A stretch of DNA of 64,000 nucleotides from Marinilabiliaceae bacterium JC017 (GTDB lineage Bacteria; Bacteroidota; Bacteroidia; Bacteroidales; Marinilabiliaceae). The translations under genes and the position numbers were made by a program. The DNA lies in assembly GCA_004296775.1 (NCBI GenBank), contig RHGE01000003.1, forward strand, positions 1 through 64,000, written 5' to 3'. Positions 1 through 64,000 of this stretch are shown in pieces (position 1 is the stretch's first letter; every line of letters starts with the position of its first letter). The notes beneath the pieces were generated by a model. The model had not been told where the DNA came from, ran no database searches, and saw only the letters and a program-made list of their open reading frames with translations.

Positions 1-949
1 CTGCCTGGTAATTTGCCAAAGAAGCATTTCCTGAAATAGATAATACGCCTGTAGATGAATTATAAGAGCCCGTGATGCTGCCGGAAGAAGTGAAGTTAAG
101 CCGGTCTTCACCATCATTGAAATTGGCCGAAATAGTAATAGTTGCGTTGGATAGATTGGTGTTATCCATATCCTGCACGGTAATATCATCGAGTATGGCA
201 ACGGCGCCATCGTTTTCAGCATAGCTTAACGTTGTTGTGGTAGGGGATTGCAGTTGGGGTGGATCATTTTCAGAAGAGATAGATAAAGAGACGGAAACGG
301 AAGATGAGGTAGCTGTCCCATCATTTAAATGATAGCTGAAAGAATCGCTTCCATGATAATTTTCATCGGGGGAATAGGTGAATGAGCCATCACTGTTGAA
401 TGAGAGAGTACCATGTGAAACATCAGTGTCGAGAACAGCTTCTAGGCTTCCATAGAAAGGATCCTCATCGTTATTCAAAACTCCGTTAGCAGCGGATATA
501 TTTAGTTGTGTGTCTTCATTAGTTGAAAAACTATCCTCATTTGAATCCGTGTTAGTTAAAGGAATGGCATTGACTGTAACAGTGAATGTTTCATCGATAG
601 ATCCGTCGGGATCGGTTACTGTTACCGTTAAGATGCATGTGCCATATTCATCAGTAGCTGGTGTGAATGTGAGAGAGCCGGTAGGTTGGGGGGATGTGTA
701 AATGACAGAAGGTGTAGGAATAAGGGTTTCATCGTTACTGGCAGCGGTAATGGTAATGGTTTGTGTATTTCCATTCCCATCACTTATGCCTGATAAATTT
801 ATTAATTGAGTTGTGGAATTTTGGTTGATAATCACATCCTCTATGTTGTTGATGGATGGATTTTGGGCAATAATAGCCGAAGGTATAGCTAAGAATATTA
901 AGAATAGAATACCCTCAGTTAACGATTTTTTAACCATTACTAGTTTCAT
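1..949 (-). CDS. Secreted repeat protein with Ig/cadherin-like tandem-95 domains (partial)
   Basis: The reading frame is open from an ATG at 949 down to base 1 with no stop, so the C-terminal part lies outside the window. The start MKLVMVKKSLTEGILF leads into a hydrophobic signal peptide ending near AIIAQ, so the protein is exported. A first Ig-like segment (about residues 30-125) carries DPDGSIDETFTVTVN. A tandem-95/VCBS-like unit follows, with the hallmarks NEDTQLNI, GVLNNDED, GTLSFNSDGSFTYSP and YHGSDSFSYHLNDG, and then a further unit. Such repeats build rod-like, calcium-binding, cell-surface or T9SS-exported adhesins. What follows, possibly a sorting domain, cannot be seen. It is divergent from the ROK kinase. 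Family assignment is good; the ligand is unknown. Confidence 0.8.
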   Translation of the reverse strand, partial: MKLVMVKKSLTEGILFLIFLAIPSAIIAQNPSINNIEDVIINQNSTTQLINLSGISDGNGNTQTITITAASNDETLIPTPSVIYTSPQPTGSLTFTPATDEYGTCILTVTVTDPDGSIDETFTVTVNAIPLTNTDSNEDSFSTNEDTQLNISAANGVLNNDEDPFYGSLEAVLDTDVSHGTLSFNSDGSFTYSPDENYHGSDSFSYHLNDGTATSSSVSVSLSISSENDPPQLQSPTTTTLSYAENDGAVAILDDITVQDMDNTNLSNATITISANFNDGEDRLNFTSSGSITGSYNSSTGVLSISGNASLANYQA

Positions 950-1138
950 AACCGATAGATTTAAGATCCCGACAGAAAGGTTTACCTAAATTACAGTAGG
1001 TGAAGGGTGGAACCATCTCTTTTTTGATTAAAAGGGATAAAACGGGGTTGAAAGTCAGTAACGTTTCAATGTTAAACTTTTTTAAGTTGGATTAAATCAC
1101 TAGATGTATTATCATTGTCTGGTTAAAAAAGTGGTTAA

Positions 1139-2245
1139 ATGAAAACAGAAAGTGATAATCGTATTGTAATGACCTTGGATGCTGGAGGTACAAATTTTGT
1201 TTTTTCGGCAATTCAGGGAAATCAGGAAATTGTAAAACCTATTACCCTTCCTTCTAATGCACATGATTTAGATTTGTGTCTGGCAACTTTGACAGATGGT
1301 TTCCAACAGGTTCGCAATGAATTGTCACAAAAACCTGTGGCGATTAGTTTTGCGTTTCCAGGACCGGCAGATTATCCTAATGGGATCATTGGAGATCTGG
1401 GTAACCTTCCATCGTTCCGCGGAGGTGTGGCCTTAGGACCTATGTTACAGGAACAGTTTGATCTACCTGTTTTTATAAATAATGATGGTGATTTATTTGC
1501 CTATGGTGAAGCTATAGCCGGATTTCTTCCTTTTGTAAATGAATTATTAGAAACCAATGGTAGTCCCAAAAGATTTAAGAATTTGATTGGAATTACATTG
1601 GGTACTGGCTTTGGCGCAGGAGTCGTTAGAGATGGAGAGCTGTTGATTGGAGATAATTCAGGAGCTGGAGAAGTTTGGTTAATGCGAAATAAACTGTATC
1701 CTGTCATGAATGCCGAAGAGAGCATTAGTATTCGGGCTATTCAACGTGTTTATGCGAAGGAGGCTGGTATTGACGTGGATGAATCGCTGACACCAAAGGA
1801 TATATTTGATATTTCCAAGGGTAATAAACCAGGAGATAAAAAAGCAGCTTCAGAGGCATTCAGTCAAATGGGAGAAGTATTAGGTGATGCATTGAGTCAT
1901 CTTGTTACTCTTATTGATGGGGTGATTGTTATTGGTGGTGGAGTCGCTGGTGCACATTCTCTTATTTTTCCATCTATGCTGGAAGAAATGAGAGGTTCGT
2001 ATAAAAATTTTAAAGGAGAGGTATTTAACCGTTTAGTGCAACAGATCTTTAATTTGGAAGAGGAACACGATGTACGGGAATTTGTTAAAGGAGCCTCTAA
2101 AGAAATAACTGTGCCGGGAAGTAATAAGTCCATAATGTATGATCCAATGGCCAGGACATGTGTTGGCGTTTCGAAATTAGGAGCAAGTAAGGCTATATCT
2201 ATTGGAGCATATGCATTTGCATTAAATGCGCTGGATAAGCAATAA
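1139..2245 (+). CDS. ROK-family sugar kinase
   Basis: A 368-residue ROK (repressor, ORF, kinase) protein. The N-terminal phosphate loop MTLDAGGTNFVFSAI is at about residues 11-25. FAFPGPADYP precedes the sugar-binding stretch, and FINNDGDLFAYGEA holds the catalytic-base aspartate. GITLGTGFGAGVVRDGEL is the ROK signature and VIVIGGGVAG the C-terminal adenosine loop. There is no N-terminal helix-turn-helix, so it is an enzyme rather than a NagC/XylR-type repressor. The usual zinc-binding cysteine cluster after the signature (CxCGxxGC) is absent, so glucose, fructose and amino sugars all remain possible substrates. It stands alone and ends at a terminator shared with the convergent lipoprotein gene. 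Confidence 0.85.
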   Translation: MKTESDNRIVMTLDAGGTNFVFSAIQGNQEIVKPITLPSNAHDLDLCLATLTDGFQQVRNELSQKPVAISFAFPGPADYPNGIIGDLGNLPSFRGGVALGPMLQEQFDLPVFINNDGDLFAYGEAIAGFLPFVNELLETNGSPKRFKNLIGITLGTGFGAGVVRDGELLIGDNSGAGEVWLMRNKLYPVMNAEESISIRAIQRVYAKEAGIDVDESLTPKDIFDISKGNKPGDKKAASEAFSQMGEVLGDALSHLVTLIDGVIVIGGGVAGAHSLIFPSMLEEMRGSYKNFKGEVFNRLVQQIFNLEEEHDVREFVKGASKEITVPGSNKSIMYDPMARTCVGVSKLGASKAISIGAYAFALNALDKQ

Positions 2246-2262
2246 GTTTTAGATAAAGAGAT

Positions 2263-2295
2263 AAAAAAGGAGCGTCAATTTGACGCTCCTTTTTT
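2263..2295. terminator. Bidirectional intrinsic terminator
   Basis: GGAGCGTCAA at 2269-2278 pairs with TTGACGCTCC at 2280-2289. An A-run lies before the stem and a T-run after it, so it can end transcription from both the ROK gene and the convergent lipoprotein gene. Confidence 0.85.
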
Positions 2296-3106
2296 ATTTA
2301 TTTGGTTTAAGCCTGCCCAGTTCGGCTTTAACGTTTTTAATTTGCTCTTTTATCTTCTTTTTTTCTTTAAGAATATATGATATTTCATTGGCATCTCTTA
2401 TGGCTTCCTTGTCAAACTTTTCCATTATAATGTAATAGTACTTTTTCCCAATAAACTGCACCTTAAGAGATTTGTTCCAGTTGTCAGAAATAAAATCAAT
2501 CACTCCATTGTCTTTGCCTTCTTTGTATTTTACTACTTCCCATTGGTTTTCTCCATCGTCAAAGGAACGATTGTTAAAACCATCTTCAGGCACCTTTTCG
2601 CTCAGTGCATGTTTTGAGCCAACATATACTTTGATTTGGTTGTGGTGAATTCTTTTGGTGCCGGTAAAGCGGCTTGAAATGTAAAAGTTACCATCCAAAT
2701 CCAAATGGACACGCAAGTAAACTCTGTGATAGGAATTCTCGGGTTTTTGACGCTTATGAATTAGTTTTTTTTTGGAACCATATTCAGAGGATACAATGAA
2801 ATTTTTCATTAATGGTTTTAACTCAGCTTCTTTTTCCTTTAACAGGCTATCCAGGAAGATAATGTTTTCTTCTTGTTCTGATATTTTTATGGTTCGTAAT
2901 AAGTCTTGTGACCTGGTTTTGTATTCTATTTGGCTGGGATATAAATCAATAATGCTATCAAGTATTAATTTGGCATCATTGAATTGTTTTTCGTTGAAGA
3001 GTTTATTGGCTCTTTCAAAGGTTTCTTTCGCTAGTTGTTCTTCAGATGGACCACATCCGAAAACTGATAAAAGAAATAATGGTAGTAGAAAAATATAGTA
3101 TTTCAT
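2294..3106 (-). CDS. Lipoprotein of unknown function with helical ends
   Basis: This 270-residue protein begins with a lipoprotein signal peptide whose lipobox is SVFGC, cysteine 18, so it is probably anchored to the inner or outer membrane. Residues 25-60 resemble one TPR-like helical pair (ANKLFNEKQFNDAKLILDSI). A charged coiled-coil-like stretch follows. The middle (about 125-235) is beta-rich, with YLRVHLDLDGNFYISSRF. The C-terminus is a lysine-rich coiled coil (about 245-270). I do not recognise the family and assign no function. It is transcribed alone, convergent with the ROK kinase. Confidence 0.75.
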   Translation of the reverse strand: MKYYIFLLPLFLLSVFGCGPSEEQLAKETFERANKLFNEKQFNDAKLILDSIIDLYPSQIEYKTRSQDLLRTIKISEQEENIIFLDSLLKEKEAELKPLMKNFIVSSEYGSKKKLIHKRQKPENSYHRVYLRVHLDLDGNFYISSRFTGTKRIHHNQIKVYVGSKHALSEKVPEDGFNNRSFDDGENQWEVVKYKEGKDNGVIDFISDNWNKSLKVQFIGKKYYYIIMEKFDKEAIRDANEISYILKEKKKIKEQIKNVKAELGRLKPNK

Positions 3107-3151
3107 GGTGTTGAGTATGTTTTGGAAACAAAATTAATGAAGAAAAAGATA

Positions 3152-3182
3152 CAAAAAAAGGCCGTCTGTTGAGGACGGCCTT
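3152..3182 (-). terminator. Terminator of the SSB-like gene
   Basis: AAGGCCGTC at 3158-3166 pairs with GACGGCCTT at 3174-3182. Read on the minus strand, a run of seven U residues follows the stem. Confidence 0.85.
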
Positions 3183-3204
3183 ACTGTCTGTTTGTCGGTA
3201 AATG

Positions 3205-3525
3205 TTAGTTAAGGAATTCTACTTCCTTAACATTCACATGCAAGGTTGATTTGATATCCCCATCCTTGCTTTGAAAGCCCTCGCTTCCAGGGATTCCCTC
3301 AATTAAGACTTTTTGGCCTTTCTTTAAATAATCGGCTATTTTTATGCTCTGACCTTCATATTTCCAGATGACAGCTTTTATCCATTCTGTCTTTTCAACT
3401 TTATTCCCCTTGCTGTCCTTATAGTTCATGGAAACAGCAACTCTAAAGTTAATGGCTTTTTTGGATCCTACTTCTTTGATTTCAGCATCCTGCCCAATGG
3501 CTCCATTTAAAATTAATTTTAGCAT
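3205..3525 (-). CDS. Single-strand DNA-binding (SSB/PriB-like OB-fold) protein, short form
   Basis: A 106-residue OB-fold protein of the SSB family (PF00436). MLKLILNGAIGQDAEI, FRVAVS, EWIKAVIW and YLKKGQKVLIEG are the strands and the loop seen in SSB cores. It stops right after the OB fold and lacks the disordered tail and acidic tip (DDDIPF type) that housekeeping SSB uses to recruit partners. It is therefore more likely an accessory ssDNA-binding protein than the main replication SSB. Single gene with its own terminator. Confidence 0.85.
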   Translation of the reverse strand: MLKLILNGAIGQDAEIKEVGSKKAINFRVAVSMNYKDSKGNKVEKTEWIKAVIWKYEGQSIKIADYLKKGQKVLIEGIPGSEGFQSKDGDIKSTLHVNVKEVEFLN

Positions 3526-3907
3526 GACAAATAAATTATTTGGTTGATACTAAAAAAACGTAAAATAAAGTTAGAGTTTTTTCTGATAAGGAAAAATATT
3601 TGTCATATAAAAAGCAGTAATGTTTTAAAAAAAACAAAAAATTTATAATTCGGTATTATTGTTCTTGATCAAAAATATGAATTAAATTGTTTCAAATGAT
3701 ACTGTTTGGAAATTTGTTCTTGTTTTTCTTTGCGTTGTTTTTCTTAAGTGTCTTGTGAGTCAGGGTTTTTATTGGCTGAAGCCAGTGTTTAATATGGTTT
3801 TGGTAGCAGAGAGTTGTCTACTTTAATAAAATTATTCATTGATGAATTAAATCCATAATAGGAGCGAAGTAAATCGATTTCTATATGGATATTTTAACTT
3901 TCATGGG
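3526..3907. other. AT-rich intergenic region, no gene seen
   Basis: This is 382 bases between ssb and rlmN, both on the minus strand. I see no convincing reading frame or strong hairpin. A minus-strand TATTTTTG at 3677-3670 fits the -7 TAnnTTTG consensus but has no well-spaced -33 element, so it is only a weak promoter candidate for ssb. Confidence 0.4.
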
Positions 3908-4951
3908 CTAGAAGTCTTTGTTCTCTTGTTCTTGTATTAGCTTTTTTGTTGATAACATACCACAGGCGGCATAGATGTCTTCTCCTCTGGATTTTCGGAT
4001 GGTAGCCGTGATGCCTTTGTGGTTGAGCTGGTCTCTAAACCACTCCATTGTTTTCATATTACTTCCTTCAAGGGGAGAATCGGGTATGGCGTGAAAGTAA
4101 ATAAGGTTCATCCGGCATCTTAGGCCATTCAATAGTTTTGCCAGTTCATTGACATGTATTTGGGAATCGTTCACTCCCTTAAACATGATGTATTCAAATG
4201 ATATTCGACGTTGTCGGCCAAAATCATATTCCCTCAAAACATCAATAACTTGTTCAATGGGGTAGGCATTTTCGATGGGCATGAGTTTTTTTCTCTCTTC
4301 ATTAAAAGGAGAGTGCAGACTGATGGCTAAATGAGCTTCACTTTCTTCTATAAAGCGCCGTAGAGCGGGAATAATACCTATGGTAGAGACATTAATTCGT
4401 CTTGGACTCCAGCCATATCCCCATTCGGAGGTTAATATTTCGAGGCTTTTTAATACTTCATCGATATTATCCATGGGTTCACCCATACCCATGTAAACCA
4501 CGTTTGTCAACCCATCTTTTTCCGGTAAGCTTTGTATTTGATTGATGATCTCTCCAGCAGATAATTGGTTTTGGAAGCCCTGGCGGCCTGTCATGCAAAA
4601 CAGGCAACCCATTTTACAACCCACCTGTGAAGAGACGCATAAAGTATTTCTATTTTCTTCCGGCATATAGGCGGCTTCAATGAATTTTTCCTTTGCTGCC
4701 GGAAAGAGGTATTTTTTTGTGCCGTCGATGGATGTTTTTACGGACTCTGGTGGAGTCAGACCGATTTCATATTGATCTGCCAGCATGGTGCGGGCTTTTT
4801 TTGAAAGATTGGTCATTTGGTCAATGTGCAGGATTTGCTTTTTATAAAGCCAATCCGCTATTTGTTTAGCAGTAAATTGCGGAAGACCTAATGATTTTAC
4901 AATTTCCTTTAATTCACTTAATGTCTTTCCTAGTAACACCTCTTTTTTCAT
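3908..4951 (-). CDS. rlmN: Dual-specificity 23S rRNA/tRNA adenine-C2 methyltransferase RlmN
   Basis: A 347-residue radical-SAM methyltransferase that methylates C2 of A2503 in 23S rRNA and A37 in some tRNAs. The N-terminal helical domain (LSELKEIVKSLGLPQFTAKQ) binds RNA. The CxxxCxxC cluster motif is GCKMGCLFCMTGRQGF. GEIINQI, YMGMGEPMDN, INVSTIGI, LAISLHSP and FEYIMFKGVND are standard family blocks. The catalytic C-terminal cysteine lies in AACGM near the end. Length and motifs match complete family members. The start lies 12 bases after the stop of the reductase fragment described next, which suggests the two were once co-transcribed. Confidence 0.97.
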   Translation of the reverse strand: MKKEVLLGKTLSELKEIVKSLGLPQFTAKQIADWLYKKQILHIDQMTNLSKKARTMLADQYEIGLTPPESVKTSIDGTKKYLFPAAKEKFIEAAYMPEENRNTLCVSSQVGCKMGCLFCMTGRQGFQNQLSAGEIINQIQSLPEKDGLTNVVYMGMGEPMDNIDEVLKSLEILTSEWGYGWSPRRINVSTIGIIPALRRFIEESEAHLAISLHSPFNEERKKLMPIENAYPIEQVIDVLREYDFGRQRRISFEYIMFKGVNDSQIHVNELAKLLNGLRCRMNLIYFHAIPDSPLEGSNMKTMEWFRDQLNHKGITATIRKSRGEDIYAACGMLSTKKLIQEQENKDF

Positions 4952-4963
4952 CTTTCCTACCCC

Positions 4964-5092
4964 TTAAAAATATATTTCAGCTTCAATCTGATTAAAAGGC
5001 ACGTCTTTGCTGAGTAAAAGCTGCCTGACTTCAATAACCAAATTTGAGTTGCCACAAAGATAATACTTAATGTCTTTAGGTAATTGCTTTAG
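4964..5092 (-). pseudogene. Decayed C-terminal fragment of a ferredoxin/flavodoxin-NADP reductase
   Basis: Reading the minus strand from an in-frame TAA at about 5092 to the TAA at 4964-4966 gives about 42 residues. They include YYLCGNSNLVIEVRQLLL and end VPFNQIEAEIYF. This matches the last segment of FNR-type FAD/NAD(P) oxidoreductases (NAD-binding domain, PF00175), where YLCGN and a terminal aromatic pair are conserved. Just upstream, in another frame (about 5095-5150), HGKVTPLLAQ resembles the GRVTDYL element that precedes this block in FNR proteins, so the decay seems to include a frameshift. The FAD-binding part is missing. I read it as a truncated remnant, with confidence in the family but not in the exact borders. 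Confidence 0.7.
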
Positions 5093-5251
5093 GTCTTAAT
5101 TATTGAGACTGGCTGACTTTGGGCTAATAATGGCGTTACCTTACCATGTGGATGGAGTCATAAACGAATCGAAAAAATGGGTTATTAATACCTGAAGTCA
5201 GGCTATAAAGACATGGTTCAAATTCATAAGGATGAATAGCAATAGCTACTA

Positions 5252-5380
5252 CCTAACCTGGACAAGCCAGAAAAGTACACAGATATGAGTATCAAGTATC
5301 AAGTATCAAGATATTTGCATGACCGACATTGCAATATCCTACCAAAAAATACACAGACATTACTGATAAGATACTAACCT
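5252..5380 (+). repeat. Dispersed repeat family A, copy 1
   Basis: It contains CTAACCTGGACAAGCCAG, a run of GTATCAA units, and a tail close to ACACAGACATTACTGATAAG. Related copies are at about 44821-44890, 46689-46975, 49140-49360 (inverted) and 6745-6852 (inverted). A short plus-strand reading frame here is produced by the repeat and is not called as a gene. The rest of 5093-5545 holds no gene I can support. Confidence 0.7.
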
Positions 5381-5545
5381 GGGGTGAAATCAAATTTTTT
5401 CACAAACTCAGTGATACAGACATTAGTTGCCATGGAATAGGGATTAATGATTTTGCAAGGAATGAGATCTTTACTTTTTCTGTTTCTTGCCACCTTTTAT
5501 ATAGTGTAACAGTTAAACGGCTGATAGGAGTGTCGAATGGAAAAA

Positions 5546-5579
5546 ATGAAAGGGCTGTCTTTTCAGGCAGCCCTTTCAT
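5546..5579 (-). terminator. Intrinsic terminator of the SRPBCC gene
   Basis: ATGAAAGGGCTG at 5546-5557 pairs perfectly with CAGCCCTTTCAT at 5568-5579. On the minus strand it is followed by a U-run. Confidence 0.85.
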
Positions 5580-5593
5580 GTGATTAGTTCAAT

Positions 5594-6607
5594 TTATTTT
5601 ATTGGAATATATATTTCAGTGATCCATTTTGAAGGATCCGGTTCCTTTTTGGGATCCGTGATATATATTTCGAAGGGATCAATTTTTTTATTCTGTTTTA
5701 GCTTTTTGTATCGTATATAGCTGAATGCAGCAGCCCAGGCATTTCCAATATGGTTGTAGTCGCCTGTAAAGGTAACTCGTATTGTTTTGGTGGCCGGAAT
5801 GGACCCGGTATAGTAAGAATTAGTAGGTGCAGGTTGTTCCTTTTTTATTGGAAAGGCAGCCGTATACTCGCATTCTGGATTAGTGAAATCAAACTTGTGG
5901 TAAATTGAGATGGCTCTATCTGGTTTAATTTGATGGGCGTCGGCATAGATGGTTAGTTCACCAAACTCATTTTTCATGGATGTTGCAACATCTTTTACCG
6001 GACAGGTAACTTTTTTACCTACGAAGAATATTTCTTGAGTATTGATTTGTCCGTCTATTTTCAGGCTTGAGGGGATGGTGTTCTTTTCAATTAAATCTTT
6101 AAGCATTTTTAATCCTCGTTCATAATCCATTCCAATCCATGGTTCCATTTGTTTTGCCATGAACTTGAAAAAGAAAGGCATCTCTCCCTGCATTCCCCAT
6201 TTAACTTCCACGCCTTCACTTGTGGGAGTTAGTTGCCAGTAAACCCGGGATTTTGATTTGAAAGGGGTGATGAATCGAATTTCCTGGTCGATAAAAGAGT
6301 TGGGATTAATTATTTTGTGTTCCACTTCACCTGAACCTACCAGGTTACCGTCCCATTTGTAGATGGAACCTTTCTCATTGGAGATTTCGCTAATGTTAAC
6401 ATTGGCAGTTGGCTCCATGCATAGCCAGGGCGACCAGGCTGACCAGCTGTTAAAATCTTTGATCTTATTGAAAACTATTTCTGGTTGTTCAGAAATGATA
6501 ATGGATCTTTCTACCTGGTATTTTCCGTCTATACTGACTAACCAGATTAATGCTCCTCCGACGAGTACGCCGATAATAATTCCGATAATTATCATAGTCT
6601 TTTTCAT
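5594..6607 (-). CDS. Membrane-anchored SRPBCC plus GyrI-like domain protein
   Basis: This 337-residue protein has one N-terminal membrane segment (about residues 4-24, MIIIGIIIGVLVGGALIWLV). An SRPBCC/polyketide-cyclase-like ligand-binding domain follows (about 33-172), with VERSIIISEQPEIVFNKIKDF and WSAWSPW. The C-terminal GyrI-like, AraC-effector-binding fold spans about 185-335 (GDYNHIGNAWAAAFSYI). Both domains bind small hydrophobic or cationic molecules, so it probably acts as a ligand-binding protein at the membrane. No ligand or pathway can be named, and it has no operon partner. A perfect terminator follows the stop. Confidence 0.8.
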   Translation of the reverse strand: MKKTMIIIGIIIGVLVGGALIWLVSIDGKYQVERSIIISEQPEIVFNKIKDFNSWSAWSPWLCMEPTANVNISEISNEKGSIYKWDGNLVGSGEVEHKIINPNSFIDQEIRFITPFKSKSRVYWQLTPTSEGVEVKWGMQGEMPFFFKFMAKQMEPWIGMDYERGLKMLKDLIEKNTIPSSLKIDGQINTQEIFFVGKKVTCPVKDVATSMKNEFGELTIYADAHQIKPDRAISIYHKFDFTNPECEYTAAFPIKKEQPAPTNSYYTGSIPATKTIRVTFTGDYNHIGNAWAAAFSYIRYKKLKQNKKIDPFEIYITDPKKEPDPSKWITEIYIPIK

Positions 6608-6744
6608 GCTTGAGTTATTAATAAGTGTAATATAATGAAGCGAATGACCAAAGGCAAGGCTAAAGGTTTAATGGGGAATAATCAGTTGTGATCGGGAAAG
6701 TGTAAGGTCGTATTGTTATTTCTTGTGGGCCTATTGTGATGGTG

Positions 6745-6852
6745 ATAAGTATCTTATCTGTAATGTTCGTATGTTTTTTATTATTTCCTTTTTGGTCGTT
6801 TAAAAGTCTTGTTACTCAAATCTGAATACTTTTCTGGTTTGTCCGGAAAAAG
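6745..6852 (-). repeat. Dispersed repeat family A, diverged inverted copy
   Basis: GTATCTTATCTGTAATGTTC at about 6748 matches the reverse complement of the ACATTACTGATAAGA block of family A. ACTTTTCTGGTTTGTCCGG at about 6827 matches the reverse complement of CCTGGACAAGCCAGAAAAG. The middle is diverged. It lies in the 1.3-kb gene-free stretch 6608-7918. Confidence 0.5.
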
Positions 6853-6959
6853 GTATAAGTGGATTCTAAGCATCAATAGTTCGTCACACTTTTGTAAGTC
6901 CTTGATTGATATCTTGTGGATAAATGATTACTAAAATTCTTATGCCACTACAAATGAAT

Positions 6960-6998
6960 TAGATGAAAATAAGTCTCAATTCTATTATCTAAATTCTA
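6960..6998. repeat. Short motif of repeat family B
   Basis: TCTATTATCTAAATTCTAAC followed by GATC resembles the reverse complement of the left part of the 7474-7602 repeat and similar strings near 44900, 44950 and 61085. Weak but recurrent. Confidence 0.35.
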
Positions 6999-7133
6999 AC
7001 GATCATATTGAGCATATGACAAAAGTTTAATGTGTATCTCTAAAATCATTGTTTTTATGACTGTTGTGTAATTATTATGAGTTCGTATCTATGAAAGCTA
7101 TAGGCTTTATGGCCAAGTTTTTTCACTATAAAA

Positions 7134-7275
7134 AATTTAGATGCGGGGGAAAAATAATTTAGATGCGCATCTCGCAACTTTTAGATGCGTATCTAAAATG
7201 ATTGAGATGCGTATCTCACGGCCTTTTGATGCGCATCTAAATTGTATGAGATGCGTATCTCTCAGAAGGCGCATC
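7134..7275. repeat. 22-bp-period array of palindromic GATGCGNATC units
   Basis: GATGCG starts at 7140, 7162, 7184, 7206, 7228 and 7250, exactly 22 bases apart. Most units are near-perfect palindromes such as AGATGCGCATCT and GAGATGCGTATCTC, and a half-unit GCGCATC closes the array near 7269. No frame is open across it. The spacing places successive sites about two helical turns apart. No cas gene is near, and the units are too short and close for CRISPR. Confidence 0.85.
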
Positions 7276-7473
7276 ATTAAAGGATTGCAGAAGATCTTTT
7301 AAAAGTCCGGCTCCCGTTGAATTCAGGCGTTTTACCTGCGCATTTATGTTGTTTGTTGTGGAAACTAACTTTTAGTAATGATGAAGATGCAATTTTCACT
7401 GAGCCGTAACATTGTGATTATTGGTTGTTTCTGCGATCAGAAGGAGATTATAAAAAAACGTGAGTTTAATGAC

Positions 7474-7602
7474 AATAGATCGTTAGATTTTAGATAATAG
7501 ACTGATTTACATTACTCTCATTTTTAGACCATTAATTGCTTTGTTTATTGGATAGATATAAACTGTTTTTCAATTGCTTACAAAAGTTTAACGAACTATT
7601 GT
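7474..7602. repeat. Dispersed repeat family B, copy 1
   Basis: The block from AATAGATCGTTAGATTTTAG to TTTAACGAACTATTGT is repeated with high similarity at 61522-61658. Shared strings include CTGATTTACATTACTCTCAT and AAACTGTTTTTCAATTGC. It contains no reading frame of note. Confidence 0.85.
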
Positions 7603-7867
7603 AATGAGATATTGGCATACAGGAATTCCCTTATAAAATCTACAAGGATATTATTTTGAATCATGCCCGAGTATTGCTCCGATTGTTAAATGGTATTTTA
7701 GTAATGGTAAGGCAAGGTTTTGTGGAGGATATTGAATGTTAAATATTGATCTTGGTTGTTGGGGAATTTTTAAATGGGAAGGGGTAGATATTATGCATTA
7801 AAATGCTGATGGATCTTTTATTTGAACGATAAACTGGCGTTACTTATAGGCCGGAAACCAGGTTAAA

Positions 7868-7903
7868 CCAGGATTTATAGAATTTGAGAGCTATAAATCC
7901 TGG
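7868..7903 (-). terminator. Perfect 13-bp hairpin after the GH-like gene
   Basis: CCAGGATTTATAG at 7868-7880 pairs with CTATAAATCCTGG at 7891-7903, just downstream of the minus-strand hydrolase gene. The U-run is short, so it could also be an mRNA-stabilising hairpin. Confidence 0.65.
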
Positions 7904-7918
7904 GTATGGGTATGTCTT

Positions 7919-9436
7919 CTACATTCTTATTCGGATTGGTGCGCTTACCTGACTTTCTTCTCGGTATTTGTCAATAATGGATACCCTGAAATAATGGGTT
8001 GATTTATTTTTTTTGTTTTTGTGGATTTTTATGTGGTTTTCACCTGTAACCGTATAAATTAAATCTGGATTTGAAGTATCAGAATTTTCAGGTGATTGGT
8101 AATGGTACACAACAAACTTCAGAGGTTTGTTTTTATCTTTTCTATTCATTTTCCATTTAAGGGTATTTCCCCGGTGTCTAATTCTTTTTATCAATAATGA
8201 ATTTTGCTGCTGAGTTGATTGAAATTTAATGGGTGATAAAGCTGCTGAATGGTAGTAATTTTGTTTTAAAGAATCACATAAACCCAGTAAAGGGCGATTC
8301 AAATGTTTGTAACTGAAAAATACTCCTCCTTCTATATTTTTCAGTTCCCGTGATTTGATTATTTGCGCAGGAATTTGATGGGGATCTTTCCATTTTTCAT
8401 TACTCTTATTGATTTTATACAGGGCATGACCAATGTAAACAGGCGTGTTGTAATTGTGGGTATTCCACCAATTGGCAATGGTATCAAAACTGGCTGCAGG
8501 ATGGTCCATTTCCCAATAAACCTGGGGATTGATGTAGTCGAGCCATTTATTGTTAAGCCAGGTCAATACATCGGCATATAAATGGTCGTAATTAGTTATG
8601 CCTGCTTTGGTATTAGAGCCTTGTTCGTCATCGGTTTTATTGCGCCAAACCCCGAAAGGACTAACGCCAAAGGCCACTGAAGGTTTAATGGTTTTAATGG
8701 TTTTGTGTAACAGGGAGATGGTTTGATTGACATTATCCCTTCGCCAATCGGCTTTGGATGAAAGTTGTTTGGCAGCGCCATGTTTTGCGAAGGAAAGGGA
8801 GTCGGGAAATTCTTTGTTGGCAATGGGGTAGGGATAAAAGTAGTCATCCATATGGATGCCATCTACCTGGTATCTGGTAATGATGTCTTTCACTACATTG
8901 GCAATGTATTTTCGTACCTGCGGGTAACCTGGATCAAAATAACTTTTGCCGCCGTATTCTACCATCCATTCAGCATGCTTATGAACCGGATGTTGCGGTG
9001 ATAGTTGATCTGTTGAACCATTGCTCGCTCTGAAGGGATTTATCCAGGCATGCAATTCCAATCCTCTCTTGTGTGCTTCAGTAATCCAGTATTCCAGGGG
9101 GTCATAAAATGGACGAGGCGCTTTGCCTGATTCACCCGTTAAGTATTTAGACCAGGGTTCCAGTTCTGATTGATAGAAGGCATCGGCTACCGGTCTGATT
9201 TGAAAAAAAACGGTATTGAATTTGAGGGCTGCTACGTGGTCGAGTATCTCAAGTACTTCTTTTTTCTGTTCTTTAGTTGAGAGGTTTGGTTTGGAAGGCC
9301 AATCGATGTTAGCTACCGTGGCAATCCATATGCCTCGCATTTCATATTTGGGATTTTGGGCATGTAACGGATTGAAAAAAAAGAGTAATAAGAGTGCTAA
9401 AATCGCCGATTTATAGGTGCGGTAAAAGGAAATCAT
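7919..9436 (-). CDS. Glycosyl-hydrolase-like 10 (GHL10/DUF187) secreted protein
   Basis: A protein of the GHL10 family (PF02638, YngK-like) with a TIM-barrel fold related to glycoside hydrolases. I start it at the ATG at 9436 (505 residues), because the longer frame begins with TTG and adds nine residues ahead of a good signal peptide (AILALLLLFFFNPLHAQ). Family blocks are EMRGIWIATVANIDWPS, FNTVFFQIRP, LELHAWINPFR, VDGIHMDDYFYPYP, FGVSPFGVWRN and INPQVYWEMDHP. A C-terminal beta domain (about 400-505) looks fibronectin-like. Some relatives act on denuded peptidoglycan glycan or related polymers. The substrate here is inferred only at the level of cell-wall or other polysaccharide. Single gene. 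Confidence 0.88.
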   Translation of the reverse strand: MISFYRTYKSAILALLLLFFFNPLHAQNPKYEMRGIWIATVANIDWPSKPNLSTKEQKKEVLEILDHVAALKFNTVFFQIRPVADAFYQSELEPWSKYLTGESGKAPRPFYDPLEYWITEAHKRGLELHAWINPFRASNGSTDQLSPQHPVHKHAEWMVEYGGKSYFDPGYPQVRKYIANVVKDIITRYQVDGIHMDDYFYPYPIANKEFPDSLSFAKHGAAKQLSSKADWRRDNVNQTISLLHKTIKTIKPSVAFGVSPFGVWRNKTDDEQGSNTKAGITNYDHLYADVLTWLNNKWLDYINPQVYWEMDHPAASFDTIANWWNTHNYNTPVYIGHALYKINKSNEKWKDPHQIPAQIIKSRELKNIEGGVFFSYKHLNRPLLGLCDSLKQNYYHSAALSPIKFQSTQQQNSLLIKRIRHRGNTLKWKMNRKDKNKPLKFVVYHYQSPENSDTSNPDLIYTVTGENHIKIHKNKKNKSTHYFRVSIIDKYREESQVSAPIRIRM

Positions 9437-9604
9437 TATTTTTAAAGCTTTAGTAAAATACAATTTTGCTCAAAGTTATAATTTGTACACAAATTATAGA
9501 TAAAAACAAAATCACTATTTTGTTGGGAAATATAGGCTACTTGGGGAATCTGGCTATTTCCAATTATTTAATACTTCTACATTAATCATCGAAAAAAAAG
9601 CAAA

Positions 9605-12600
9605 ATGGGTAAACATTTGCGATTTGAGAATATATCTAATTCGATTCCAAAGAGAGTATTAACCGGATTTCTAATCAATCTTGTGATCCTTTCGGCAGTG
9701 TCTTTTTTCAGTATCAGAAATATTAGCCGTCTTGATCGGGTTATTGTCAGTACGCAGGATATTAACTTTTTACTGGATAAGATCTATTTGCTCCGGTTGA
9801 GCGAGAAAAACCTGGTAATGTTTAGTGATACCAGTTTAGTCTCTCATGTTGATTCCCTTACTAATCAAATTACACAAGACCTGGTAATGCTCGAACAGCG
9901 GAAGATCAATGCGGAATCGAGGCATTTATTAAAACCATTGGGAGGTATTGTAGGAGATTTTCGTAAGAATTTCATCCTGTATACTGATTTGGTTTCGGTT
10001 AGAGATGGATTGGAAGATGATTTGGATCGTGTTTTTTATGTGGTGGATAGCCTTGAGAATACTTCTTTGTGGAAAGCTTCAGGTTGGCAACGGACAAGTT
10101 CGGCCGAGAAAGTGAAAATTGTGGGCAACCTGGGACGTATACGGCAATTGTTATTGAGTATTCGTTTTCTTGAAGAGAAGATGGGCGAAGATGTTTATAA
10201 ACAAAATTTAAAGGATAGTATTGATATCTATTTTGATAAGGCTTTAGCTTATACCTTTAAGCTGGAGAATGAATTGGCTTCCACTGATCTGAAGCAACAG
10301 GTTTTTGAGCTTAGAATGGGGCTTCGGCATTACGAACAATCCTTTTCCAGGTATAGTGATGTGCTTCGAAGCATGGATCAGGTGGCCGAAATAATGAGGA
10401 ATACTGCCCGCGATGCTCAAAATGCAGCCGGAAGTGCAGCGAAAGTACAGGGAGGACAACTTAATTTATGGAGTGTGTTGAGCCTTCGTTTTCTCGTCAT
10501 ATTAGTGTCATTTGCTCTTCTTGGAGGGGTGGGTATTTTTATCTTCTTTCTTATGAAGATTAAGGCAGATGAGAAAAAACGCCGGGTAACTGAAACGGCG
10601 ATGGAAGAAAACAGACGTCTTTTGAATGATATTATTAATAATAATTCAGCCCTGATTTATGTGAAGAGTTTGGATGGGCGTTATACATTGGTTAATCATA
10701 ATTGGTGTGACCAGATGGGGTTATCGCAGGATAAGGTGATTGGCGAATTGGATGTAAATCTTTTTCCAGAGGAATATGTAAAGGAATGGCGGGAGAGTGA
10801 TTTGAAAGTGTTGCAATCGGGAAAACCCTATCATTTTGAAGAGGAGTTGGCGTTTGGCGGGAAAAAACAATATTACCTGGCGAATAAATTTCCCATTTTC
10901 GATAAATCGAATCAGATTGTAGCTGTTTGTGGTATCTCCACCAATGTGTCAGATTTGAAAGAGGCATTGAGTGAGCTTGAACGCAGCAAGGATAATTATC
11001 GCAATATTGTTACCAATGTGCCGGGAATAGTATATAACAGCTTGCATAACGATAGTCGGCATATGTTATTTCTGAGCAGTGGATTTGATCATGTGACTGG
11101 TTACAGTCAAGAAAGTTTTATTTCAGGTGTTCAGTCCTTTACAAATGTAATTTATGAGGAAGACCGGGCGTGTGTGTTGGAAACCATTAATTCGGCTGTT
11201 GTTAAGGAGCAACCGTTTGAAGTGGAGTATCGGATTGAAGATGCTAGTGGAAATCTTAGATGGTTACATGAAAAAGGTATTGCCACTAAATATCCGGATA
11301 AAACCGGAACATATCTTCAGGGAGTAATGATTGATGTGACAGGTCAAAAGGAAGCGCTTTCTGAAGTGATGGTGAGAGACCGGATTCTTCAGGGGGTGGC
11401 CGATGCGGTTAAGGAATTGATCATTAATAAAGATGCACAGGAGGCGATTCGGAAGTCATTAAGATTGGTGGGGCAGAGTGCCATGGTTGATCGGACATTC
11501 ATTTTTCAAAATGAATTAGTTGACCATGAAAATAACCGTTTCACTTCTCATATTTTTGAATGGGCCAAAGGTCATTTGGATCCCATTGTCCGGGATGATT
11601 TGCAGAAAATTGATTTCCAGAAAATCGCTTCGAACTGGTATTTTATATTAACCGATAAGAAAGAGATCAGTGGTTGTAGAGATGAGTTCGTCCCTCAGGA
11701 ACAATCTTTTTTTAATTGGATGGGCTTGGAGAGTATGTTATTGGTGCCTGTTTTTGTAAAAGATGTGTTTTGGGGTTTTCTGGGATTTGGGTATACCGAT
11801 AAGAAAATGAGCTGGGATGAATCCTATAAAGCGATATTCAGGGCATATGCAGTAACCTTAGGTATTGCCATTGCAAAAGAGAATGATTCCTTGTTATTAA
11901 AGGAGGCTAAAGAGGCGGCAGAAGCTGCCACACATGCCAAAAGTGACTTTTTAGCCAGAATGAGCCATGAAATCAGAACGCCCATGAATGCCATCGTAGG
12001 GTGGACCCATCTTGCCCTGGAAAAGATCCATCATTCGGCAGATGCAGAGTACCTCAAAAAGATACAGTCCAGCTCAAAATCTTTATTGGGTATAATAAAT
12101 GACATCCTGGATTTTTCGAAAATAGAAGCTGGTAAATTGGTTATTGAGAACATCGATTTTGATTTGGAAAAGGTGTTTGATGATATGGGAAGTATGGTAG
12201 CTTATAAAGCCTATGATAAAGGACTGGAGTTCATTTATGCCATTCATCCGGATGTGCCTTTGAATTTAATAGGTGATCCGTTAAGATTAGGCCAGGTTTT
12301 AGTTAACCTGGTAAACAATGCAGTGAAATTTACCAGTAAAGGTGAGATTGTTTCCAGTGTTACAGTTGCTTCAGAAAATGACGATAGGGTTGAATTGGCA
12401 TTTCATGTGAAAGATACAGGTATTGGGATTAAGCCAGAATATCAGAAAACATTATTTGAGTCATTCTCCCAGGCAGATGTGTCTACTACCAGGAAATTTG
12501 GCGGCACCGGATTGGGATTGGCTATTTGTAAGCGTCTTACCAGTTTGATGGGAGGGGAGATATGGGTGGAGAGTGATTATGGTTATGGTTGCACTTTCTC

Positions 12601-13921
12601 ATTTACCGCCACATTTAAGAAGCAATCGGCACAGAAGAGAGATCAATTAAAATCGCCAGTAGAAATAAAAGGATTAAGGGTGTTGGTTGTGGATTACCAC
12701 AAGGATTTAACTTCTATCTTAAGTGAAATGCTGAAAAGCCTGGACTTGGTACCGGTTGTGGCTAATTCATGGGAAAATGCCGTTTTGCAAAAGGAAAATG
12801 CGGAAAAATCTTTTGACCTGGTGTTTGTTGATTGGCCGATAAATGATGATTCCTTTAAGAAGCAAGCAGATAAATATATGAGCCGAATAAAGGATGACTC
12901 CTCCATGTTAGTTTTGGCTTCTGCGTTTGAGAGTGATGAGTCGTTGAAGGAATTGGTGAGAGAAGAAAATGTCAGGGTTATTACCAAGCCATTTAATTAT
13001 TCCATCTTATTTGATGCATTAATGGAGTCGTTGGATATCGAAATGGTTAAGTCAGACTTTTATCGGAAAGAACCCCAATTTCAGCTTAATGAATTAAAAT
13101 CTTTGTCCCATGTAAAAGTGCTGTTGGTTGAGGATAATGAAACGAACCAGCAGATAGGGATTGAGTTGCTTGAGATGGCCAACGTTGAAGTTATTTTGGC
13201 AGAGAATGGTAAGGTAGCCGTGGATATGGTTCGGCACATGGGCGAAAATGAATTAGTGGATTTGGTGCTTATGGATATTCAAATGCCGGTGATGGATGGT
13301 TATGAGGCTACCAGGAATATTAAACAAATTTCGGCACTTGTTGATTTGCCCATTATTGCGATGACCGCAGATGCCATTGGGGAGGCGAAGGCAAAATATT
13401 TGAAGTGTGGCATGGTGGATATGATTGCTAAACCGATTGAACCTGAAGAAATGTATGGCAAAATATATCAATGGACAATCAAGAGGCGTATTGGTAAACG
13501 AGAACAGGTAAAGCTGAGTCAGAAAGAGGAGAGTAAGAAGCAAAAAAGTGAAGATGGCTTGCTTGAAATTGAGGGGATTAATGTGGAGGAAGGCTTGAAG
13601 CGTTTTGTTAATCGATGGGATTTCTTTCAACGTTTATTGCAGCGTTTTTACCTTGATCACCTGCATTTTGTCCAGGATTTTAATAAAGTTAAAGACGATC
13701 GGGAAGTAGCTGAACGCTTTTTGCATTCCTTTAAAGGAATCACAGGAACTGTGGCTGCAATAGACTTATATCCCTTAGCCATTAAAGTTGAAAAGGCCTT
13801 CAGGGATAATGATCCGCAGTTTTCTGTTTTATTTGAGAAGATGGCACTGATGCTGGATCAATTATTAAAAAACATAAAAGATCATCCAATGGTTGAAATT
13901 GATTCAACTATGAAGGAATAA
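9605..13921 (+). CDS. Large hybrid sensor histidine kinase with PAS, GAF, two receivers and HPt
   Basis: This 1438-residue protein carries most of a phosphorelay in one chain. An N-terminal membrane segment (about 15-37) and a second one (about 295-317) bracket a helical periplasmic sensor. Two PAS domains (about 335-450 and 465-585) and a GAF domain (about 600-765) follow. The kinase core has HisKA with MSHEIRTPMNAIVG (His788), then an ATPase domain with NNAVKF, DTGIGI and GGTGLGLAI (about 890-1010). Receiver 1 (about 1023-1140) has Asp1076 but only one acid in its pocket (VVDYHK). Receiver 2 (about 1170-1290) is canonical, with VEDN and Asp1224 in LMDIQMPVMDG. An HPt domain with LHSFKG (His1374) ends the protein. 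The output regulator is unknown. The lipoprotein gene starts 19 bases downstream. Confidence 0.95.
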   Translation: MGKHLRFENISNSIPKRVLTGFLINLVILSAVSFFSIRNISRLDRVIVSTQDINFLLDKIYLLRLSEKNLVMFSDTSLVSHVDSLTNQITQDLVMLEQRKINAESRHLLKPLGGIVGDFRKNFILYTDLVSVRDGLEDDLDRVFYVVDSLENTSLWKASGWQRTSSAEKVKIVGNLGRIRQLLLSIRFLEEKMGEDVYKQNLKDSIDIYFDKALAYTFKLENELASTDLKQQVFELRMGLRHYEQSFSRYSDVLRSMDQVAEIMRNTARDAQNAAGSAAKVQGGQLNLWSVLSLRFLVILVSFALLGGVGIFIFFLMKIKADEKKRRVTETAMEENRRLLNDIINNNSALIYVKSLDGRYTLVNHNWCDQMGLSQDKVIGELDVNLFPEEYVKEWRESDLKVLQSGKPYHFEEELAFGGKKQYYLANKFPIFDKSNQIVAVCGISTNVSDLKEALSELERSKDNYRNIVTNVPGIVYNSLHNDSRHMLFLSSGFDHVTGYSQESFISGVQSFTNVIYEEDRACVLETINSAVVKEQPFEVEYRIEDASGNLRWLHEKGIATKYPDKTGTYLQGVMIDVTGQKEALSEVMVRDRILQGVADAVKELIINKDAQEAIRKSLRLVGQSAMVDRTFIFQNELVDHENNRFTSHIFEWAKGHLDPIVRDDLQKIDFQKIASNWYFILTDKKEISGCRDEFVPQEQSFFNWMGLESMLLVPVFVKDVFWGFLGFGYTDKKMSWDESYKAIFRAYAVTLGIAIAKENDSLLLKEAKEAAEAATHAKSDFLARMSHEIRTPMNAIVGWTHLALEKIHHSADAEYLKKIQSSSKSLLGIINDILDFSKIEAGKLVIENIDFDLEKVFDDMGSMVAYKAYDKGLEFIYAIHPDVPLNLIGDPLRLGQVLVNLVNNAVKFTSKGEIVSSVTVASENDDRVELAFHVKDTGIGIKPEYQKTLFESFSQADVSTTRKFGGTGLGLAICKRLTSLMGGEIWVESDYGYGCTFSFTATFKKQSAQKRDQLKSPVEIKGLRVLVVDYHKDLTSILSEMLKSLDLVPVVANSWENAVLQKENAEKSFDLVFVDWPINDDSFKKQADKYMSRIKDDSSMLVLASAFESDESLKELVREENVRVITKPFNYSILFDALMESLDIEMVKSDFYRKEPQFQLNELKSLSHVKVLLVEDNETNQQIGIELLEMANVEVILAENGKVAVDMVRHMGENELVDLVLMDIQMPVMDGYEATRNIKQISALVDLPIIAMTADAIGEAKAKYLKCGMVDMIAKPIEPEEMYGKIYQWTIKRRIGKREQVKLSQKEESKKQKSEDGLLEIEGINVEEGLKRFVNRWDFFQRLLQRFYLDHLHFVQDFNKVKDDREVAERFLHSFKGITGTVAAIDLYPLAIKVEKAFRDNDPQFSVLFEKMALMLDQLLKNIKDHPMVEIDSTMKE

Positions 13922-13940
13922 AAATCACAAGAACTCGTCT

Positions 13941-15536
13941 ATGAATATAAAGGAAGTAAAAGAGTTAGGTTTTTTAGGAATGTTCCTGTTACTAATGAGT
14001 TTAGTCAGCTGCATTCAGAAAGAAAATATAAAAACGGGGACACCATTTATTTATCTGGATTTTAATAAAAAGCTTGAAAATACGGGATTTTCACAAGCAG
14101 CAATAGAAGGAGGACAAAGCAGTGAATTTACCCGGGGAATTAAAGATAGTTGTTTAAATCTAACAGGTTCAGTTAAGAATCGTCAGAATGTGGTGGTGTC
14201 TTCTAATGGCCAAAGTAATTTGGCTGATTTTGATGGTTATACGGTGTTGGTTTGGGTGAAAAAAAGTGCTAATGATTTAGAAAAGTATGTAGTAGTGGGT
14301 CAGAAAAAAGGGGAGGCTGATACGGGTAATTATGCCGGATGGGAAATTAATACAAATTCGAATGGCGCCTGGGGATGGGCTTTTTCTGATGGTTTGAGTA
14401 GTTTAAGCTATGATGCTACTCCCCTTCGGCAATCCATTACAGATGGGAGATGGCATCAGGTTGGATTCTCCTTTTGCTCCCAGAAAGAAGAGGCTCGTTT
14501 GTATTTTGACGGGATTAATGTGGCTGTTTATTCATTAAGTGGGATGCAACCTTTTTTGAGTGAACCAGCTATTTTTTTAGGTGTTGATCCAGTGGCCGCT
14601 GATAAAAAGATGGAATTATTCAACGGTGAGATGGATGAATTTGGTGTTTGGTCCCGGGTATTGCATGATGATGAGATTGCTTCTTTGTATAGTAAGATTG
14701 CTGGAATTCGTACAAGGAAGGCCCCCCGAGGGAAAGATGAGCTAAAAGTAATGTCTTGGAATATTTGGCATGGAGGGCGTCATGAAGGAAGACAAGTAGG
14801 CGTGGAGCGGGTGTGTGAAATCATAAAACAATCGGGGGCTGATGTGATATTAATGCAGGAGACTTATGGTTCGGGAGCAAAAATTGCGGATGCATTGGGC
14901 TATTATTTTTATTTACGGTCATCTAATTTAAGCGTCATGAGCCGTTTCCCGTTTGGAAACAGTTTTAATGTATATCGTCCTTTCAATGCCGGCTGTATCA
15001 CGGTAAAAATCAATAAGGAGAGGGAGGTAATGTTTAGTCCTGTTTGGCTTAATTATTTGCCAAATACCGGAGCCTATGTAAAAAGCGGATTGGCTGTGTC
15101 TGATACGATTGAGGAGCGTGAGATGCAGACCAGAGGCGTTGAGATGAAGTTTATATTAAGTGAATTAGCGCCTCTGATTCGGAATTCAGATGACACGCCG
15201 ATTATTGTTGGAGGGGATTTTAATAGTGGTTCGCACCTTGACTGGACTGTAAGGAATAAACCTAATTATTACGATTTGATTGTCCGGTATCCGGTAAGTA
15301 GTCAAATGACAAAGGCAGGTTTTATTGATAGTTTCAGGGATATTTGGCCCGATGAAACAGAAAAACTGGGGCGTACCTGGTCACCTGTTTTTAAGAATTC
15401 CCTCCAGGACAGAATTGATTACATTTATTATAAAGGGAATTCATTAAAGGCCATAGATAGTTATGTGATAGATGAGCATCCGCTTGGTTTTCCTTCTGAT
15501 CATGCAGCATTGGTAACAACTTTTGGCCTGAAGTAA
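13941..15536 (+). CDS. LamG-type plus endonuclease/exonuclease/phosphatase lipoprotein
   Basis: A 531-residue lipoprotein with lipobox SLVSC. Residues about 40-250 form a LamG/concanavalin-like jelly roll (GYTVLVWVKKS, DGRWHQVGFSF, GEMDEFGVWSRVL), which usually binds glycans. Residues about 265-531 form an EEP (DNase I-like) domain with its catalytic set intact: SWNIWHGG (Asn), LMQETYG (Glu), VGGDFNSG (Asp, Asn), DRIDYIYY (Asp) and PSDHAALV (Asp-His). EEP enzymes cleave phosphodiesters in nucleic acids, phospholipids or inositol phosphates. A surface nuclease or phosphodiesterase for scavenging phosphate or DNA is plausible but inferred. It lies 19 bases after the hybrid kinase gene, so it is probably co-transcribed. 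Confidence 0.88.
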   Translation: MNIKEVKELGFLGMFLLLMSLVSCIQKENIKTGTPFIYLDFNKKLENTGFSQAAIEGGQSSEFTRGIKDSCLNLTGSVKNRQNVVVSSNGQSNLADFDGYTVLVWVKKSANDLEKYVVVGQKKGEADTGNYAGWEINTNSNGAWGWAFSDGLSSLSYDATPLRQSITDGRWHQVGFSFCSQKEEARLYFDGINVAVYSLSGMQPFLSEPAIFLGVDPVAADKKMELFNGEMDEFGVWSRVLHDDEIASLYSKIAGIRTRKAPRGKDELKVMSWNIWHGGRHEGRQVGVERVCEIIKQSGADVILMQETYGSGAKIADALGYYFYLRSSNLSVMSRFPFGNSFNVYRPFNAGCITVKINKEREVMFSPVWLNYLPNTGAYVKSGLAVSDTIEEREMQTRGVEMKFILSELAPLIRNSDDTPIIVGGDFNSGSHLDWTVRNKPNYYDLIVRYPVSSQMTKAGFIDSFRDIWPDETEKLGRTWSPVFKNSLQDRIDYIYYKGNSLKAIDSYVIDEHPLGFPSDHAALVTTFGLK

Positions 15537-15678
15537 TTTGTTAAACAAGTGTTTGGAATGGGATTTTCGATGTTGGATAAGGTGAATGTTCGAATAAAAA
15601 TTCAAAGTATATTAAAAAACAATTTGACGGTAGGGGTTTGAGAGGGGTTGGATTGTCCTCTAAAAAATGAAAATGTAA

Positions 15679-16248
15679 ATGCCAGGTAATTACAATCGGT
15701 TAAAAATTGATGAAGCTCTTTTATTAAGAATTCAAAAAGGAGATGAAAACGCTTTTGAGCTTATTTTTCGAAAGTATTATCCTCATTTAGTCCTGTTTGC
15801 CAGGCAATATGTGCATGATAATGATTTAGCAGAGAGTCTTGTGCAAGATGTATTTGTTAAAATGTGGGAGAAGAAGAGAGGGTTGGTTATAAAATCACTT
15901 CAAGGGTATTTGGTAGTAGCCGTTAGAAATCATTGTTATAATGAGATGAAAAGGCAAAATATTGTCAGAGGTTATGAGAAGCAGGAGGTGGCAAAAGAAC
16001 AAGTTGAATTACCTGTATTTAACGATTCAGTCTATATGGATAAAATAAATCAGGTAATTGACCAGTTGCCGGAGCAGCGGAAAAGAATATTTAAAATGAG
16101 TCGAATGGATGGGCTGAAGTATAAAGAAATTGCCGGGAAATTGGGAATATCCATTAAAACTGTTGAGGTGCAAATGGGGAAGGCGCTGAAATATTTGAGG
16201 GAGCATCTGCAGCCTTTAAAAAAGCATGTGCTTTCCATTTTTTTATAA
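15679..16248 (+). CDS. ECF sigma factor, FecI-like, Bacteroidetes family 1
   Basis: This 189-residue ECF sigma factor has region 2 at about residues 20-90 (GDENAFELIFRKYYPHLVLFA, DLAESLVQDVFVKMWEKK) and region 4 at about 125-175 (LPEQRKRIFKMSRMDGLKYKEIA, ISIKTVEVQMGKAL). It directs RNA polymerase to a small regulon and is normally held by the anti-sigma factor encoded next. A FecR-like gene begins 126 bases downstream and an STN-domain gene follows, giving the usual surface-signalling order. The third member is unusual, as described in its own entry. Confidence 0.95.
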   Translation: MPGNYNRLKIDEALLLRIQKGDENAFELIFRKYYPHLVLFARQYVHDNDLAESLVQDVFVKMWEKKRGLVIKSLQGYLVVAVRNHCYNEMKRQNIVRGYEKQEVAKEQVELPVFNDSVYMDKINQVIDQLPEQRKRIFKMSRMDGLKYKEIAGKLGISIKTVEVQMGKALKYLREHLQPLKKHVLSIFL

Positions 16249-16374
16249 AATAAACCTGAGAATAAGGGTATTTAGTTGTGAAAGTGTCCTTGAGATAGAT
16301 AATCTGAAAAGGAAAGACTGATAAAGAGTATAGAATAAGTAAATATGCAACCATGGTGATGAAATTTTGATAGA

Positions 16375-17376
16375 ATGAAAGCGAAAAATCAAAATAGTAT
16401 CAATTGGGATTTGCTGGCAAAGAAAATGGCAGGCGAACTAAATTCCGAGGAGGAAGAGATGATGAATCAATGGAGAAGTCAGAATTCTGAGAATGAAAAA
16501 GACTTCAATGAGGTTAAGAAGTTGTGGGGAGAGACAAAATATGCCCGTGAATTAGATGCCGTGAATACGGATGGTGCCTGGAACAAAGTGCAACAAAAAA
16601 TGCGAAGGAAACCGGCTAATTTATACCGTCAACGGATGCTGTGGAGTGTGGCCGCTTCTGTAGCTGTGATAATGGGACTTTTGATTGGTGATTGGATTTG
16701 GAAAGGAAAGGATAAATTCATTGAACAAACGGTTGTTATTGCTGAAAATAACATGCAGCAAATAACTCTGGCAGATGGGACAGATGTTTCAATTAATGGT
16801 GGTACTACCTTTATGTATCCACAACAATTTGAAGGGCAAACTCGAACGGTGAAGCTAGATGGTGAAGCTTTCTTTAAGGTGACGCGTGATAAAGATGTTC
16901 CTTTTGTTATTGAGACCAATGATTTAGTGGTTAAGGTGCTGGGTACCTCCTTCAATGTGAAATCATATAAGGGGATGAATGTCGCTGAGGTAATTGTTGA
17001 ATCAGGCAGTGTTGAAGTTTCTTTGGAGGGAAACCGGGAGAACCGTGTGGTTTTGTCTGCCGGAGAAAAAGCGTTGTTTAATCGAGAGACTCAATCTCTT
17101 ATTAGTATGATGAATGAGGATGAGAACTATAATGCCTGGTCGACCCGAATAATACAGTTTAAAGATGCGCCAATGACTGAAGTTGTAAAGGTGCTTGAAG
17201 ACGTATATAAAATTGAGATTTCTGTTTCGGATTCCATGATACTTGAAGAAAATGTTTTAACAGCTACTTTTAATCAGTATGCTCTTGAGCATGTGTTGGA
17301 AATAGTCTGTTCAACTTTTAACCTGGAGTATGCTCAACAGGGAAAAACAAGTTATGTTATTACCTATATGAACTGA
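16375..17376 (+). CDS. FecR-like anti-sigma factor
   Basis: A 333-residue single-pass membrane protein. The cytoplasmic N-terminus (about 1-80, WDLLAKKMAGELNSEEEEMM) should bind the ECF sigma factor. One membrane helix lies at about 86-106 (MLWSVAASVAVIMGLLIGDW). The periplasmic FecR domain (about 118-225) has ITLADGTDVSINGGT, GEAFFKVTRDKDVPFVIET and VLGTSFNVKSY. A C-terminal DUF4974 STN-like domain (about 255-330) has FKDAPMTEVVKVLEDVY. In this family a periplasmic signal from a partner with an STN domain triggers release of the sigma factor. The partner here is most likely the next gene. Confidence 0.93.
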   Translation: MKAKNQNSINWDLLAKKMAGELNSEEEEMMNQWRSQNSENEKDFNEVKKLWGETKYARELDAVNTDGAWNKVQQKMRRKPANLYRQRMLWSVAASVAVIMGLLIGDWIWKGKDKFIEQTVVIAENNMQQITLADGTDVSINGGTTFMYPQQFEGQTRTVKLDGEAFFKVTRDKDVPFVIETNDLVVKVLGTSFNVKSYKGMNVAEVIVESGSVEVSLEGNRENRVVLSAGEKALFNRETQSLISMMNEDENYNAWSTRIIQFKDAPMTEVVKVLEDVYKIEISVSDSMILEENVLTATFNQYALEHVLEIVCSTFNLEYAQQGKTSYVITYMN

Positions 17377-17468
17377 TAAACTGGGTGTTTAGCTATGGGT
17401 GGGAAACGGAATATACGACTCAGTCGTTTATTGAAAAAGTATTAAATTAAACCGTAAAAGAAGGTTTA

Positions 17469-18965
17469 ATGACACATCATATCAAAAATGCTATTAAATT
17501 ATTGTTTGTCTTTTCGTTCATTGTTTTTTCATCTGGAGCAGAAGGACAAGATTCTCCTGGCAAAGTTAAGCTGTTATACGAAAATATTTCTGTAGAGGCG
17601 TTGTTAGACTCTTTAATGAGCAATAGTCATTTTGATATCTCTTATGATGCCAATGCCCTGCCGCTGGATTCCATTGTTTCTGTGGAAGCGGATAACGAGG
17701 ACTTAATTGATGTGTTGCAAAGGTTGTTTATGTCTCGAGATATCATGGTGCAGGAGGTAAGTGATCAAATTGTAATAAGTAAGAAAAAGACTGTAATTGA
17801 AAAGCGGTTTATCCGGTTAGCAGGAACGGTAATTGGTGATGCTGATAATAAACCGGTCCCTTTGGTTAATATCAGTGTTGTGGGAGAGCCATTAGGTACC
17901 ATCACTAACATGGAAGGTGTTTTTGAATTTGTGATACCGGACAATTTTATTGGAAGAAACGTTCAGTTTTCAAGTTTAGGATTCAAGGCCGGGAGTTTAA
18001 TTGTTCCTTCCTGCGATAGCACCATCATCATCAATCTGGAAGAAACTACCATTCACTTACCTGAAATAGAAATAAAATATCAGGATGCCAATGAGGTTAT
18101 TGAAAGGTTTTTAAAAAACCGAAAGGATAACTATTGGAATGAATCGATGGTGTTATCCGGTTTTTTTCGTGAAAGTATAATGCAGGATGACGAGTATGTG
18201 GATGTTTCAGAGGCTGTTCTTGAAATATTAAAATATGGGTATGATCAACCTTATAGTTTGGAAAGGGTAAAGTTTATTAAAGGTCGGAAGAGATATGATG
18301 TGGATCAGGTAAAGAATGTCCGTTTCAGATTGGAAGGAGGGCCGTTTTATTTTTCCCGTCTGGATATTGTACGCTACCTGGATTTCTTTAATACCAAAGG
18401 ACGCGAAAATGTGTATCGCTACTCCTTTAAAGGTTTGGATCAGGAGTATGAAAGGCTTGTTTATCGGATAGCCTTCAGGCCAGTTGATGATACAGGCGAA
18501 TTACTATATAAAGGTGAATTAAGAATTGATAGCGAATCGGCTGCCTTAGTAAGTGTTGAATTTGAGCTGACAAAGAATTCCTTGAAAAACAGCAGGAAAT
18601 ACTTTATTAAGAAAGCATCCGGGAGAGTAAAGGCAAAACCGGCATTTGCCAGGTATTACATCGATTATCGTCCCCACTCAGGTAAATGGATACTTAATAA
18701 AGTTAGAGGTGAATTAAATGTACGAATCATTGATCGCAGGCATAAAATTAACTCAATGTTTGAGGCCGTTTCAGAGATGGTAATTAATGATCTGCAAAAT
18801 GCAGAAGGGGTTAAATTTCGTTTTTCCGAAACCTTTAAGCCTAATTACATCCTGGCCGATGAAATTACTGAATTCGATGCTGATTTTTGGGAGAACTACA
18901 ATATTATCAGCCCCGGAGAGGCGCTGGAAAAAGTTTTTAAAATAACCAGTTACCCCCAAAAGTAA
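17469..18965 (+). CDS. STN plus carboxypeptidase-regulatory-like protein without TonB-dependent barrel
   Basis: This 498-residue exported protein has a signal peptide ending near SSGAEGQ. An STN domain (about 30-105) carries ISVEALLDSLMSNSHFDISYD and IDVLQRLFMSRDIMVQEV. A CarboxypepD_reg-like domain (about 118-195) carries LAGTVIGDADNKPVPLVNIS and GVFEFVIP. The remaining 300 residues (from about YQDANEVIERFLKNRKDNY) match what I remember of Bacteroidetes proteins with a conserved C-terminal region of unknown function. No Plug domain and no 700-residue beta barrel follow, as would be expected of a SusC-type transducer. Position and STN domain suggest it signals to the FecR partner. What it senses is unknown. 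Confidence 0.8.
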   Translation: MTHHIKNAIKLLFVFSFIVFSSGAEGQDSPGKVKLLYENISVEALLDSLMSNSHFDISYDANALPLDSIVSVEADNEDLIDVLQRLFMSRDIMVQEVSDQIVISKKKTVIEKRFIRLAGTVIGDADNKPVPLVNISVVGEPLGTITNMEGVFEFVIPDNFIGRNVQFSSLGFKAGSLIVPSCDSTIIINLEETTIHLPEIEIKYQDANEVIERFLKNRKDNYWNESMVLSGFFRESIMQDDEYVDVSEAVLEILKYGYDQPYSLERVKFIKGRKRYDVDQVKNVRFRLEGGPFYFSRLDIVRYLDFFNTKGRENVYRYSFKGLDQEYERLVYRIAFRPVDDTGELLYKGELRIDSESAALVSVEFELTKNSLKNSRKYFIKKASGRVKAKPAFARYYIDYRPHSGKWILNKVRGELNVRIIDRRHKINSMFEAVSEMVINDLQNAEGVKFRFSETFKPNYILADEITEFDADFWENYNIISPGEALEKVFKITSYPQK

Positions 18966-18997
18966 GAATATGGGGTAATTTATTTTAGGGGTAACTG
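18947..18997. terminator. Long imperfect inverted repeat over the STN gene stop codon
   Basis: CAGTTACCCCCAAAA at 18947-18961 pairs with TTTTAGGGGTAACTG at 18983-18997, with one mismatch or bulge. The left arm lies in the last codons of the STN gene. It sits between converging genes and probably stops transcription in both directions. Confidence 0.6.
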
Positions 18998-19024
18998 TTG
19001 GGATTATTGTTCACTGAAAAAGAA

Positions 19025-19264
19025 TCAGGCACAATGTCGGCTAAGGAATTCAATAGTGTCCCCAACAGACGAAAGTTGTGGTAATTCTTCGTTTTTAATG
19101 TTAATACCAAAATTTGTTTCCAGATAAAAGAGGAAACATGTCATATCCAAATCATCTACAAACAGGTCTTCCTGCAGGTTGGCACTTTCATTTATCCGGT
19201 TTCTGGGAATACCGGTCTTCCTGAATACCTTGTATAAATTTCTTCGAATAGTTTCTGTTTTCAT
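19025..19264 (-). CDS. Acyl-carrier-protein-like protein lacking the phosphopantetheine serine
   Basis: From the ATG at 19264 this is 79 residues, the usual ACP size. The longer frame starts with TTG and is unlikely. The helix-2 block reads EDLFVDDLDMTCFLFYLETN and aligns with the ACP motif DLGADSLDxVELxxxLE. The serine that carries 4'-phosphopantetheine is replaced by aspartate (codons GAT GAT TTG GAT, checked on the sequence). FGINI and a helix with SVGDTIEFL complete the four-helix fold. Without the serine it should not carry acyl groups. It could be a binding adaptor, or a divergent copy that lost function. No fatty-acid or polyketide gene is adjacent. Confidence 0.75.
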   Translation of the reverse strand: MKTETIRRNLYKVFRKTGIPRNRINESANLQEDLFVDDLDMTCFLFYLETNFGINIKNEELPQLSSVGDTIEFLSRHCA

Positions 19265-19449
19265 ACCTTCTCCAATTAGCAATTTTCCTTCTTGTATAGA
19301 TGACAAATGAAAATCAGTTCGGACGTATTCAAATCTTGAATTTTTTTAAAAAAAATTTAATTTTTTGCTTTGAGGCAGGAAAACAGTGATCTTAGAAGCT
19401 TTATTTGTTGTGTTACTATAGACTGAAACAATCGTTGAATCATTCATAA

Positions 19450-20661
19450 ATGGGAATGTTGTCGACGATATATACTATTTGCATAGTGAAGAAGTATGTT
19501 TGTGTTATTTTGTTGTTTTTTAAATTGTCCATTTCTGTTGTGTACAGCCAAATTGACTCTATTGGAAATGTCATTTTAAATAATCTGGATTCCCTCAGAA
19601 TGGCTAAGGTGGATTTTGGGGCCTTTAATATTACCCCTTATCTGGCACCAACTTATTCTCCGGAAACCCAATGGATGTTATCAGGAGGTGGCTTGATAAC
19701 TTTTAAAGTCCAAAAAGAGAACAGAAACCTCAATTTGTCTTCCATTCCTTTTTCCATTGGCTATTCCAGTTCCGGAGCATTGAATATTACGTTGGATCAT
19801 GAAGTTTATTGGACCGATGACCGCATCCGATTTATTGGCGGTTTTACCTATCGTAATATGCCTGATCATTATTGGGGTGTTGGTTATTCAAATGGGGTGG
19901 ATGTGGTAAAATCTGATACAACGACGGCCTATACCAGGCATCATTGGAAGTTTAAAGAGCGTGTGATGTTTAGTGTGGCCAGCGGATTATATATAGGACC
20001 TGTGGTGGATTTTAATTACACGTTAGCAACGGGACTGAATGAAAGAATGGCAAGTGATCCTAATGTCGTGAATGAAGGCACTGAGTTTTCCAATGCGGGC
20101 ATTGGATTTTTTTTAGAATATGATACACGTGATTTTCCACAGAATGCTTATGAAGGGATTTATTTGGGTGGAAATCTAATTTATTATAGGGATTGGTGGG
20201 TTGGAAAAACCAATTTTCAATTGGTGGAATTCGACTACAGACAATATAAAACCTTGGGCAGGAAAGGACAAACATTAGCCTGGCAAATTAGAAATTGGTT
20301 TGCCCTGGGGGATAAAATTCCATGGACTGACCTGGCAATGCTTGGGGGAAAAGATAATTTGAGAGGTTATACCCTGGGGCGCTTTAGGGATCAGCAAATG
20401 GTTTCTGCCATGGTGGAGTATCGGCATATGTTTAAGAGAAAAACTTTAAATAAAAAGGGAAACTACAATAGTCGATGGGGATATGTAGTATGGGGTGGTA
20501 CTGGTAGTGTGGCTTCAAGTATTAGAAAGATGAAAAACTGGTTGCCCAATGGTGGCCTTGGAATTCGTTTTGAATTACAACCGCGCATGAATATTCGATG
20601 CGATTATGGAAGGGGAAAAGGAGAAGATGCATTTTACATTACATTCTCGGAAGCTTTCTGA
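19450..20661 (+). CDS. BamA/TamA-family (Omp85 surface antigen) beta-barrel protein
   Basis: This 403-residue outer-membrane protein has a signal peptide (LSISVVYSQ) and a barrel typical of the bacterial surface antigen family (PF01103). GGGLITFKVQKENRN is an early strand. LEYDTRDFPQNAYEGIYLGGN and LGGKDNLRGYTLGRFRDQQ include the conserved loop-6 R-G-[YF] motif. GLGIRFELQPRMNIRCDYG lies near the C-terminus. No POTRA domain precedes the barrel, unlike BamA, so it is not the main assembly factor. It may export or insert a specific partner. A second in-frame ATG lies at 19456. Single gene. Confidence 0.85.
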   Translation: MGMLSTIYTICIVKKYVCVILLFFKLSISVVYSQIDSIGNVILNNLDSLRMAKVDFGAFNITPYLAPTYSPETQWMLSGGGLITFKVQKENRNLNLSSIPFSIGYSSSGALNITLDHEVYWTDDRIRFIGGFTYRNMPDHYWGVGYSNGVDVVKSDTTTAYTRHHWKFKERVMFSVASGLYIGPVVDFNYTLATGLNERMASDPNVVNEGTEFSNAGIGFFLEYDTRDFPQNAYEGIYLGGNLIYYRDWWVGKTNFQLVEFDYRQYKTLGRKGQTLAWQIRNWFALGDKIPWTDLAMLGGKDNLRGYTLGRFRDQQMVSAMVEYRHMFKRKTLNKKGNYNSRWGYVVWGGTGSVASSIRKMKNWLPNGGLGIRFELQPRMNIRCDYGRGKGEDAFYITFSEAF

Positions 20662-20683
20662 TTTTTTACATTCGTCACTTTAC

Positions 20684-20691
20684 TATCTTTG
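20684..20691 (+). promoter_or_regulatory. Bacteroidetes -7 promoter element for the DUF4494 gene
   Basis: TATCTTTG matches TAnnTTTG and lies 24 bases before the ATG at 20715. No clear -33 TTG is seen. Confidence 0.55.
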
Positions 20692-20714
20692 TGACAAATT
20701 AAAAAAAGTACAGA

Positions 20715-21236
20715 ATGCAAAATTTGTTTGAGTGCAAAGTCAAATATTTGAAAATAGATGAACAGTCGGGTCAACAGAAAAAAGTAAGTGAGACTTACCT
20801 GGTTGATGCGGTTTCATTTACAGAAGCTGAGTCGCGAATTCATACCGAAATGGAGACCATGATTAGTGGTGATTTTACCGTTACTAATCTGAGGAAAGCC
20901 AACTATGCCGAGATTTTTCCTTTTGATGACGGAGATCGTTGGTATAAAAGTAAAGTGTCTTTTGTTTCCATTGATGAAGAGGCCGGAAAAGAGAAAAAAG
21001 TATCTAATCAGATTTTGGTGTTAGCCTGTGATGTAAAAGATGCTTACGATAAAATTAATGAGGGAATGAGTGGTATGACCGTTGATTTTGATATTAATAT
21101 GATTGCCGAAAGTCCCATTCTTGATTTCTTCCCTTATTTTAAAGAAGAAGGAGAGGAGATCCCTGCTCATCTAAAACCTGTAAGTGAGTTGGAGGGACAA
21201 TTCAACGAAGAGAAAGAGAGTAGTGATCTTGACTAA
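20715..21236 (+). CDS. DUF4494 family protein
   Basis: A 173-residue cytoplasmic protein of the Bacteroidetes-restricted DUF4494 family. It contains two similar beta-alpha units: LFECKVKYLKIDEQSGQQKK with YLVDAVSFTEAESRIHTEM, then YKSKVSFVSIDEEAGKEKK with LVLACDVKDAYDKINEGMS. Each ends in a short block before an F-P-aromatic or FFPYF element. The internal duplication is clear by eye. The function is not known to me. It has its own promoter element and terminator. Confidence 0.85.
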   Translation: MQNLFECKVKYLKIDEQSGQQKKVSETYLVDAVSFTEAESRIHTEMETMISGDFTVTNLRKANYAEIFPFDDGDRWYKSKVSFVSIDEEAGKEKKVSNQILVLACDVKDAYDKINEGMSGMTVDFDINMIAESPILDFFPYFKEEGEEIPAHLKPVSELEGQFNEEKESSDLD

Positions 21237-21250
21237 ACCAAACATAATTA

Positions 21251-21277
21251 AAGGGGCCAGAAGAGCCCCTTTTTTGT
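21251..21277. terminator. Intrinsic terminator between DUF4494 and transaldolase genes
   Basis: AAGGGGC and GCCCCTT flank a short loop, followed on the plus strand by a T-run. It lies between convergent stops. Confidence 0.8.
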
Positions 21278-22507
21278 TTATATCCCCAGGATGTCTTTGA
21301 TGCGAATGTCTACCGCTTTTTGGTCTTTGGCAAATGCGGTTAGTCCCCCCAGATTCAGTAGAGTATCGATTGCCATCTCGCCTGATGAAATTTTTTCTTT
21401 CCAGTGATTATGTATGGGTATCTTTCCCTCATTTGAAATCGTAATCATGTCTTCCTGAGATAAAAGAGGAAATAAATCTCTGCATCCATGATCATTGGCA
21501 TATTTTTCTAACTCCTCACCGGTCTTAGGTAGTTTATTGTTAAAAGCAATGGCCGTGTCAAGTTCATGGCTCGCGACCTGCCAAAGTTTATTAATACCTA
21601 ATTGTTGAGGTGAAACAGTTTTTTCGAGTGTTATGGGGGGCAATTCATTGTAGTGGCTCGATGGAATCGCTTTTATGTTTTGTCGGGCTTCGGCAGCTAC
21701 TTTCAAGGGGATAGTAAGCACATTGGTCCCTGATAACCACTTTAATTGTTCCCAGTTTCTAATGCTTGCTGCGATCAGTTTCGATGTTGTCAGTCCTTTT
21801 TTGTTATAACACCGGAGGCTTTTTTGGGTTTCAATGGTTACTTTTTCTCCAATGTAATCAGGTTTTCCAAGTTGGTTGTTCTTTAAGTACGCTCCTAGAC
21901 GACCTAAAAAGACATTAGTGAATTTGGGTTTAGCCACAATGGCCGAAAAAGTATTTTGACGTAAACTGAATTGTAAGGTGAGGTTCACATTCACGCCTTT
22001 TTCTTTGAGTCGTCTTGCTCCAATAAGGCCGGATGGTGTAAAAGGAACCTTTATTAAAAAATGTTTCGGGGCTACCCGGAATAAGCGTTCTCCAAAGTAT
22101 TCAATGCCTTTAACATCATGAGCTAAATCAGTATGCAGCTCAACGCTTACCATTCCGCCAAAAATGCGTACCAGGCGTAATCCGTGTAACATGTTTAAGA
22201 GAAGGGAAACTTCTCTGATTTGTTGGTGAGGGGTGAGGGTTTTAAAAAACGATCCGGCTTTTTCAATGGACTTATCGTATATCCCTTTTTGTATCTCCTG
22301 GTTTAAAAGCGAGTTGTTAGTTGTTAAGGCTGTAAACTCACTTGTCCACTGGTGTGAAATACCTGCTATATCGCCGGTATCGAGCCATAGACGTGAGCCT
22401 GCTTTTAAAAAATTTGCCCAGAAACTACTTGGATGAGGGTTGAATGGATGGTCCTTGAAATCGTCAAGTAAGGAATCTAACAGGTTGGTACAAGTATTTG
22501 TTTGCAT
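21278..22507 (-). CDS. Transaldolase-family protein
   Basis: This 409-residue TIM-barrel protein resembles transaldolase and fructose-6-phosphate aldolase (PF00923). LWLDTGDIAGI and TTNNSLLNQEI at the N-terminus correspond to the first strands. FLIKVPFTPSGLIGARRL contains the probable Schiff-base lysine. VNVNLTLQFSL and TTSKLIAASIRNWEQLKWLSG match the TxFS and K/R-S-R-I phosphate-binding blocks. Transaldolase moves a three-carbon unit between sugar phosphates in the non-oxidative pentose phosphate pathway. The protein is longer than classical TalB (about 317 residues) and diverged, so the exact substrate is uncertain. Single gene. Confidence 0.8.
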   Translation of the reverse strand: MQTNTCTNLLDSLLDDFKDHPFNPHPSSFWANFLKAGSRLWLDTGDIAGISHQWTSEFTALTTNNSLLNQEIQKGIYDKSIEKAGSFFKTLTPHQQIREVSLLLNMLHGLRLVRIFGGMVSVELHTDLAHDVKGIEYFGERLFRVAPKHFLIKVPFTPSGLIGARRLKEKGVNVNLTLQFSLRQNTFSAIVAKPKFTNVFLGRLGAYLKNNQLGKPDYIGEKVTIETQKSLRCYNKKGLTTSKLIAASIRNWEQLKWLSGTNVLTIPLKVAAEARQNIKAIPSSHYNELPPITLEKTVSPQQLGINKLWQVASHELDTAIAFNNKLPKTGEELEKYANDHGCRDLFPLLSQEDMITISNEGKIPIHNHWKEKISSGEMAIDTLLNLGGLTAFAKDQKAVDIRIKDILGI

Positions 22508-22656
22508 GGTGAAAAGGTATTGGTTTCTTTAAATATATCTCAAATCTTTTTGTAAAACAATATGAGTATGAGATTAGGCTTATGTCTTTTACTTGCGGAG
22601 GCTGAAATAACGTCTGTTTAACGAACAATCAATGGATGATCCAGTTTATTATTGAG

Positions 22657-22664
22657 TATATTTG
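22657..22664 (+). promoter_or_regulatory. -7 promoter element for serine dehydratase
   Basis: TATATTTG is a full match to TAnnTTTG, 36 bases before the ATG at 22700. The -33 element is not obvious. Confidence 0.55.
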
Positions 22665-22699
22665 GCCGTATTAATTCTGTGATTTAATTAATAATTAGA

Positions 22700-23890
22700 A
22701 TGGAGTCGATAAGAGAACTATATAAAATCGGTTATGGTCCAAGTAGTAGCCACACCATGGGGCCACGTAAAGCTGCCGAGAAGTTTTTAAGTAAAAATAT
22801 AGATGCAGCTTCTTTTGTTGTAACGCTTTATGGTAGTTTGGCAGCTACAGGAAAAGGGCACCTTACTGATAAGGCTATTGAAGATGTGTATAAAAATAGA
22901 AGTTTAACTATTGAATGGAAGCCGGAAACATTTTTACCACGCCATTCCAATGCCATGGCTTTTAAAGCTTACGATCAGATTGGGCAAGAGCTTGATAGTT
23001 GGATAGCCTATAGTATTGGAGGAGGTGCAATCATAGATGATTATACAACCTTAGAGACCGAGCATATTTATAAGGAAGGTAATATGGAAGAGGTGTTGCA
23101 ATGGTGTGATAAGAATGGAAAACAACTCTGGGAGTATGTATTGGAGCATGAAGGTGATGATATATTAGATTTTCTTAATGAAGTGTGGCGGGTCATGAAA
23201 GCAGCAATTAGCCGGGGATTAGATGAGGAAGGAGCACTTCCGGGGATTCTGAACTTACCTCGAAAAGCGGCTTCCTATTACACTAAAGCTAAAAGTTATA
23301 GTGGCCGATTAGAAAGACGTTCCATGATTTTTGCCTATGCACTGGCTGTTTCAGAAGAAAATGCAGGGGGCGGTGAAATTGTAACTTCTCCAACATGTGG
23401 GGCCAGTGGGGTGTTACCTGCAGTTCTTAAGTTTATAATGGATTATCATCATACAACAGATAAAAAAATCATAAAAGCTTTAGCTACCGCTGGACTAATT
23501 GGGAATCTGGTGAAGACGAATGCATCTATTTCTGGTGCCGATGTGGGATGCCAGGGCGAGGTTGGAACCGCTTGTGCAATGGCTAGTGGTGCAGCTACCC
23601 AGTTGTTTGGAGGTAGTATTTTTCAAATCGAATATTCAGCAGAAATGGGTTTGGAGCACCATCTGGGACTAACATGTGATCCGGTTGCAGGTTTGGTACA
23701 AATCCCCTGCATTGAAAGAAATGCCTTCGCGGCGGCTCGGGCTTTAAATCATAATACCTATGTGTTGATGTCGGATGGGCGGCACCGCATTAGTTTTGAT
23801 AAGGTTGTGCAAACGATGAAGCAAACCGGACATGATCTCCCCAATCTCTACAAAGAGACCTCTGCCGGTGGTTTGGCTTTCTTTGCCTGA
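22700..23890 (+). CDS. sdaA: L-serine ammonia-lyase (iron-sulfur serine dehydratase), single chain
   Basis: This 396-residue enzyme deaminates L-serine to pyruvate and ammonia with an oxygen-labile [4Fe-4S] cluster. The alpha and beta parts are fused. GPSSSHTMGPRKAAE is the N-terminal serine-binding block, IGGGAI a beta-domain element, and TSPTCGASGVLPAVLKF, GCQGEVGTACAMASGA and CDPVAGLVQIPCIERNAFAA are the alpha-domain blocks with the cluster cysteines. It is shorter than E. coli SdaA (about 454) because the beta part is compact. The enzyme fits an anaerobic amino-acid-using lifestyle. It is followed by the 21-bp tandem array and not by a co-transcribed gene. Confidence 0.95.
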   Translation: MESIRELYKIGYGPSSSHTMGPRKAAEKFLSKNIDAASFVVTLYGSLAATGKGHLTDKAIEDVYKNRSLTIEWKPETFLPRHSNAMAFKAYDQIGQELDSWIAYSIGGGAIIDDYTTLETEHIYKEGNMEEVLQWCDKNGKQLWEYVLEHEGDDILDFLNEVWRVMKAAISRGLDEEGALPGILNLPRKAASYYTKAKSYSGRLERRSMIFAYALAVSEENAGGGEIVTSPTCGASGVLPAVLKFIMDYHHTTDKKIIKALATAGLIGNLVKTNASISGADVGCQGEVGTACAMASGAATQLFGGSIFQIEYSAEMGLEHHLGLTCDPVAGLVQIPCIERNAFAAARALNHNTYVLMSDGRHRISFDKVVQTMKQTGHDLPNLYKETSAGGLAFFA

Positions 23891-23970
23891 TATGTAATGG
23901 GTGGATATAGAGAATGAGTCGGATTATATATAGTCAATTTAATGAAACGCCTCATTCTCTACTAAAAAGT

Positions 23971-24380
23971 CTCAAGTGTTCTGAAAAAGGTTCCAGGTCT
24001 ACTGAAATGGATTCCAAGTCTTCTGAAATGAGTTCAGGGTCTTCTGAAACGCACGCCAAGTGTTCTGAAATGAGTTCCGGGTATTCTGAAATGGATTCCA
24101 AGTCTTCTGAAATAAGTTCCAGGTCTTCTGAAACGCACGCCAAGTGTTCTGAAATGAGTTCCGGGTCTTCTGAAATGGATTCCAAGTCTTCTGAAATGAG
24201 TTCCAGGTCTTCTGAAAAGCACGTCAAGTCTTTTGAAATGAGTTTCAGCTCTTCTGAAAAGCACGCCAAGTGTTCTGAAGCGGATTCCAGGTCTTCAGAA
24301 AGACACGCCAAGTGTTCTGAAACGTATTCCAAGTCTTCTGAAAACGATGCCAGGTGTTGTGAAATGAATACCAGGTGTGA
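23971..24380. repeat. 21-bp tandem array, about 19 units, TCTGAAATG core
   Basis: CTGAAA recurs every 21 bases from 23981 (24002, 24023, 24044) to about 24359. The unit is close to TCTGAAATGAGTTCCGGGTC plus one base, with variants. Because 21 is a multiple of three and the units lack stops, long frames stay open on both strands. The plus frame 23914-24423 would give SEMSSGS/SEMDSKS heptads and a minus frame SEDLELI heptads. I do not call either as a gene, since none has a clear ribosome-binding site and all are by-products of the repeat. Similar cores occur at 7134-7275 and 46985-47460. Confidence 0.88.
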
Positions 24381-24710
24381 TGTGGTTTTCCAAAGGACCT
24401 ACATGTGCCGGGAATGGAGATAATGCTAATAATGCATAAGGTATTATAACCTACATAACTATGTAGAAAAGACACGAGGCGTTCCCCAAAAACAAATTTC
24501 AGTAATCTACCAATAGTTCTCTATCATATAAATCAAGTTATTCTTGTCAAAAAGGATAAAAGGTTTGGTAATCAACAATTGTTCTATGTATCAGGATGGT
24601 TGGGAAAAACCGGAATGATTCTTTAAAAAGAGAAAAGAGGGAGAGTGATCATTCTCTTTTTTTTATCTTTACTACGTTTTTTGCATTTGTATAACTAAAA
24701 TCTCTTGTCT

Positions 24711-25157
24711 ATGGAATTTTTATCTAATCCCGTTCTTGCCTGGTTTCTTGTTGGATTAGTTTTATTATTTCTTGAGTTTTTGATCCCTGGCGTGTTAGTT
24801 CTTTTCTTTGGTGTTGGTGCCTGGTTAACAGCCTTGGCTTGTCTCTTTTTTGATATTTCATTGGGTCTTCAATTCTTTATTTTTGGTATTTCTTCTGTCT
24901 GCATAATGCTTATGCTGCGAAAACGTATTATGACTAAGTTGTATAAAAGAGATGCAGTTAATGATCCGGATGAGGAGTTTATCGGACAAATAGGTGTTTG
25001 TGAGAAGAAAATAATACCAAATGATACAGGAAAAGTAGCCTTTAAAGGTACTTCTTGGAACGCGTCCTCTCCAATGGAGATAGCTGTCGGCAAAAAAGTC
25101 AGGATTATTGGGAAGGAGGGGCTGAGCCTGATTGTTCAAATTTATAACGAAAAATAA
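24711..25157 (+). CDS. NfeD-family membrane protein, short form
   Basis: From the ATG at 24711 this is 148 residues (the frame extends two codons upstream to a TTG). Membrane helices fill about residues 5-70 (LAWFLVGLVLLFLEFLIPG, VLVLFFGVGAWLTALA, LGLQFFIFGISS). A cytoplasmic OB-fold NfeD domain follows (about 85-148, FIGQIGVCEKKIIPNDTGKV, VGKKVRIIGKEGLSLIVQI). The ClpP-like protease domain of long NfeD proteins is absent. The SPFH gene starts 23 bases downstream. NfeD/SPFH pairs act together in membrane-domain quality control, so one operon and one complex are likely. Confidence 0.92.
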   Translation: MEFLSNPVLAWFLVGLVLLFLEFLIPGVLVLFFGVGAWLTALACLFFDISLGLQFFIFGISSVCIMLMLRKRIMTKLYKRDAVNDPDEEFIGQIGVCEKKIIPNDTGKVAFKGTSWNASSPMEIAVGKKVRIIGKEGLSLIVQIYNEK

Positions 25158-25180
25158 TTCATAAACCAAAGTTTATAATC

Positions 25181-26104
25181 ATGGAGAATATCTCAACCAT
25201 TATTTCAATAGGTATTGTTGTCCTGTTGTTTTTCATTATCATGTCATCCATTAAAATTGTTCCTCAACGATCGGCCTTTATTGTTGAACGATTTGGGAAG
25301 TTTACCGGGATATTAAAAGCGGGTTTCCACTTTTTAGTACCATTTATTGATAAAGTAGCTTATAAGCATACACTGAAAGAGCAAGCCATTGATGTGGCAT
25401 CTCAAACTTGTATTACCAAGGATAATATTTCGGTTGAGGTTGACGGGGTCTTGTATCTACAGGTTATTGAACCGCAAAGGGCTTCCTATGGAATAGATAA
25501 TTATAGCTTTGCGGCCATTCAGATTGCTCAAACCACCATGCGAAGTGTTATAGGACGATTAGATTTAGATAAGACCTTTGAAGAACGGGACGTGATTAAT
25601 ACCTCTATTGTGGATGCAGTTGATAAGGCCAGTGATCCATGGGGAGTAAAAGTAACCAGGTATGAGGTTAAAAATATTACGCCTCCTCAAAGTATTAAGG
25701 ATGCAATGGAAAAACAGATGCGTGCCGAAAGGGAGAAGAGGGCTATGATTGCTGAATCTGAAGGACAAAAGCAGGCAAAAATTAATGTGGCAGAAGGAGA
25801 CAAGCAGGAGTTGATTGCGAAGTCTGAAGGTGAGAAACAGAAACGTATTAATGAAGCTGAAGGACGAGCTGCTGAAATTGAAGCCGTTGCTAATGCAACG
25901 GCTAAAGGAATTCGTGAAATTGCCACAGCCATTAGTGATGAAGGCGGGATGGATGCCGTGAATCTTCGAATTGCAGAACAATATTTAAATGAATTCGGAA
26001 AGCTGGCTTCCACCAATAATACAATGATTATTCCATCTAACCTTTCAGATATATCTGGAATTGTTGCCTCAGCAACCAAAGTACTTGAGCAAACAAAAAA
26101 GTAG
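25181..26104 (+). CDS. SPFH/stomatin-like (QmcA-type) membrane scaffold protein
   Basis: This 307-residue member of the SPFH family has an N-terminal membrane helix (about 4-24). The Band-7 domain (about 25-185) has VPQRSAFIVERFGKFTG, LKAGFHFLVPFIDKV and VDGVLYLQVIEPQRASYGI. A long charged coiled coil (about 185-260, EREKRAMIAESEGQKQ and repeats) and a C-terminal hydrophobic segment (about 265-300) follow. SPFH proteins form large ring or dome assemblies that organise membrane microdomains. It is paired with NfeD upstream and followed by a strong terminator. Confidence 0.94.
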   Translation: MENISTIISIGIVVLLFFIIMSSIKIVPQRSAFIVERFGKFTGILKAGFHFLVPFIDKVAYKHTLKEQAIDVASQTCITKDNISVEVDGVLYLQVIEPQRASYGIDNYSFAAIQIAQTTMRSVIGRLDLDKTFEERDVINTSIVDAVDKASDPWGVKVTRYEVKNITPPQSIKDAMEKQMRAEREKRAMIAESEGQKQAKINVAEGDKQELIAKSEGEKQKRINEAEGRAAEIEAVANATAKGIREIATAISDEGGMDAVNLRIAEQYLNEFGKLASTNNTMIIPSNLSDISGIVASATKVLEQTKK

Positions 26105-26125
26105 CATTGAGTTTTAATAAAATGG

Positions 26126-26160
26126 AAAAACCCAATCTCATTATTGAGATTGGGTTTTTT
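26126..26160 (+). terminator. Strong intrinsic terminator of the NfeD-SPFH operon
   Basis: CCCAATCTCA at 26131-26140 pairs perfectly with TGAGATTGGG at 26145-26154 and is followed by six T residues. Confidence 0.9.
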
Positions 26161-26659
26161 AGTAGGCGATGAATAGTTGTAATACCAAACAGATTTCAAA
26201 ATGACATTGGTATAACAATGAAGATCTTCACGAAAAGGAAAAGTATCGTTGAAAAATGTTCGGTTTTTAGGGAGTGGTATTAGCTGTATTTGTTTGTAGT
26301 TAAGAGGAGTGGTTGTTCTTAAGTGATATTGCTGTTTTAATTGGAGCGCCAGATTAATAGTTGGAGAAAGTTAAATTATGGATTATTGTTTTGCAATACG
26401 ATCACTTTAATGTACTGCCTGATGATTAAATAAATACCTAATTCACTTTTGGTCGGGATGTGATGGATTTCTTTCTATATAACATCCTCCAACTTCATTA
26501 TTAAATGGTCGTGATGATGCTTTTTCCGCATTTGCAAATTGTAATAATTTAAAAAATTTTAAAAATTCCACAAAAAAGACCTTCCTATAAGTCAGTCGAT
26601 TGTCTGCTTTGGTCTAGGAATGCTTGGAAAATGAGATTTTAAAATGTAAAAATTGATGT

Positions 26660-26667
26660 TATATTTG
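26660..26667 (+). promoter_or_regulatory. -7 element upstream of susC, with long leader
   Basis: TATATTTG matches TAnnTTTG, 207 bases before the susC ATG, so the transcript would have a leader of about 200 bases. The rest of 26161-26874 is AT-rich, with no gene or further clear signal. No -33 element at the right spacing was found. Confidence 0.45.
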
Positions 26668-26874
26668 CGGCGATTTATTACAAAAAGCCTCCCGAATGTA
26701 GGGAAATGAATAATGAGTGGTGATTAATAAAATAAAAAATGAAAATCGAGAGGCTGGTATGAGATATTTTTCATGACAATTCTCAATGTTAAAAAATTTT
26801 AAAATTTTGCAAGGATTGTTATAATTGTCCTAGAATATTAATTGTCCTATTTATTAATTTAAACCTTTTAATCT

Positions 26875-29800
26875 ATGAAGAAAGTACTTTTAGCACTTTC
26901 GTTCTTGGTAGTTTTTGGTTTACAGGCTATGTTGGCCCAAACTAAAAATATTACCGGAACAGTGACAGATGCGGGAGATGGTGCGCCAATCCCAGGAGTT
27001 TCTGTATTTGTAAAGGGTACCACAGTTGGTACTGTAACCAGACCTGACGGCGTTTATACATTAGCCGTTCCTAGTGAAGCAACTACCTTAGTTTTCTCCT
27101 TTGTTGGAATGAAAGCTCAGGAAATTGCTATTGAAGGCAAAGCTACAATTGATGTTGTTTTGCAAAGTGATGCGGTGGATGTAGCTGAGGTTGTTGTTAC
27201 TGGGTATTCCACACGAAAAAAAGATGTTATCGCTTCTGCTATGTCGACTATTACCACAGAAGAAATGAAAGACATGGTGCCTTCTACAACAATTGACAAT
27301 ATGTTGCAAGGTAAGGCTGCAGGTGTGGATGCTACGGCTTTAAATGGTAAGCCAGGTAATACAGCTACCGTTAAAATTCGGGGTGCTGTCTCTTTAAATA
27401 CGAAGGGTGGCGATAGGGCTCAACCTCTTTATGTTATTGATGGAGTATTTTTAAGTGAAGAAGACTTAAATGCTTTAAATCCAAATGATATTGAATCAAT
27501 GTCAGTATTGAAAGATGCTGCTGGTGCTTCTATTTATGGATCAAGAGGGGCTAATGGTGTTGTGGTAATTACTACTAAACAAGGTCGTAAAGGTCAAGAG
27601 GCGCGTATTAGTTTGTCATCTCGATATGGAGTTGGTAATAAGATTGATGATCCTTATGATATGATGAATGCTGCTCAAAAGATCGAGTATGAAGAGGCCC
27701 TTGGGGAAGCTTCTTATACACCTGAAGAAAAGGAGCGTATGTTAGGATTTGATCATGATTGGCAGGATGATATATTAAAGCAGGCTATTATTCAGTCTCA
27801 TTCAGTGTCAGCAACTGGTGGAGGTACTAATTCAACTTATTTTGTTTCAGTTGGGTATGATAAAAACTCAGGTATTGTTGAACATTTAGACGGTTTTGAA
27901 AGATATTCAGGGCGTTTAAATTATACAAGCCAACTGCGTGAAAAATTAAGTGTTGGATCTAATATGAGTTTGTCTTACAGTGAATCGGATGAACCACGTG
28001 ACAGATATAATGCTCAAAATCCTTTTTATGCTATGTATGGATATAATCCATATACTCCAGTTTATAATCATGATAGTGAGGGTAATTTGATTTTAGATGA
28101 TAATGGTAATCCTACGTATAATCCTACAAATTCGGGGTTACCAATATTAGAAGCATTGGAGAAAAATCCTGAGCAGGAACGTTATTTTAGAATGATAGGT
28201 AGTGTTTATGCTACTTATGATATTATGGATGGATTGTCCTTTAAAACGCAATATTCAGGAACATATATACGATTTCAAAGGGAGTATTATGTGGAACCAG
28301 GTTCTATTTTGGATGGTTATGTGGGTGATAAGTCTGCCCCTGGATCTAAAGATGATAGAGGCAGGGATACATTTAATTATTCTTGGTTGAATCAATTGAC
28401 TTATCAAAAAACAATTGATAAGCACAATTTTGATGTAATGTTGTTGACGGAATATTCTAAAGGTAGTTGGTATAGTTACAGATTAAGCAGTAAAGGATAT
28501 GCTTCAGCAGATTTAACAACTCAAGAAAATGGTTCTGAGGCTACTAGGGCAACTACTAGTCGGGAAGAATATTCTATGTTTTCATTAGCTGCTGCAGCCA
28601 ACTATGATTGGGATGGAAAATATTTAGCATCTGCATCAATCAGGCGAGATGGTGCTTCGCGATTTGGAACAGATGAAAAGTATGGAATTTTCTGGAGTGG
28701 AAGTTTAGCATGGAACATGGCTAGAGAAGATTTTATGTCATCAGCAGAGTTTTTGGATGACTTAAAAGTAAGAGTATCCTATGGTACGTTGGGAAACTGG
28801 AATATTCCCAATTATGCAAGTCAGGGATATTATCAATTTGGTAGTTATATTGGACAATCTGCTGGTATTATCAGGCCCAATGTCGCAAATCCTGAGTTGA
28901 CATGGGAGGAACAAGTTTCTACAAACTTTGGTGTTGAGTCGTCTTTATTTAATGGAAGAATTAGTGCTGCTGTTGACTATTTTATCAATACTAGAACTGA
29001 TTTTTTATTTGAAAATCCTTTATCGTGGGAAGGGGGTTCATACACACAATATACTAATGCCGGTAAAATGACTACCAACGGTCTTGAAATGGAGTTGAAT
29101 GGAGATATTATTCGGACAAAAGATTTGAGGTGGTCCATGGGATTAAATATGACTTTTATTGATTATGAAGTGAATGAGTTGAATGGTCAGGATCAAATTG
29201 TGATTGATGGTGATAATGTTTTAAAAGAGGGCGAAGAACCTTTTGCTTTTTATCTTCCTAGATATGCAGGTGTTAATCCGAACAATGGAAATGCGCAATA
29301 TTTGGATAAAGAGGGGAATATTACTGAGACTTATAGTTCTGGAAATAAAGTAATATTATCTGGAAAGTCTCCTCTTGCTAATCTTTATGGAGGTGTTAGA
29401 ACTTCTGTTAGTTATAAAGGAATTGATTTAGCAGCAGATTTTTCCTTTAAGTCAGGTAATTATACATATAATCAAATGGCATTTGATATGTTGAGTGATG
29501 GGGAAGGTATAACTAGTAATCAGCGTGCTGATGCTTTGAATTATTGGAAGAAGCCTGGTGATAAAAATGTATTGCCTAAGCCTATGACGAATGCCAATCA
29601 AAGTTCAGATCGTTTCTTGCAGGATGCTTCCTATATTAGATTTAGAAATTTGACTGTAGGTTATACATTGCCAGTTAAACTAGTGCAGAAAATTAAGCTA
29701 AATAAAGTTCGTATCTATGCACAGGCTCAGAATCTGCACACTTGGACTAATTTTGAAGGAGATCCAGAAGTTTCAGTTGGTTCAGGTGAATCACAATTAG

Positions 29801-29892
29801 GTGCAACTCAAAATTTTATTCCTGGCGCGTTTACATTGTATAGCTATCCAGCTACAAGATCTTTCATGTTTGGAATTGACATTAATTTTTAA
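26875..29892 (+). CDS. SusC/RagA-family TonB-dependent outer-membrane transporter
   Basis: A 1005-residue SusC-type transporter. A signal peptide (LSFLVVFGLQAMLAQ) is followed by a CarboxypepD_reg-like domain (about 24-100, ITGTVTDAGDGAPIPGVSV). The Plug domain (about 115-230) has the family blocks VVVTGYSTRKK, LQGKAAGVDAT, PLYVIDGVF and DAAGASIYGSRGANGVVVIT. A 22-strand barrel runs to the C-terminus (FMFGIDINF). There is no STN domain, so it does not signal directly to a FecR. SusC and SusD import oligosaccharides or peptides; the substrate cannot be told because no hydrolase gene adjoins. The SusD gene starts 20 bases downstream. Confidence 0.96.
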   Translation: MKKVLLALSFLVVFGLQAMLAQTKNITGTVTDAGDGAPIPGVSVFVKGTTVGTVTRPDGVYTLAVPSEATTLVFSFVGMKAQEIAIEGKATIDVVLQSDAVDVAEVVVTGYSTRKKDVIASAMSTITTEEMKDMVPSTTIDNMLQGKAAGVDATALNGKPGNTATVKIRGAVSLNTKGGDRAQPLYVIDGVFLSEEDLNALNPNDIESMSVLKDAAGASIYGSRGANGVVVITTKQGRKGQEARISLSSRYGVGNKIDDPYDMMNAAQKIEYEEALGEASYTPEEKERMLGFDHDWQDDILKQAIIQSHSVSATGGGTNSTYFVSVGYDKNSGIVEHLDGFERYSGRLNYTSQLREKLSVGSNMSLSYSESDEPRDRYNAQNPFYAMYGYNPYTPVYNHDSEGNLILDDNGNPTYNPTNSGLPILEALEKNPEQERYFRMIGSVYATYDIMDGLSFKTQYSGTYIRFQREYYVEPGSILDGYVGDKSAPGSKDDRGRDTFNYSWLNQLTYQKTIDKHNFDVMLLTEYSKGSWYSYRLSSKGYASADLTTQENGSEATRATTSREEYSMFSLAAAANYDWDGKYLASASIRRDGASRFGTDEKYGIFWSGSLAWNMAREDFMSSAEFLDDLKVRVSYGTLGNWNIPNYASQGYYQFGSYIGQSAGIIRPNVANPELTWEEQVSTNFGVESSLFNGRISAAVDYFINTRTDFLFENPLSWEGGSYTQYTNAGKMTTNGLEMELNGDIIRTKDLRWSMGLNMTFIDYEVNELNGQDQIVIDGDNVLKEGEEPFAFYLPRYAGVNPNNGNAQYLDKEGNITETYSSGNKVILSGKSPLANLYGGVRTSVSYKGIDLAADFSFKSGNYTYNQMAFDMLSDGEGITSNQRADALNYWKKPGDKNVLPKPMTNANQSSDRFLQDASYIRFRNLTVGYTLPVKLVQKIKLNKVRIYAQAQNLHTWTNFEGDPEVSVGSGESQLGATQNFIPGAFTLYSYPATRSFMFGIDINF

Positions 29893-29912
29893 TTAGGACA
29901 AAATTTTAGATT

Positions 29913-31355
29913 ATGAATAAGTTATCAATATTATTATTCATTGTGTCAGTATTTTTTACTGCCTGTGATGATAAGCTGGAGTTAACGCCTTATGATGGTC
30001 TGACTGATGATCAACTATTTGCAACTGCTGATGGTTTCGAGACTGCTATCAAAGGAGTTTATTCTGGATTCAGAGATTATGGTTATTATGGAGAATCCAA
30101 AGGAATCATGATTGGGCCTGATATTATCGCGGATAATTTAATGTATAACAAGGCTGGTCGTCAAACGCAACGTTCTCTTTTTGAATGGAGAAATACTGCT
30201 GTAGATGAGTCTTTTGGTCTATATGAAAGAGGATATAAGATAATAAGTCGTGCCAATCGTATTCTTGATAATATTGAGAAGTTAAAGGAAGGTGATTTTC
30301 GGAATAATATTGAGGCTGAAGCCAAGGCTATCAGAGCATTGGTTCATTTTGATATTGCTCGAACCTATTGTAAAATTCCAACACAAAATGAAGATGCAAA
30401 TGCATCATTAGGCATTGCGTATGTGGAAACCTTCGATCCTTCTGCTACTCCTAGACGCCAAGGAAATACGGTTTCAGGAACGTATACTAAGATTGTTAAT
30501 GACCTTTTGGCTGCTTCAAAAATTAATGAGGATAATGGGGAGGGGCGTTTAGGTAAGGCTGCTATTTCTGGTATATTGTCGCGTGTATATTTGCACATGG
30601 GTGATTATGCGAAAGCAAATCAGGAAGCAGATAAGGTTATTGCAATGGGTGTTCCTGTAGCAAAACGTGAGGATTTTGGTAATATCTGGATAGATAGTTA
30701 TAAGAAAAATATTCTTTTTGAAATTCGAATTACTGATCAGGATAGAGTAAGACCTGGCGTTTCTTATAGTCAAGATGCTCAAGGTGAGATTAAATCAGAG
30801 TATGTTGTCTCTTATCCATTATATTTGTTATATAGTGATGCGGATATAAGGAAATCAACAACTATTCAGACTAGTGATTTTAAGGAAAATACTTATAATC
30901 ATGTGGCAAAGTATTTGGGAAGAGCCACTGGCGATAAAAACGTAATTGATGGTAAGTATCTTCGTATGGCTGAAGTTTATTTAAATAAAGCTGAAGCATT
31001 AGCTGAAGATACAGATGTTAGTAACGATGGTGATGCTTTAAAGGCCTTGGATGCTGTTAGATCACAGCGTTACTCCCCATTTGTGTCTGGTAATGAAACA
31101 GGTCAGGCCTTAAAAGATGCTATTCAGTTAGAGAGAAGACTTGAGTTGGCATTTGAAGGTGATCGGTTTTATACTTTGAAAAGACGCGGAGAAGGAGTTA
31201 TGCGTTCTGATCATGGAGAATGGGCAGATGGTACTGGTACTCCTCCTGTAGTGAAAGAGTTGAAGGCGTCAAGTTTTCGTTGGCAATTACCAATACCGCA
31301 AGGGGCAATTGATGCTAATCCCGAATTGAAGGAGGATCAAAATCCTGGATATTAA
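29913..31355 (+). CDS. SusD/RagB-family nutrient-binding lipoprotein
   Basis: This 480-residue surface lipoprotein has lipobox FFTAC. It forms the lid over its SusC partner and binds the nutrient before transport. SusD blocks are DGLTDDQLFATADGFETAIKG, SRANRILDNI, EAKAIRALVHFDIART (TPR-like helices), LRMAEVYLNKAEAL and RRLELAFEGDRFYTLKRRG, with a C-terminal LPIPQGAIDANP. It is co-transcribed with SusC and ends at a strong terminator, so the unit is a bare SusCD pair with no enzymes. Confidence 0.96.
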   Translation: MNKLSILLFIVSVFFTACDDKLELTPYDGLTDDQLFATADGFETAIKGVYSGFRDYGYYGESKGIMIGPDIIADNLMYNKAGRQTQRSLFEWRNTAVDESFGLYERGYKIISRANRILDNIEKLKEGDFRNNIEAEAKAIRALVHFDIARTYCKIPTQNEDANASLGIAYVETFDPSATPRRQGNTVSGTYTKIVNDLLAASKINEDNGEGRLGKAAISGILSRVYLHMGDYAKANQEADKVIAMGVPVAKREDFGNIWIDSYKKNILFEIRITDQDRVRPGVSYSQDAQGEIKSEYVVSYPLYLLYSDADIRKSTTIQTSDFKENTYNHVAKYLGRATGDKNVIDGKYLRMAEVYLNKAEALAEDTDVSNDGDALKALDAVRSQRYSPFVSGNETGQALKDAIQLERRLELAFEGDRFYTLKRRGEGVMRSDHGEWADGTGTPPVVKELKASSFRWQLPIPQGAIDANPELKEDQNPGY

Positions 31356-31383
31356 TTTTTAAAAATAATATCTTACTGTATAG

Positions 31384-31412
31384 AAAAAGCTGCCTCACAG
31401 AGGCAGCTTTTT
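31384..31412 (+). terminator. Intrinsic terminator of the susCD operon
   Basis: AAAGCTGCCTC and GAGGCAGCTTT flank the loop ACA and are followed by a long T-run. Confidence 0.9.
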
Positions 31413-31512
31413 TTTTGCTCTAATGTATCGGTACGATTTTAAAATCTTGTTAAATAACCATACATTTAAACGATTTTATTAGTTTGATACGTCATTTATT
31501 AATTTCCTTTTT

Positions 31513-31899
31513 ATGAAATATTCGCTTTCTGCAATTTGTTTGTTTATTATTAGTTGTAGTTCAATACGGAATATCAATCAGAGTGAGGAATTGGTCAATT
31601 TTGCCAGGGAAGTGTTTGGGGAGGATGTAACCTTAAAGTACAATGAGAGTAAAACTTTTGTGGTTTGTTATGTGGTGAAAAAGTCGACTCCACAAATGCC
31701 AGGAAATCATCTGAAATTTGGAATTATTGATGTGGCAAAGAATAAGTTGATTTATCAGGATGCAAAGCGCGATGGCAGTGTTGAATGGGTTGATGAGTTT
31801 AATGTCCAAATTAAGGCTAAAAGTGAAGTATTTTCTAAAGATGATAGTCTTAATAAGGGTATGACCGATTATAAAATTGATGTGAGGAATTTAGAGTAA
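31513..31899 (+). CDS. Small lipoprotein of unknown function
   Basis: This 128-residue protein has a lipoprotein signal (LFIISC, Cys15). The mature part has alternating strands and charged turns (TFVVCYVVKKSTPQ, HLKFGIIDVAKNKLIYQDA, EWVDEFNVQIKAKSEVF). It looks like a small beta-rich periplasmic or outer-membrane protein. I do not recognise the family. The giant BNR-repeat gene starts 50 bases downstream and may be co-transcribed. Confidence 0.7.
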   Translation: MKYSLSAICLFIISCSSIRNINQSEELVNFAREVFGEDVTLKYNESKTFVVCYVVKKSTPQMPGNHLKFGIIDVAKNKLIYQDAKRDGSVEWVDEFNVQIKAKSEVFSKDDSLNKGMTDYKIDVRNLE

Positions 31900-31949
31900 T
31901 AAACAAGCATTTCTAAGAATTTAACAGAGGAGCCAAATACCGCAATGAT

Positions 31950-34900
31950 ATGAAGAAATATATTACCCTTTTAATTGTAGTTTTTATTACCGTATTGAGC
32001 TTGCTGATAAGTAAGGAATATGGTAAAATAAATCAGAGTGCAACCAGTCATGATAAAAAATTGGCAAGAACACCTGAAAGTATTCAAAAGGAGATAATTG
32101 AGAAGAAGATCGCGCGCAGGAAAAGTGGTTATGCAAAACAAGATAAGCCAGATAAATTTCTTGAATACATTCACTTATTAAAGTCGGGTTTTAATCCTGA
32201 AAAGAATTACCCTTTTAATCACGAAATTCGAGAGTTGAAAAGTGCAATGCTTAAGGCATCTTTGTTGAAAGGTGCAAAAGTTGACTTGGATTGGAAGGAA
32301 AGAGGACCGGGTAATGTTGGAGGACGAACACGTGGTTTTATTGTTGATCCGGCTGATGCAGCAGGGAATACCTGGTATGCCGGTTCCGTTGGAGGGGGTA
32401 TATGGAAAACATTGGATGCGGGTGAGAATTGGGTTTCCATAACGCCAGATTGGCCCAACTTATCTGTGGGATGGCTTTATATGAGTAAGTCTAATCATGA
32501 TGTTATTTATGCGGGAACAGGTGAAGGATACGGTAATTTAGATGCTATTCTTGGAAATGGTATATTTAAAACAGAGGATCGTGGAAATACTTGGCAATTA
32601 TTGGCCGCTACAGCTGAAAATGATGATTTTAAATATGTGAATCGAATAATCGTAGATCCAAACAATGAGAATATTGTAGTTGCAGCTACTAATTCAGGAG
32701 TTTTGAAGTCTGTTGATGGAGGGATCTCTTGGATGAAAAAATTTGTCGTTGGGGAAAGTGGTACTGATCCGCGTGTACAGGATATTCGATTTAGTCCTGA
32801 TAACTTTAATGTACAATTTGCGGCAGTAAATAAATTTGGAATCATTTCATCTGTTGATGGAGGCGATCATTGGAAGAGAATTAAGACCATTAGTGATGGG
32901 CGGTTAGAGTTATGTGCGGCTGATAATTTTCCGGATCGACTTTATGCGATGTCTTCAAATTCTGATATTTATATTTCAGAAGACGGAGGAGATAATTGGG
33001 AGAAATCAACGCCCGTATCCAAAGTGGATTTTTTAGGAGGGCAAGGATGGTATAACAATACAATGGAAGCTCATCCTACGGATGTGAATAAATTATATGT
33101 TGGGGGGATTGATGTTCATGAAGTAACCATAGGTAATAAAACGGGTGCTGAGGGATCAATCGTATATGATATTATTGACGGAACCGGAAGCGTGCTTTCG
33201 TATCGTGATGTGGGTGGGCAATATCTAGCCGGCGGCCTTTCAATTGATTTTACTGATGAGGGATCGTTAAGGAATTTTGAGATACGAATGGGAGAGGGCT
33301 ACTCGCAATATGCTTACAGGTTTACTGTTAATGGTAGTACTACTGCAGATATATCCGACGTTGATTATATATACCGAGATTATGTGGTGGTACCATTTGA
33401 AATTTGGGATACCCAGGCAAATGTGCAATTAATGGTTTCTTTTCGGGATCAGGAGGAAAATGGGGTGTTTGATTTGAGTGAAAATAGTTTGGAACAGATT
33501 ATTGTGCATCGGGTTGTTTACAATGAGTCGGTGCCTGATATTAAAATTGCTGATAATGGCGGTGTTTCCTATCAAAAATTAGCCCATATATATCCAGTAC
33601 TTCAGAAAGGTAAAACATGGGATCCGGTTAATATGGCGCCTGTGACTTTACTTTGCGAAAAAGAATCCTTGAAAAGCAGGGCTATTACCTCGCAAAAACT
33701 TACCATATGGAGTCAACCACAGGCTAGTAATTATTCGCATGCCGATCATCACAATTTGATCGTTGTTGAAAATGGCGGACCCGCTTTTAGGCTGATTGAT
33801 TGCAATGATGGTGGAATCGCTTTTTCTGATGATGCTGGAATAAATTGGGAAAGTCCAATTAGAGGATATGTCACAACCCAGTTTTACGGTGTTGCCAAGC
33901 ATCCGACCAAAAATATTTACATTGGTGGTATGCAGGATAACGGAACATTTTTATCAGGAGAGAATCCCAATGAATTAGGTAATTGGAGTTTTATGTTGGG
34001 TGGAGATGGTTTTGATGTGGCATGGCATAGCCGGAAACCTGAATATTTGGCAGGTTCCGTGTATAATAATGCGATCATGACATCTTATGATAGTGGTGCT
34101 ACCTGGAATGAAGTCGGAAATAAGATTGAAGATAATGATGGGGATACAGCGCCGTTTGTTACAAAAATCGCCTCATCACCCTCTTCGCCGGATTTATTAA
34201 TGGTTGGTGGTAGTTCTGGTATTTGGCGGAGTGAGGATTTTGGAAAAACATGGTCCTTAACAACGATGCCAGAGGATACATGGAAATACGGAGCTATAAA
34301 TCCTCAAATTGCCATCAGTCCGGTGGATCCCAAGATTGTTTGGGCTGGAGATGCAGCTACTCCAAGTATAAAACCTCTTTTATCAAGTGATGGCGGAAAA
34401 ACGTTTGCTATGGTTAATTCTCCTGAAAATGTATGGCAATATATTTCACGCATTATCCCCCATCCTACGGATGCGAATGCAGCTTATTTAGTTTTTGCCG
34501 GGTATGGAAACCCGAAGGTTTACAAAACGTCTGATTTGGGGCAATCATGGAATGAATTATCTGGTTTTGGAACCGGATCTACCAGTAGTAATGGATTTCC
34601 GGATGTGGCCACTTATACATTGATAGCGATGCCATATGATGACAATGTTCTTTGGGCGGGTACAGAAATAGGTTTGTTTGAAACCATTGATAGTGGTGTA
34701 AGTTGGCATTTTGCCGATAACGGATTACCTGCTGTGAGTATATGGGATATGAAAATAGTAGGCGATCAGGTTATTGTCGGAACGCATGGCCGAGGTGTGT
34801 GGACCGTTGATATGCCTGAGTTAAATAATTCTTTAATTCCACCTTATATAGAATCAGCTGCTAAGCGACCCAAGGGTGATTTTGGATTCCGTTTCCAATT

Positions 34901-35915
34901 TGATCAGGTTTTTGATAAAGTAGATGTTATTATCGATAATATATTAGTTGAACAATTGACGAGTGTGGAAGTTGGAAGTCTTGAAAAGCGGTATGATAAT
35001 GAGTTTTTGGAAAATGCTTTCCCAGTGCAGTTAAAAGGGTATTCAGGCGATAAGGCTGTGTATTCAAATTATGTATGGGTTGATAATCCCTCATATGAAC
35101 AACCGGTAGAGAAATATCTTAATAATTTTGAATTCCGAAAAGATGATTTTTTTGGCAATGGATTCAAAATATCAAATGAAGTATTCGCCGATGATGCTAT
35201 TCATACGGATCACCCATACGCTGAAGGGAATGAATTTGTTTACCAGCTCAAATATCCCATAATCGTGATGGAGGATGCGGAGAAGGCAAACATGTCATAC
35301 AGAGATATTGCCTTTGTTGAAAAGGGTGATCCGGGTACAACGTATGGTGATAAGGAATTTTGGGATTATGTGATCGTTGAAGGAAGTAAGGATGGTGTTA
35401 ATTGGATTTCTTTAGAAGGGGGTTATGATTTTGGATTTCATTCAAATTGGGATAATGGCTCCTCAACAATAGATAGAACTCCTTCATCATCTCAATTTGT
35501 CGATCACACAATTAATCTTCAGGAAAAATTTGCCCCAAAAGATACAATTCTTGTGCGTTTCAGGCTTTATTCAGATGCTTATACAGCCGGCTGGGGATGG
35601 ATCATTGATGATATAAGAATTCAGGAAGAGGGAACCAGTTTAAATATTCAGGAAAGAAAACCGGAAGGAGCGATTAAGGTTAGTCCTAATCCGGCAACGT
35701 CCTATTTTAATTTATCTCTTGAGAATGAGAAAAGGGGGAAAGTAATAGTTAATATTTATAATCTGGAAGGTGTAATGGTTTATTCAAATTCCTTTATCAA
35801 ACAAGGTGAAGTATTAGCCGAGAGAATCGAAACTGAAAATCTGGGAAAAGGTATGGTACTTGTGAGTGTTCAGATTGAACAAGAGCGCTATCAGACCCGA
35901 ATTGTAGTGAGATAA
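31950..35915 (+). CDS. Giant BNR/sortilin-type beta-propeller protein exported by T9SS
   Basis: A 1321-residue secreted protein. After an N-terminal hydrophobic signal (ITLLIVVFITVLSLLIS) come many BNR/VPS10-like propeller repeats from about 115 to 950. They have aspartate-box-like turns: GGIWKTLDAGENW, GIFKTEDRGNTW, GVLKSVDGGISW, IYISEDGGDNW, GIWRSEDFGKTW, GLFETIDSGVSW. An insert at about 400-530 interrupts the propeller. A jelly-roll-like domain lies at about 1080-1230. The last 80 residues, with VSPNPATSYFNLSLEN, VNIYNLEGVMVY and a basic end, form a T9SS type A sorting domain, so it is attached to or released from the cell surface. Function is unknown; such propellers bind or process proteins or glycans. 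Confidence 0.88.
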   Translation: MKKYITLLIVVFITVLSLLISKEYGKINQSATSHDKKLARTPESIQKEIIEKKIARRKSGYAKQDKPDKFLEYIHLLKSGFNPEKNYPFNHEIRELKSAMLKASLLKGAKVDLDWKERGPGNVGGRTRGFIVDPADAAGNTWYAGSVGGGIWKTLDAGENWVSITPDWPNLSVGWLYMSKSNHDVIYAGTGEGYGNLDAILGNGIFKTEDRGNTWQLLAATAENDDFKYVNRIIVDPNNENIVVAATNSGVLKSVDGGISWMKKFVVGESGTDPRVQDIRFSPDNFNVQFAAVNKFGIISSVDGGDHWKRIKTISDGRLELCAADNFPDRLYAMSSNSDIYISEDGGDNWEKSTPVSKVDFLGGQGWYNNTMEAHPTDVNKLYVGGIDVHEVTIGNKTGAEGSIVYDIIDGTGSVLSYRDVGGQYLAGGLSIDFTDEGSLRNFEIRMGEGYSQYAYRFTVNGSTTADISDVDYIYRDYVVVPFEIWDTQANVQLMVSFRDQEENGVFDLSENSLEQIIVHRVVYNESVPDIKIADNGGVSYQKLAHIYPVLQKGKTWDPVNMAPVTLLCEKESLKSRAITSQKLTIWSQPQASNYSHADHHNLIVVENGGPAFRLIDCNDGGIAFSDDAGINWESPIRGYVTTQFYGVAKHPTKNIYIGGMQDNGTFLSGENPNELGNWSFMLGGDGFDVAWHSRKPEYLAGSVYNNAIMTSYDSGATWNEVGNKIEDNDGDTAPFVTKIASSPSSPDLLMVGGSSGIWRSEDFGKTWSLTTMPEDTWKYGAINPQIAISPVDPKIVWAGDAATPSIKPLLSSDGGKTFAMVNSPENVWQYISRIIPHPTDANAAYLVFAGYGNPKVYKTSDLGQSWNELSGFGTGSTSSNGFPDVATYTLIAMPYDDNVLWAGTEIGLFETIDSGVSWHFADNGLPAVSIWDMKIVGDQVIVGTHGRGVWTVDMPELNNSLIPPYIESAAKRPKGDFGFRFQFDQVFDKVDVIIDNILVEQLTSVEVGSLEKRYDNEFLENAFPVQLKGYSGDKAVYSNYVWVDNPSYEQPVEKYLNNFEFRKDDFFGNGFKISNEVFADDAIHTDHPYAEGNEFVYQLKYPIIVMEDAEKANMSYRDIAFVEKGDPGTTYGDKEFWDYVIVEGSKDGVNWISLEGGYDFGFHSNWDNGSSTIDRTPSSSQFVDHTINLQEKFAPKDTILVRFRLYSDAYTAGWGWIIDDIRIQEEGTSLNIQERKPEGAIKVSPNPATSYFNLSLENEKRGKVIVNIYNLEGVMVYSNSFIKQGEVLAERIETENLGKGMVLVSVQIEQERYQTRIVVR

Positions 35916-35937
35916 GATTGATCATTATAAGATTTGA

Positions 35938-35962
35938 GGCCGGGATTTTCCCGGCCTTTTTT
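35938..35962 (+). terminator. Intrinsic terminator of the BNR-protein gene
   Basis: GGCCGGGA at 35938-35945 and TCCCGGCC at 35949-35956, then six T residues. Confidence 0.92.
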
Positions 35963-36138
35963 CGTTTGATTAGTAAGAAGAGAAGTGTCATTAAAGGAAT
36001 GTTTTTAATGCTTAAGGGTATAGTTTTATAATTTAGAATGAACCAAAGTTAATATTGTATCAGGTTGATACTGAGCAATGACTAATTGCTGTTATTTAGA
36101 AAGAGTCCAGATAGGCAAATAATAAAAGAAAAAAAGAG

Positions 36139-36169
36139 TTGGAAGTCGTTTATTAGTGAATTATATTTG
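36139..36169 (+). promoter_or_regulatory. Promoter of the second ECF sigma gene
   Basis: A -33 TTG at 36139-36141 and a -7 TATATTTG at 36162-36169 are separated by 20 bases. This fits the Bacteroidetes primary-sigma consensus (TTTG, 19-21 bases, TAnnTTTG). The start codon is at 36204. Confidence 0.72.
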
Positions 36170-36203
36170 TTGAACAAATTTAGCAGATATAAAAGTAAAG
36201 ATT

Positions 36204-36704
36204 ATGACCGCATTACAGTTTAATTCCACTCTGCTGAATATGCAAAATAAACTGATGTATTTTGCACTCAGCTTAACCTCAAATGACGATGATGCTCGTG
36301 ATTTGTTGCAGGAAACTACCTTAAAGGCGCTGACTTATCGCAACCAGTTTGTGAATAATACGAATTTCAAAGCTTGGGTTTTTACAATCATGAAAAACAC
36401 TTTTATAAATAATTACAGGAGGAATCAAAAGACCAGAAATGCTTTTGATAGCACCGAAGATGCTTTCCGTTTAGCCTATAAACAGAATTACTCATCTGAA
36501 ACTCCAGAGACGGTGCAGTCTGTTAATGAAATGAATAAGAGTATAGATCGGTTAAATGATGAGTTTCGTGTACCTTTTAAGATGCATACACAGGGGTATA
36601 AGTACAAGGAAATCGCTGAAAAGTTGAAACTCCCGATAGGAACTGTTAAAAGCAGGATATTTTTTACCCGAAAGAAACTACAACAAATGTTGAACGACAA
36701 TTAA
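36204..36704 (+). CDS. ECF-type RNA polymerase sigma factor, orphan
   Basis: A 166-residue ECF sigma factor. Region 2 spans about 15-85 (MYFALSLTSNDDDARDLLQ, TTLKALTYRNQF, FKAWVFTIMKNTFINNYRR) and region 4 about 105-160 (LNDEFRVPFKMHTQGYKYKEI, LPIGTVKSRIFFTRKKL). No anti-sigma gene adjoins: a terminator follows directly and the next gene is a metabolic enzyme. It resembles the widespread Bacteroidetes group of small ECF sigma factors encoded alone. Its regulon is unknown. The upstream -33/-7 promoter suggests expression by the primary sigma factor. Confidence 0.93.
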   Translation: MTALQFNSTLLNMQNKLMYFALSLTSNDDDARDLLQETTLKALTYRNQFVNNTNFKAWVFTIMKNTFINNYRRNQKTRNAFDSTEDAFRLAYKQNYSSETPETVQSVNEMNKSIDRLNDEFRVPFKMHTQGYKYKEIAEKLKLPIGTVKSRIFFTRKKLQQMLNDN

Positions 36705-36726
36705 TTAGTGTTTAGATCAGTTTTTT

Positions 36727-36773
36727 AAACCGGTGCAGAATAATTTAATTGTTATCTTGTACCGGTTTTGTTT
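36727..36773 (+). terminator. Terminator of the orphan ECF sigma gene
   Basis: AAACCGGT and ACCGGTTTT form the stem base around a long AT-rich loop, followed by GTTTTATCT. Moderately strong. Confidence 0.65.
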
Positions 36774-36994
36774 TATCTCTTAAAACAAGCATTGATCAAT
36801 GATTTTGAATGAATCAACTTTCAATTGTTCGTTAGTCTATTGGACTGAGATTGATTTACATCTAATTTGGTTGTTGTGAAATTTGGCCTTGATTTTATGG
36901 TAAGGTAACTATTGAGTATTTACAAAAGTTTAGGGAACCATAGAATTTAAGAAAATGAAAGTAGTTCTATTTGAAATTGGATACTAATTAATTG

Positions 36995-37462
36995 ATGTTA
37001 AAAATGAAAGCAGATACTAAGGCAAAAAGGTACTTAAGAATTTTTGATCAGATTAAAGGATTAATTTCGGCAACTACAGATCCAATATCCCGGATGGCAA
37101 CAATTTCAGCCATACTTCATCATAAAATGCCTGATTTTTATTGGACGGGATTTTACTTACTTAAGGAGGACCTATTACTTGTTGGACCCTATCAGGGACC
37201 GGTGGCGTGTTTGAAACTAAAAAAGGATACCGGAGTTTGTTGGGCAGGAATCAATACGAAAGAAAGTGTTGTGGTGGCGGATGTGGCGGAATTTCCAGGA
37301 CACATTGCCTGTTCTTCTATAAGTAAATCTGAGGTGGTTGTACCTGTCGTGAATGGGGCCGGCGAAATCATAGGAGTGTTGGATGTGGACAGTAAAGATT
37401 TAAATACGTTTGATGAGACAGACAGAGTGCATCTGGAGAAGATTGTTGAATTAATATTTTAG
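36995..37462 (+). CDS. msrC: Free methionine-(R)-sulfoxide reductase (GAF-domain fRMsr)
   Basis: A single-domain GAF protein. I start at the ATG at 36995 (155 residues) because the longer frame begins with TTG; the ATG at 37004 is also possible. The family blocks YWTGFYLL, LLLVGPYQGPVACLKL, GVCWAG and GHIACSSISKSEVVVPV contain three cysteines. These match the catalytic and resolving cysteines of fRMsr, which reduces free methionine-R-sulfoxide with thioredoxin. VLDVDSKDLNTFDETD is the typical GAF end. The usual VCGTA sequence is VCWAG here. Role: repair of oxidised methionine. Confidence 0.88.
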   Translation: MLKMKADTKAKRYLRIFDQIKGLISATTDPISRMATISAILHHKMPDFYWTGFYLLKEDLLLVGPYQGPVACLKLKKDTGVCWAGINTKESVVVADVAEFPGHIACSSISKSEVVVPVVNGAGEIIGVLDVDSKDLNTFDETDRVHLEKIVELIF

Positions 37463-37597
37463 TCGTTCGTTTTACTTTTATAATTCACAGGAAGAAAGCA
37501 AACGTATATATGATTATAGGAATGTCTGTGTGACGATGAGAGAGACCGTTGTGATTTGGTCTTCTGTTTATTATCTAACGATCTATTGTATTTTAAT

Positions 37598-38329
37598 ATG
37601 GCGCATAAAACCGTACTTATTACCGGTAGTGCAAAGCGGATTGGAAAGAATCTGGCCTGGTACTTTGCTGAAGTGGGGTATGAAGTTGTTTTGCATTACA
37701 ATACTTCAAATAAAGAGGTGGATCTTCTGCAACAAGAGTTAGCTGAACGGTACAGTGACAGGTGTTTTCCGGTTGTTCAGGCTGATTTGTCTCAATGGCG
37801 AACGATGGGGGATGTTTTTGAAGGTTGGGTAAACCAAGTAGGAACGATAGATATACTTGTGAATAATGCCAGTATTTTCAAACCGGCTTCTTTAATGAAT
37901 ACATCGGTTGATTTAATGGAAGAGCAGTTGTCAGCTAATTTTTTAGGACCTTTCTTTCTATCGCAGGCGTTTTTCAAGAATTTTTCAGGTGGCCAGATAA
38001 TCAATTTGCTTGATACCAAGGTGATCACTAATGAGAGTGCCCATGCGGCGTATCTGCTGGCCAAAAAGGCGTTGTGTGAATTTACTAAAATGGCTGCTTT
38101 AGAGTGGGCCCCTGCGATGCGGGTGAATGCTATTGCACCCGGACCAGTACTGCCTGCAGTAGGGAAGGGAAGGGATAATTTTGAAGCGGTTGTTGAACAT
38201 ACCCCTTTGAAACATTCAGTGGATATGAGTAGTCTTAATGCTGCGGTTGAATTTTTAATTAATGCTTCAAGTGTTACCGGCCAGGTAATCTATTGTGATG
38301 CAGGAATGCATCTTAAAAATATTTCATAA
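37598..38329 (+). CDS. folM: Pteridine reductase-like short-chain dehydrogenase (FolM type)
   Basis: I place the start at the ATG at 37598 (MAHKTVLITGSAKRIG, 243 residues); the frame runs 14 codons further upstream without a good start. TGSAKRIG is the TGxxxRxG NADPH loop typical of pteridine reductases PTR1 and FolM, rather than the usual TGxxxGxG. LVNNASIF is the NNAG-like block. At the catalytic serine position there is aspartate (IINLLDTKV), followed by YLLAKKAL with the Tyr-x3-Lys pair, as in PTR1 (Asp-Tyr-Lys). Further blocks are ALEWAPAMRVNAIAPGP and QVIYCDAGMHL. It should reduce dihydropterins to tetrahydropterins. It is followed after 38 bases by a FolX-like gene and then folK, which supports this role. 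Confidence 0.85.
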   Translation: MAHKTVLITGSAKRIGKNLAWYFAEVGYEVVLHYNTSNKEVDLLQQELAERYSDRCFPVVQADLSQWRTMGDVFEGWVNQVGTIDILVNNASIFKPASLMNTSVDLMEEQLSANFLGPFFLSQAFFKNFSGGQIINLLDTKVITNESAHAAYLLAKKALCEFTKMAALEWAPAMRVNAIAPGPVLPAVGKGRDNFEAVVEHTPLKHSVDMSSLNAAVEFLINASSVTGQVIYCDAGMHLKNIS

Positions 38330-38367
38330 TAGATTTAGTTTTTCTAAATTTAGGAAAACGATATGTT

Positions 38368-38721
38368 ATGGCTTGTTTGAAAATTAAAGATTTACTTCTT
38401 CGTGCCTATATAGGTTTTAATCCCCACGAAATAGGCAAAAGACAGGATTTGCTTATAAATATCACCATTGATTATGATTCTTCAAAAGAAGAACTTTCCG
38501 ATCAGCCCATAGATGCTCTGGATTATAAAACAATTACCAAAGAGATCATCGGACGGGTGGAAGGAAGTCGTTTTAATCTGCTGGAGTCTTTAACGCGTAT
38601 GATTTTAAATTCTATCATGGAGCATGACCGGGTGCGAAAGGCAATCATTGAAGTGGATAAATTGCATGCCCTGCGATTTTCAAAGAGTGTTTCCATAATC
38701 TTGGCAGAGGAAAGAAAATAG
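38368..38721 (+). CDS. folX: Dihydroneopterin aldolase / dihydroneopterin-triphosphate epimerase (FolX-like)
   Basis: A 117-residue T-fold enzyme of the FolB/FolX family. GFNPHEIGKRQDLLINITI, DALDYKTITKEIIGRVE, FNLLESLT and EVDKLHALRFSKSVSIIL are its blocks. From memory these match E. coli FolX (NRQDIVINVTI, DALNYRTVT, DKLHALRYADSVS) better than FolB, whose end reads like SKPGAVRGAKNVG. FolX converts dihydroneopterin triphosphate to dihydromonapterin triphosphate. With FolM next door the pair could make tetrahydromonapterin. A FolB activity in folate synthesis remains possible because folK follows six bases downstream. Confidence 0.82.
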   Translation: MACLKIKDLLLRAYIGFNPHEIGKRQDLLINITIDYDSSKEELSDQPIDALDYKTITKEIIGRVEGSRFNLLESLTRMILNSIMEHDRVRKAIIEVDKLHALRFSKSVSIILAEERK

Positions 38722-38727
38722 CGGGGT

Positions 38728-39102
38728 ATGAAAAAGAATGAGGCCATTATCGGAATCGGATCCAATATTAATCCGGATAAAAATATTGAATTAGCCATTG
38801 TCCTTTTGAAATGCAGGTATGAATTGGTCCGGGTATCTGGTTTTATTCGTACTGAACCAATCGGAATTATTAACCAACCGGCATTTCTTAATGGTGCCGT
38901 AAAGTTGTTCACTACTCTTGATAAGATGGCATTCAGGCAAGCCTTGAAGGATATTGAAGATGAGCTGGGCAGGGACCGTTCTCGCGCTAAATTTGGTCCC
39001 CGGGAAATTGACCTGGATATTGTGGTGTGGAACAACGAGATAGTCGATGAAGACTATTATCATAGAGATTTTCTTCAGCAATCAGTAAACGAGATAAAAT
39101 AA
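38728..39102 (+). CDS. folK: HPPK: 6-hydroxymethyl-7,8-dihydropterin pyrophosphokinase, short form
   Basis: This 124-residue protein has all core HPPK blocks: IGIGSNINPDKN, YELVRVSGFIRTEPIG, PAFLNGAVKLFT, LKDIEDELGRDRSRAKFGPREIDLDIVVW, where R-E-I-D-L-D-I contains the two Mg-binding aspartates. The usual C-terminal 35 residues, with the (P)H-x3-RxFV block, are replaced by a short acidic tail (YYHRDFLQQSV), so the enzyme is shorter than E. coli FolK (about 159). It transfers pyrophosphate from ATP to hydroxymethyl-dihydropterin in folate synthesis. Third gene of the folM-folX-folK unit. Confidence 0.88.
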   Translation: MKKNEAIIGIGSNINPDKNIELAIVLLKCRYELVRVSGFIRTEPIGIINQPAFLNGAVKLFTTLDKMAFRQALKDIEDELGRDRSRAKFGPREIDLDIVVWNNEIVDEDYYHRDFLQQSVNEIK

Positions 39103-39331
39103 CTGCTTACTTTAAAAGCTTGTTTTTGCTGACATTTTACCTTCTAAAATTCATTTAAAAAGTTTTTCTTTGGAGTCAAATCCCAAACCTTGGTGGGTTG
39201 TATTGTGAAAATGCAGTGCTTCAATCTCTGTGGTGATTGAGTGGTGTTTTTTGTGTTTGTTAAAATGATCTGCAACTGTGTGTTAGGGAATGGTTATCAA
39301 AGAAGAAAGATATTAAGAGGAAGCAGTCATT

Positions 39332-41200
39332 ATGGGGATAAGAGTACATGATCTGAAGATTTCAGTGCGGTTGAATATTATTCTTGGGTCTTTGTTGGCC
39401 CTCTTGTTGGTAGTATTGGCAGGATATGTTTTTATTGTTAATAAGAAGCGTGTTGAAGACAATGCCAGGAAGTCTTCCTTGAATCGGGTAGATTTTATTG
39501 ATGCATTTTTGACGAATCAATTAAAAAACAATCAGCAGCAGTTGGATCAGTCAATTGTTGTTGCTGAAGATGTAATGAGCAATGAGGGGGTTATCGAACA
39601 AATGGTATATCAAAAAATCACGGTGGAGGCCATTGATCAGCTAACTCGGGCTAATTATCGGGTTGATATTCCCGTGTTGAATATAAATGGTTCCTCGCTT
39701 TATAAAAACTACACGCTTGTGGATCGGATCAGTTCGTTGACAGGGGCAGCGGCTACTATTTTTCAAAAAATTCCGCAAGGGTATTTGCGTATTTCTACGA
39801 ACGTAAAAAAATCAGATGGTACCCGGGCAATTAATACGTTGATCGATAATGACTCTCCGGTTGTGAAAGTGATAGAAGCTGGGAATGTATTTAAAGGAAG
39901 GGCTTTTGTGGTGGATCAATGGTATTTGACGACTTATAAACCTTTGAGAATAGAGGGGGAGATTGTAGGGATGTTGTACGTCGGGGTGCCAGAAAAGGAG
40001 TTGTCTATATTAGAAGAATTGTTTGACAGGTACACGGATGAAATGTATACCCCATTTTTGTTTGACAAGGAAGGACGGATTGTTTTAGGTGATTCTGCTC
40101 ACCAAAGTATGTCGGTAGTAAAGAAGGTTATCAGCGGAACACTGGGTAATGCGCCTGTTATTGAAAATGACTGGTTATTTGTGAAGTATTACGAGCCGCT
40201 TGACTCATATATTGCCGTTAAGTCGAACTATGAAAAGATTAAGGCGCAATGGATTCGATTGCTTATAATCATTGCCATATCCTTGTCAGTTGTTATTCCT
40301 GTTTTTCTGTTTGTCCTTACTTTCATTAACAGGGATGTGGTGAAGGGGATAAATGGAGCCGTTTCTTTTGCCAAAGAAATAGAGAAAGGGAACCTGAAGA
40401 CTACCTATAATTCAGATCGGAAGGATGAAATTGGCGAGTTGGCCCGATCTCTGCAAAGCATGGTTAGTCAGTTGTTGAATGTGATTGGAAAGGTGTCTGA
40501 GGGAGCTGAGCTAATGAAGAATGTGGGGACGCAGCTTAATGATGCTTCAGTCGACTTGTCGGAGGGAGCCAATGAACAGGCTTCGTCGGCCGAAGAGGTC
40601 TCTTCATCCATAGAAGAGATGGTTAGTAATATTCATGAAAACTCCTCTAATGCCAGATCCGCTGAAGAGAATGTGGGGCGCATTACTGATGCGGTGGAGC
40701 AAGGGAGTCGGTTGTCGGGTGAGACCGTGAAGATGATGCAGGAGGTGCAGGAGAAAATGGGTTTTATTCAGGAGATAGCTCGGCAAACTAATATTCTGGC
40801 ATTGAATGCGGCGGTGGAAGCTGCCCGGGCGGGTGAGCATGGCAGAGGATTTAGTGTGGTAGCAGCCGAAATTCGAAAATTGGCGGAACGAAGCCGGAGG
40901 GATGCGGACGCTGTGATTGAGATTGTGGCGGAAGGAAATGGTTTTGCTGAGCACACTGAGAACTTCTTGACAGAAACCTTGCCAGAATTAAAGCATAATG
41001 CTAACAGGATTAAAGAAATTGCGGCTGCCAGTCAGGAGCAGACCATCGGGGCCGGTCAAATTAACTCGGCAATCATGGAGCTGAATAAAATTACCCAACA
41101 ACATGCCGCCCTGTCTGAACAGGTTGAATCGAGCTCCGGGGAATTAGAACATCTGGCCGGGAATATGCAGAAGATGATTCGTTTCTTTAAAGTCCGTTAA
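39332..41200 (+). CDS. Methyl-accepting chemotaxis protein with Cache sensor
   Basis: A 622-residue transmembrane receptor. The first membrane helix is at about 13-34 ([21 protein letters not shown]). A periplasmic Cache_3/Cache_2-like sensor spans about 40-300 ([37 protein letters not shown]). The second helix is at about 306-328. HAMP lies at about 330-385 and the MCP signalling hairpin at about 395-615. The conserved tip [19 protein letters not shown] is intact. It relays ligand binding to CheA/CheW. No chemotaxis gene lies in the window, so its signalling partners are elsewhere. The ligand is unknown; Cache domains often bind amino or carboxylic acids. A single gene. Confidence 0.95.
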
Positions 41201-41511
41201 TCTGGAACAGTAAACAGGGAGCAGTTAGCGCTAAACAGGGTAATAAGCCATGTGTTTTGATGTGGAGGTGTTGTTCTTTGGTTTCTATCATTTAATAGCT
41301 CCTTGAGCCTTAATTGAAGCTTAAATGAGTATTGTTGTTGTTTCCGAAACAAGCGTTTTGCATATCCATCATCAGGAGTTTGCTACCGATTACTATTTAT
41401 AATGATCTCTTTTTTTATTTCGCTTATGTATCGAGCGCTAAGTGGGGAATTGTTATCTATCAATGTCACTTTGAAAAGGGTTGTTGTTACAAACTGTTGT
41501 TGCATGTCATA
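41201..41511. other. Intergenic region without recognised features
   Basis: I see no gene, strong hairpin or repeat in this stretch after the chemotaxis receptor. A short plus-strand frame from 41332 has no supporting start signal or family. Confidence 0.4.
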
Positions 41512-41545
41512 AAAAAATCAAGCCGGCCTCGTTGGGCCGGCTTGA
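41511..41545 (-). terminator. Terminator of the outer-membrane porin-like gene
   Basis: TCAAGCCGGCC at 41518-41528 pairs with GGCCGGCTTGA at 41535-41545. On the minus strand a run of seven U residues follows. Confidence 0.92.
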
Positions 41546-41597
41546 CACCTTTATCACCATTATTAACCTAACCTTTGTTAGGGAAGAAAATTCAAAA

Positions 41598-42365
41598 CTA
41601 CATCTTAAATGATTTAAGAATGTTCACAGTGAAATATAACAAATTTTCATCTGCGTTAATTGTTTTCTCAAACGTGTGTTGGTACGTTACTGAAGTGCGC
41701 AAATATATGCTTTTAATATTAAATCCAGCAGAAACCTGTTGTGAAACATATGCCCATCCTGGAATTATTTTTTCATTAACAGCGCCATTGTTATAGCTAA
41801 CAATGGCTTTGGCTCCTAGATCAACTTTCTTTAATTTATGATTTAATGCGAGCAAGAATTCATGGATGTCGCCTGCCTTAATTAATTTTTTCCCGATGGC
41901 ATGGTTGTAATAGAAGTCGTAACCAGGCTTGATGGAGAAGTTTTCCCACGAACTGGCCTTTATAGGGAAGGAAATCCCTGCATTGTATTTCATGCCATGA
42001 ACGTAGCTTTGTTCCTCTATGCCGCTCTTGGGATTGAGCCAGTAATCCGCATAACCATGAAGGTTGATGCCAACACTGGAGGCTTCTTTTTTGAATGTTT
42101 TGGTGTAGTCCGCAATAATGTTCCATTCGTCATAAAGGGTTGCGGTCCGGTCATAGGGTAAGCTAAACCAGGCCGTCATAGTAAAGCCTTTAGGGGTGGA
42201 ATAGTACAAGCCAGGTTGTACACAATAAAGATCGTTGCTCAACGTTCGACCGTTGGCAATATAATTACTGGCCGTTCCCATATCAACGGTTAATTTGTTT
42301 TGTGCCTTTCCCGCCAAAGCAAATGCCAGCAATGTTAAGCCTGTAAGCAAACTTATTTTCTTCAT
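41598..42365 (-). CDS. Outer-membrane beta-barrel protein, TorF-like putative porin
   Basis: I start it at the ATG at 42365 (MKKISLLTGLTLLAFALAGKAQ, 255 residues). The frame runs 73 codons further upstream, but that part has no signal features and is low in plausibility. The mature protein is a short barrel with alternating aromatic strands: NKLTVDMGTASNYIANGRTL, VQPGLYYSTPKGFTMTAWFS, SVGINLHGYADYWLNPKSG and FSIKPGYDFYYNHAIGKKL. The opening strand with TASNYIANGR resembles the Gcw_chp/TorF putative-porin family (PF09694). Substrate unknown. It is divergent from the TPR histidine kinase. Confidence 0.75.
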   Translation of the reverse strand: MKKISLLTGLTLLAFALAGKAQNKLTVDMGTASNYIANGRTLSNDLYCVQPGLYYSTPKGFTMTAWFSLPYDRTATLYDEWNIIADYTKTFKKEASSVGINLHGYADYWLNPKSGIEEQSYVHGMKYNAGISFPIKASSWENFSIKPGYDFYYNHAIGKKLIKAGDIHEFLLALNHKLKKVDLGAKAIVSYNNGAVNEKIIPGWAYVSQQVSAGFNIKSIYLRTSVTYQHTFEKTINADENLLYFTVNILKSFKM

Positions 42366-42600
42366 AGTGTTTTGAAAAATTTGAAGCGCAAAAGTAGGCG
42401 GCGATTTAGGATAAAACAATGATTTTAGTGGTTTATTTTTCATGATAAATGTCGCCTTTCTATGCCAGGCTGGTAAAGGGATAGCGACGAATGATGAGGA
42501 GGGATTTCGAGAGCTGATGAGATTATGATAATGCGAGGGGCGCAGATGAAAAATCTTTACTATTTTTATCTTTAGTATTTCCATAAACAGGCTAACCTAA

Positions 42601-44703
42601 ATGGGTAAAAGAAGAAAGATGAGTGATTATAGAATAGGGATTTATAGACTTGTCTTGTCGATGGTGTGTGCATGTATTATGCTTCCATCATTAACTTTTG
42701 GACAGCTAAAACAGCAGGAGCAGCTGATGAGTAAACTGAAAAATGCCTCTCAGAAAGAAAAAGTCGCTATTTATAACCAGTTGTCAAGGCTGAGTGTTTA
42801 TGATGATCCCGAAAAGGCGATTCATTATGCTGACCAGGCTTTGAAAATAGCTCTTTCATTGAAAGATAAAAAGGGCGAAGCGGAGGCTTATAACAACATG
42901 GGGATGGGGTATTATTTTGAGAGTGATTATGAGCGATTGCTCGATTTTTATAAAAAGTCGCTTACCACTTATCGGTCTATTGGTGATAACCGAAGTATCT
43001 CCACCCTTTCGTCTATCTATTTTCGTCTCAATCAATCCGAGAAGGCGCTTGCTAATTATAAACGATCCTTGAAATTGAATTTGTCGGAAGGCGATTGGCA
43101 GAAAGCAGCCGATTCCTATCGAAGTATGGGTGATGTGTATAAGAACCTGGCAGAGTATCCACTGGCCCTGGAGAATTATCGAAAGGCCATGGAGCTTACC
43201 AATAAACTGGATGCGGAAAAGCAGAGGGAAGAGCGGGCCCGTTTGTTGGGTTTGATTGGTGAGGTTTCTTTCTACCAGGAGGCTTATGATACGGCGCTGG
43301 TATATTTCCAGGAGTTACAAGTACTGTTGGAGGAGATTGGCGACCGGCAAGGGGTAGGGGTGGTATTGAATAGCATGGCTAATGCGTACTTCTTCAAGGG
43401 GGATAATGAACGGGCGTTCGATATGTATGAGCAATCGCTGACGATTCAAAAAGATCAAAACGATCACTACGGAGCGGCCATGTCATTGCTGAACATGGGA
43501 TTGATCTACTCGCGGAAGAAGCAATGGACAAAAGCACTGCAGATGCATAAAAAAAGTATCCGGCTGGCACTGGTGATCAATGCCTCTGACTTGTTGCGGG
43601 ATAATTACCTCTATATTTCTCGTATCTGCCAGGAGCAGAAAAGCTTTGAGAAAGCTTATGAGTATCGGATTTTGTTTTCCGAACTGTCGGAGTCTATGGC
43701 GCTGGAGGAGAATGTGACACAGTTTGTGAGCTCTCTGGCACTTCAGGAGCTGGATCAGAAGAAGCAGGAGAATGAGATATTACAGGCAAAAAATGAGAAT
43801 TACCGGTTGAAGCTGGAAAAGGAGAGCCTCATCAGGTGGCGGTTGTCCTTCGGATTTACCATCCTGATTATTTCTATTCTTGTTTTCGTTATTTACTATC
43901 GGTACTACCTGAAACGCGAAGAGAATCAGAACCTGGAACGGCGCATTAAAGCCGCTCTGAAGAAGCAGGAGGAGCAGCAGCAGATTATTACCCATCAGGC
44001 CAGTCTTACTTCATTGGGCGAATTAGCCGCGGGAATTGCACACGAGATAAACCAACCTATACAAAATATCTCCCTTTCGGCTGAAAGTATAAAATATGAG
44101 TTGATAGAAGAGGAGCCAAATGCTCCTTATATAAAGCAATCGGTGGATGAGGTGTTTGAAGAAATAGTGCGGGTGCGTGAGATTGTGGATCACATTCGAA
44201 TTTTCTCCAGCGGACAAAAAGAGGAGATATTTGAAAAGTTCACGGTTTCAGATTGCGTTCAATCAGCCTTGTCAATCATAGGCAGGCAATTTGCCAATCA
44301 TCATATTGCGCTGGCGTTGAGTCTAAATGATGACAACGTATTTGTTTTGGGTAACCCCCATAAGTTGGAGCAGGTGGTGCATAACCTGTTGTCCAATGCA
44401 AGGGATGCTGTGGAAGATGAGCGTTTGATGAAGGAGGGGCGTTGCCGGAAGATTGAGATCTTTACAACCAGCACGGATAAAGAGGTGATGTTGGAAGTGA
44501 AAGATAATGGTGTGGGGATTTCGGAGAAAAGGAAGACAGATATCTTTTTGCCCTTTGTCACCAGTAAGCAACTAGGTAAAGGTACCGGGCTTGGGTTATC
44601 CATTTCCTATAGTATTGTGAAAGAGATGGGAGGACGCATTGATGTGGAGAGCCAGGAAGGGGAAGGCACCATCATGCGCATTACCTTACCTGTCTATAAC
44701 TGA
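42601..44703 (+). CDS. TPR-containing sensor histidine kinase
   Basis: A 700-residue kinase. A signal peptide (MVCACIMLPSLTFGQ) exports a periplasmic sensor of about eight TPR repeats (about 55-375: EAYNNMGMGYYFESDY, DSYRSMGDVYKNLAEYPLAL, NSMANAYFFKGDNERAFDMY, SLLNMGLIYSRKKQW). A membrane helix (about 413-435) and a coiled coil follow. The dimerisation box has GELAAGIAHEINQPI (His481) and the ATPase box NLLSNARDAVED, EVKDNGVGI and GKGTGLGLSISYSIV. The AHEINQP form is typical of NtrB-type kinases. Its partner is the sigma-54 regulator at 45010, separated by 306 bases that hold repeats. The gene is visibly richer in G and C than the region before. Confidence 0.94.
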   Translation: MGKRRKMSDYRIGIYRLVLSMVCACIMLPSLTFGQLKQQEQLMSKLKNASQKEKVAIYNQLSRLSVYDDPEKAIHYADQALKIALSLKDKKGEAEAYNNMGMGYYFESDYERLLDFYKKSLTTYRSIGDNRSISTLSSIYFRLNQSEKALANYKRSLKLNLSEGDWQKAADSYRSMGDVYKNLAEYPLALENYRKAMELTNKLDAEKQREERARLLGLIGEVSFYQEAYDTALVYFQELQVLLEEIGDRQGVGVVLNSMANAYFFKGDNERAFDMYEQSLTIQKDQNDHYGAAMSLLNMGLIYSRKKQWTKALQMHKKSIRLALVINASDLLRDNYLYISRICQEQKSFEKAYEYRILFSELSESMALEENVTQFVSSLALQELDQKKQENEILQAKNENYRLKLEKESLIRWRLSFGFTILIISILVFVIYYRYYLKREENQNLERRIKAALKKQEEQQQIITHQASLTSLGELAAGIAHEINQPIQNISLSAESIKYELIEEEPNAPYIKQSVDEVFEEIVRVREIVDHIRIFSSGQKEEIFEKFTVSDCVQSALSIIGRQFANHHIALALSLNDDNVFVLGNPHKLEQVVHNLLSNARDAVEDERLMKEGRCRKIEIFTTSTDKEVMLEVKDNGVGISEKRKTDIFLPFVTSKQLGKGTGLGLSISYSIVKEMGGRIDVESQEGEGTIMRITLPVYN

Positions 44704-44820
44704 TAAAATGAATGTGTAAGATTAAGGAAAAAGGAGGAATAGAGCAGAATACCTGGTGAGAAGTTTTTTAACTAATAGCCTAATGCTTTAGCCATCTACC
44801 CCAGAAGAGTAATAAGATAT

Positions 44821-44998
44821 TAGTATCAAGTATCAGGATTTTTGCATAACCGGAATTGTAATATTCTGCCAAAAAGAACACAGATAATGAGTCTAACGTC
44901 TATTATCTAAAAATCTAATGACTTGGCGACCTCTTATTACTCTAAGTCTATTATCTAATAGTCTATAGATCTAACGATCTATTTTTATTATTATCTAT
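44821..44998. repeat. Repeat families A and B between a kinase and its regulator
   Basis: AGTATCAAGTATCAGGATTT through ACACAGATAATGA (44822-44890) matches the central part of repeat A copy 1. It is followed by strings such as GTCTATTATCTAA and GATCTAACGATCTATTTTT, which match the reverse complement of the start of repeat B. No gene is seen in this 306-base spacer. Confidence 0.6.
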
Positions 44999-45009
44999 AA
45001 GTCTACCAT

Positions 45010-46401
45010 ATGAGTGACCTGAAAGTATTGATTGTTGATGACGAACAAAGAATAACCGAAAAACTGAAATACCACCTGGAGAGGCGCAACTTTAGTATTT
45101 TTTGCGCCAACACACCCAATGAAGGTTTTCAGCTTCTGGCGCAGGAACAACCCGGTATTTTGCTGTTGGATGTGATGTTGCCCGGGATGAATGGGCTGGA
45201 CATGCTCAAAAAGGTGAAAGCGGATTACCCGCAAATGGAAGTAATCATGATAAGCGGGTATGGTGATATGGACATGGTCATTCAGGCCATGCGGCAGGGT
45301 GCGTCCGATTTTATTCGCAAACCCTTTCAGATAATGGATATCCAACTGGCCATTGAGCGTACCAGTAAGTACCTGCAGTTGCAATCGCGGCTTGAGGTGG
45401 CCGAGAACCGGGGATCGTTGGTATCGCGGGAGCTGGAGAGTATGATTGAAAAGGATTTTGTGGGCGAGAGTCCGCAAATTAAGAAAGTGCTCAGGATGGC
45501 CTTGAAAGCCGCCGAAGACCGGGAAGTGAATGTGTTGGTGACCGGAGAGAACGGTACGGGGAAGGAGATTATCTCACGCATTATTCATTATGGCAGCCCG
45601 CGTAAAGGGGAGGTGTTTGCCCCGGTTAATAGTTCAGCCATTCCTGAAACGTTGTTGGAAAGTGAGTTTTTTGGGCATGTGAAAGGGGCTTTTACCGATG
45701 CCCGGGAAGAGAAGAAAGGCTATTTTGAGTTGGCCAATAATGGTACCTTGTTTTTGGATGAAATTGCCGATATGCCCTTTGCGTTGCAGGCAAAACTGTT
45801 AAGAGCCATTGAAGAGGGTAAAATAAAACGGGTGGGAAGTAACCGCGAGATACCGGTTGACGTGCGCATCATTTCGGCCACCAATAAGAATATTGAGAAA
45901 CTCATTGGCGAGAATAAATTCCGGATTGACTTGTTTCACCGGATCAACACCATTGAGATTCATATTCCCCCTTTGCGCCAGCGCCCGGTAGATATTAAGC
46001 CGCTGGTGGAACATTTTGTGGCACAGATAGCCAGGAAAAAGGGTAAAGTAGAGCCGGCCATCTCCGATTCTTTATTGGCCAAGCTGGAGAAATACCACTT
46101 TCCCGGTAATGTGAGGGAGTTAAGAAATATGGTCGAGCGTGCCATGATTCTCTCCGAAAACGACACACTGCAACCGGAAGATTTTCCGTTGAGAGGTGAA
46201 GGTTGTAAGCCGGTTGTTGAGGTGGCAACGGGCAATAATGGATTCAATCTCGATAACCATGAAAAGCAACTCGTAGAAGGGGCCCTGAAGCAGTGCAACA
46301 TGAATCAAACCCAGGCCGCTGTGCTTTTAGGTATTAGCCGGGATGCCATGAAACGAAAAGTTAAGAAGTATGGTGTTGAAATAGTTAAAGACCTGCATTG
46401 A
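45010..46401 (+). CDS. Sigma-54-dependent response regulator (NtrC family)
   Basis: A 463-residue regulator. The receiver domain (about 4-118) has the acidic pair VDDEQ, the phospho-acceptor Asp54 in LLLDVMLPGMNG, and KPF. The AAA+ domain (about 145-370) has Walker A TGENGTGKE (about 178-186), the sigma-54 contact loop GAFTDA (226-231) in place of the consensus GAFTGA, Walker B LFLDEIAD and the R-finger region. A Fis-type helix-turn-helix closes it (about 420-460, NMNQTQAAVLLGISRDAMKRK). It activates sigma-54 promoters after phosphorylation by the kinase encoded upstream. Target genes are unknown. Confidence 0.95.
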   Translation: MSDLKVLIVDDEQRITEKLKYHLERRNFSIFCANTPNEGFQLLAQEQPGILLLDVMLPGMNGLDMLKKVKADYPQMEVIMISGYGDMDMVIQAMRQGASDFIRKPFQIMDIQLAIERTSKYLQLQSRLEVAENRGSLVSRELESMIEKDFVGESPQIKKVLRMALKAAEDREVNVLVTGENGTGKEIISRIIHYGSPRKGEVFAPVNSSAIPETLLESEFFGHVKGAFTDAREEKKGYFELANNGTLFLDEIADMPFALQAKLLRAIEEGKIKRVGSNREIPVDVRIISATNKNIEKLIGENKFRIDLFHRINTIEIHIPPLRQRPVDIKPLVEHFVAQIARKKGKVEPAISDSLLAKLEKYHFPGNVRELRNMVERAMILSENDTLQPEDFPLRGEGCKPVVEVATGNNGFNLDNHEKQLVEGALKQCNMNQTQAAVLLGISRDAMKRKVKKYGVEIVKDLH

Positions 46402-46408
46402 TCACATC

Positions 46409-46455
46409 CCCCTCCTTTTTCGATAGAGTTGGAAAGGGAGGGTACCTTTTTTCAA
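46409..46455 (+). terminator. Terminator of the NtrC-family gene
   Basis: CCCTCCTTT and AAAGGGAGGG form a stem around a loop of about a dozen bases, followed by TACC and six T residues. Confidence 0.75.
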
Positions 46456-46469
46456 TTTTGTTGCTAAAA

Positions 46470-46535
46470 AATTAAACCGCAGAGATTGCAGAGAAAATAT
46501 AGCGGTTTTGGTCAACGAATTTCCGCGAATTGGTG
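46470..46535. repeat. Inverted-repeat element with AAACCGC/GCGGTTT arms
   Basis: AAACCGC at 46474-46480 pairs with GCGGTTT at 46502-46508. It is followed by ACGAATTTCCGCGAATTGGT, which resembles the GCGAATTATACGAATTGAAC arm of the element at 59584-59682. It probably belongs to the same inverted-repeat class. Confidence 0.45.
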
Positions 46536-46688
46536 CGAATGATTGTTGTCCGCAGATTGAGCAGATTAGTGCACATTTTAAATAAGTTATTTTGCTTTGA
46601 AGGAATATGCAGGTAATAGTAGCCAGCATTGTCCTCACATTCATGATAGGCTTGCTTTTAACCAAGGTGATAGCTATGTAAGTATCCT

Positions 46689-46975
46689 CCTAACCTGGAC
46701 AAGCCAGAAAAGAAAAAAGTATCAAGATGATTTACTGCTCACCAAGAATATTCTTCCTATAAGAACACGAATATTACGGATAAGACACCTGTGTTTTTTT
46801 AGGAGAATTCTGAGAAAAAACCTCTTCGAGGGATGTTACTTAATGCTAATTGTTGTTCGGAATTAACAATGATAAGGGTAGTTTATTCCTATCTGTTTCA
46901 ATGTATTTCTAAGTGTTTCCCTCTATTTCCTTCTTCTGACCTCTAACCTCTCTATATATTTCCATCCAATTAACT
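46689..46975 (+). repeat. Dispersed repeat family A, long copy
   Basis: It starts with CTAACCTGGACAAGCCAG, continues through ATTACGGATAAGACACCTGT, GGATGTTACTTAATGCTAAT and TGTTGTTC, and ends near ACCTCTCTATATATTTCCAT. The copy at 49140-49360 carries the same blocks in reverse. Short frames inside it that read LTWTSQK are by-products of the repeat. Confidence 0.7.
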
Positions 46976-46984
46976 TAATCTCAT

Positions 46985-47460
46985 GTCAGAATGCCGTGAT
47001 CGAAAGTCAGGATAGCCGGAATGCATCTCGGGATGCCTAAATCGTTGCTTCAACTGCCATGATTGCATCTCGGACTGCCATAATTACATCTCAGAGTCTC
47101 ATGATCGCATCTTTGTGTGCCATGATGGAGAGTCAGGATGGCCGGAACGCATCTCGGGATGCCTAAATCGTTGCTTCAACTGCCATGATTGCATCTCGGA
47201 CTGCCATAATTACATCTCAGAGTCTCATGATCGCATCTTTGGGTATCATGATGGAAAGTCAGGATAGCCGGAACGCATCTCGGGATGCCTAAATCGTTGC
47301 TTCAACTGCCATGATTGCATCTCGGACTGCCATAATTACATCTCAGAGTCTCATGATCGCATCTTTGTGTGCCATGATTGAAAGTCAGGATGGCCGGAAC
47401 GCATCTCACAATGCCTAAAACGTTGCTTCAACTGCCATGATTGCATCTCAGACTTGGAGT
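46985..47460. repeat. Higher-order tandem array: 126-bp unit made of six 21-bp subunits
   Basis: AGTCAGGAT occurs at 47005, 47131, 47257 and 47383, exactly 126 bases apart. Each 126-base unit divides into six related 21-base subunits, for example CTCGGGATGCCTAAATCGTTG and CTTCAACTGCCATGATTGCAT. Copies differ by only a few bases, so the expansion is recent. Read on the minus strand, subunits such as CCCGAGATGCGTTCCGGCCA look like the TCTGAAATGAGTTCCGGGTC unit at 23971-24380. Stops occur in the frames, so it is not a coding repeat. Confidence 0.9.
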
Positions 47461-47963
47461 GCATTATGGAAGGTAGTATTTTGATATAGAAAAAAGGATA
47501 TGAGATTTTATTAAGCATAAATCCTCTAACAAAAGGGTGCTGCATTGAGTTTTCTGCAATGCAGGACTTCTGCGTTTACTGCATTGCTTGTTTTATTTAT
47601 AAAGAAGTATTCGCTGTCTTCTAAAATATTATTTCTACAATCGATGCTCTTTTGTTTTGACTTTCTGTGGGAATAGTTTTAGGTGGAGTTTACAAAATGG
47701 TTAGAAGATGTTAAAAAACAGTTCTCCTGATACCGCACCTTCAATCCATTTCGTTATTTTTGGAGACCTTTTGTTTTTAATGATGAAACGCTATCCAATC
47801 CAATTACTAAAAATAACCTACTCCAACTTCTTTTCATTTTCAATCAATTCCCGATGGATCTTAAACACAAGTTAATCTTTTGATAATTTATGGAGTGATG
47901 GGCTTTCTGTTAGCTCATAGTATATGGTTGAATCCCTATATATTTTAATAACAATAAATAGTT
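47461..47963. other. AT-rich intergenic region with one hairpin
   Basis: No gene is supported. CTGCATTG at about 47539 and CAATGCAG ending near 47563 form a hairpin, and a second TGCATTGC lies near 47580. The rest is plain AT-rich sequence upstream of the 47964 gene. Confidence 0.4.
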
Positions 47964-48758
47964 ATGAAAAAGTATGTTTTTATTATTGCCTTATTGATTA
48001 GTAGTTTAACTGTTTGTCTTGGGCAAGGTATGAGTCGATTTGAAATTTGGGGTTGGAATGGATCAAAGCAAGAATTTGCTCAAGTTTATCTCGACCAAAC
48101 TGGTAAAGATTTGAATAAAACCTATGCTTGCGCGGCATGGTTGAACCGGATGGGGTATAAGCATGCTGATTCGGTTATTTTTATTGATGATATGGAAGAT
48201 TTTAAGTCCGGAAAGTTAAGTTGGGATTCAATAGAAAGAGTAGTAAATGTCAGGCAAATAATCGACAATGAATTTACGAGGAAGGCTGCCGATTCGTTAA
48301 TGCAAATTGGTATTGCTAAAGTAGTTTCAGATTTTAGTGTGGAAGATAGTGTAGCCATGAATCAATTAGTAAATAAAAAGCATCAGCTTGAAAGTGTACT
48401 TATAGGAACGCAAATTTCAAATAACTCAGAACTTCAGAGCAGTTGTAATTCACTTATTGAAAAGCTGGATTTTTCATCATTGAAACCTTCCCTGGAGATG
48501 ATAAAAATAGCTGGTTCCATGTTATCATTTCCCGATATGACCACTTGTTACAATGGCATGAGAATTATGGAAAAAATTAAGAATAACAAGCGAAATAAAG
48601 AGGCACTTCTTTCATACAATGCCGTAACGCTAAAGGATTTTTTGAATTCTAAATTGCAAACGTTTCAAATTGATGCATTGAAATATTTGACGACGTTTGA
48701 ACCTAAGGGCGAAGATTGGACTTCAGCTGATTGGATTGAGTGGATAGGAAAGAAATAG
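47964..48758 (+). CDS. Exported protein of unknown function
   Basis: This 264-residue protein has a clear signal peptide (FIIALLISSLTVCLGQ). The start ATG follows a purine-poor but AT-rich leader. The mature part is mostly helical, with FEIWGWNGSKQEFAQVYLDQ, YACAAWLNRMGYKHADSV, FTRKAADSLMQIGIAKVV and a tryptophan-rich end (EDWTSADWIEWIGKK). I recognise no family. It lies alone in the repeat-dense 46.4-50.4-kb stretch, which suggests an accessory gene. Confidence 0.65.
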   Translation: MKKYVFIIALLISSLTVCLGQGMSRFEIWGWNGSKQEFAQVYLDQTGKDLNKTYACAAWLNRMGYKHADSVIFIDDMEDFKSGKLSWDSIERVVNVRQIIDNEFTRKAADSLMQIGIAKVVSDFSVEDSVAMNQLVNKKHQLESVLIGTQISNNSELQSSCNSLIEKLDFSSLKPSLEMIKIAGSMLSFPDMTTCYNGMRIMEKIKNNKRNKEALLSYNAVTLKDFLNSKLQTFQIDALKYLTTFEPKGEDWTSADWIEWIGKK

Positions 48759-48819
48759 CGATGGTGTGTTGTTGTTTATTATGAAGTGATTATTGTCTGT
48801 TTACGAAAGAAAAAAGTGG

Positions 48820-49062
48820 GCAGTGGATTCTTCTGAAATAATGGTTGAAGACATGAAGCGCGTCATGAAAGCTCCGGTACTCTCCTGAAGAACTCGAATT
48901 ATGCCATGAATGAGCCAGTTGTTATGGAAGGGTCGTTTTCGGCCAGGGATTGTAGTGGATACCCCGCAAGCGTGGGTGAGATGGTGGGTTGGCAAAGCGC
49001 GGAGTAGGAACGGAAAGCCCGGCGGCGAGCCTCAGGCGAGGCGGGACGCCTAATTATTTTTC
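48820..49062. repeat. GC-rich structured intergenic island
   Basis: This stretch is clearly richer in G and C than its surroundings. It contains GATTGTAGTGGATACCCCGC, then GGAACGGAAAGCCCGGCGGC, and the hairpin GCCTC-AGGC-GAGGC at 49029-49042. No good reading frame fits. From memory, similar intergenic strings ending in GGAAAGCCCG occur in other Bacteroidetes genomes, but I cannot verify this here. It could be a dispersed structured repeat or a non-coding RNA. Confidence 0.4.
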
Positions 49063-49139
49063 ATGCAAAGGGGATATTGAATAATTAATGTGGATAGTGT
49101 TGTTTTTGGAATATTAGGAAGTGATTAGGCAGCAGCTTT

Positions 49140-49360
49140 TACCAACATGTTGTTCAAGTTGGATGGAAGTATATGGAGAGGTTAGAGGGGAAATAAATAG
49201 AAATACATGGAAACAGACTGCGCTTATCAATGTCAATCTTGAACAACAATCAGCATTAAGTAACCTTCCGCGAAGTGTTTTTTTTTCAGGTGAATCCTGA
49301 AAAAACATAGTGTCTTATCAGTAATGTTTGTGTATTTTTTTGGCTTGTCCAGGTTAGGGT
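49140..49360 (-). repeat. Dispersed repeat family A, inverted copy
   Basis: Read on the minus strand from 49358 it gives CTAACCTGGACAAGCCA, then ACATTACTGATAAGACACTA, GGTTACTTAATGCTGATTGT and ACCTCTCCATATACTTCCAT. These are the blocks of the copy at 46689-46975, in the same order. Here the two halves seen separately in copy 1 are joined directly. Confidence 0.7.
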
Positions 49361-49415
49361 ATATACAGCAACTTTCTTAATCTTTTTAATTTGTGAAATA
49401 TAAAAAATGTAGTGC

Positions 49416-49718
49416 ATGAAGAATTTACCAAAGGTATGGGGGATAATTTTGATTGGATTGATATCTGTTGTTTTTGGATATATCCTGCTGAATAGAGATG
49501 TTGATAAGAAGGTTAATGAGAAAATGGTACTCATTGTTATGAATCACTTCAATTCAACAAATCGATTACCCCAGGTTGACATTGTTAAAGCCAGAAAAAT
49601 CTCGAAAAGCGTTTGTGATAAACTTAAAAAGGAGTATCAGATTGAATTAATTGCCGATAGGCTTGAACGCAATGACACAAGTATGTTGGAAGTAATTCGC
49701 AAATTAATTTATGAGTAG
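49416..49718 (+). CDS. Small membrane-anchored protein of unknown function
   Basis: This 100-residue protein has one N-terminal membrane helix (about 8-26, GIILIGLISVVFGYILL) and a charged, helical, outward-facing part (VNEKMVLIVMNHFNSTNRLP, KSVCDKLKKEYQIELIADRL). No family is recognised. It ends at a TAG at 49716 that is in frame with the following open region, so the two may once have been one gene (see next entry). Confidence 0.55.
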   Translation: MKNLPKVWGIILIGLISVVFGYILLNRDVDKKVNEKMVLIVMNHFNSTNRLPQVDIVKARKISKSVCDKLKKEYQIELIADRLERNDTSMLEVIRKLIYE

Positions 49719-49751
49719 TCCTTTCCCATTGCTTTTAACGAAAGGCATGCC

Positions 49752-50150
49752 GTGATAAATGATTCGACTCAATTGAGGTGGCTAAAAGATAGTATTGAGT
49801 CATTTTATAAACCCACAGAGGAGGATTTTAGAGTTGCTGAATCAGTCATTATTGATGCTATATTGAAGGATAAGTCAGGACGTAGATACATATTAGATGT
49901 AGATAATGTCAGAAATTACTATCGACAATATGCATTCTATTCGGCTATGAACGGTGATTCTATGGTGTATGTAAATGGTTTGTGTGAAATATTAGAGTTT
50001 CCGTCTGATTCTTGTGGAATTGCAACGTTTAAGCCATTTGAGTGGAAAAATAAATTTATGTGTGTTGAGGATGGTGGAGATTGTTATTGGAGTATCATGA
50101 TTAATAAATCGAAAAGAAGCTATTATCACTTTTCGATAAATGGGATTTAG
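49752..50150 (+). CDS. Hypothetical protein, possibly a 5'-truncated gene
   Basis: The frame is open from the TAG at 49716 to 50150. The only plausible start is a GTG at 49752 (132 residues) without a clear ribosome-binding site, and no ATG lies near the beginning. KPTEEDFRVAESVIIDAIL, YYRQYAFYSAMNGDSMVYVN, GLCEI and VEDGGDCYWSIMINKSKRSYYHFSINGI resemble small secreted Bacteroidetes proteins that end in a V-x-D-G-G-D-C-Y/W block, as far as I remember. Those normally start with a signal peptide, which is missing here. Either a GTG-started cytoplasmic protein, or the second half of a gene split by the TAG. Confidence 0.45.
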   Translation: MINDSTQLRWLKDSIESFYKPTEEDFRVAESVIIDAILKDKSGRRYILDVDNVRNYYRQYAFYSAMNGDSMVYVNGLCEILEFPSDSCGIATFKPFEWKNKFMCVEDGGDCYWSIMINKSKRSYYHFSINGI

Positions 50151-50184
50151 TTGAAAGCTTTGATAATTCTTCTTAGTATCCAAA

Positions 50185-50445
50185 AAAGAATCATCCCGGA
50201 CCGATGACTGAATTCGGATGTTGGGAAGAAAGGCCCGGGATGATTACCAAAAGGAAAGTATGAACTTAAACAATCGCGTCTTAAATACTTTTATTTATTG
50301 CCTTTAAAGGGCTTGTTTTTTTTAACCTATCGGCGTAGTCGGTGTGATGGTGAAAAAACATCCCGAACCAATGACTGAATTCGGTTTTTGGGAATAATGG
50401 TTCGGGACGTTCACCATAAGAAAAATATGAAAACTTAAACAATCG
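50185..50445. repeat. 167-bp tandem duplication of the hydrogenase gene end and its terminator hairpin
   Basis: GACTGAATTCGG at 50206 recurs at 50373, 167 bases apart. Both copies carry a CATCCCG...CGGGA(T/C)G hairpin and end in AACTTAAACAATCGC. The right-hand AAACAATCGC contains the stop and last codons of the hydrogenase gene. The left copy is an extra gene end plus terminator. On the minus strand each hairpin is followed by a U-rich run, so both can act as terminators of the hydrogenase operon. Confidence 0.75.
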
Positions 50446-51880
50446 CCTTTTCTTTTAACTCATCAATGGCCTTCCTCAGGTTGGCTTGCCCCATTTGTGA
50501 GGGGGCAATGATGCCCGGGCCGCTGATGCAACCTCCTTCGCAGGCCATGACCTCCACAAAATTGGCCTTTGGCGGACGTATGGGGAAGGTCTTTAATAGT
50601 TTGATGGTTTTTTTGGAGAGGCCATTTACCATGAAGGCTTTGAAATTGGTGCCTTCGGGCAGGATGCTCTCAATGGCAGCCGTGACGCCACCTGATGCAG
50701 CAAAGCCGCGACCTTCCGGTGTAATGGCAGCTGATGAAGCAAGTGCTTCGTTTTGGGTAACGTCAATGCCTTCTACGGCAAAGAATGCTCCTAGTTCTTC
50801 GGCTGTCATCACGTAATCCACGCTTTTATTCAGGAAGGCCTCTTTTCTTTTTGCCAGACAGGGGCCGATAAAGACCAGTTTGGCATTTGGGTATTTCTCT
50901 CTTGCCACGTCAGCGGTGAAAACCATGGGCGATGGCGTGTGGCTGACATGAGGGATCAATCCCTTAATGTGCTTTTGGGTTAGCTCTGTATAGGCTGGAC
51001 AACAGGAGGTGGTCATGAATGTTTCGCCGGCCTCCATCTTCTCTTTCCATTCAGCTGTTTCGTGCTGGGTGGTTATATCAGCTCCTTGTGCCACTTCAAT
51101 TACATCGGCGAATCCCAGCTTACTGATGGCATTTAAAATTTTTCCCGCTTCTGCCTTAAACTGACCAAGTACGGCCGGTGCTACCAGTGCAATCGTAGGG
51201 GTCTTGGTTTGTATTTGTTTGTAGATGTGTAAGATTTGTGACTTCTCGTTGATGGCACCAAAGGGGCAACTGTTCATGCATTTTCCGCAATGGATACATT
51301 TGTCGAAGTCAATCTCTTCCACGCCATATTCGTTTTTAGAGATGGCATTTACCGGGCACGACTCCTCGCAGGGGACCGGCAGATAAGCAATGGCATGGAA
51401 GGGGCATGCCTTCTGGCACAAACCGCAGTTTACGCATTTTTGGTGATCGATAAAGGCTTTTCCGTTAATTATTTGGATAGCATCTTTGGGGCAGTTGACC
51501 TGGCAGGAGCGGCCTTCGCATCCCTGACACAGGTTACTTACGGTGTAGTTAACTTTAACACAGGAGCTACATGCTTCGTCTACCACTGTGAGAAAATTAC
51601 CGGTTATCTTTTCTTGCAGTAAGGCTTCTGCTGCATATTCTCTTAACGGAGTCAGTTCATCCTCTTCGTCTGATATATTATAGCCTAACAGCGCCATTAT
51701 TTTATATTTGATAACTGCACGATCCTTATGCACGCAGCAACGGATAGGTGCTTTGGTACGCGGTCGCATTTCCAGGGGAATACGATCGATTTCCTCAAGC
51801 AGACTATCTTTCTTCAATAGTTTAAGAATTCGGACTAGTAGTTCACGTTTCGTGAAAATGGCATTGTTGTAATACGTCAT
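50435..51880 (-). CDS. [FeFe] hydrogenase, group-B-like catalytic subunit
   Basis: This 481-residue protein starts with a helical region (1-100). Ferredoxin-like clusters follow: C118-x2-C121-x4-C126-x3-C130; C149-x2-C152-x2-C155-x3-C159; C171 and C175; C195-x2-C198-x2-C201-x3-C205. The H-cluster domain (about 225-481) has all three signatures: L1 TTSCCPAY (Cys293, Cys294), L2 IGPCLAKRKEA (Cys341) and L3 VEVMACEGGCISGPG (Cys447, Cys451). The L1 proton-relay cysteine is kept, so H2 turnover is expected, and the L1/L2 variants fit group B. It is the last gene of the operon, two bases after the ferredoxin-like gene. Maturases HydEFG are not in the window. Confidence 0.93.
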   Translation of the reverse strand: MTYYNNAIFTKRELLVRILKLLKKDSLLEEIDRIPLEMRPRTKAPIRCCVHKDRAVIKYKIMALLGYNISDEEDELTPLREYAAEALLQEKITGNFLTVVDEACSSCVKVNYTVSNLCQGCEGRSCQVNCPKDAIQIINGKAFIDHQKCVNCGLCQKACPFHAIAYLPVPCEESCPVNAISKNEYGVEEIDFDKCIHCGKCMNSCPFGAINEKSQILHIYKQIQTKTPTIALVAPAVLGQFKAEAGKILNAISKLGFADVIEVAQGADITTQHETAEWKEKMEAGETFMTTSCCPAYTELTQKHIKGLIPHVSHTPSPMVFTADVAREKYPNAKLVFIGPCLAKRKEAFLNKSVDYVMTAEELGAFFAVEGIDVTQNEALASSAAITPEGRGFAASGGVTAAIESILPEGTNFKAFMVNGLSKKTIKLLKTFPIRPPKANFVEVMACEGGCISGPGIIAPSQMGQANLRKAIDELKEKAIV

Positions 51881-51882
51881 TT

Positions 51883-52137
51883 TTACAGTTGCTTTGTAAT
51901 GTGTGTGATTATTTTCTGTATGGTGGCGTTGGGGATTAATTCATCGTTGATCATCACGCAGGGGGGACGATCTTCGTTGTCGTCCTGGCATACACCAAGA
52001 CAGGAAGCTCCTTCGATTTTTACCAATGGAGCAATGTGTGCCGGCAGATGCTCCTTGAGCAGGTGCAGTTCGGCGCCTCCCATGATGTAACACATGGTGC
52101 CGCAGCAGATTTTGATGGTTATAGTTGGCTTTGTCAT
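51883..52137 (-). CDS. Thioredoxin-like [2Fe-2S] ferredoxin
   Basis: This 84-residue protein has the C-x4-C (CCGTMC) and CLGVC pairs of the NuoE/HoxE-like thioredoxin-fold [2Fe-2S] family (IKICCGTMCYIMGGAEL, GASCLGVCQDD, PPCVMINDEL). It should carry electrons to or from a hydrogenase. It sits between the SpoIIE phosphatase gene (5-base gap) and the catalytic hydrogenase gene (2-base gap), so translation is probably coupled. A second member of the family opens the operon at 55307. Confidence 0.9.
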   Translation of the reverse strand: MTKPTITIKICCGTMCYIMGGAELHLLKEHLPAHIAPLVKIEGASCLGVCQDDNEDRPPCVMINDELIPNATIQKIITHITKQL

Positions 52138-52142
52138 AAGGG

Positions 52143-53330
52143 TTATAAATATTCTATGTTGATTGTTTTTAGAAATTTGTCCTCCAGTAAGGCTGCAATC
52201 TTCTTGATTACATTTCGTCGTATCTCCAGCTCCACCGGGAGGTTTGGATCCTGGTGGGCATTGTTGATGCGGGTGCCGGCCATCAGTGTGATTTCATCGG
52301 TGTTTAAAAGCAGCCGCACCATCTGTTCCGCCGGTCCGTTGCCTTTTATTTCGGTGGATGTGAGTTCCTCCAATAGGCGCGATACCTTGCCCAGTGTGAG
52401 GATGCCCTCTGTTACCAGGTTGATGCCTTCCATTTTTGAGACGGGTGGCAATGAAGGATCGGGATTATTCAGGCTGACTTCAATGGGGATATTAAGCTCC
52501 CTGGAGATGATTTTGGAGGTGGTACCTCCGCAGATGATCTTCTTTCCGTCAAAATTTTTAATGCGTTCGGCTAATAAGCTATCACAGTTTTCATGAAACG
52601 GAGGGCCGGTAGCAATCATCAGGTGGCGGGGCTCGCGGCAATAGATGACGTGACACGTGGCATCGTCGGTTAAATGGCCTTTGTCGTTGATAGAGGCCCG
52701 GTAAACGATTTTACGTGCCAGCTGATGGGCTGATATTTCCGGGTTTTGTTTGATTGTTTGCCGGATGTATTTTTTCAGCCCGTCGCTTTCCCAGCCAAAG
52801 GGAAAATGCGGGGTGCCCATGGCTGATTGTGTTATGCCATCGGATACGATGATGATGCGGTCTTCCTTTTTAAGGTTTAGACAGGAATAAGATACCTTTG
52901 CGCGCCGTCCTCCAGGCCGTGTCAGGGTGCGTACCTCCTTGGATGGCTCGTAAAAATTACCGTCGCGATAGATAATCAACGGGGGATTGTCGTATTCCAC
53001 CACTTTGGCTTCGCCCAGACAATTAATGTCAATAATGGTAAAGGTGGAGTAGCTTATCTGTCGTTTGGCATCGATGGGTAAGGTGTTCATGATAAACTCC
53101 GCCGTCCGTTCCAAAGGATCATTCTTGGCAGTGAACTGCAAGGCCATAGAAGTGGTCATGGTGGCCAGTACGTTGGCTTTAACTCCACTGCCCAAACCAT
53201 CGGAAAGCACAGTGATGAGGCGGTCTTCGTCTTTTAGCTTACGCGAAAGACAAGCGTCGCCACAAACCCGCTGGTTGGCTTTCTTCTCCTGGTATGTTTC
53301 TGCTTCTATGAAAAACCTTTGGTTATGCAT
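52143..53330 (-). CDS. SpoIIE-type PP2C serine/threonine phosphatase
   Basis: This 395-residue protein has a SpoIIE/PP2C-type phosphatase domain (about 15-235). Metal-binding acidic blocks are GDACLSRKL, LSDGLGSGVKA (first Asp-Gly pair), IIVSDGITQSAMG (second Asp-Gly) and TDDATCHVIYC (Asp pair). The C-terminal 150 residues (ENCDSLLAERIKNFDGKKII) form a domain I do not recognise. It removes phosphate from a Ser/Thr-phosphorylated partner. It overlaps the sensory hydrogenase gene by 8 bases. In other bacteria sensory [FeFe] hydrogenases are often encoded with PP2C phosphatases or kinases, so it is the likely output of the sensor. The target protein is unknown. Confidence 0.9.
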   Translation of the reverse strand: MHNQRFFIEAETYQEKKANQRVCGDACLSRKLKDEDRLITVLSDGLGSGVKANVLATMTTSMALQFTAKNDPLERTAEFIMNTLPIDAKRQISYSTFTIIDINCLGEAKVVEYDNPPLIIYRDGNFYEPSKEVRTLTRPGGRRAKVSYSCLNLKKEDRIIIVSDGITQSAMGTPHFPFGWESDGLKKYIRQTIKQNPEISAHQLARKIVYRASINDKGHLTDDATCHVIYCREPRHLMIATGPPFHENCDSLLAERIKNFDGKKIICGGTTSKIISRELNIPIEVSLNNPDPSLPPVSKMEGINLVTEGILTLGKVSRLLEELTSTEIKGNGPAEQMVRLLLNTDEITLMAGTRINNAHQDPNLPVELEIRRNVIKKIAALLEDKFLKTINIEYL

Positions 53331-55050
53331 TGGGTTCCTTGTGTGCGTCTAAAATTGAGTTTAACAATGAATCGGTGTAACTGGCATTTTCACCCAGCAG
53401 GAAGGCAATTTTTTGCACGGTTTCCATGTTTTTGCTGATCACTTCACGTGTGCGTTTCTCTACGATATCCTTCTGGAATTCCGGTTGGTGGATGTTTTGC
53501 ATGATGCCTGTTACCAGTTTGTGTTTTTGTATGTTGAAGATGGATAACTGGAAGTTGCGGCCATTTTCAACGAATGTTATTTCTTTGAACTCTTTTCCTG
53601 TTAACAAGGCGGCTTTCAGGTGTTTGCTGAAAGTGCCCAGTTTTTCCAGTTCAGCTCCCCGCATGCCGGGATTGGCTTCGAAGCAGAGCTCCATTTCCTG
53701 GCCTAACATATGCGCGAAGTTGTGGTTCATTTCAACTACTTTATTCTGGTCGTCCACAATGATAACCCCTGATGGGATTTTTTGCAGTAAGATGGTGGCT
53801 TTGTGGTGAGCCACTTGCCGCATGTATGATACACACATGGCTGACTCCGCCCGGTTTTCCAGTAGCGCTTTGGCAAAATCACGACACGTATCGTAACCGC
53901 AACCGCTGCAGTTTAATTCATCGGCCACACTTGTTTTTCCAATGCTGTACAGTGCTTGCCTGATCGCTTCATTGGTGACGGTGGTTGTTTCTACCGGGGT
54001 GATATTAAAGTAATCCCGTTCTATGTTGATGGATGGGAGTTCATGTGGTTTGGGATCCAGGGATTTTCGATTGTTGAAGTCCTCAATGATCGAAAGTTTC
54101 TTTTTAACGATGCCTTCGCGTTTGTTGATGCCCGGGCCATTGATGCAGCCGCCTTCGCAAGCCAGTAGTTCAAGGAACATGGGCCGGTCCTTTCCGAGTG
54201 TGTCTAGCTCTTTCAATACTGAGTTCACCTGGTCCATGCCTGAAAAACTCATGAATGAGCTGTTGGTGTTCGGGGAGTTGGTATTTAATGTGTTGATCAT
54301 ACCTCCGTCCAGCGGGTAGATAGCGCCATCTGCAGCTTCAAAGGGTATGAAGGTATTGGCTTCTTCGTTATTTTCGCCTTGAGTGGTGAAATCAATATTT
54401 TCTGCTTCAAGCCAGTCGCTAAGCTCTTTAAATGTTAGAGCCGCATCAATTAATTGGTTAAAGTTATCGGCTTCTAATTTTTTCGCAATGCATGGGCCGA
54501 TAAAGACCACGCTGGTATCTTCCCCGTACCAATCTTTCAGCATTTTAGCATGTGCCAGCATTGGTGACATAAACGGGGTAATGGCCATGGTATGTTGTGG
54601 ATAGTATTTCCTGATCAACTCAACCACTGAGGGGCAGGCCGAAGAGATATATACACCATTTTGACGTCCTTCAAGGTAGCTGTTTAGTTGTTCAGAAACC
54701 TTTTGTGCGCCAAGTGCTGTCTCAGAGATGCCATTAAAGCCAAGTTTTTTTAATGCTGATACCATCTCCTCTGAGGTGGTGTTGGGAAACTCAGAAGCAT
54801 AAGAGGGAGCCAGTGACACGAAGACGCGCGGTTTGTGCTTGATTAACCATTTGGCCCTGCTGATGCCATTTCGTACTTTTTTGGCACCGGCCGGACAAAT
54901 TGAAACACAATGCCCGCAATAAATGCAAAGGTCGTCTACAATCGATGCTTTATTATCCGCTATTTTAATGGCCTTTGTGGGGCATTCACGGATGCACTTG
55001 TAGCAATCTTTGCAGTCATTGACTTCTGTGTATATGGGCTTAAGATTCAT
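53323..55050 (-). CDS. hydS: Sensory [FeFe] hydrogenase-like protein (HydS type) with PAS domain
   Basis: A 575-residue protein. N-terminal 2[4Fe-4S] ferredoxin (Cys13, 16, 19, 23 and 42, 45, 48, 52) leads into an H-cluster-like domain (about 75-330). Its motifs are L1 SSACP (136-140), L2 IGPCIAKKLEAD (Cys187) and L3 LLACEGGC (Cys298, Cys302). In L1 the proton-relay cysteine is alanine (Ala138) while the cluster-binding Cys139 is kept, as described for the slow, sensory HydS enzymes. A [4Fe-4S] domain of the C-x2-C-x4-C type (Cys381, 384, 389, 406) and a PAS domain (about 415-520) follow, then a coiled end. It should sense H2 or redox state and signal to the overlapping phosphatase. Its start overlaps the upstream ferredoxin gene by 4 bases. 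Confidence 0.92.
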   Translation of the reverse strand: MNLKPIYTEVNDCKDCYKCIRECPTKAIKIADNKASIVDDLCIYCGHCVSICPAGAKKVRNGISRAKWLIKHKPRVFVSLAPSYASEFPNTTSEEMVSALKKLGFNGISETALGAQKVSEQLNSYLEGRQNGVYISSACPSVVELIRKYYPQHTMAITPFMSPMLAHAKMLKDWYGEDTSVVFIGPCIAKKLEADNFNQLIDAALTFKELSDWLEAENIDFTTQGENNEEANTFIPFEAADGAIYPLDGGMINTLNTNSPNTNSSFMSFSGMDQVNSVLKELDTLGKDRPMFLELLACEGGCINGPGINKREGIVKKKLSIIEDFNNRKSLDPKPHELPSINIERDYFNITPVETTTVTNEAIRQALYSIGKTSVADELNCSGCGYDTCRDFAKALLENRAESAMCVSYMRQVAHHKATILLQKIPSGVIIVDDQNKVVEMNHNFAHMLGQEMELCFEANPGMRGAELEKLGTFSKHLKAALLTGKEFKEITFVENGRNFQLSIFNIQKHKLVTGIMQNIHQPEFQKDIVEKRTREVISKNMETVQKIAFLLGENASYTDSLLNSILDAHKEPNA

Positions 55051-55307
55051 TGTTTCTCGTTAAAAAAATGATTCAATATGGAAGTGAGACTGCTGTTTGA
55101 GACCTCTTCAAAGGTCTGGTCGTCTATCTCTATAACCGGGCCTTTGTTGCAGTTTTCGGTGCACAAATGGCCTCTGAAGTCAATCTGGGATTCAATATTG
55201 TTGTCCTTCAGGTATGACTTAATTGTCTCTAGATTCTCTGCATTTCCCCGGGAATAGCAGGAGCTGCCCAGGCAAATCCGAATACAATGTTTTGTTGTTG
55301 TTTCCAT
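55047..55307 (-). CDS. Thioredoxin-like [2Fe-2S] ferredoxin, first gene of the hydrogenase operon
   Basis: This 86-residue NuoE-like thioredoxin-fold protein has CLGSSC and CTENCNKGP cysteine pairs (RICLGSSCYSRGNAENLETI, RGHLCTENCNKGPVIEIDD). It differs from the second copy at 52137 in sequence and probably has a different partner, such as the sensory protein whose start codon overlaps its stop (ATGA-type, 4 bases). A sigma-54-like promoter lies just upstream. Confidence 0.9.
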   Translation of the reverse strand: METTTKHCIRICLGSSCYSRGNAENLETIKSYLKDNNIESQIDFRGHLCTENCNKGPVIEIDDQTFEEVSNSSLTSILNHFFNEKQ

Positions 55308-55331
55308 ACCTCTAATGCTTTGTTTCTGTAA

Positions 55332-55348
55332 TAGCTATTAGTGTGCCA
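55332..55348 (-). promoter_or_regulatory. Sigma-54 (-24/-12) promoter of the hydrogenase operon
   Basis: Read on the minus strand, TGGCAC (55348-55343), five bases, then TAGCTA (55337-55332) matches TGGCAC-N5-TTGCWW except for one base in the -12 element. GG to GC spacing is exactly 12. The predicted start is near 55322, 15 bases before the ATG at 55307, and an AGAGGT ribosome-binding site follows. A sigma-54 activator gene lies directly upstream. Confidence 0.75.
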
Positions 55349-55453
55349 AAAAGCATAAGAGACAGAAAACTAATATATAAGGAAAGAAGTGATTTTATAT
55401 TGGAGAGAGGATGCTCTGCAAGTGTCCTAAAAATGAACGCAACTATAATATTT

Positions 55454-55495
55454 GAGTGTTCGAAATATGTACACTGTTCGTATATTGAACAGTGT
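55454..55495. promoter_or_regulatory. Palindrome likely to be the enhancer site of the sigma-54 activator
   Basis: ACACTGTTC at 55471-55479 and GAACAGTGT at 55487-55495 form a perfect inverted repeat with a 7-base spacer. A further half-site, GTGTTCG, lies at about 55457. The centre is about 160 bases upstream of the predicted transcription start at 55322, a normal distance for a sigma-54 enhancer. It could also act as a hairpin behind the regulator gene, but no U-run follows. Confidence 0.6.
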
Positions 55496-55497
55496 TT

Positions 55498-57336
55498 CTA
55501 GTTGGGGAACTGTGGGATGTCTATTTTGTACCGTTTAATTTTCTGGTAAAGGGTATTTCGACCAATGCCTAAAGTTTGTGCCACCTGGCTCATGTTTCCC
55601 TTGTGGGCATTAATGGCTTTGATGATTAGAGCCCGTTCCATCTCTTTTATAGTTGTTAATGCAAAATCCGTATTCGGGTGTTCGGCAGTGAAAGCTTCGT
55701 GCTCCGGACTTGGCGATGATGAATTAAATTCTTCTTCTTCCTGGAATTTTTCAAAAGAAATGTTGCCATTGAAATTGACGAGTTGTTCTATGTAGTTTTC
55801 CAATTCTCGAATATTTCCAGGCCAGTTGTAATCTAATAATTGTTGGAGGGTAGAATAGCGTAATTGAGGAACTTGTTTTTGGAGTTTAATACTCTTCTTG
55901 TTTAGAAAGAATCGGATCAGTGATGGCAGATCTTCTTTACGGTTTTTGAGTTCCGGTATTTTTAGAGGGATAACGCTTAAGCGATAGTATAGGTCCAGGC
56001 GGAAGTTTCCATTGTCAACTTCTGTTTTGAGGTCTTTATTTGTGGCAGCGATTATGCGTACATCAACCGGAATTAGTTTGTTACCTCCAATTCGTGTAAT
56101 GGCTCCTTCCTGAATGGCACGTAATAATTTGGCCTGCATGGCAATCTTCATGTCGCCAATTTCATCTAAAAATAGGGTGCCACCATTGGATAATTCAAAT
56201 TTTCCCGGGTGTCCGCCTTTACGAGCTCCGGTAAAAGCCCCGTCATCATAACCAAAAAGCTCGCTTTCTATGAGGTTTTCCGGGATGGCGGCGCAGTTAA
56301 TGGCAACAAATCCTTTGTCTTTGCGGCGGCTGGCATTATGAATGCTTTGGGCAAATACCTCTTTTCCGGTACCGCTTTCGCCTTCGATTAAAACAGTGGA
56401 TGGGCTGTCTGCAATGGTTTTGGCATAGCTGACAAGTTTGCGCATGGATTGGCTCTTAGCAATAATATCTTCAAAGGTGAAGCGTGCTTGCATGCCCGTA
56501 TATTTATTAACCAGATGATAGACATTCTCCAGTTCCCGCATGGAAATGACCAGGCCGATCAGTTGCTTTTGTTCCTGGTCTTGAATAGGTGAAACATTTA
56601 CATTGAACTTTATTTTTGAGGAGGGAGTAGTGATGTTGATCTCTTCATTAATGAATTTTTCTCCCGAACTAACCATTTGATAGATGGCTTCCCAGTTGGG
56701 AATTAATTGATCTATGGGCATGGTGATTAGTTCGCGCCGGCGAATGTTGAGTGTGTTGCAGGTAGTGTCATTGGCAAAAAGAATTCTTCCCTTTAGGTTG
56801 ACTGCCATTACGCCTACTTTTAGTGAATTCATTATCGCAAAAGTAAACTGATGGGTATCATCCATCTGTTTTTGTAAGGATACTCCTTTGATTCGGGATT
56901 TAATGGTTGCCTCTGCTGCTTGTAGGATAATGTTGAGCCAACTAAACGGGATGGTTTCTTGAGTCAGTAAGTAGAGTTTAAAAGGTGATTTAGCGGGTGC
57001 GGGTAAGATGATACTGACCCAGTGATAGTTTTGTTCTTCAAACTGAAAGGTGCCGTGTGTATTTGATAAAGCCTGCCAGTTGGGATTTTGCGTGAGGAAG
57101 TTCCAATTGTCACCTGCGGATAGGGAGAAAAGACGTGAGCTGCGTTTGATGTTGTTATGTGCCAGTTGAATTAGTGAGCCTTCACTGCTTACTACGGCAA
57201 TAATACTAACTGTCTCTGATAGGGTGACAGAGAATTCATCCAGGACTTCCTGTAGGGGGCTAATTTCACTGTTTGAATAAGAAGATGTGTTCCGGGATAA
57301 TGATTGTTTTCTTTTGGATGAGTCTTTTAATGCCAT
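55498..57336 (-). CDS. Sigma-54-dependent transcriptional activator with PAS domain
   Basis: I start at the ATG at 57336 (MALKDSSKRKQSLSRNTSSY, 612 residues), because the longer frame adds 32 residues that look non-coding. The N-terminal half holds a GAF-like region (about 30-165) and a PAS domain (about 175-290, FAIMNSLKVGVMAVNLKGRI). The AAA+ domain (about 310-540) has Walker A GESGTGKE, the sigma-54 loop DDGAFTGARKG, Walker B LFLDEIGD and IIAATNKDL. A Fis-type helix-turn-helix ends it (NKGNMSQVAQTLGIGRNTLYQ type). No receiver domain is present, so its PAS/GAF part senses a ligand or redox signal directly. The hydrogenase operon, with a sigma-54 promoter, follows on the same strand. Confidence 0.94.
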   Translation of the reverse strand: MALKDSSKRKQSLSRNTSSYSNSEISPLQEVLDEFSVTLSETVSIIAVVSSEGSLIQLAHNNIKRSSRLFSLSAGDNWNFLTQNPNWQALSNTHGTFQFEEQNYHWVSIILPAPAKSPFKLYLLTQETIPFSWLNIILQAAEATIKSRIKGVSLQKQMDDTHQFTFAIMNSLKVGVMAVNLKGRILFANDTTCNTLNIRRRELITMPIDQLIPNWEAIYQMVSSGEKFINEEINITTPSSKIKFNVNVSPIQDQEQKQLIGLVISMRELENVYHLVNKYTGMQARFTFEDIIAKSQSMRKLVSYAKTIADSPSTVLIEGESGTGKEVFAQSIHNASRRKDKGFVAINCAAIPENLIESELFGYDDGAFTGARKGGHPGKFELSNGGTLFLDEIGDMKIAMQAKLLRAIQEGAITRIGGNKLIPVDVRIIAATNKDLKTEVDNGNFRLDLYYRLSVIPLKIPELKNRKEDLPSLIRFFLNKKSIKLQKQVPQLRYSTLQQLLDYNWPGNIRELENYIEQLVNFNGNISFEKFQEEEEFNSSSPSPEHEAFTAEHPNTDFALTTIKEMERALIIKAINAHKGNMSQVAQTLGIGRNTLYQKIKRYKIDIPQFPN

Positions 57337-57631
57337 GCACGCCTTTTTGTGCAAAATTAATGCTTTTGTCGCAATATTAAAGGTACCTGGAAAAGTGAAA
57401 AATGACCTGGGTGGGCGGTAGAAATCGCCCATGTGGGCGATTTTATACCAGTTGAAGGTAAGGCAATATTTATTGGAAATATTTTTTTAATAGCTGTAAG
57501 TATGTGATATGTAATGGAAATGATGAGAAATGAAGGTTCTATTGATGAAGGAATCCATTGTTTGGTACGCCGCTTGGTTATTAAAGGTCAACAAACAAAT
57601 AATCGATTTATTAATCCTTAAATCAGAGATT

Positions 57632-58312
57632 ATGGAAGTTAAAAAGAACAAAAAAGTTGACCTGGAAGCCAAAAGAAGCATGTTTTTCCAGGTTGGAATG
57701 GTGCTTTCCCTGGGAGGTGTGCTGGCAGCCTTTGAATGGTCTTCAACACAAGGAGAAGTTGGAGAGTTATTGGCCGGCAATGAAGTTATTGTGGAAGAAG
57801 TAGTGCCTCCTATTACAATGACCAAAGAAATAACGCCACCACCACCGCCGCCACCACCCCAAGCATTGGATGTTTTAGAAATTGTTGATGACAATTCAGT
57901 GATTGAAGATGAATTGGTGATTGAGTCGGAGAGTTTGGAGGATTTAGAAGTAAATGTGGAAGACTACCTCGTTGATGAAGAGGTTAATGATGATCCCGTC
58001 CCATTTTTCGTGCTGGAGGATAAGCCTGAATTCCCAGGCGGGGAGACCGGTTTGATGACCTACATTAGTAAAAACGTAAAGTACCCGATTGTTTGCCAGG
58101 AAAATGGCGTTCAGGGAAAAGTGTATGTGAGTTTTGTGATTGATGAGCAGGGAAAAGTCTCTAATGTAAGGTCTTTAAGAAGTCCGGATGCTAATCTGGA
58201 ACGCGAAGCCTTGCGGGTTATTAAATCTTTACCTGATTGGAAACCGGGAATGCAACGAGGTAAACCGGTGAAGGTGTCCTTTCAGGTCCCTGTTAGTTTC
58301 CGTTTGCAATAA
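57632..58312 (+). CDS. tonB: TonB-family energy transducer
   Basis: I start at the ATG at 57632 (MEVKKNKKVDLEAKRSMFFQ, 226 residues); the frame runs 34 codons further upstream, which reads as non-coding. One membrane helix (about 17-36, FQVGMVLSLGGVLAAFEW) anchors it in the inner membrane. A proline-rich stretch (KEITPPPPPPPPQ) and an acidic linker span the periplasm. The TonB C-terminal domain (about 135-226) has FPGGETGLMTYISKNVKYP, VQGKVYVSFVIDEQGKV and LPDWKPGMQRGKPVKVSFQV. It couples ExbBD energy to outer-membrane transporters such as the SusC protein here; exbBD is not in the window. Confidence 0.93.
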   Translation: MEVKKNKKVDLEAKRSMFFQVGMVLSLGGVLAAFEWSSTQGEVGELLAGNEVIVEEVVPPITMTKEITPPPPPPPPQALDVLEIVDDNSVIEDELVIESESLEDLEVNVEDYLVDEEVNDDPVPFFVLEDKPEFPGGETGLMTYISKNVKYPIVCQENGVQGKVYVSFVIDEQGKVSNVRSLRSPDANLEREALRVIKSLPDWKPGMQRGKPVKVSFQVPVSFRLQ

Positions 58313-58388
58313 TTAATAGTCTACTGTTGTTCCCTTTTTTCAAAGAGTAAACGTACTCAATCAATTATACTGAATTTTCCAAATTAAG

Positions 58389-58458
58389 AGGTTGACCGAG
58401 TTCTGGATACTCCTGCTACTTTCGAAAATTATAGAGTAACAGGCTGGTCAACCTTCTT
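58389..58458. promoter_or_regulatory. Inverted repeat with long loop between tonB and the DUF4837 gene
   Basis: AGGTTGACC at 58389-58397 pairs with GGTCAACCT at 58446-58454, followed by TCTTTT. It may be the terminator of tonB or a leader structure of the next gene, whose ATG is at 58484. Confidence 0.4.
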
Positions 58459-58483
58459 TTGTGTAACCTAAATCTTTTTACTT

Positions 58484-59485
58484 ATGAAGACAATTTACCA
58501 TATACTGTTATTTGTGATTGTTGGTTTAATAGCTTGTAAGAATGGTCCGGATAATTACAAACCCCGATCTATTGGTGCACCAGGAGAGGTATTGGTGGTA
58601 GTTGATTCACAATACTGGACAACCCGGGCCGGGAAATCAATTCGTGAGTTGGTTGATTTGGATTTTCCTGCTTTGCCTCAAAGTGAATCGATGTTCAGGA
58701 AAACGCATATTACTTCCGGAAGTTTTGAAAATCACTTTAAAACCTATCGTAATATATTAGTAGTGAACATCGATTCGACCAATATTGCCAGTCGGATAGA
58801 TTACAGACGTGATATTTGGGCTTTAAATCAGCAGATCATTGAGTTTTATGTGGCGGATGAAGCTGAGTTTGTGGAGTTATTCAATCATTCAACGGATGAT
58901 ATTCAAAAGTATTTCTATAATGGTGACATACAGGCATTGGTTAAAGCTTATAAAAAGAATCCCGCCAGTGTGGGTAGGCATGTAAAAGCAAAGTATGGAT
59001 TTGACATTGCTTTCCCCAAGGGATATAAATTAAAAAAGGATACTTCGAATTTTTCCTGGTATGTTTTTGATCGGCTCGAGAGTCAACAGGGATTGTTGGT
59101 GTACGAATGGGATCTGGATTCTGTAAAAAGCATGGAGCCACGCGATTTGCTTAGTTTGAGAAATGAAATACTGCACCAGGAAGTACCCGGCTCGGTGGAA
59201 GGTTCCTTCATGACGACTGAAGATCGTTTTTCTGTTCTTTTGGATCGTCCTAAATTTGGGGGTGTAAGGTGGATTGAGTTACGTGGGTTATGGCGTGTGC
59301 AAGGTGATTTTATGGGAGGTCCGTTTGTTAGTTATTTTTATAAAGATGTGAGAAATAACCGCCTTGTTATGCTTGATGGGTATGTATATGCGCCGAGGAA
59401 ACAAAATAAAGCTCTTTATGTCAGAGAAGTGGAAGCGATGATAAAATCATTTAAAATGGAAGTATTAACTGCTAGTAATAATTGA
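58484..59485 (+). CDS. DUF4837-family lipoprotein
   Basis: This 333-residue Bacteroidetes lipoprotein has lipobox GLIAC. DUF4837 blocks (PF16125) are GAPGEVLVVVDSQYW, FPALPQSESMFRKTHITSGS, FKTYRNILVVNID, YGFDIAFPKGYKLKKDTSNF, PRDLLSLRNEILHQEVPGSV and GPFVSYFYKDVRNNRLVMLD. The family is conserved across Bacteroidetes and its function is unknown; a role at the envelope is inferred from the lipid anchor. It stands alone after tonB. Confidence 0.88.
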   Translation: MKTIYHILLFVIVGLIACKNGPDNYKPRSIGAPGEVLVVVDSQYWTTRAGKSIRELVDLDFPALPQSESMFRKTHITSGSFENHFKTYRNILVVNIDSTNIASRIDYRRDIWALNQQIIEFYVADEAEFVELFNHSTDDIQKYFYNGDIQALVKAYKKNPASVGRHVKAKYGFDIAFPKGYKLKKDTSNFSWYVFDRLESQQGLLVYEWDLDSVKSMEPRDLLSLRNEILHQEVPGSVEGSFMTTEDRFSVLLDRPKFGGVRWIELRGLWRVQGDFMGGPFVSYFYKDVRNNRLVMLDGYVYAPRKQNKALYVREVEAMIKSFKMEVLTASNN

Positions 59486-59583
59486 AGTTTCCCATGTCTT
59501 ATAAAACACTAAAATTTAAGTATCTGCAAAAAACGGCAGAAAGCACTAATTGATTATGAGTAAATTACATTTACTATTGTTTT

Positions 59584-59682
59584 AACCGCGAATTATACGA
59601 ATTGAACGAATTTTAAACCACTGTGTGGTTTTATGAGCTTTTCATCGAAAAGCAATTCGTCTAATTCGATAAATTTGCGGTT
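59584..59682. repeat. Inverted-repeat element with nested hairpins
   Basis: The left arm AACCGCGAATTATACGAATT (to 59612) pairs with a right arm ending AAATTTGCGGTT (59654-59682), with a few mismatches over 29 bases. Inside lie AACCACTGTGTGGTT and GCTTTTC-ATC-GAAAAGC hairpins. Another short hairpin, GCTTGC-AAA-GCAAGC, follows near 59691. No reading frame is present. It resembles a MITE-like or structured-RNA repeat; a related arm occurs at 46470-46535. The rest of 59486-59951 holds no other feature. Confidence 0.65.
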
Positions 59683-59951
59683 GATAAAATGCTTGCAAAG
59701 CAAGCTTTATGGGCTTTAATCACATATAGGAAATGTCAGTTTATGTTATCGATGGCTACTGTTTTAGAGGGATAACTATTAAAAAAGATTAAAATAACTG
59801 GTGGAGAAGGGAAGCATTTGGTGATTGCAGGGGAAAGCTCTATCATTATCCTCGAAATAGTTAAAACAAAAAGAAAGTGTGAGTGATGGTTTTGTTTTTG
59901 ACAAGCAGTTCTGCGATATGATTCTCACGCTTTGCTTCTAAGACTTAAATA

Positions 59952-60983
59952 ATGAGAAGAATATTTCTAGTTGTGTTGCTGGTATTGCCTTTTTTTATAA
60001 TTGAGGCACAGGAAAATAAAGTGGAGACTTTAATATCTCATGGGAACAGGTTGGTTGAACAGGAGCTTTATGAGGATGCCCTGGGAAAATACAAAGAAGC
60101 ACTGTCCATAGATAAATCTTCTGAGCGGGCAATTTATGAGTTGGCTTATGTCTATTTCCTGATGAAGAAGGATGAGGCGGCCTTGGATTATTGTCATAAA
60201 GCGATACGGTTAAACGGGAGTAAATGGGTGGATGCTAATTTGCTTTATGCCTCCATTCTGGAGCGAAAAGGAGAGGTGAAGGATGCCATAAAGGTGCTTG
60301 AGAAAGCGTTGCGACGTGATCCTCACAATTATCTTTTGCATTACAACCTGGGTTCGATCAACTATAATGCAAAAGAGCTTGATAAAGCCGCCTGGTATTT
60401 TGAGCAATCCATTCGTGAAAACCGGCTGCATAGTAGTAGTCATTTATTACTTGCATACACAATGATTGAGAAGGAAGAGTATGCTAAAGGTGTTTTAGCA
60501 CTCTACTACTTTTTACTTCTGGAACCAGATAGTTACAGAAGTAATGCGACGCTCAGTATGCTTGAGAATTTATGGAATATCAATGCCCTGAAGTTGGATT
60601 TATTACACAGGAAGAAACAGGGAAAAGTAGCGAAAGAGAATCAAAAGTTTGTTCAGCTGGGGAAGAGCTATGTATCCTCTTGGGGCAGTGAATCATCAGA
60701 TGAGAAAACCGATCTGGAGAGTTTGATTGTACATACCAATGATTTGATGGAGGCAATGAATGGCATATCGGATATAGAACTGGATATTTGGAACCTGGTG
60801 TATTTTGATCTTTTTAAGGTGATTCATGAGAAGGGCTATACAGAGTCGTTTGTTTATTTGATAGGTGATTGCAAGTATAATACACAAATATTGGAGAAGA
60901 TTTCTGAACATCCTCAGGATTTTCGTGCTTTTGCTGCCTGGATGGAAGTGACATTGGAGAGTTTAAAAGAGGATCATAACTAA
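59952..60983 (+). CDS. Exported TPR-repeat protein
   Basis: This 343-residue protein has a signal peptide (LVVLLVLPFFIIEAQ) and about five TPR repeats (about 22-200): NRLVEQELYEDALGKYKEAL, IYELAYVYFLMKKDEAALDYC, LLYASILERKGEVKDAIKVL, LHYNLGSINYNAKELDKAAW and HLLLAYTMIEKEEYAKGVLA. The C-terminal 140 residues are helical, with SWGSESSDEKTDLESLIV. TPR proteins in the periplasm act as scaffolds for envelope complexes. The partner is unknown. Confidence 0.85.
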   Translation: MRRIFLVVLLVLPFFIIEAQENKVETLISHGNRLVEQELYEDALGKYKEALSIDKSSERAIYELAYVYFLMKKDEAALDYCHKAIRLNGSKWVDANLLYASILERKGEVKDAIKVLEKALRRDPHNYLLHYNLGSINYNAKELDKAAWYFEQSIRENRLHSSSHLLLAYTMIEKEEYAKGVLALYYFLLLEPDSYRSNATLSMLENLWNINALKLDLLHRKKQGKVAKENQKFVQLGKSYVSSWGSESSDEKTDLESLIVHTNDLMEAMNGISDIELDIWNLVYFDLFKVIHEKGYTESFVYLIGDCKYNTQILEKISEHPQDFRAFAAWMEVTLESLKEDHN

Positions 60984-61267
60984 CGAATAGTTCGTTAAAG
61001 TTCTGTAATAACGAGAAAGTTAGTTTGTGATTAATTGATGGTTAATAGATATATGGGATTACCAATGAACTGGATCTAAATCAATGTAAGGTCTATTATC
61101 TAAGGTCTAACGTCTATGGAAATAGCGTAAAATTTAGTTGACAGAATTTCAGAGTGTTGATGTATGTGGTGAAAAGATGTGAATAATTTGAAGGGAAAAA
61201 TTGAATCAAAATAGCAAACACCGCGTATTAGAAGGCATTGAAGTTAAACAATTAAATAAGAGGCGAT
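60984..61267. other. AT-rich intergenic region with a short family-B motif
   Basis: GGTCTATTATCTAAGGTCTA with ACGTCTATGG at about 61088-61115 resembles strings near 44890 and 7480. No gene is seen. Confidence 0.4.
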
Positions 61268-61462
61268 ATGAAAAAAGTTTTTACTAAGCATTTCCAATAC
61301 ACGGGTACAGACGATTACGATAGTTCACTTGATGATCAAATAAATCAGTTTTTGGGGCAAGAAAGTATTGACACTGATCGTATCATTAACATTAAATATG
61401 CCGGTCATTCCAGTTTAGGAGTTAATACTTATTCGGCATTACTTATTTATAAAGAGAAATAA
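61268..61462 (+). CDS. Small conserved-looking protein, Cse60-like
   Basis: This 64-residue soluble protein begins MKKVFTKHFQYTGTDDYDSS and ends IKYAGHSSLGVNTYSALLIY. The end reminds me of the small Cse60 family (IxxIKYS...YSALIIY), a group of unknown function first named in Bacillus. I cannot verify the match. An AGAGGCG ribosome-binding site lies just before the ATG and a strong terminator follows, which supports a real, single small gene. Confidence 0.72.
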   Translation: MKKVFTKHFQYTGTDDYDSSLDDQINQFLGQESIDTDRIINIKYAGHSSLGVNTYSALLIYKEK

Positions 61463-61474
61463 ACATTCCATAAA

Positions 61475-61500
61475 AAAAGCTCCCATTCGGGAGCTTTTTT
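61475..61500 (+). terminator. Strong intrinsic terminator of the small gene
   Basis: AAAAGCTCCC and GGGAGCTTTT flank ATTC and are followed by a T-run. Confidence 0.92.
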
Positions 61501-61521
61501 ATTTTAAAGATCTTTTAAAAT

Positions 61522-61658
61522 AATAGATCGTTATATTTTAGATCATAGACATTAGACTGATTTACATTACTCTCATTTTTTAGACCATTAATAGCTTTGT
61601 CTATTGAATAGATACAAACTGTTTTTCAATTGCCTACAAAAGTTTAACGAACTGTTGT
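61522..61658. repeat. Dispersed repeat family B, copy 2
   Basis: Highly similar to 7474-7602 over its whole length, with a few-base insertion near 61548. Both copies lie downstream of minus-strand genes, but in different settings. Confidence 0.85.
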
Positions 61659-61674
61659 TAAAAGTTACGGTCTG

Positions 61675-62493
61675 CTACCCTTTGATATCAGCCAGGTCAG
61701 GGAGAATGAACTGATGGATGCTTTTTAAGGTCGCCTGGTAGCCCATCTCAATTAAATCGTCAACTTTTTTATAGTCCCACGACGAAAATAATCTGATGTT
61801 TCTTGGTTCAATGTAATAATCGCAGTAGTTGCGGCTTAGTTTTACATTTTGCGCGATGGCCAGCCGGAAGGAACGTTCGGCAATTGCCCGGGCACCTTTG
61901 AGGTTTTTCTCAAAACCGTTGGGATTTACATGAACACCTATGATTCGGTCCACACGGCCAACCAAAGGCTCGGCTGGTAGGTTGTTGAATAAACCCCCGT
62001 CAATGTAAGTGTTATCATTAATATGTTGGGGAGGGAAAATGAATGGCAGGGAGGCACTGGCAATCACATATCGGAATAAATTTTTACCGTGACTGACTAT
62101 TTCGCCTCTGCCAGTGTTGAGGTTAGCTACTGACACATAAAAAGGCTTTTTCAATACGCTGAAATCATCTGTCCCGATCTTCTTTTCAAACAACTCCATT
62201 AACGGTTCAAGGTTTAACAGACCTCGTTTAAAGATGTTAATGCCAAATATGTTATAAAGTTTCTCTGATTTCAATATTTCAGCTATCTCGTCAGGTGAGA
62301 TTCCCGATGCGTAGAGCACGCCTACAATTGCTCCCATGCTTGTGCCGGCAATTACATTGGGGGCGAGCTGATATTCTTCCAGGGCTTTTAATACACCAAT
62401 GTGTGCAATCCCCCGCGCGCTGCCGCCGCTTAAAGCGATGCCCAATTCTATGGATTCCAGTGGATTTATCTGTTTTGTGATGGTTGTTGTCAT
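61675..62493 (-). CDS. Patatin-like phospholipase
   Basis: I start it at the ATG at 62493 (272 residues; the frame extends three codons to a TTG). The patatin fold (PF01734) has its oxyanion loop LSGGSARGIAHIG, the nucleophile elbow VIAGTSMGAIVG (GxSxG) and the catalytic aspartate in YIDGGLFNNLP (DG[GA]). It is a RssA/YjjU-size soluble esterase that lacks a membrane anchor. Patatins cleave acyl groups from lipids, but the substrate is unknown. Single gene on the minus strand. Confidence 0.93.
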   Translation of the reverse strand: MTTTITKQINPLESIELGIALSGGSARGIAHIGVLKALEEYQLAPNVIAGTSMGAIVGVLYASGISPDEIAEILKSEKLYNIFGINIFKRGLLNLEPLMELFEKKIGTDDFSVLKKPFYVSVANLNTGRGEIVSHGKNLFRYVIASASLPFIFPPQHINDNTYIDGGLFNNLPAEPLVGRVDRIIGVHVNPNGFEKNLKGARAIAERSFRLAIAQNVKLSRNYCDYYIEPRNIRLFSSWDYKKVDDLIEMGYQATLKSIHQFILPDLADIKG

Positions 62494-62823
62494 ATTGCTC
62501 AATTAATCAAGTGTAAAAATAAAAGAAATGAATCATCGGTAAAAGAATCTGCGGTATGAGTGTGATTATAAATTACACGTCTAAACCGAATGTCATGGCT
62601 TTTTAGTTACCGGGAATAATAGTTTAAACAATATCAATGGATTGAAAAGGAAGGATGGAATTTGATTATTCCGGCATGGAGGGGAAAGTGAATTTGTAGG
62701 GGTAAAATCATTAAAATTTTAATAAAGAAAGATGGTGGATGTGTATGACAGATAACCAGTGGTTTGAAATGAACTGTTTGTTGTATTTGTATTATTCGTC
62801 AAAACATGACAAAAGTTTGGATA

Positions 62824-62874
62824 TTTGGCTGGTAAGTTTTGGAATGTTATATTTCGCCCTCATTAGAATATAAC
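62824..62874 (+). promoter_or_regulatory. Promoter with overlapping inverted repeat upstream of the XRE-cupin gene
   Basis: TTTG at 62824-62827 and TATATTTC at 62848-62855 (one base from TAnnTTTG) are 20 bases apart. GTTATATT at 62846-62853 and AATATAAC at 62867-62874 form an inverted repeat that covers the -7 element and the start. It may be the operator of the XRE regulator encoded next. The rest of 62503-62823 shows no gene. Confidence 0.5.
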
Positions 62875-62939
62875 GTGAAACAATATCAATCAAAACGCTT
62901 ATAGATATTAAGCGAATTTAACCAGATAATTTATTGGTT

Positions 62940-63503
62940 ATGAGTATTGGAAAAAAAATCAACAAGCTTCGATCATTAAAAAACATCTCGCATATAGATC
63001 TCTCGGAGCGCACTAATCTTAGTGAGGAACAAATTAACCTGATAGAATCCGATGAAACACATCCTTCCCTTGGTGTATTAGTACGTATTGCCAGGGTATT
63101 AGGTGTTCGTTTAGGTACTTTCCTTGATGATCAGGATAAATTAGGTCCATGCATCATGCGGGCAGGATCGGCCGGAAAATCAATCAGTCTCAGTAATGAT
63201 AAAGAGCAGTCACGGGAGCATTTAAATTTTTACTCGCTTGCACCAGATAAAGTTGACAGGAGTATGGAACCTTTCATTATAAATGTATTGCCAACGCATG
63301 ATGGGGCAGTGGATTTATCATCACATGAAGGGGAAGAGTTTCTGTTTGTTTTGCACGGAATGGTTGAGTTGACCTATGGCAACGAAAAAATTCAGTTGAA
63401 CCAGGGAGATAGTATCTATATCGATTCAATTATAGAGCATCACTTGCATGCTAATGGTGAAGAGGCAGCTAAGGTGCTGGCTGTTGTTTATGTGCCCGTT
63501 TAA
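62940..63503 (+). CDS. XRE-family helix-turn-helix regulator with cupin domain
   Basis: From the ATG at 62940 (the frame extends two codons to a TTG) this is 187 residues. The XRE helix-turn-helix covers about 3-60 ([40 protein letters not shown]). The cupin domain spans about 108-185 ([39 protein letters not shown]), with the metal-binding glutamate and histidines. Such regulators bind a small ligand or metal in the cupin. The AMP-binding synthetase gene starts 11 bases downstream, so it probably regulates this operon. Confidence 0.93.
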
Positions 63504-63514
63504 ATTTTCACAGA

Positions 63515-64000
63515 ATGGAATTATTGAATTATTCATTAGGCACCATTCTTGAGAAATGGGCCGTGGAAACACCAAATCAAGATTTTATTGTCTATCCCGA
63601 CAGGGATTTGCGTTTTACTTATGCCCAGTTTGACCAGAGGGTTAACAATTTGGCCAAAGGATTGCTTGAGATTGGCGTAGGAAAAGGAGATAAAGTAGGA
63701 ATATGGGCCAATAACGTGCCGGACTGGACAACGTTCATGTTTGCAACGGCTAAGATTGGTGCTGTATTGGTTACTATAAATACAAGTTACAAATTGGCAG
63801 AGTTGGAGTATCTGCTGAAAAACGCAGACATTCATACGCTCTGTATTATCGATGGCTATCGTGACAGTGATTATGTGAAGATGGTCAATGAGGTAGTGCC
63901 GGAATTGAGAACCTGTGATCGTGGGTACCTTAGGTCGGGAATGCTGCCGGAACTTAAAAATGTGGTCTTCATCGGACCTCAAAAACACCGGGGAATGTAT
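63515..64000 (+). CDS. AMP-binding acyl-CoA synthetase (partial)
   Basis: The frame is open from the ATG at 63515 to the end of the window, 162 codons, and the gene continues beyond it. The N-terminal domain of the ANL family is visible: [73 protein letters not shown] and [18 protein letters not shown]. These match medium/long-chain acyl-CoA synthetases. The AMP-binding loop lies beyond the window. It activates a carboxylic acid with ATP and CoA. The preceding XRE-cupin gene lies 11 bases upstream, a pairing seen in several Bacteroidetes. Confidence 0.9.

Follow-up and report, generated by a model that had tools for sequence, protein, structure and literature searches.

What controls the [FeFe]-hydrogenase operon of the window (by which we mean the whole 64,000-nucleotide stretch of DNA analysed here)? 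A gene for a sigma-54 activator lies next to the operon on the same strand (Table 1), and the DNA between the two, 55332-55495, is very probably a sigma-54 enhancer with its promoter, through which the adjacent activator would switch the hydrogenase operon on.

Table 1. Genes and DNA elements of the window that bear on control of the hydrogenase operon
Feature	Position	Strand	Basis
Sigma-54 activator gene, PAS - AAA+ with GAFTGA - Fis HTH	55498..57432	(-)	domain matches PF00158, PF02954
Candidate activator site A, TGTTC-AATATAC-GAACA	55475..55491	(-)	core of palindrome 55471-55495; counterpart in relatives
Candidate activator site B, TGTAC-ATATTTC-GAACA	55457..55473	(-)	18 bp centre to centre from A
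Candidate activator site C, CGTTC-ATTTTTA-GGACA	55423..55439	(-)	34 bp from B, 84 bp from -24 GG
Sigma-54 -24/-12 promoter, TGGCAC-N5-TAGCTA	55332..55348	(-)	sequence match and conservation in cassettes
Thioredoxin-like [2Fe-2S] (NuoE-like) protein, operon gene 1	55047..55307	(-)	domain match
HydS, putative sensory [FeFe]-hydrogenase: Fer4, H-cluster domain, FeS, weak PAS	53323..55050	(-)	domain matches
SpoIIE-type phosphatase domain protein	52143..53330	(-)	domain match
Second thioredoxin-like [2Fe-2S] protein	51883..52137	(-)	domain match
Monomeric group-B [FeFe]-hydrogenase	50435..51880	(-)	TIGR04105

The catalytic enzyme of the operon belongs to group B1, with a TIGR04105 score of 520 bits against a cut-off of 450. 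HydS is of the sensory (group C) type by its Fe_hyd_lg_C and FeS domains, with PAS_8 slightly below cut-off. It carries SSACPS at the place of the catalytic enzyme's TSCCPA, and about 43% of sensory [FeFe]-hydrogenases have alanine at the proton-relay Cys, as given in an excerpt of PMC10055695. HydS and the SpoIIE protein may feed back on the switch. The same genome contains a second cluster (L234, G000:C360:43085-56320) with NuoE-like, HydS-like (32%) and SpoIIE-like (50%) proteins.

The activator has the parts of an enhancer-binding protein, namely an AAA+ sigma-54 domain, a Fis HTH and, in the alignment, DDGAFTGA. Its true start is probably Met33, at 57336, because the reading frames of family orthologues begin there or later; the annotated open reading frame is thus probably over-extended. 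Looking for autoregulation, we found no site scoring at least 7/10 within the 264 bases upstream of Met33. A search of the genome for sigma-54 returned one gene, with a single Sigma54_DBD match (E 5.6e-54).

The promoter, TGGCACACTAATAGCTA at 55348-55332 on the minus strand, agrees with the sigma-54 consensus TGGCAC-N5-TTGCW at 10 of 11 positions and has the spacing GG-N10-GC. It is the single exact match to TGGCACN5TAGCTA across the 6.65-Mb genome, and the near-consensus promoter with exact GG-GC spacing proposed in an earlier note is borne out. Only two 16-mers on either strand of the window score 10/11 against the consensus, and the second is without GG. The distance of 15 bases from promoter to start codon given in the same note does not hold: from the end of the motif to the ATG at 55307 there are 24 bases, and 15 fits only the interval from the predicted transcription start, around 55322, to that ATG.

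Upstream of the promoter, a 25-bp palindrome, ACACTGTTC-N7-GAACAGTGT, occupies 55495-55471 and begins 2 bases past the activator stop codon, so that both the palindrome and the adjoining gene end are as previously described. This is its sole exact copy in the genome; with up to three mismatches, five other genomic places match, against two for a reversed control. The outer ACAC/GTGT arms are lost among relatives and the conserved unit is the 17-bp core. Upstream of relatives' hydrogenase operons, where the earlier note advised looking for the palindrome, it is the core that is kept, three times over, and not the arms. An additional half-site mentioned in the earlier note is a real sequence but belongs to the complete site B, and site C had been overlooked. 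What was called a complete regulatory region thus holds three full sites, and these, the promoter and their spacing are indeed conserved with the activator. The sites of the window fit TGTYC-N7-GRACA (17 bp, three copies), and the consensus in the intergenic DNA of relatives is TGTCC-N7-GGACA; once the window's own cassette is set aside, all 102 sites of the remaining 34 cassettes have G at position 2 and C at position 16.

The arrangement of sites A, B and C before a promoter, hereafter the cassette, was searched for with windows of 17-20 bp for A-B, 22-44 bp for B-C and 45-130 bp from C to the promoter. Even at 7/10 matches, the 64 kb contain a single pair of sites separated by 18 bp. The full cassette is found at one place in the window and nowhere in its reversed copy, and its score is reached by none of 200 dinucleotide shuffles made from the intergenic sequence. 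Likewise, each of 35 activator-adjacent cassettes outscored all 200 of its own dinucleotide shuffles. Among these 35, the A-B spacing is 18 bp in 33 and 19 bp in two (L198, L283), and the B-C spacing is 32-35 bp in 34, L283 having 23. GGCA and the -12 G are identical in all 35, the GG itself being a search requirement, and the -12 C is poorly kept (C in 10/35).

The distance from site C to the -24 GG is 64-65 bp (n=2), 73-75 bp (n=13) or 83-85 bp (n=20), and none of the 35 cassettes lies between these classes, though 45-130 bp was permitted. In 20000 uniform draws over 17 lineages collapsed by hand, not one clustered this tightly, a figure that serves only as a guide, the lineages being related. 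The distances differ by steps of about one turn (~10 bp), presumably because DNA looping keeps a fixed rotational phase.

Does the cassette travel with the activator? We counted as orthologues activators found at E 1e-125 or better. In the family sample of 71 genomes, 24 have an orthologue and all 24 have a cassette at the activator gene end, with site A starting between 15 bp inside and 109 bp past it. In the family, 21 genomes besides the window's have an orthologous operon. The HydS operon stands directly behind the cassette in 21 of the 24; in three of these (L127, L128, L131) the NuoE-like gene was not detected and HydS comes next after the cassette. In one genome (G015) the contig stops just past the promoter and the operon opens another contig. 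The group-B hydrogenase alone follows the cassette in two of the 24, so that HydS and the SpoIIE protein are dispensable for the presence of the cassette. Conversely, seven family group-B hydrogenase loci from genomes without the activator have no cassette match scoring at least 29. One locus whose contig starts at the first gene (L124) was omitted, and another from the same genome (L303) has activator and cassette. A search of the 71 genomes for a wider regulon with the tandem-site pattern gave 52 places, of which 11 are known cassettes and the other 41 compare with 42 for the reversed control, which gives no hint of further targets; the pattern recovers only 11 of the 24 known cassettes and is a weak test of a regulon.

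The site consensus and geometry were learnt in the family before being tested in other families, where the scan of HydS loci was restricted to the three distance classes, with shuffles and activator-free loci as controls. The activator is present in 25 of 393 genomes of the order sample, 22 of them outside the family, and a cassette scoring at least 28 was found in the stretches fetched from 21 of these 22; in the exception, G263, the activator is present and the cassette was not detected. Among 29 order-level HydS loci, an upstream cassette occurs in 17/18 with the activator in the genome and 0/11 without (Fisher p 3.5e-7), at 0.5 to 8 kb from HydS. Two of these 17 cassettes get no more than 28, and the one in G376 has a poor site B; counting scores of at least 29, the cassette is present in 15/18 (p 1e-5). 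Shuffled upstream regions reached 28 in 1/1160 cases and 29 in 0/1160. In G379 the cassette lies just outside the HydS locus and was detected in L294. The conservation of sites, spacing, promoter and operon, and the co-occurrence with the activator, are established by this comparison of sequences.

Behind 13 order-level activator copies no cassette was found within about 480 bp. In the genomes of L284, L285 and L292 it was found elsewhere in the cluster and not directly behind the activator; in those of L196, L203 and L206-L211 it is on another contig or far off, before the HydS operon; in G413 and G158 it is behind another activator copy; G263 alone has none in the stretches fetched. In three loci of one genus (L286, L289, L291), translated starts indicate lipoprotein and ABC-transporter-like genes after an activator homologue, with no cassette behind it. 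Among the Bacteroidales loci, a wider scan gave one 29-point match of other geometry on the opposite strand in L200, whose genome is without the activator; this and a second match in L121, also of other geometry, are taken as chance.

Farther afield, none of 394 other genomes of the phylum sample has an activator orthologue at E 1e-125, and a contig search with the activator returned distant relatives only (30-57%), none from this group. The 80 activator-search loci, nearly all outside Bacteroidota, gave six matches of 29-32 against one in the reversed control, all of other geometry. Two of the six, in loci titled Polaromonas and beta proteobacterium (L062 4265, L078 7370), lie directly behind the activator homologue and combine three TGT-N11-ACA-like sites with a sigma-54-like promoter, at a different spacing (19, 24, then 58 or 60 bp).

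Sites A-C might instead be bound by another protein encoded downstream. Convergent to the operon, the window encodes a TPR histidine kinase at 42601-44703 and, at 45010-46401, a sigma-54 response regulator with a Fis HTH; in 15 of 21 relatives, too, a sigma-54 AAA+ protein is encoded in convergent orientation past the hydrogenase (HydB1). However, L225, L233 and most dehydrogenase loci have the cassette without such a neighbour in the stretch fetched, the cassette tracks the orthologue of the adjacent activator (17/18 against 0/11), and site A is found at the end of that activator's gene in 24/24 family genomes. We consider it improbable that the response regulator is the protein acting here. 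Somewhat less probable again is that most transcripts of the operon start at a housekeeping promoter or read through from the activator gene, sigma-54 control being minor. Activator and operon are indeed co-directional with no T-run terminator seen in between, but the best intergenic match to the Bacteroidetes housekeeping promoter consensus TTTG/TAnnTTTG is only 7/10, whereas the sigma-54 element is kept in 35/35 cassettes. A transcription terminator or mRNA hairpin of the activator gene, in place of a protein-binding site, is the least credible account of the palindrome and was rejected, for although the palindrome starts just past the stop codon and forms a hairpin when folded, no T-run follows, the window's hairpin over site A recurs in 0/10 folded relatives (some form other hairpins, L293 a strong one at site A), and the conserved feature is the base identity of the 17-bp unit, present three times at fixed spacing to the promoter.

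If the adjacent activator is the protein that drives the operon, the layout suggests how it would do so. Sigma-54 activators act as AAA+ hexamers (PMC7175178, in the part used here). From the arrangement of the sites we infer that activator dimers bind the palindromic sites A, B and C, that the three dimers would bring together the six subunits of one AAA+ hexamer, and that this hexamer would reach RNA polymerase-sigma54 at TGGCAC-N5-TAGCT through DNA looping. ATP-driven opening would then switch on the genes for the NuoE-like protein, HydS, the SpoIIE protein, the [2Fe-2S] protein and the group-B [FeFe]-hydrogenase. The cue is probably a cytoplasmic redox or fermentation signal, read by the PAS and N-terminal region. 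The predicted structure of activator residues 33-312 alone has a mean pLDDT of 33, too low to be used.

In the window's clade the cassette stands directly before the hydrogenase genes. Elsewhere, in other families, the gene that follows it encodes an iron alcohol dehydrogenase, an AdhE-like fusion, an NfnA-like subunit or a Rex-like protein, with the HydS operon often next behind those alcohol dehydrogenase or redox genes; in G413 (L209) the NuoE-like gene itself comes first. Pfam matches gave Fe-ADH in L219 and L293 and aldehyde plus Fe-ADH domains in L299; L283 has domain sets like those of NfnA and NfnB, L284 has one like that of NfnA, and L198 and L203 have the CoA-binding domain expected of Rex. 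Pfam gave no match for the Rex-like gene of L219, that of L300 was left out of the check, and the remaining first genes were named from tblastn likeness or translated starts. The cassette-linked Fe-ADH has no close orthologue in the 71 family genomes; at E 1e-100 four have a relative of 46-47%, and the 47% relative in the window's own genome is without cassette. In G158 (L202), two tandem HydS-SpoIIE units lie behind one cassette and an alcohol dehydrogenase.

The activators were compared in the same light, with L118, L298 and L039 (stop codons) left out of all protein work and L129 (a partial gene) out of the tree. In a PAS-AAA-HTH tree, 22 hydrogenase-linked activators form one clade (100/100), next to the dehydrogenase-linked L283 (99/94) and nested among the remaining activators, the outgroup branches being long. 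A GAF domain was recognised in 10/33 activators, namely in every one of the 10 tested N-termini linked to a dehydrogenase, AdhE or Rex (L198). It was not recognised in the nine tested hydrogenase-linked activators (window, L116, L119, L134, L225, L133, L233, L128, L132), nor in that of L300. The first strands of GAF-bearing and GAF-less N-termini still align, loosely, and the GAF may therefore have decayed rather than been exchanged; we regard decay as being as likely as replacement.

We read these patterns as an AdhR-type sigma-54 enhancer that was switched from an alcohol dehydrogenase to an [FeFe]-hydrogenase. The ancestral cassette would have driven an iron alcohol dehydrogenase lying ahead of this operon, and the hydrogenase would have come directly under the cassette once the genes in between were lost. 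The simplest history combines loss of the genes between cassette and hydrogenase with a change of sensor domain, the order of events being our reconstruction. A broader proposal, to which we give even weight for and against, is that the cassette is portable. Its three fixed-spaced dimer sites would serve as the DNA template of a single activator hexamer and stay in helical register with the sigma-54 promoter, and the cassette would have passed within Bacteroidales among electron-sink genes (alcohol dehydrogenase, AdhE, NfnAB-like, Rex-like, group-B hydrogenase). The move to hydrogenase would have come with GAF decay or replacement, and an unchanged DNA code would now respond to another metabolic signal.

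According to the part of PMC12578642 used here, most of the H2 made in the gut comes from group-B [FeFe]-hydrogenase, and the regulation of [FeFe]-hydrogenases is believed to involve sensory group-C enzymes. Among open-licence papers we found no transcriptional activator of a group-B [FeFe]-hydrogenase, and the present locus offers a precise promoter-activator hypothesis for one. Furthermore, one activator lineage would tie H2 formation to alcohol formation, and the natural set of promoters whose site distances shift by about one turn is material for work on enhancer phasing.

The device itself, an AdhR-type switch, is already known. As described in an excerpt of PMC7017808, AdhR of Clostridium beijerinckii has GAF, PAS, AAA+ and HTH domains and three sites that are all needed for adhA, with looping proposed. 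The AdhR - sigma-54 - adhA system and the window share a PAS/AAA+/HTH activator, three upstream sites and a sigma-54 promoter, and in other families the Bacteroidales cassette also appears to drive an iron alcohol dehydrogenase. Of the features of the AdhR group, the window has the PAS and three TGT-N10-12-ACA sites upstream of the promoter, but not the N-terminal pair of GAF plus PAS or the control of an alcohol dehydrogenase: its target is an [FeFe]-hydrogenase operon, and its activator is without recognisable GAF. A hydrogenase target for an AdhR-type switch, a phased layout and a sensor change were not found in the open-licence papers. Sites of the sigma-54 activators AdhR, PrdR, NifA and FhlA form the TGT-N10-12-ACA class in the portion of PMC6615313 used here, in whose main text hydrogenase occurs once, within a domain name, and never as a target. 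The cassette site, TGT-N11-ACA, falls inside this class and is set apart by its inner CC/GG and the fixed A-B-C layout. The nearest likeness on the hydrogenase side is hfsABCD of Thermoanaerobacterium saccharolyticum and HydS of Ruminococcus albus, which also have a PAS-bearing sensory hydrogenase in a hydrogenase operon and for which a regulatory link between sensory hydrogenase and alcohol dehydrogenase has been suggested (PMC5707799, in an excerpt). Unlike those systems as described there, the window has a catalytic subunit of group B1 and a putative sigma-54 enhancer and activator of its own.
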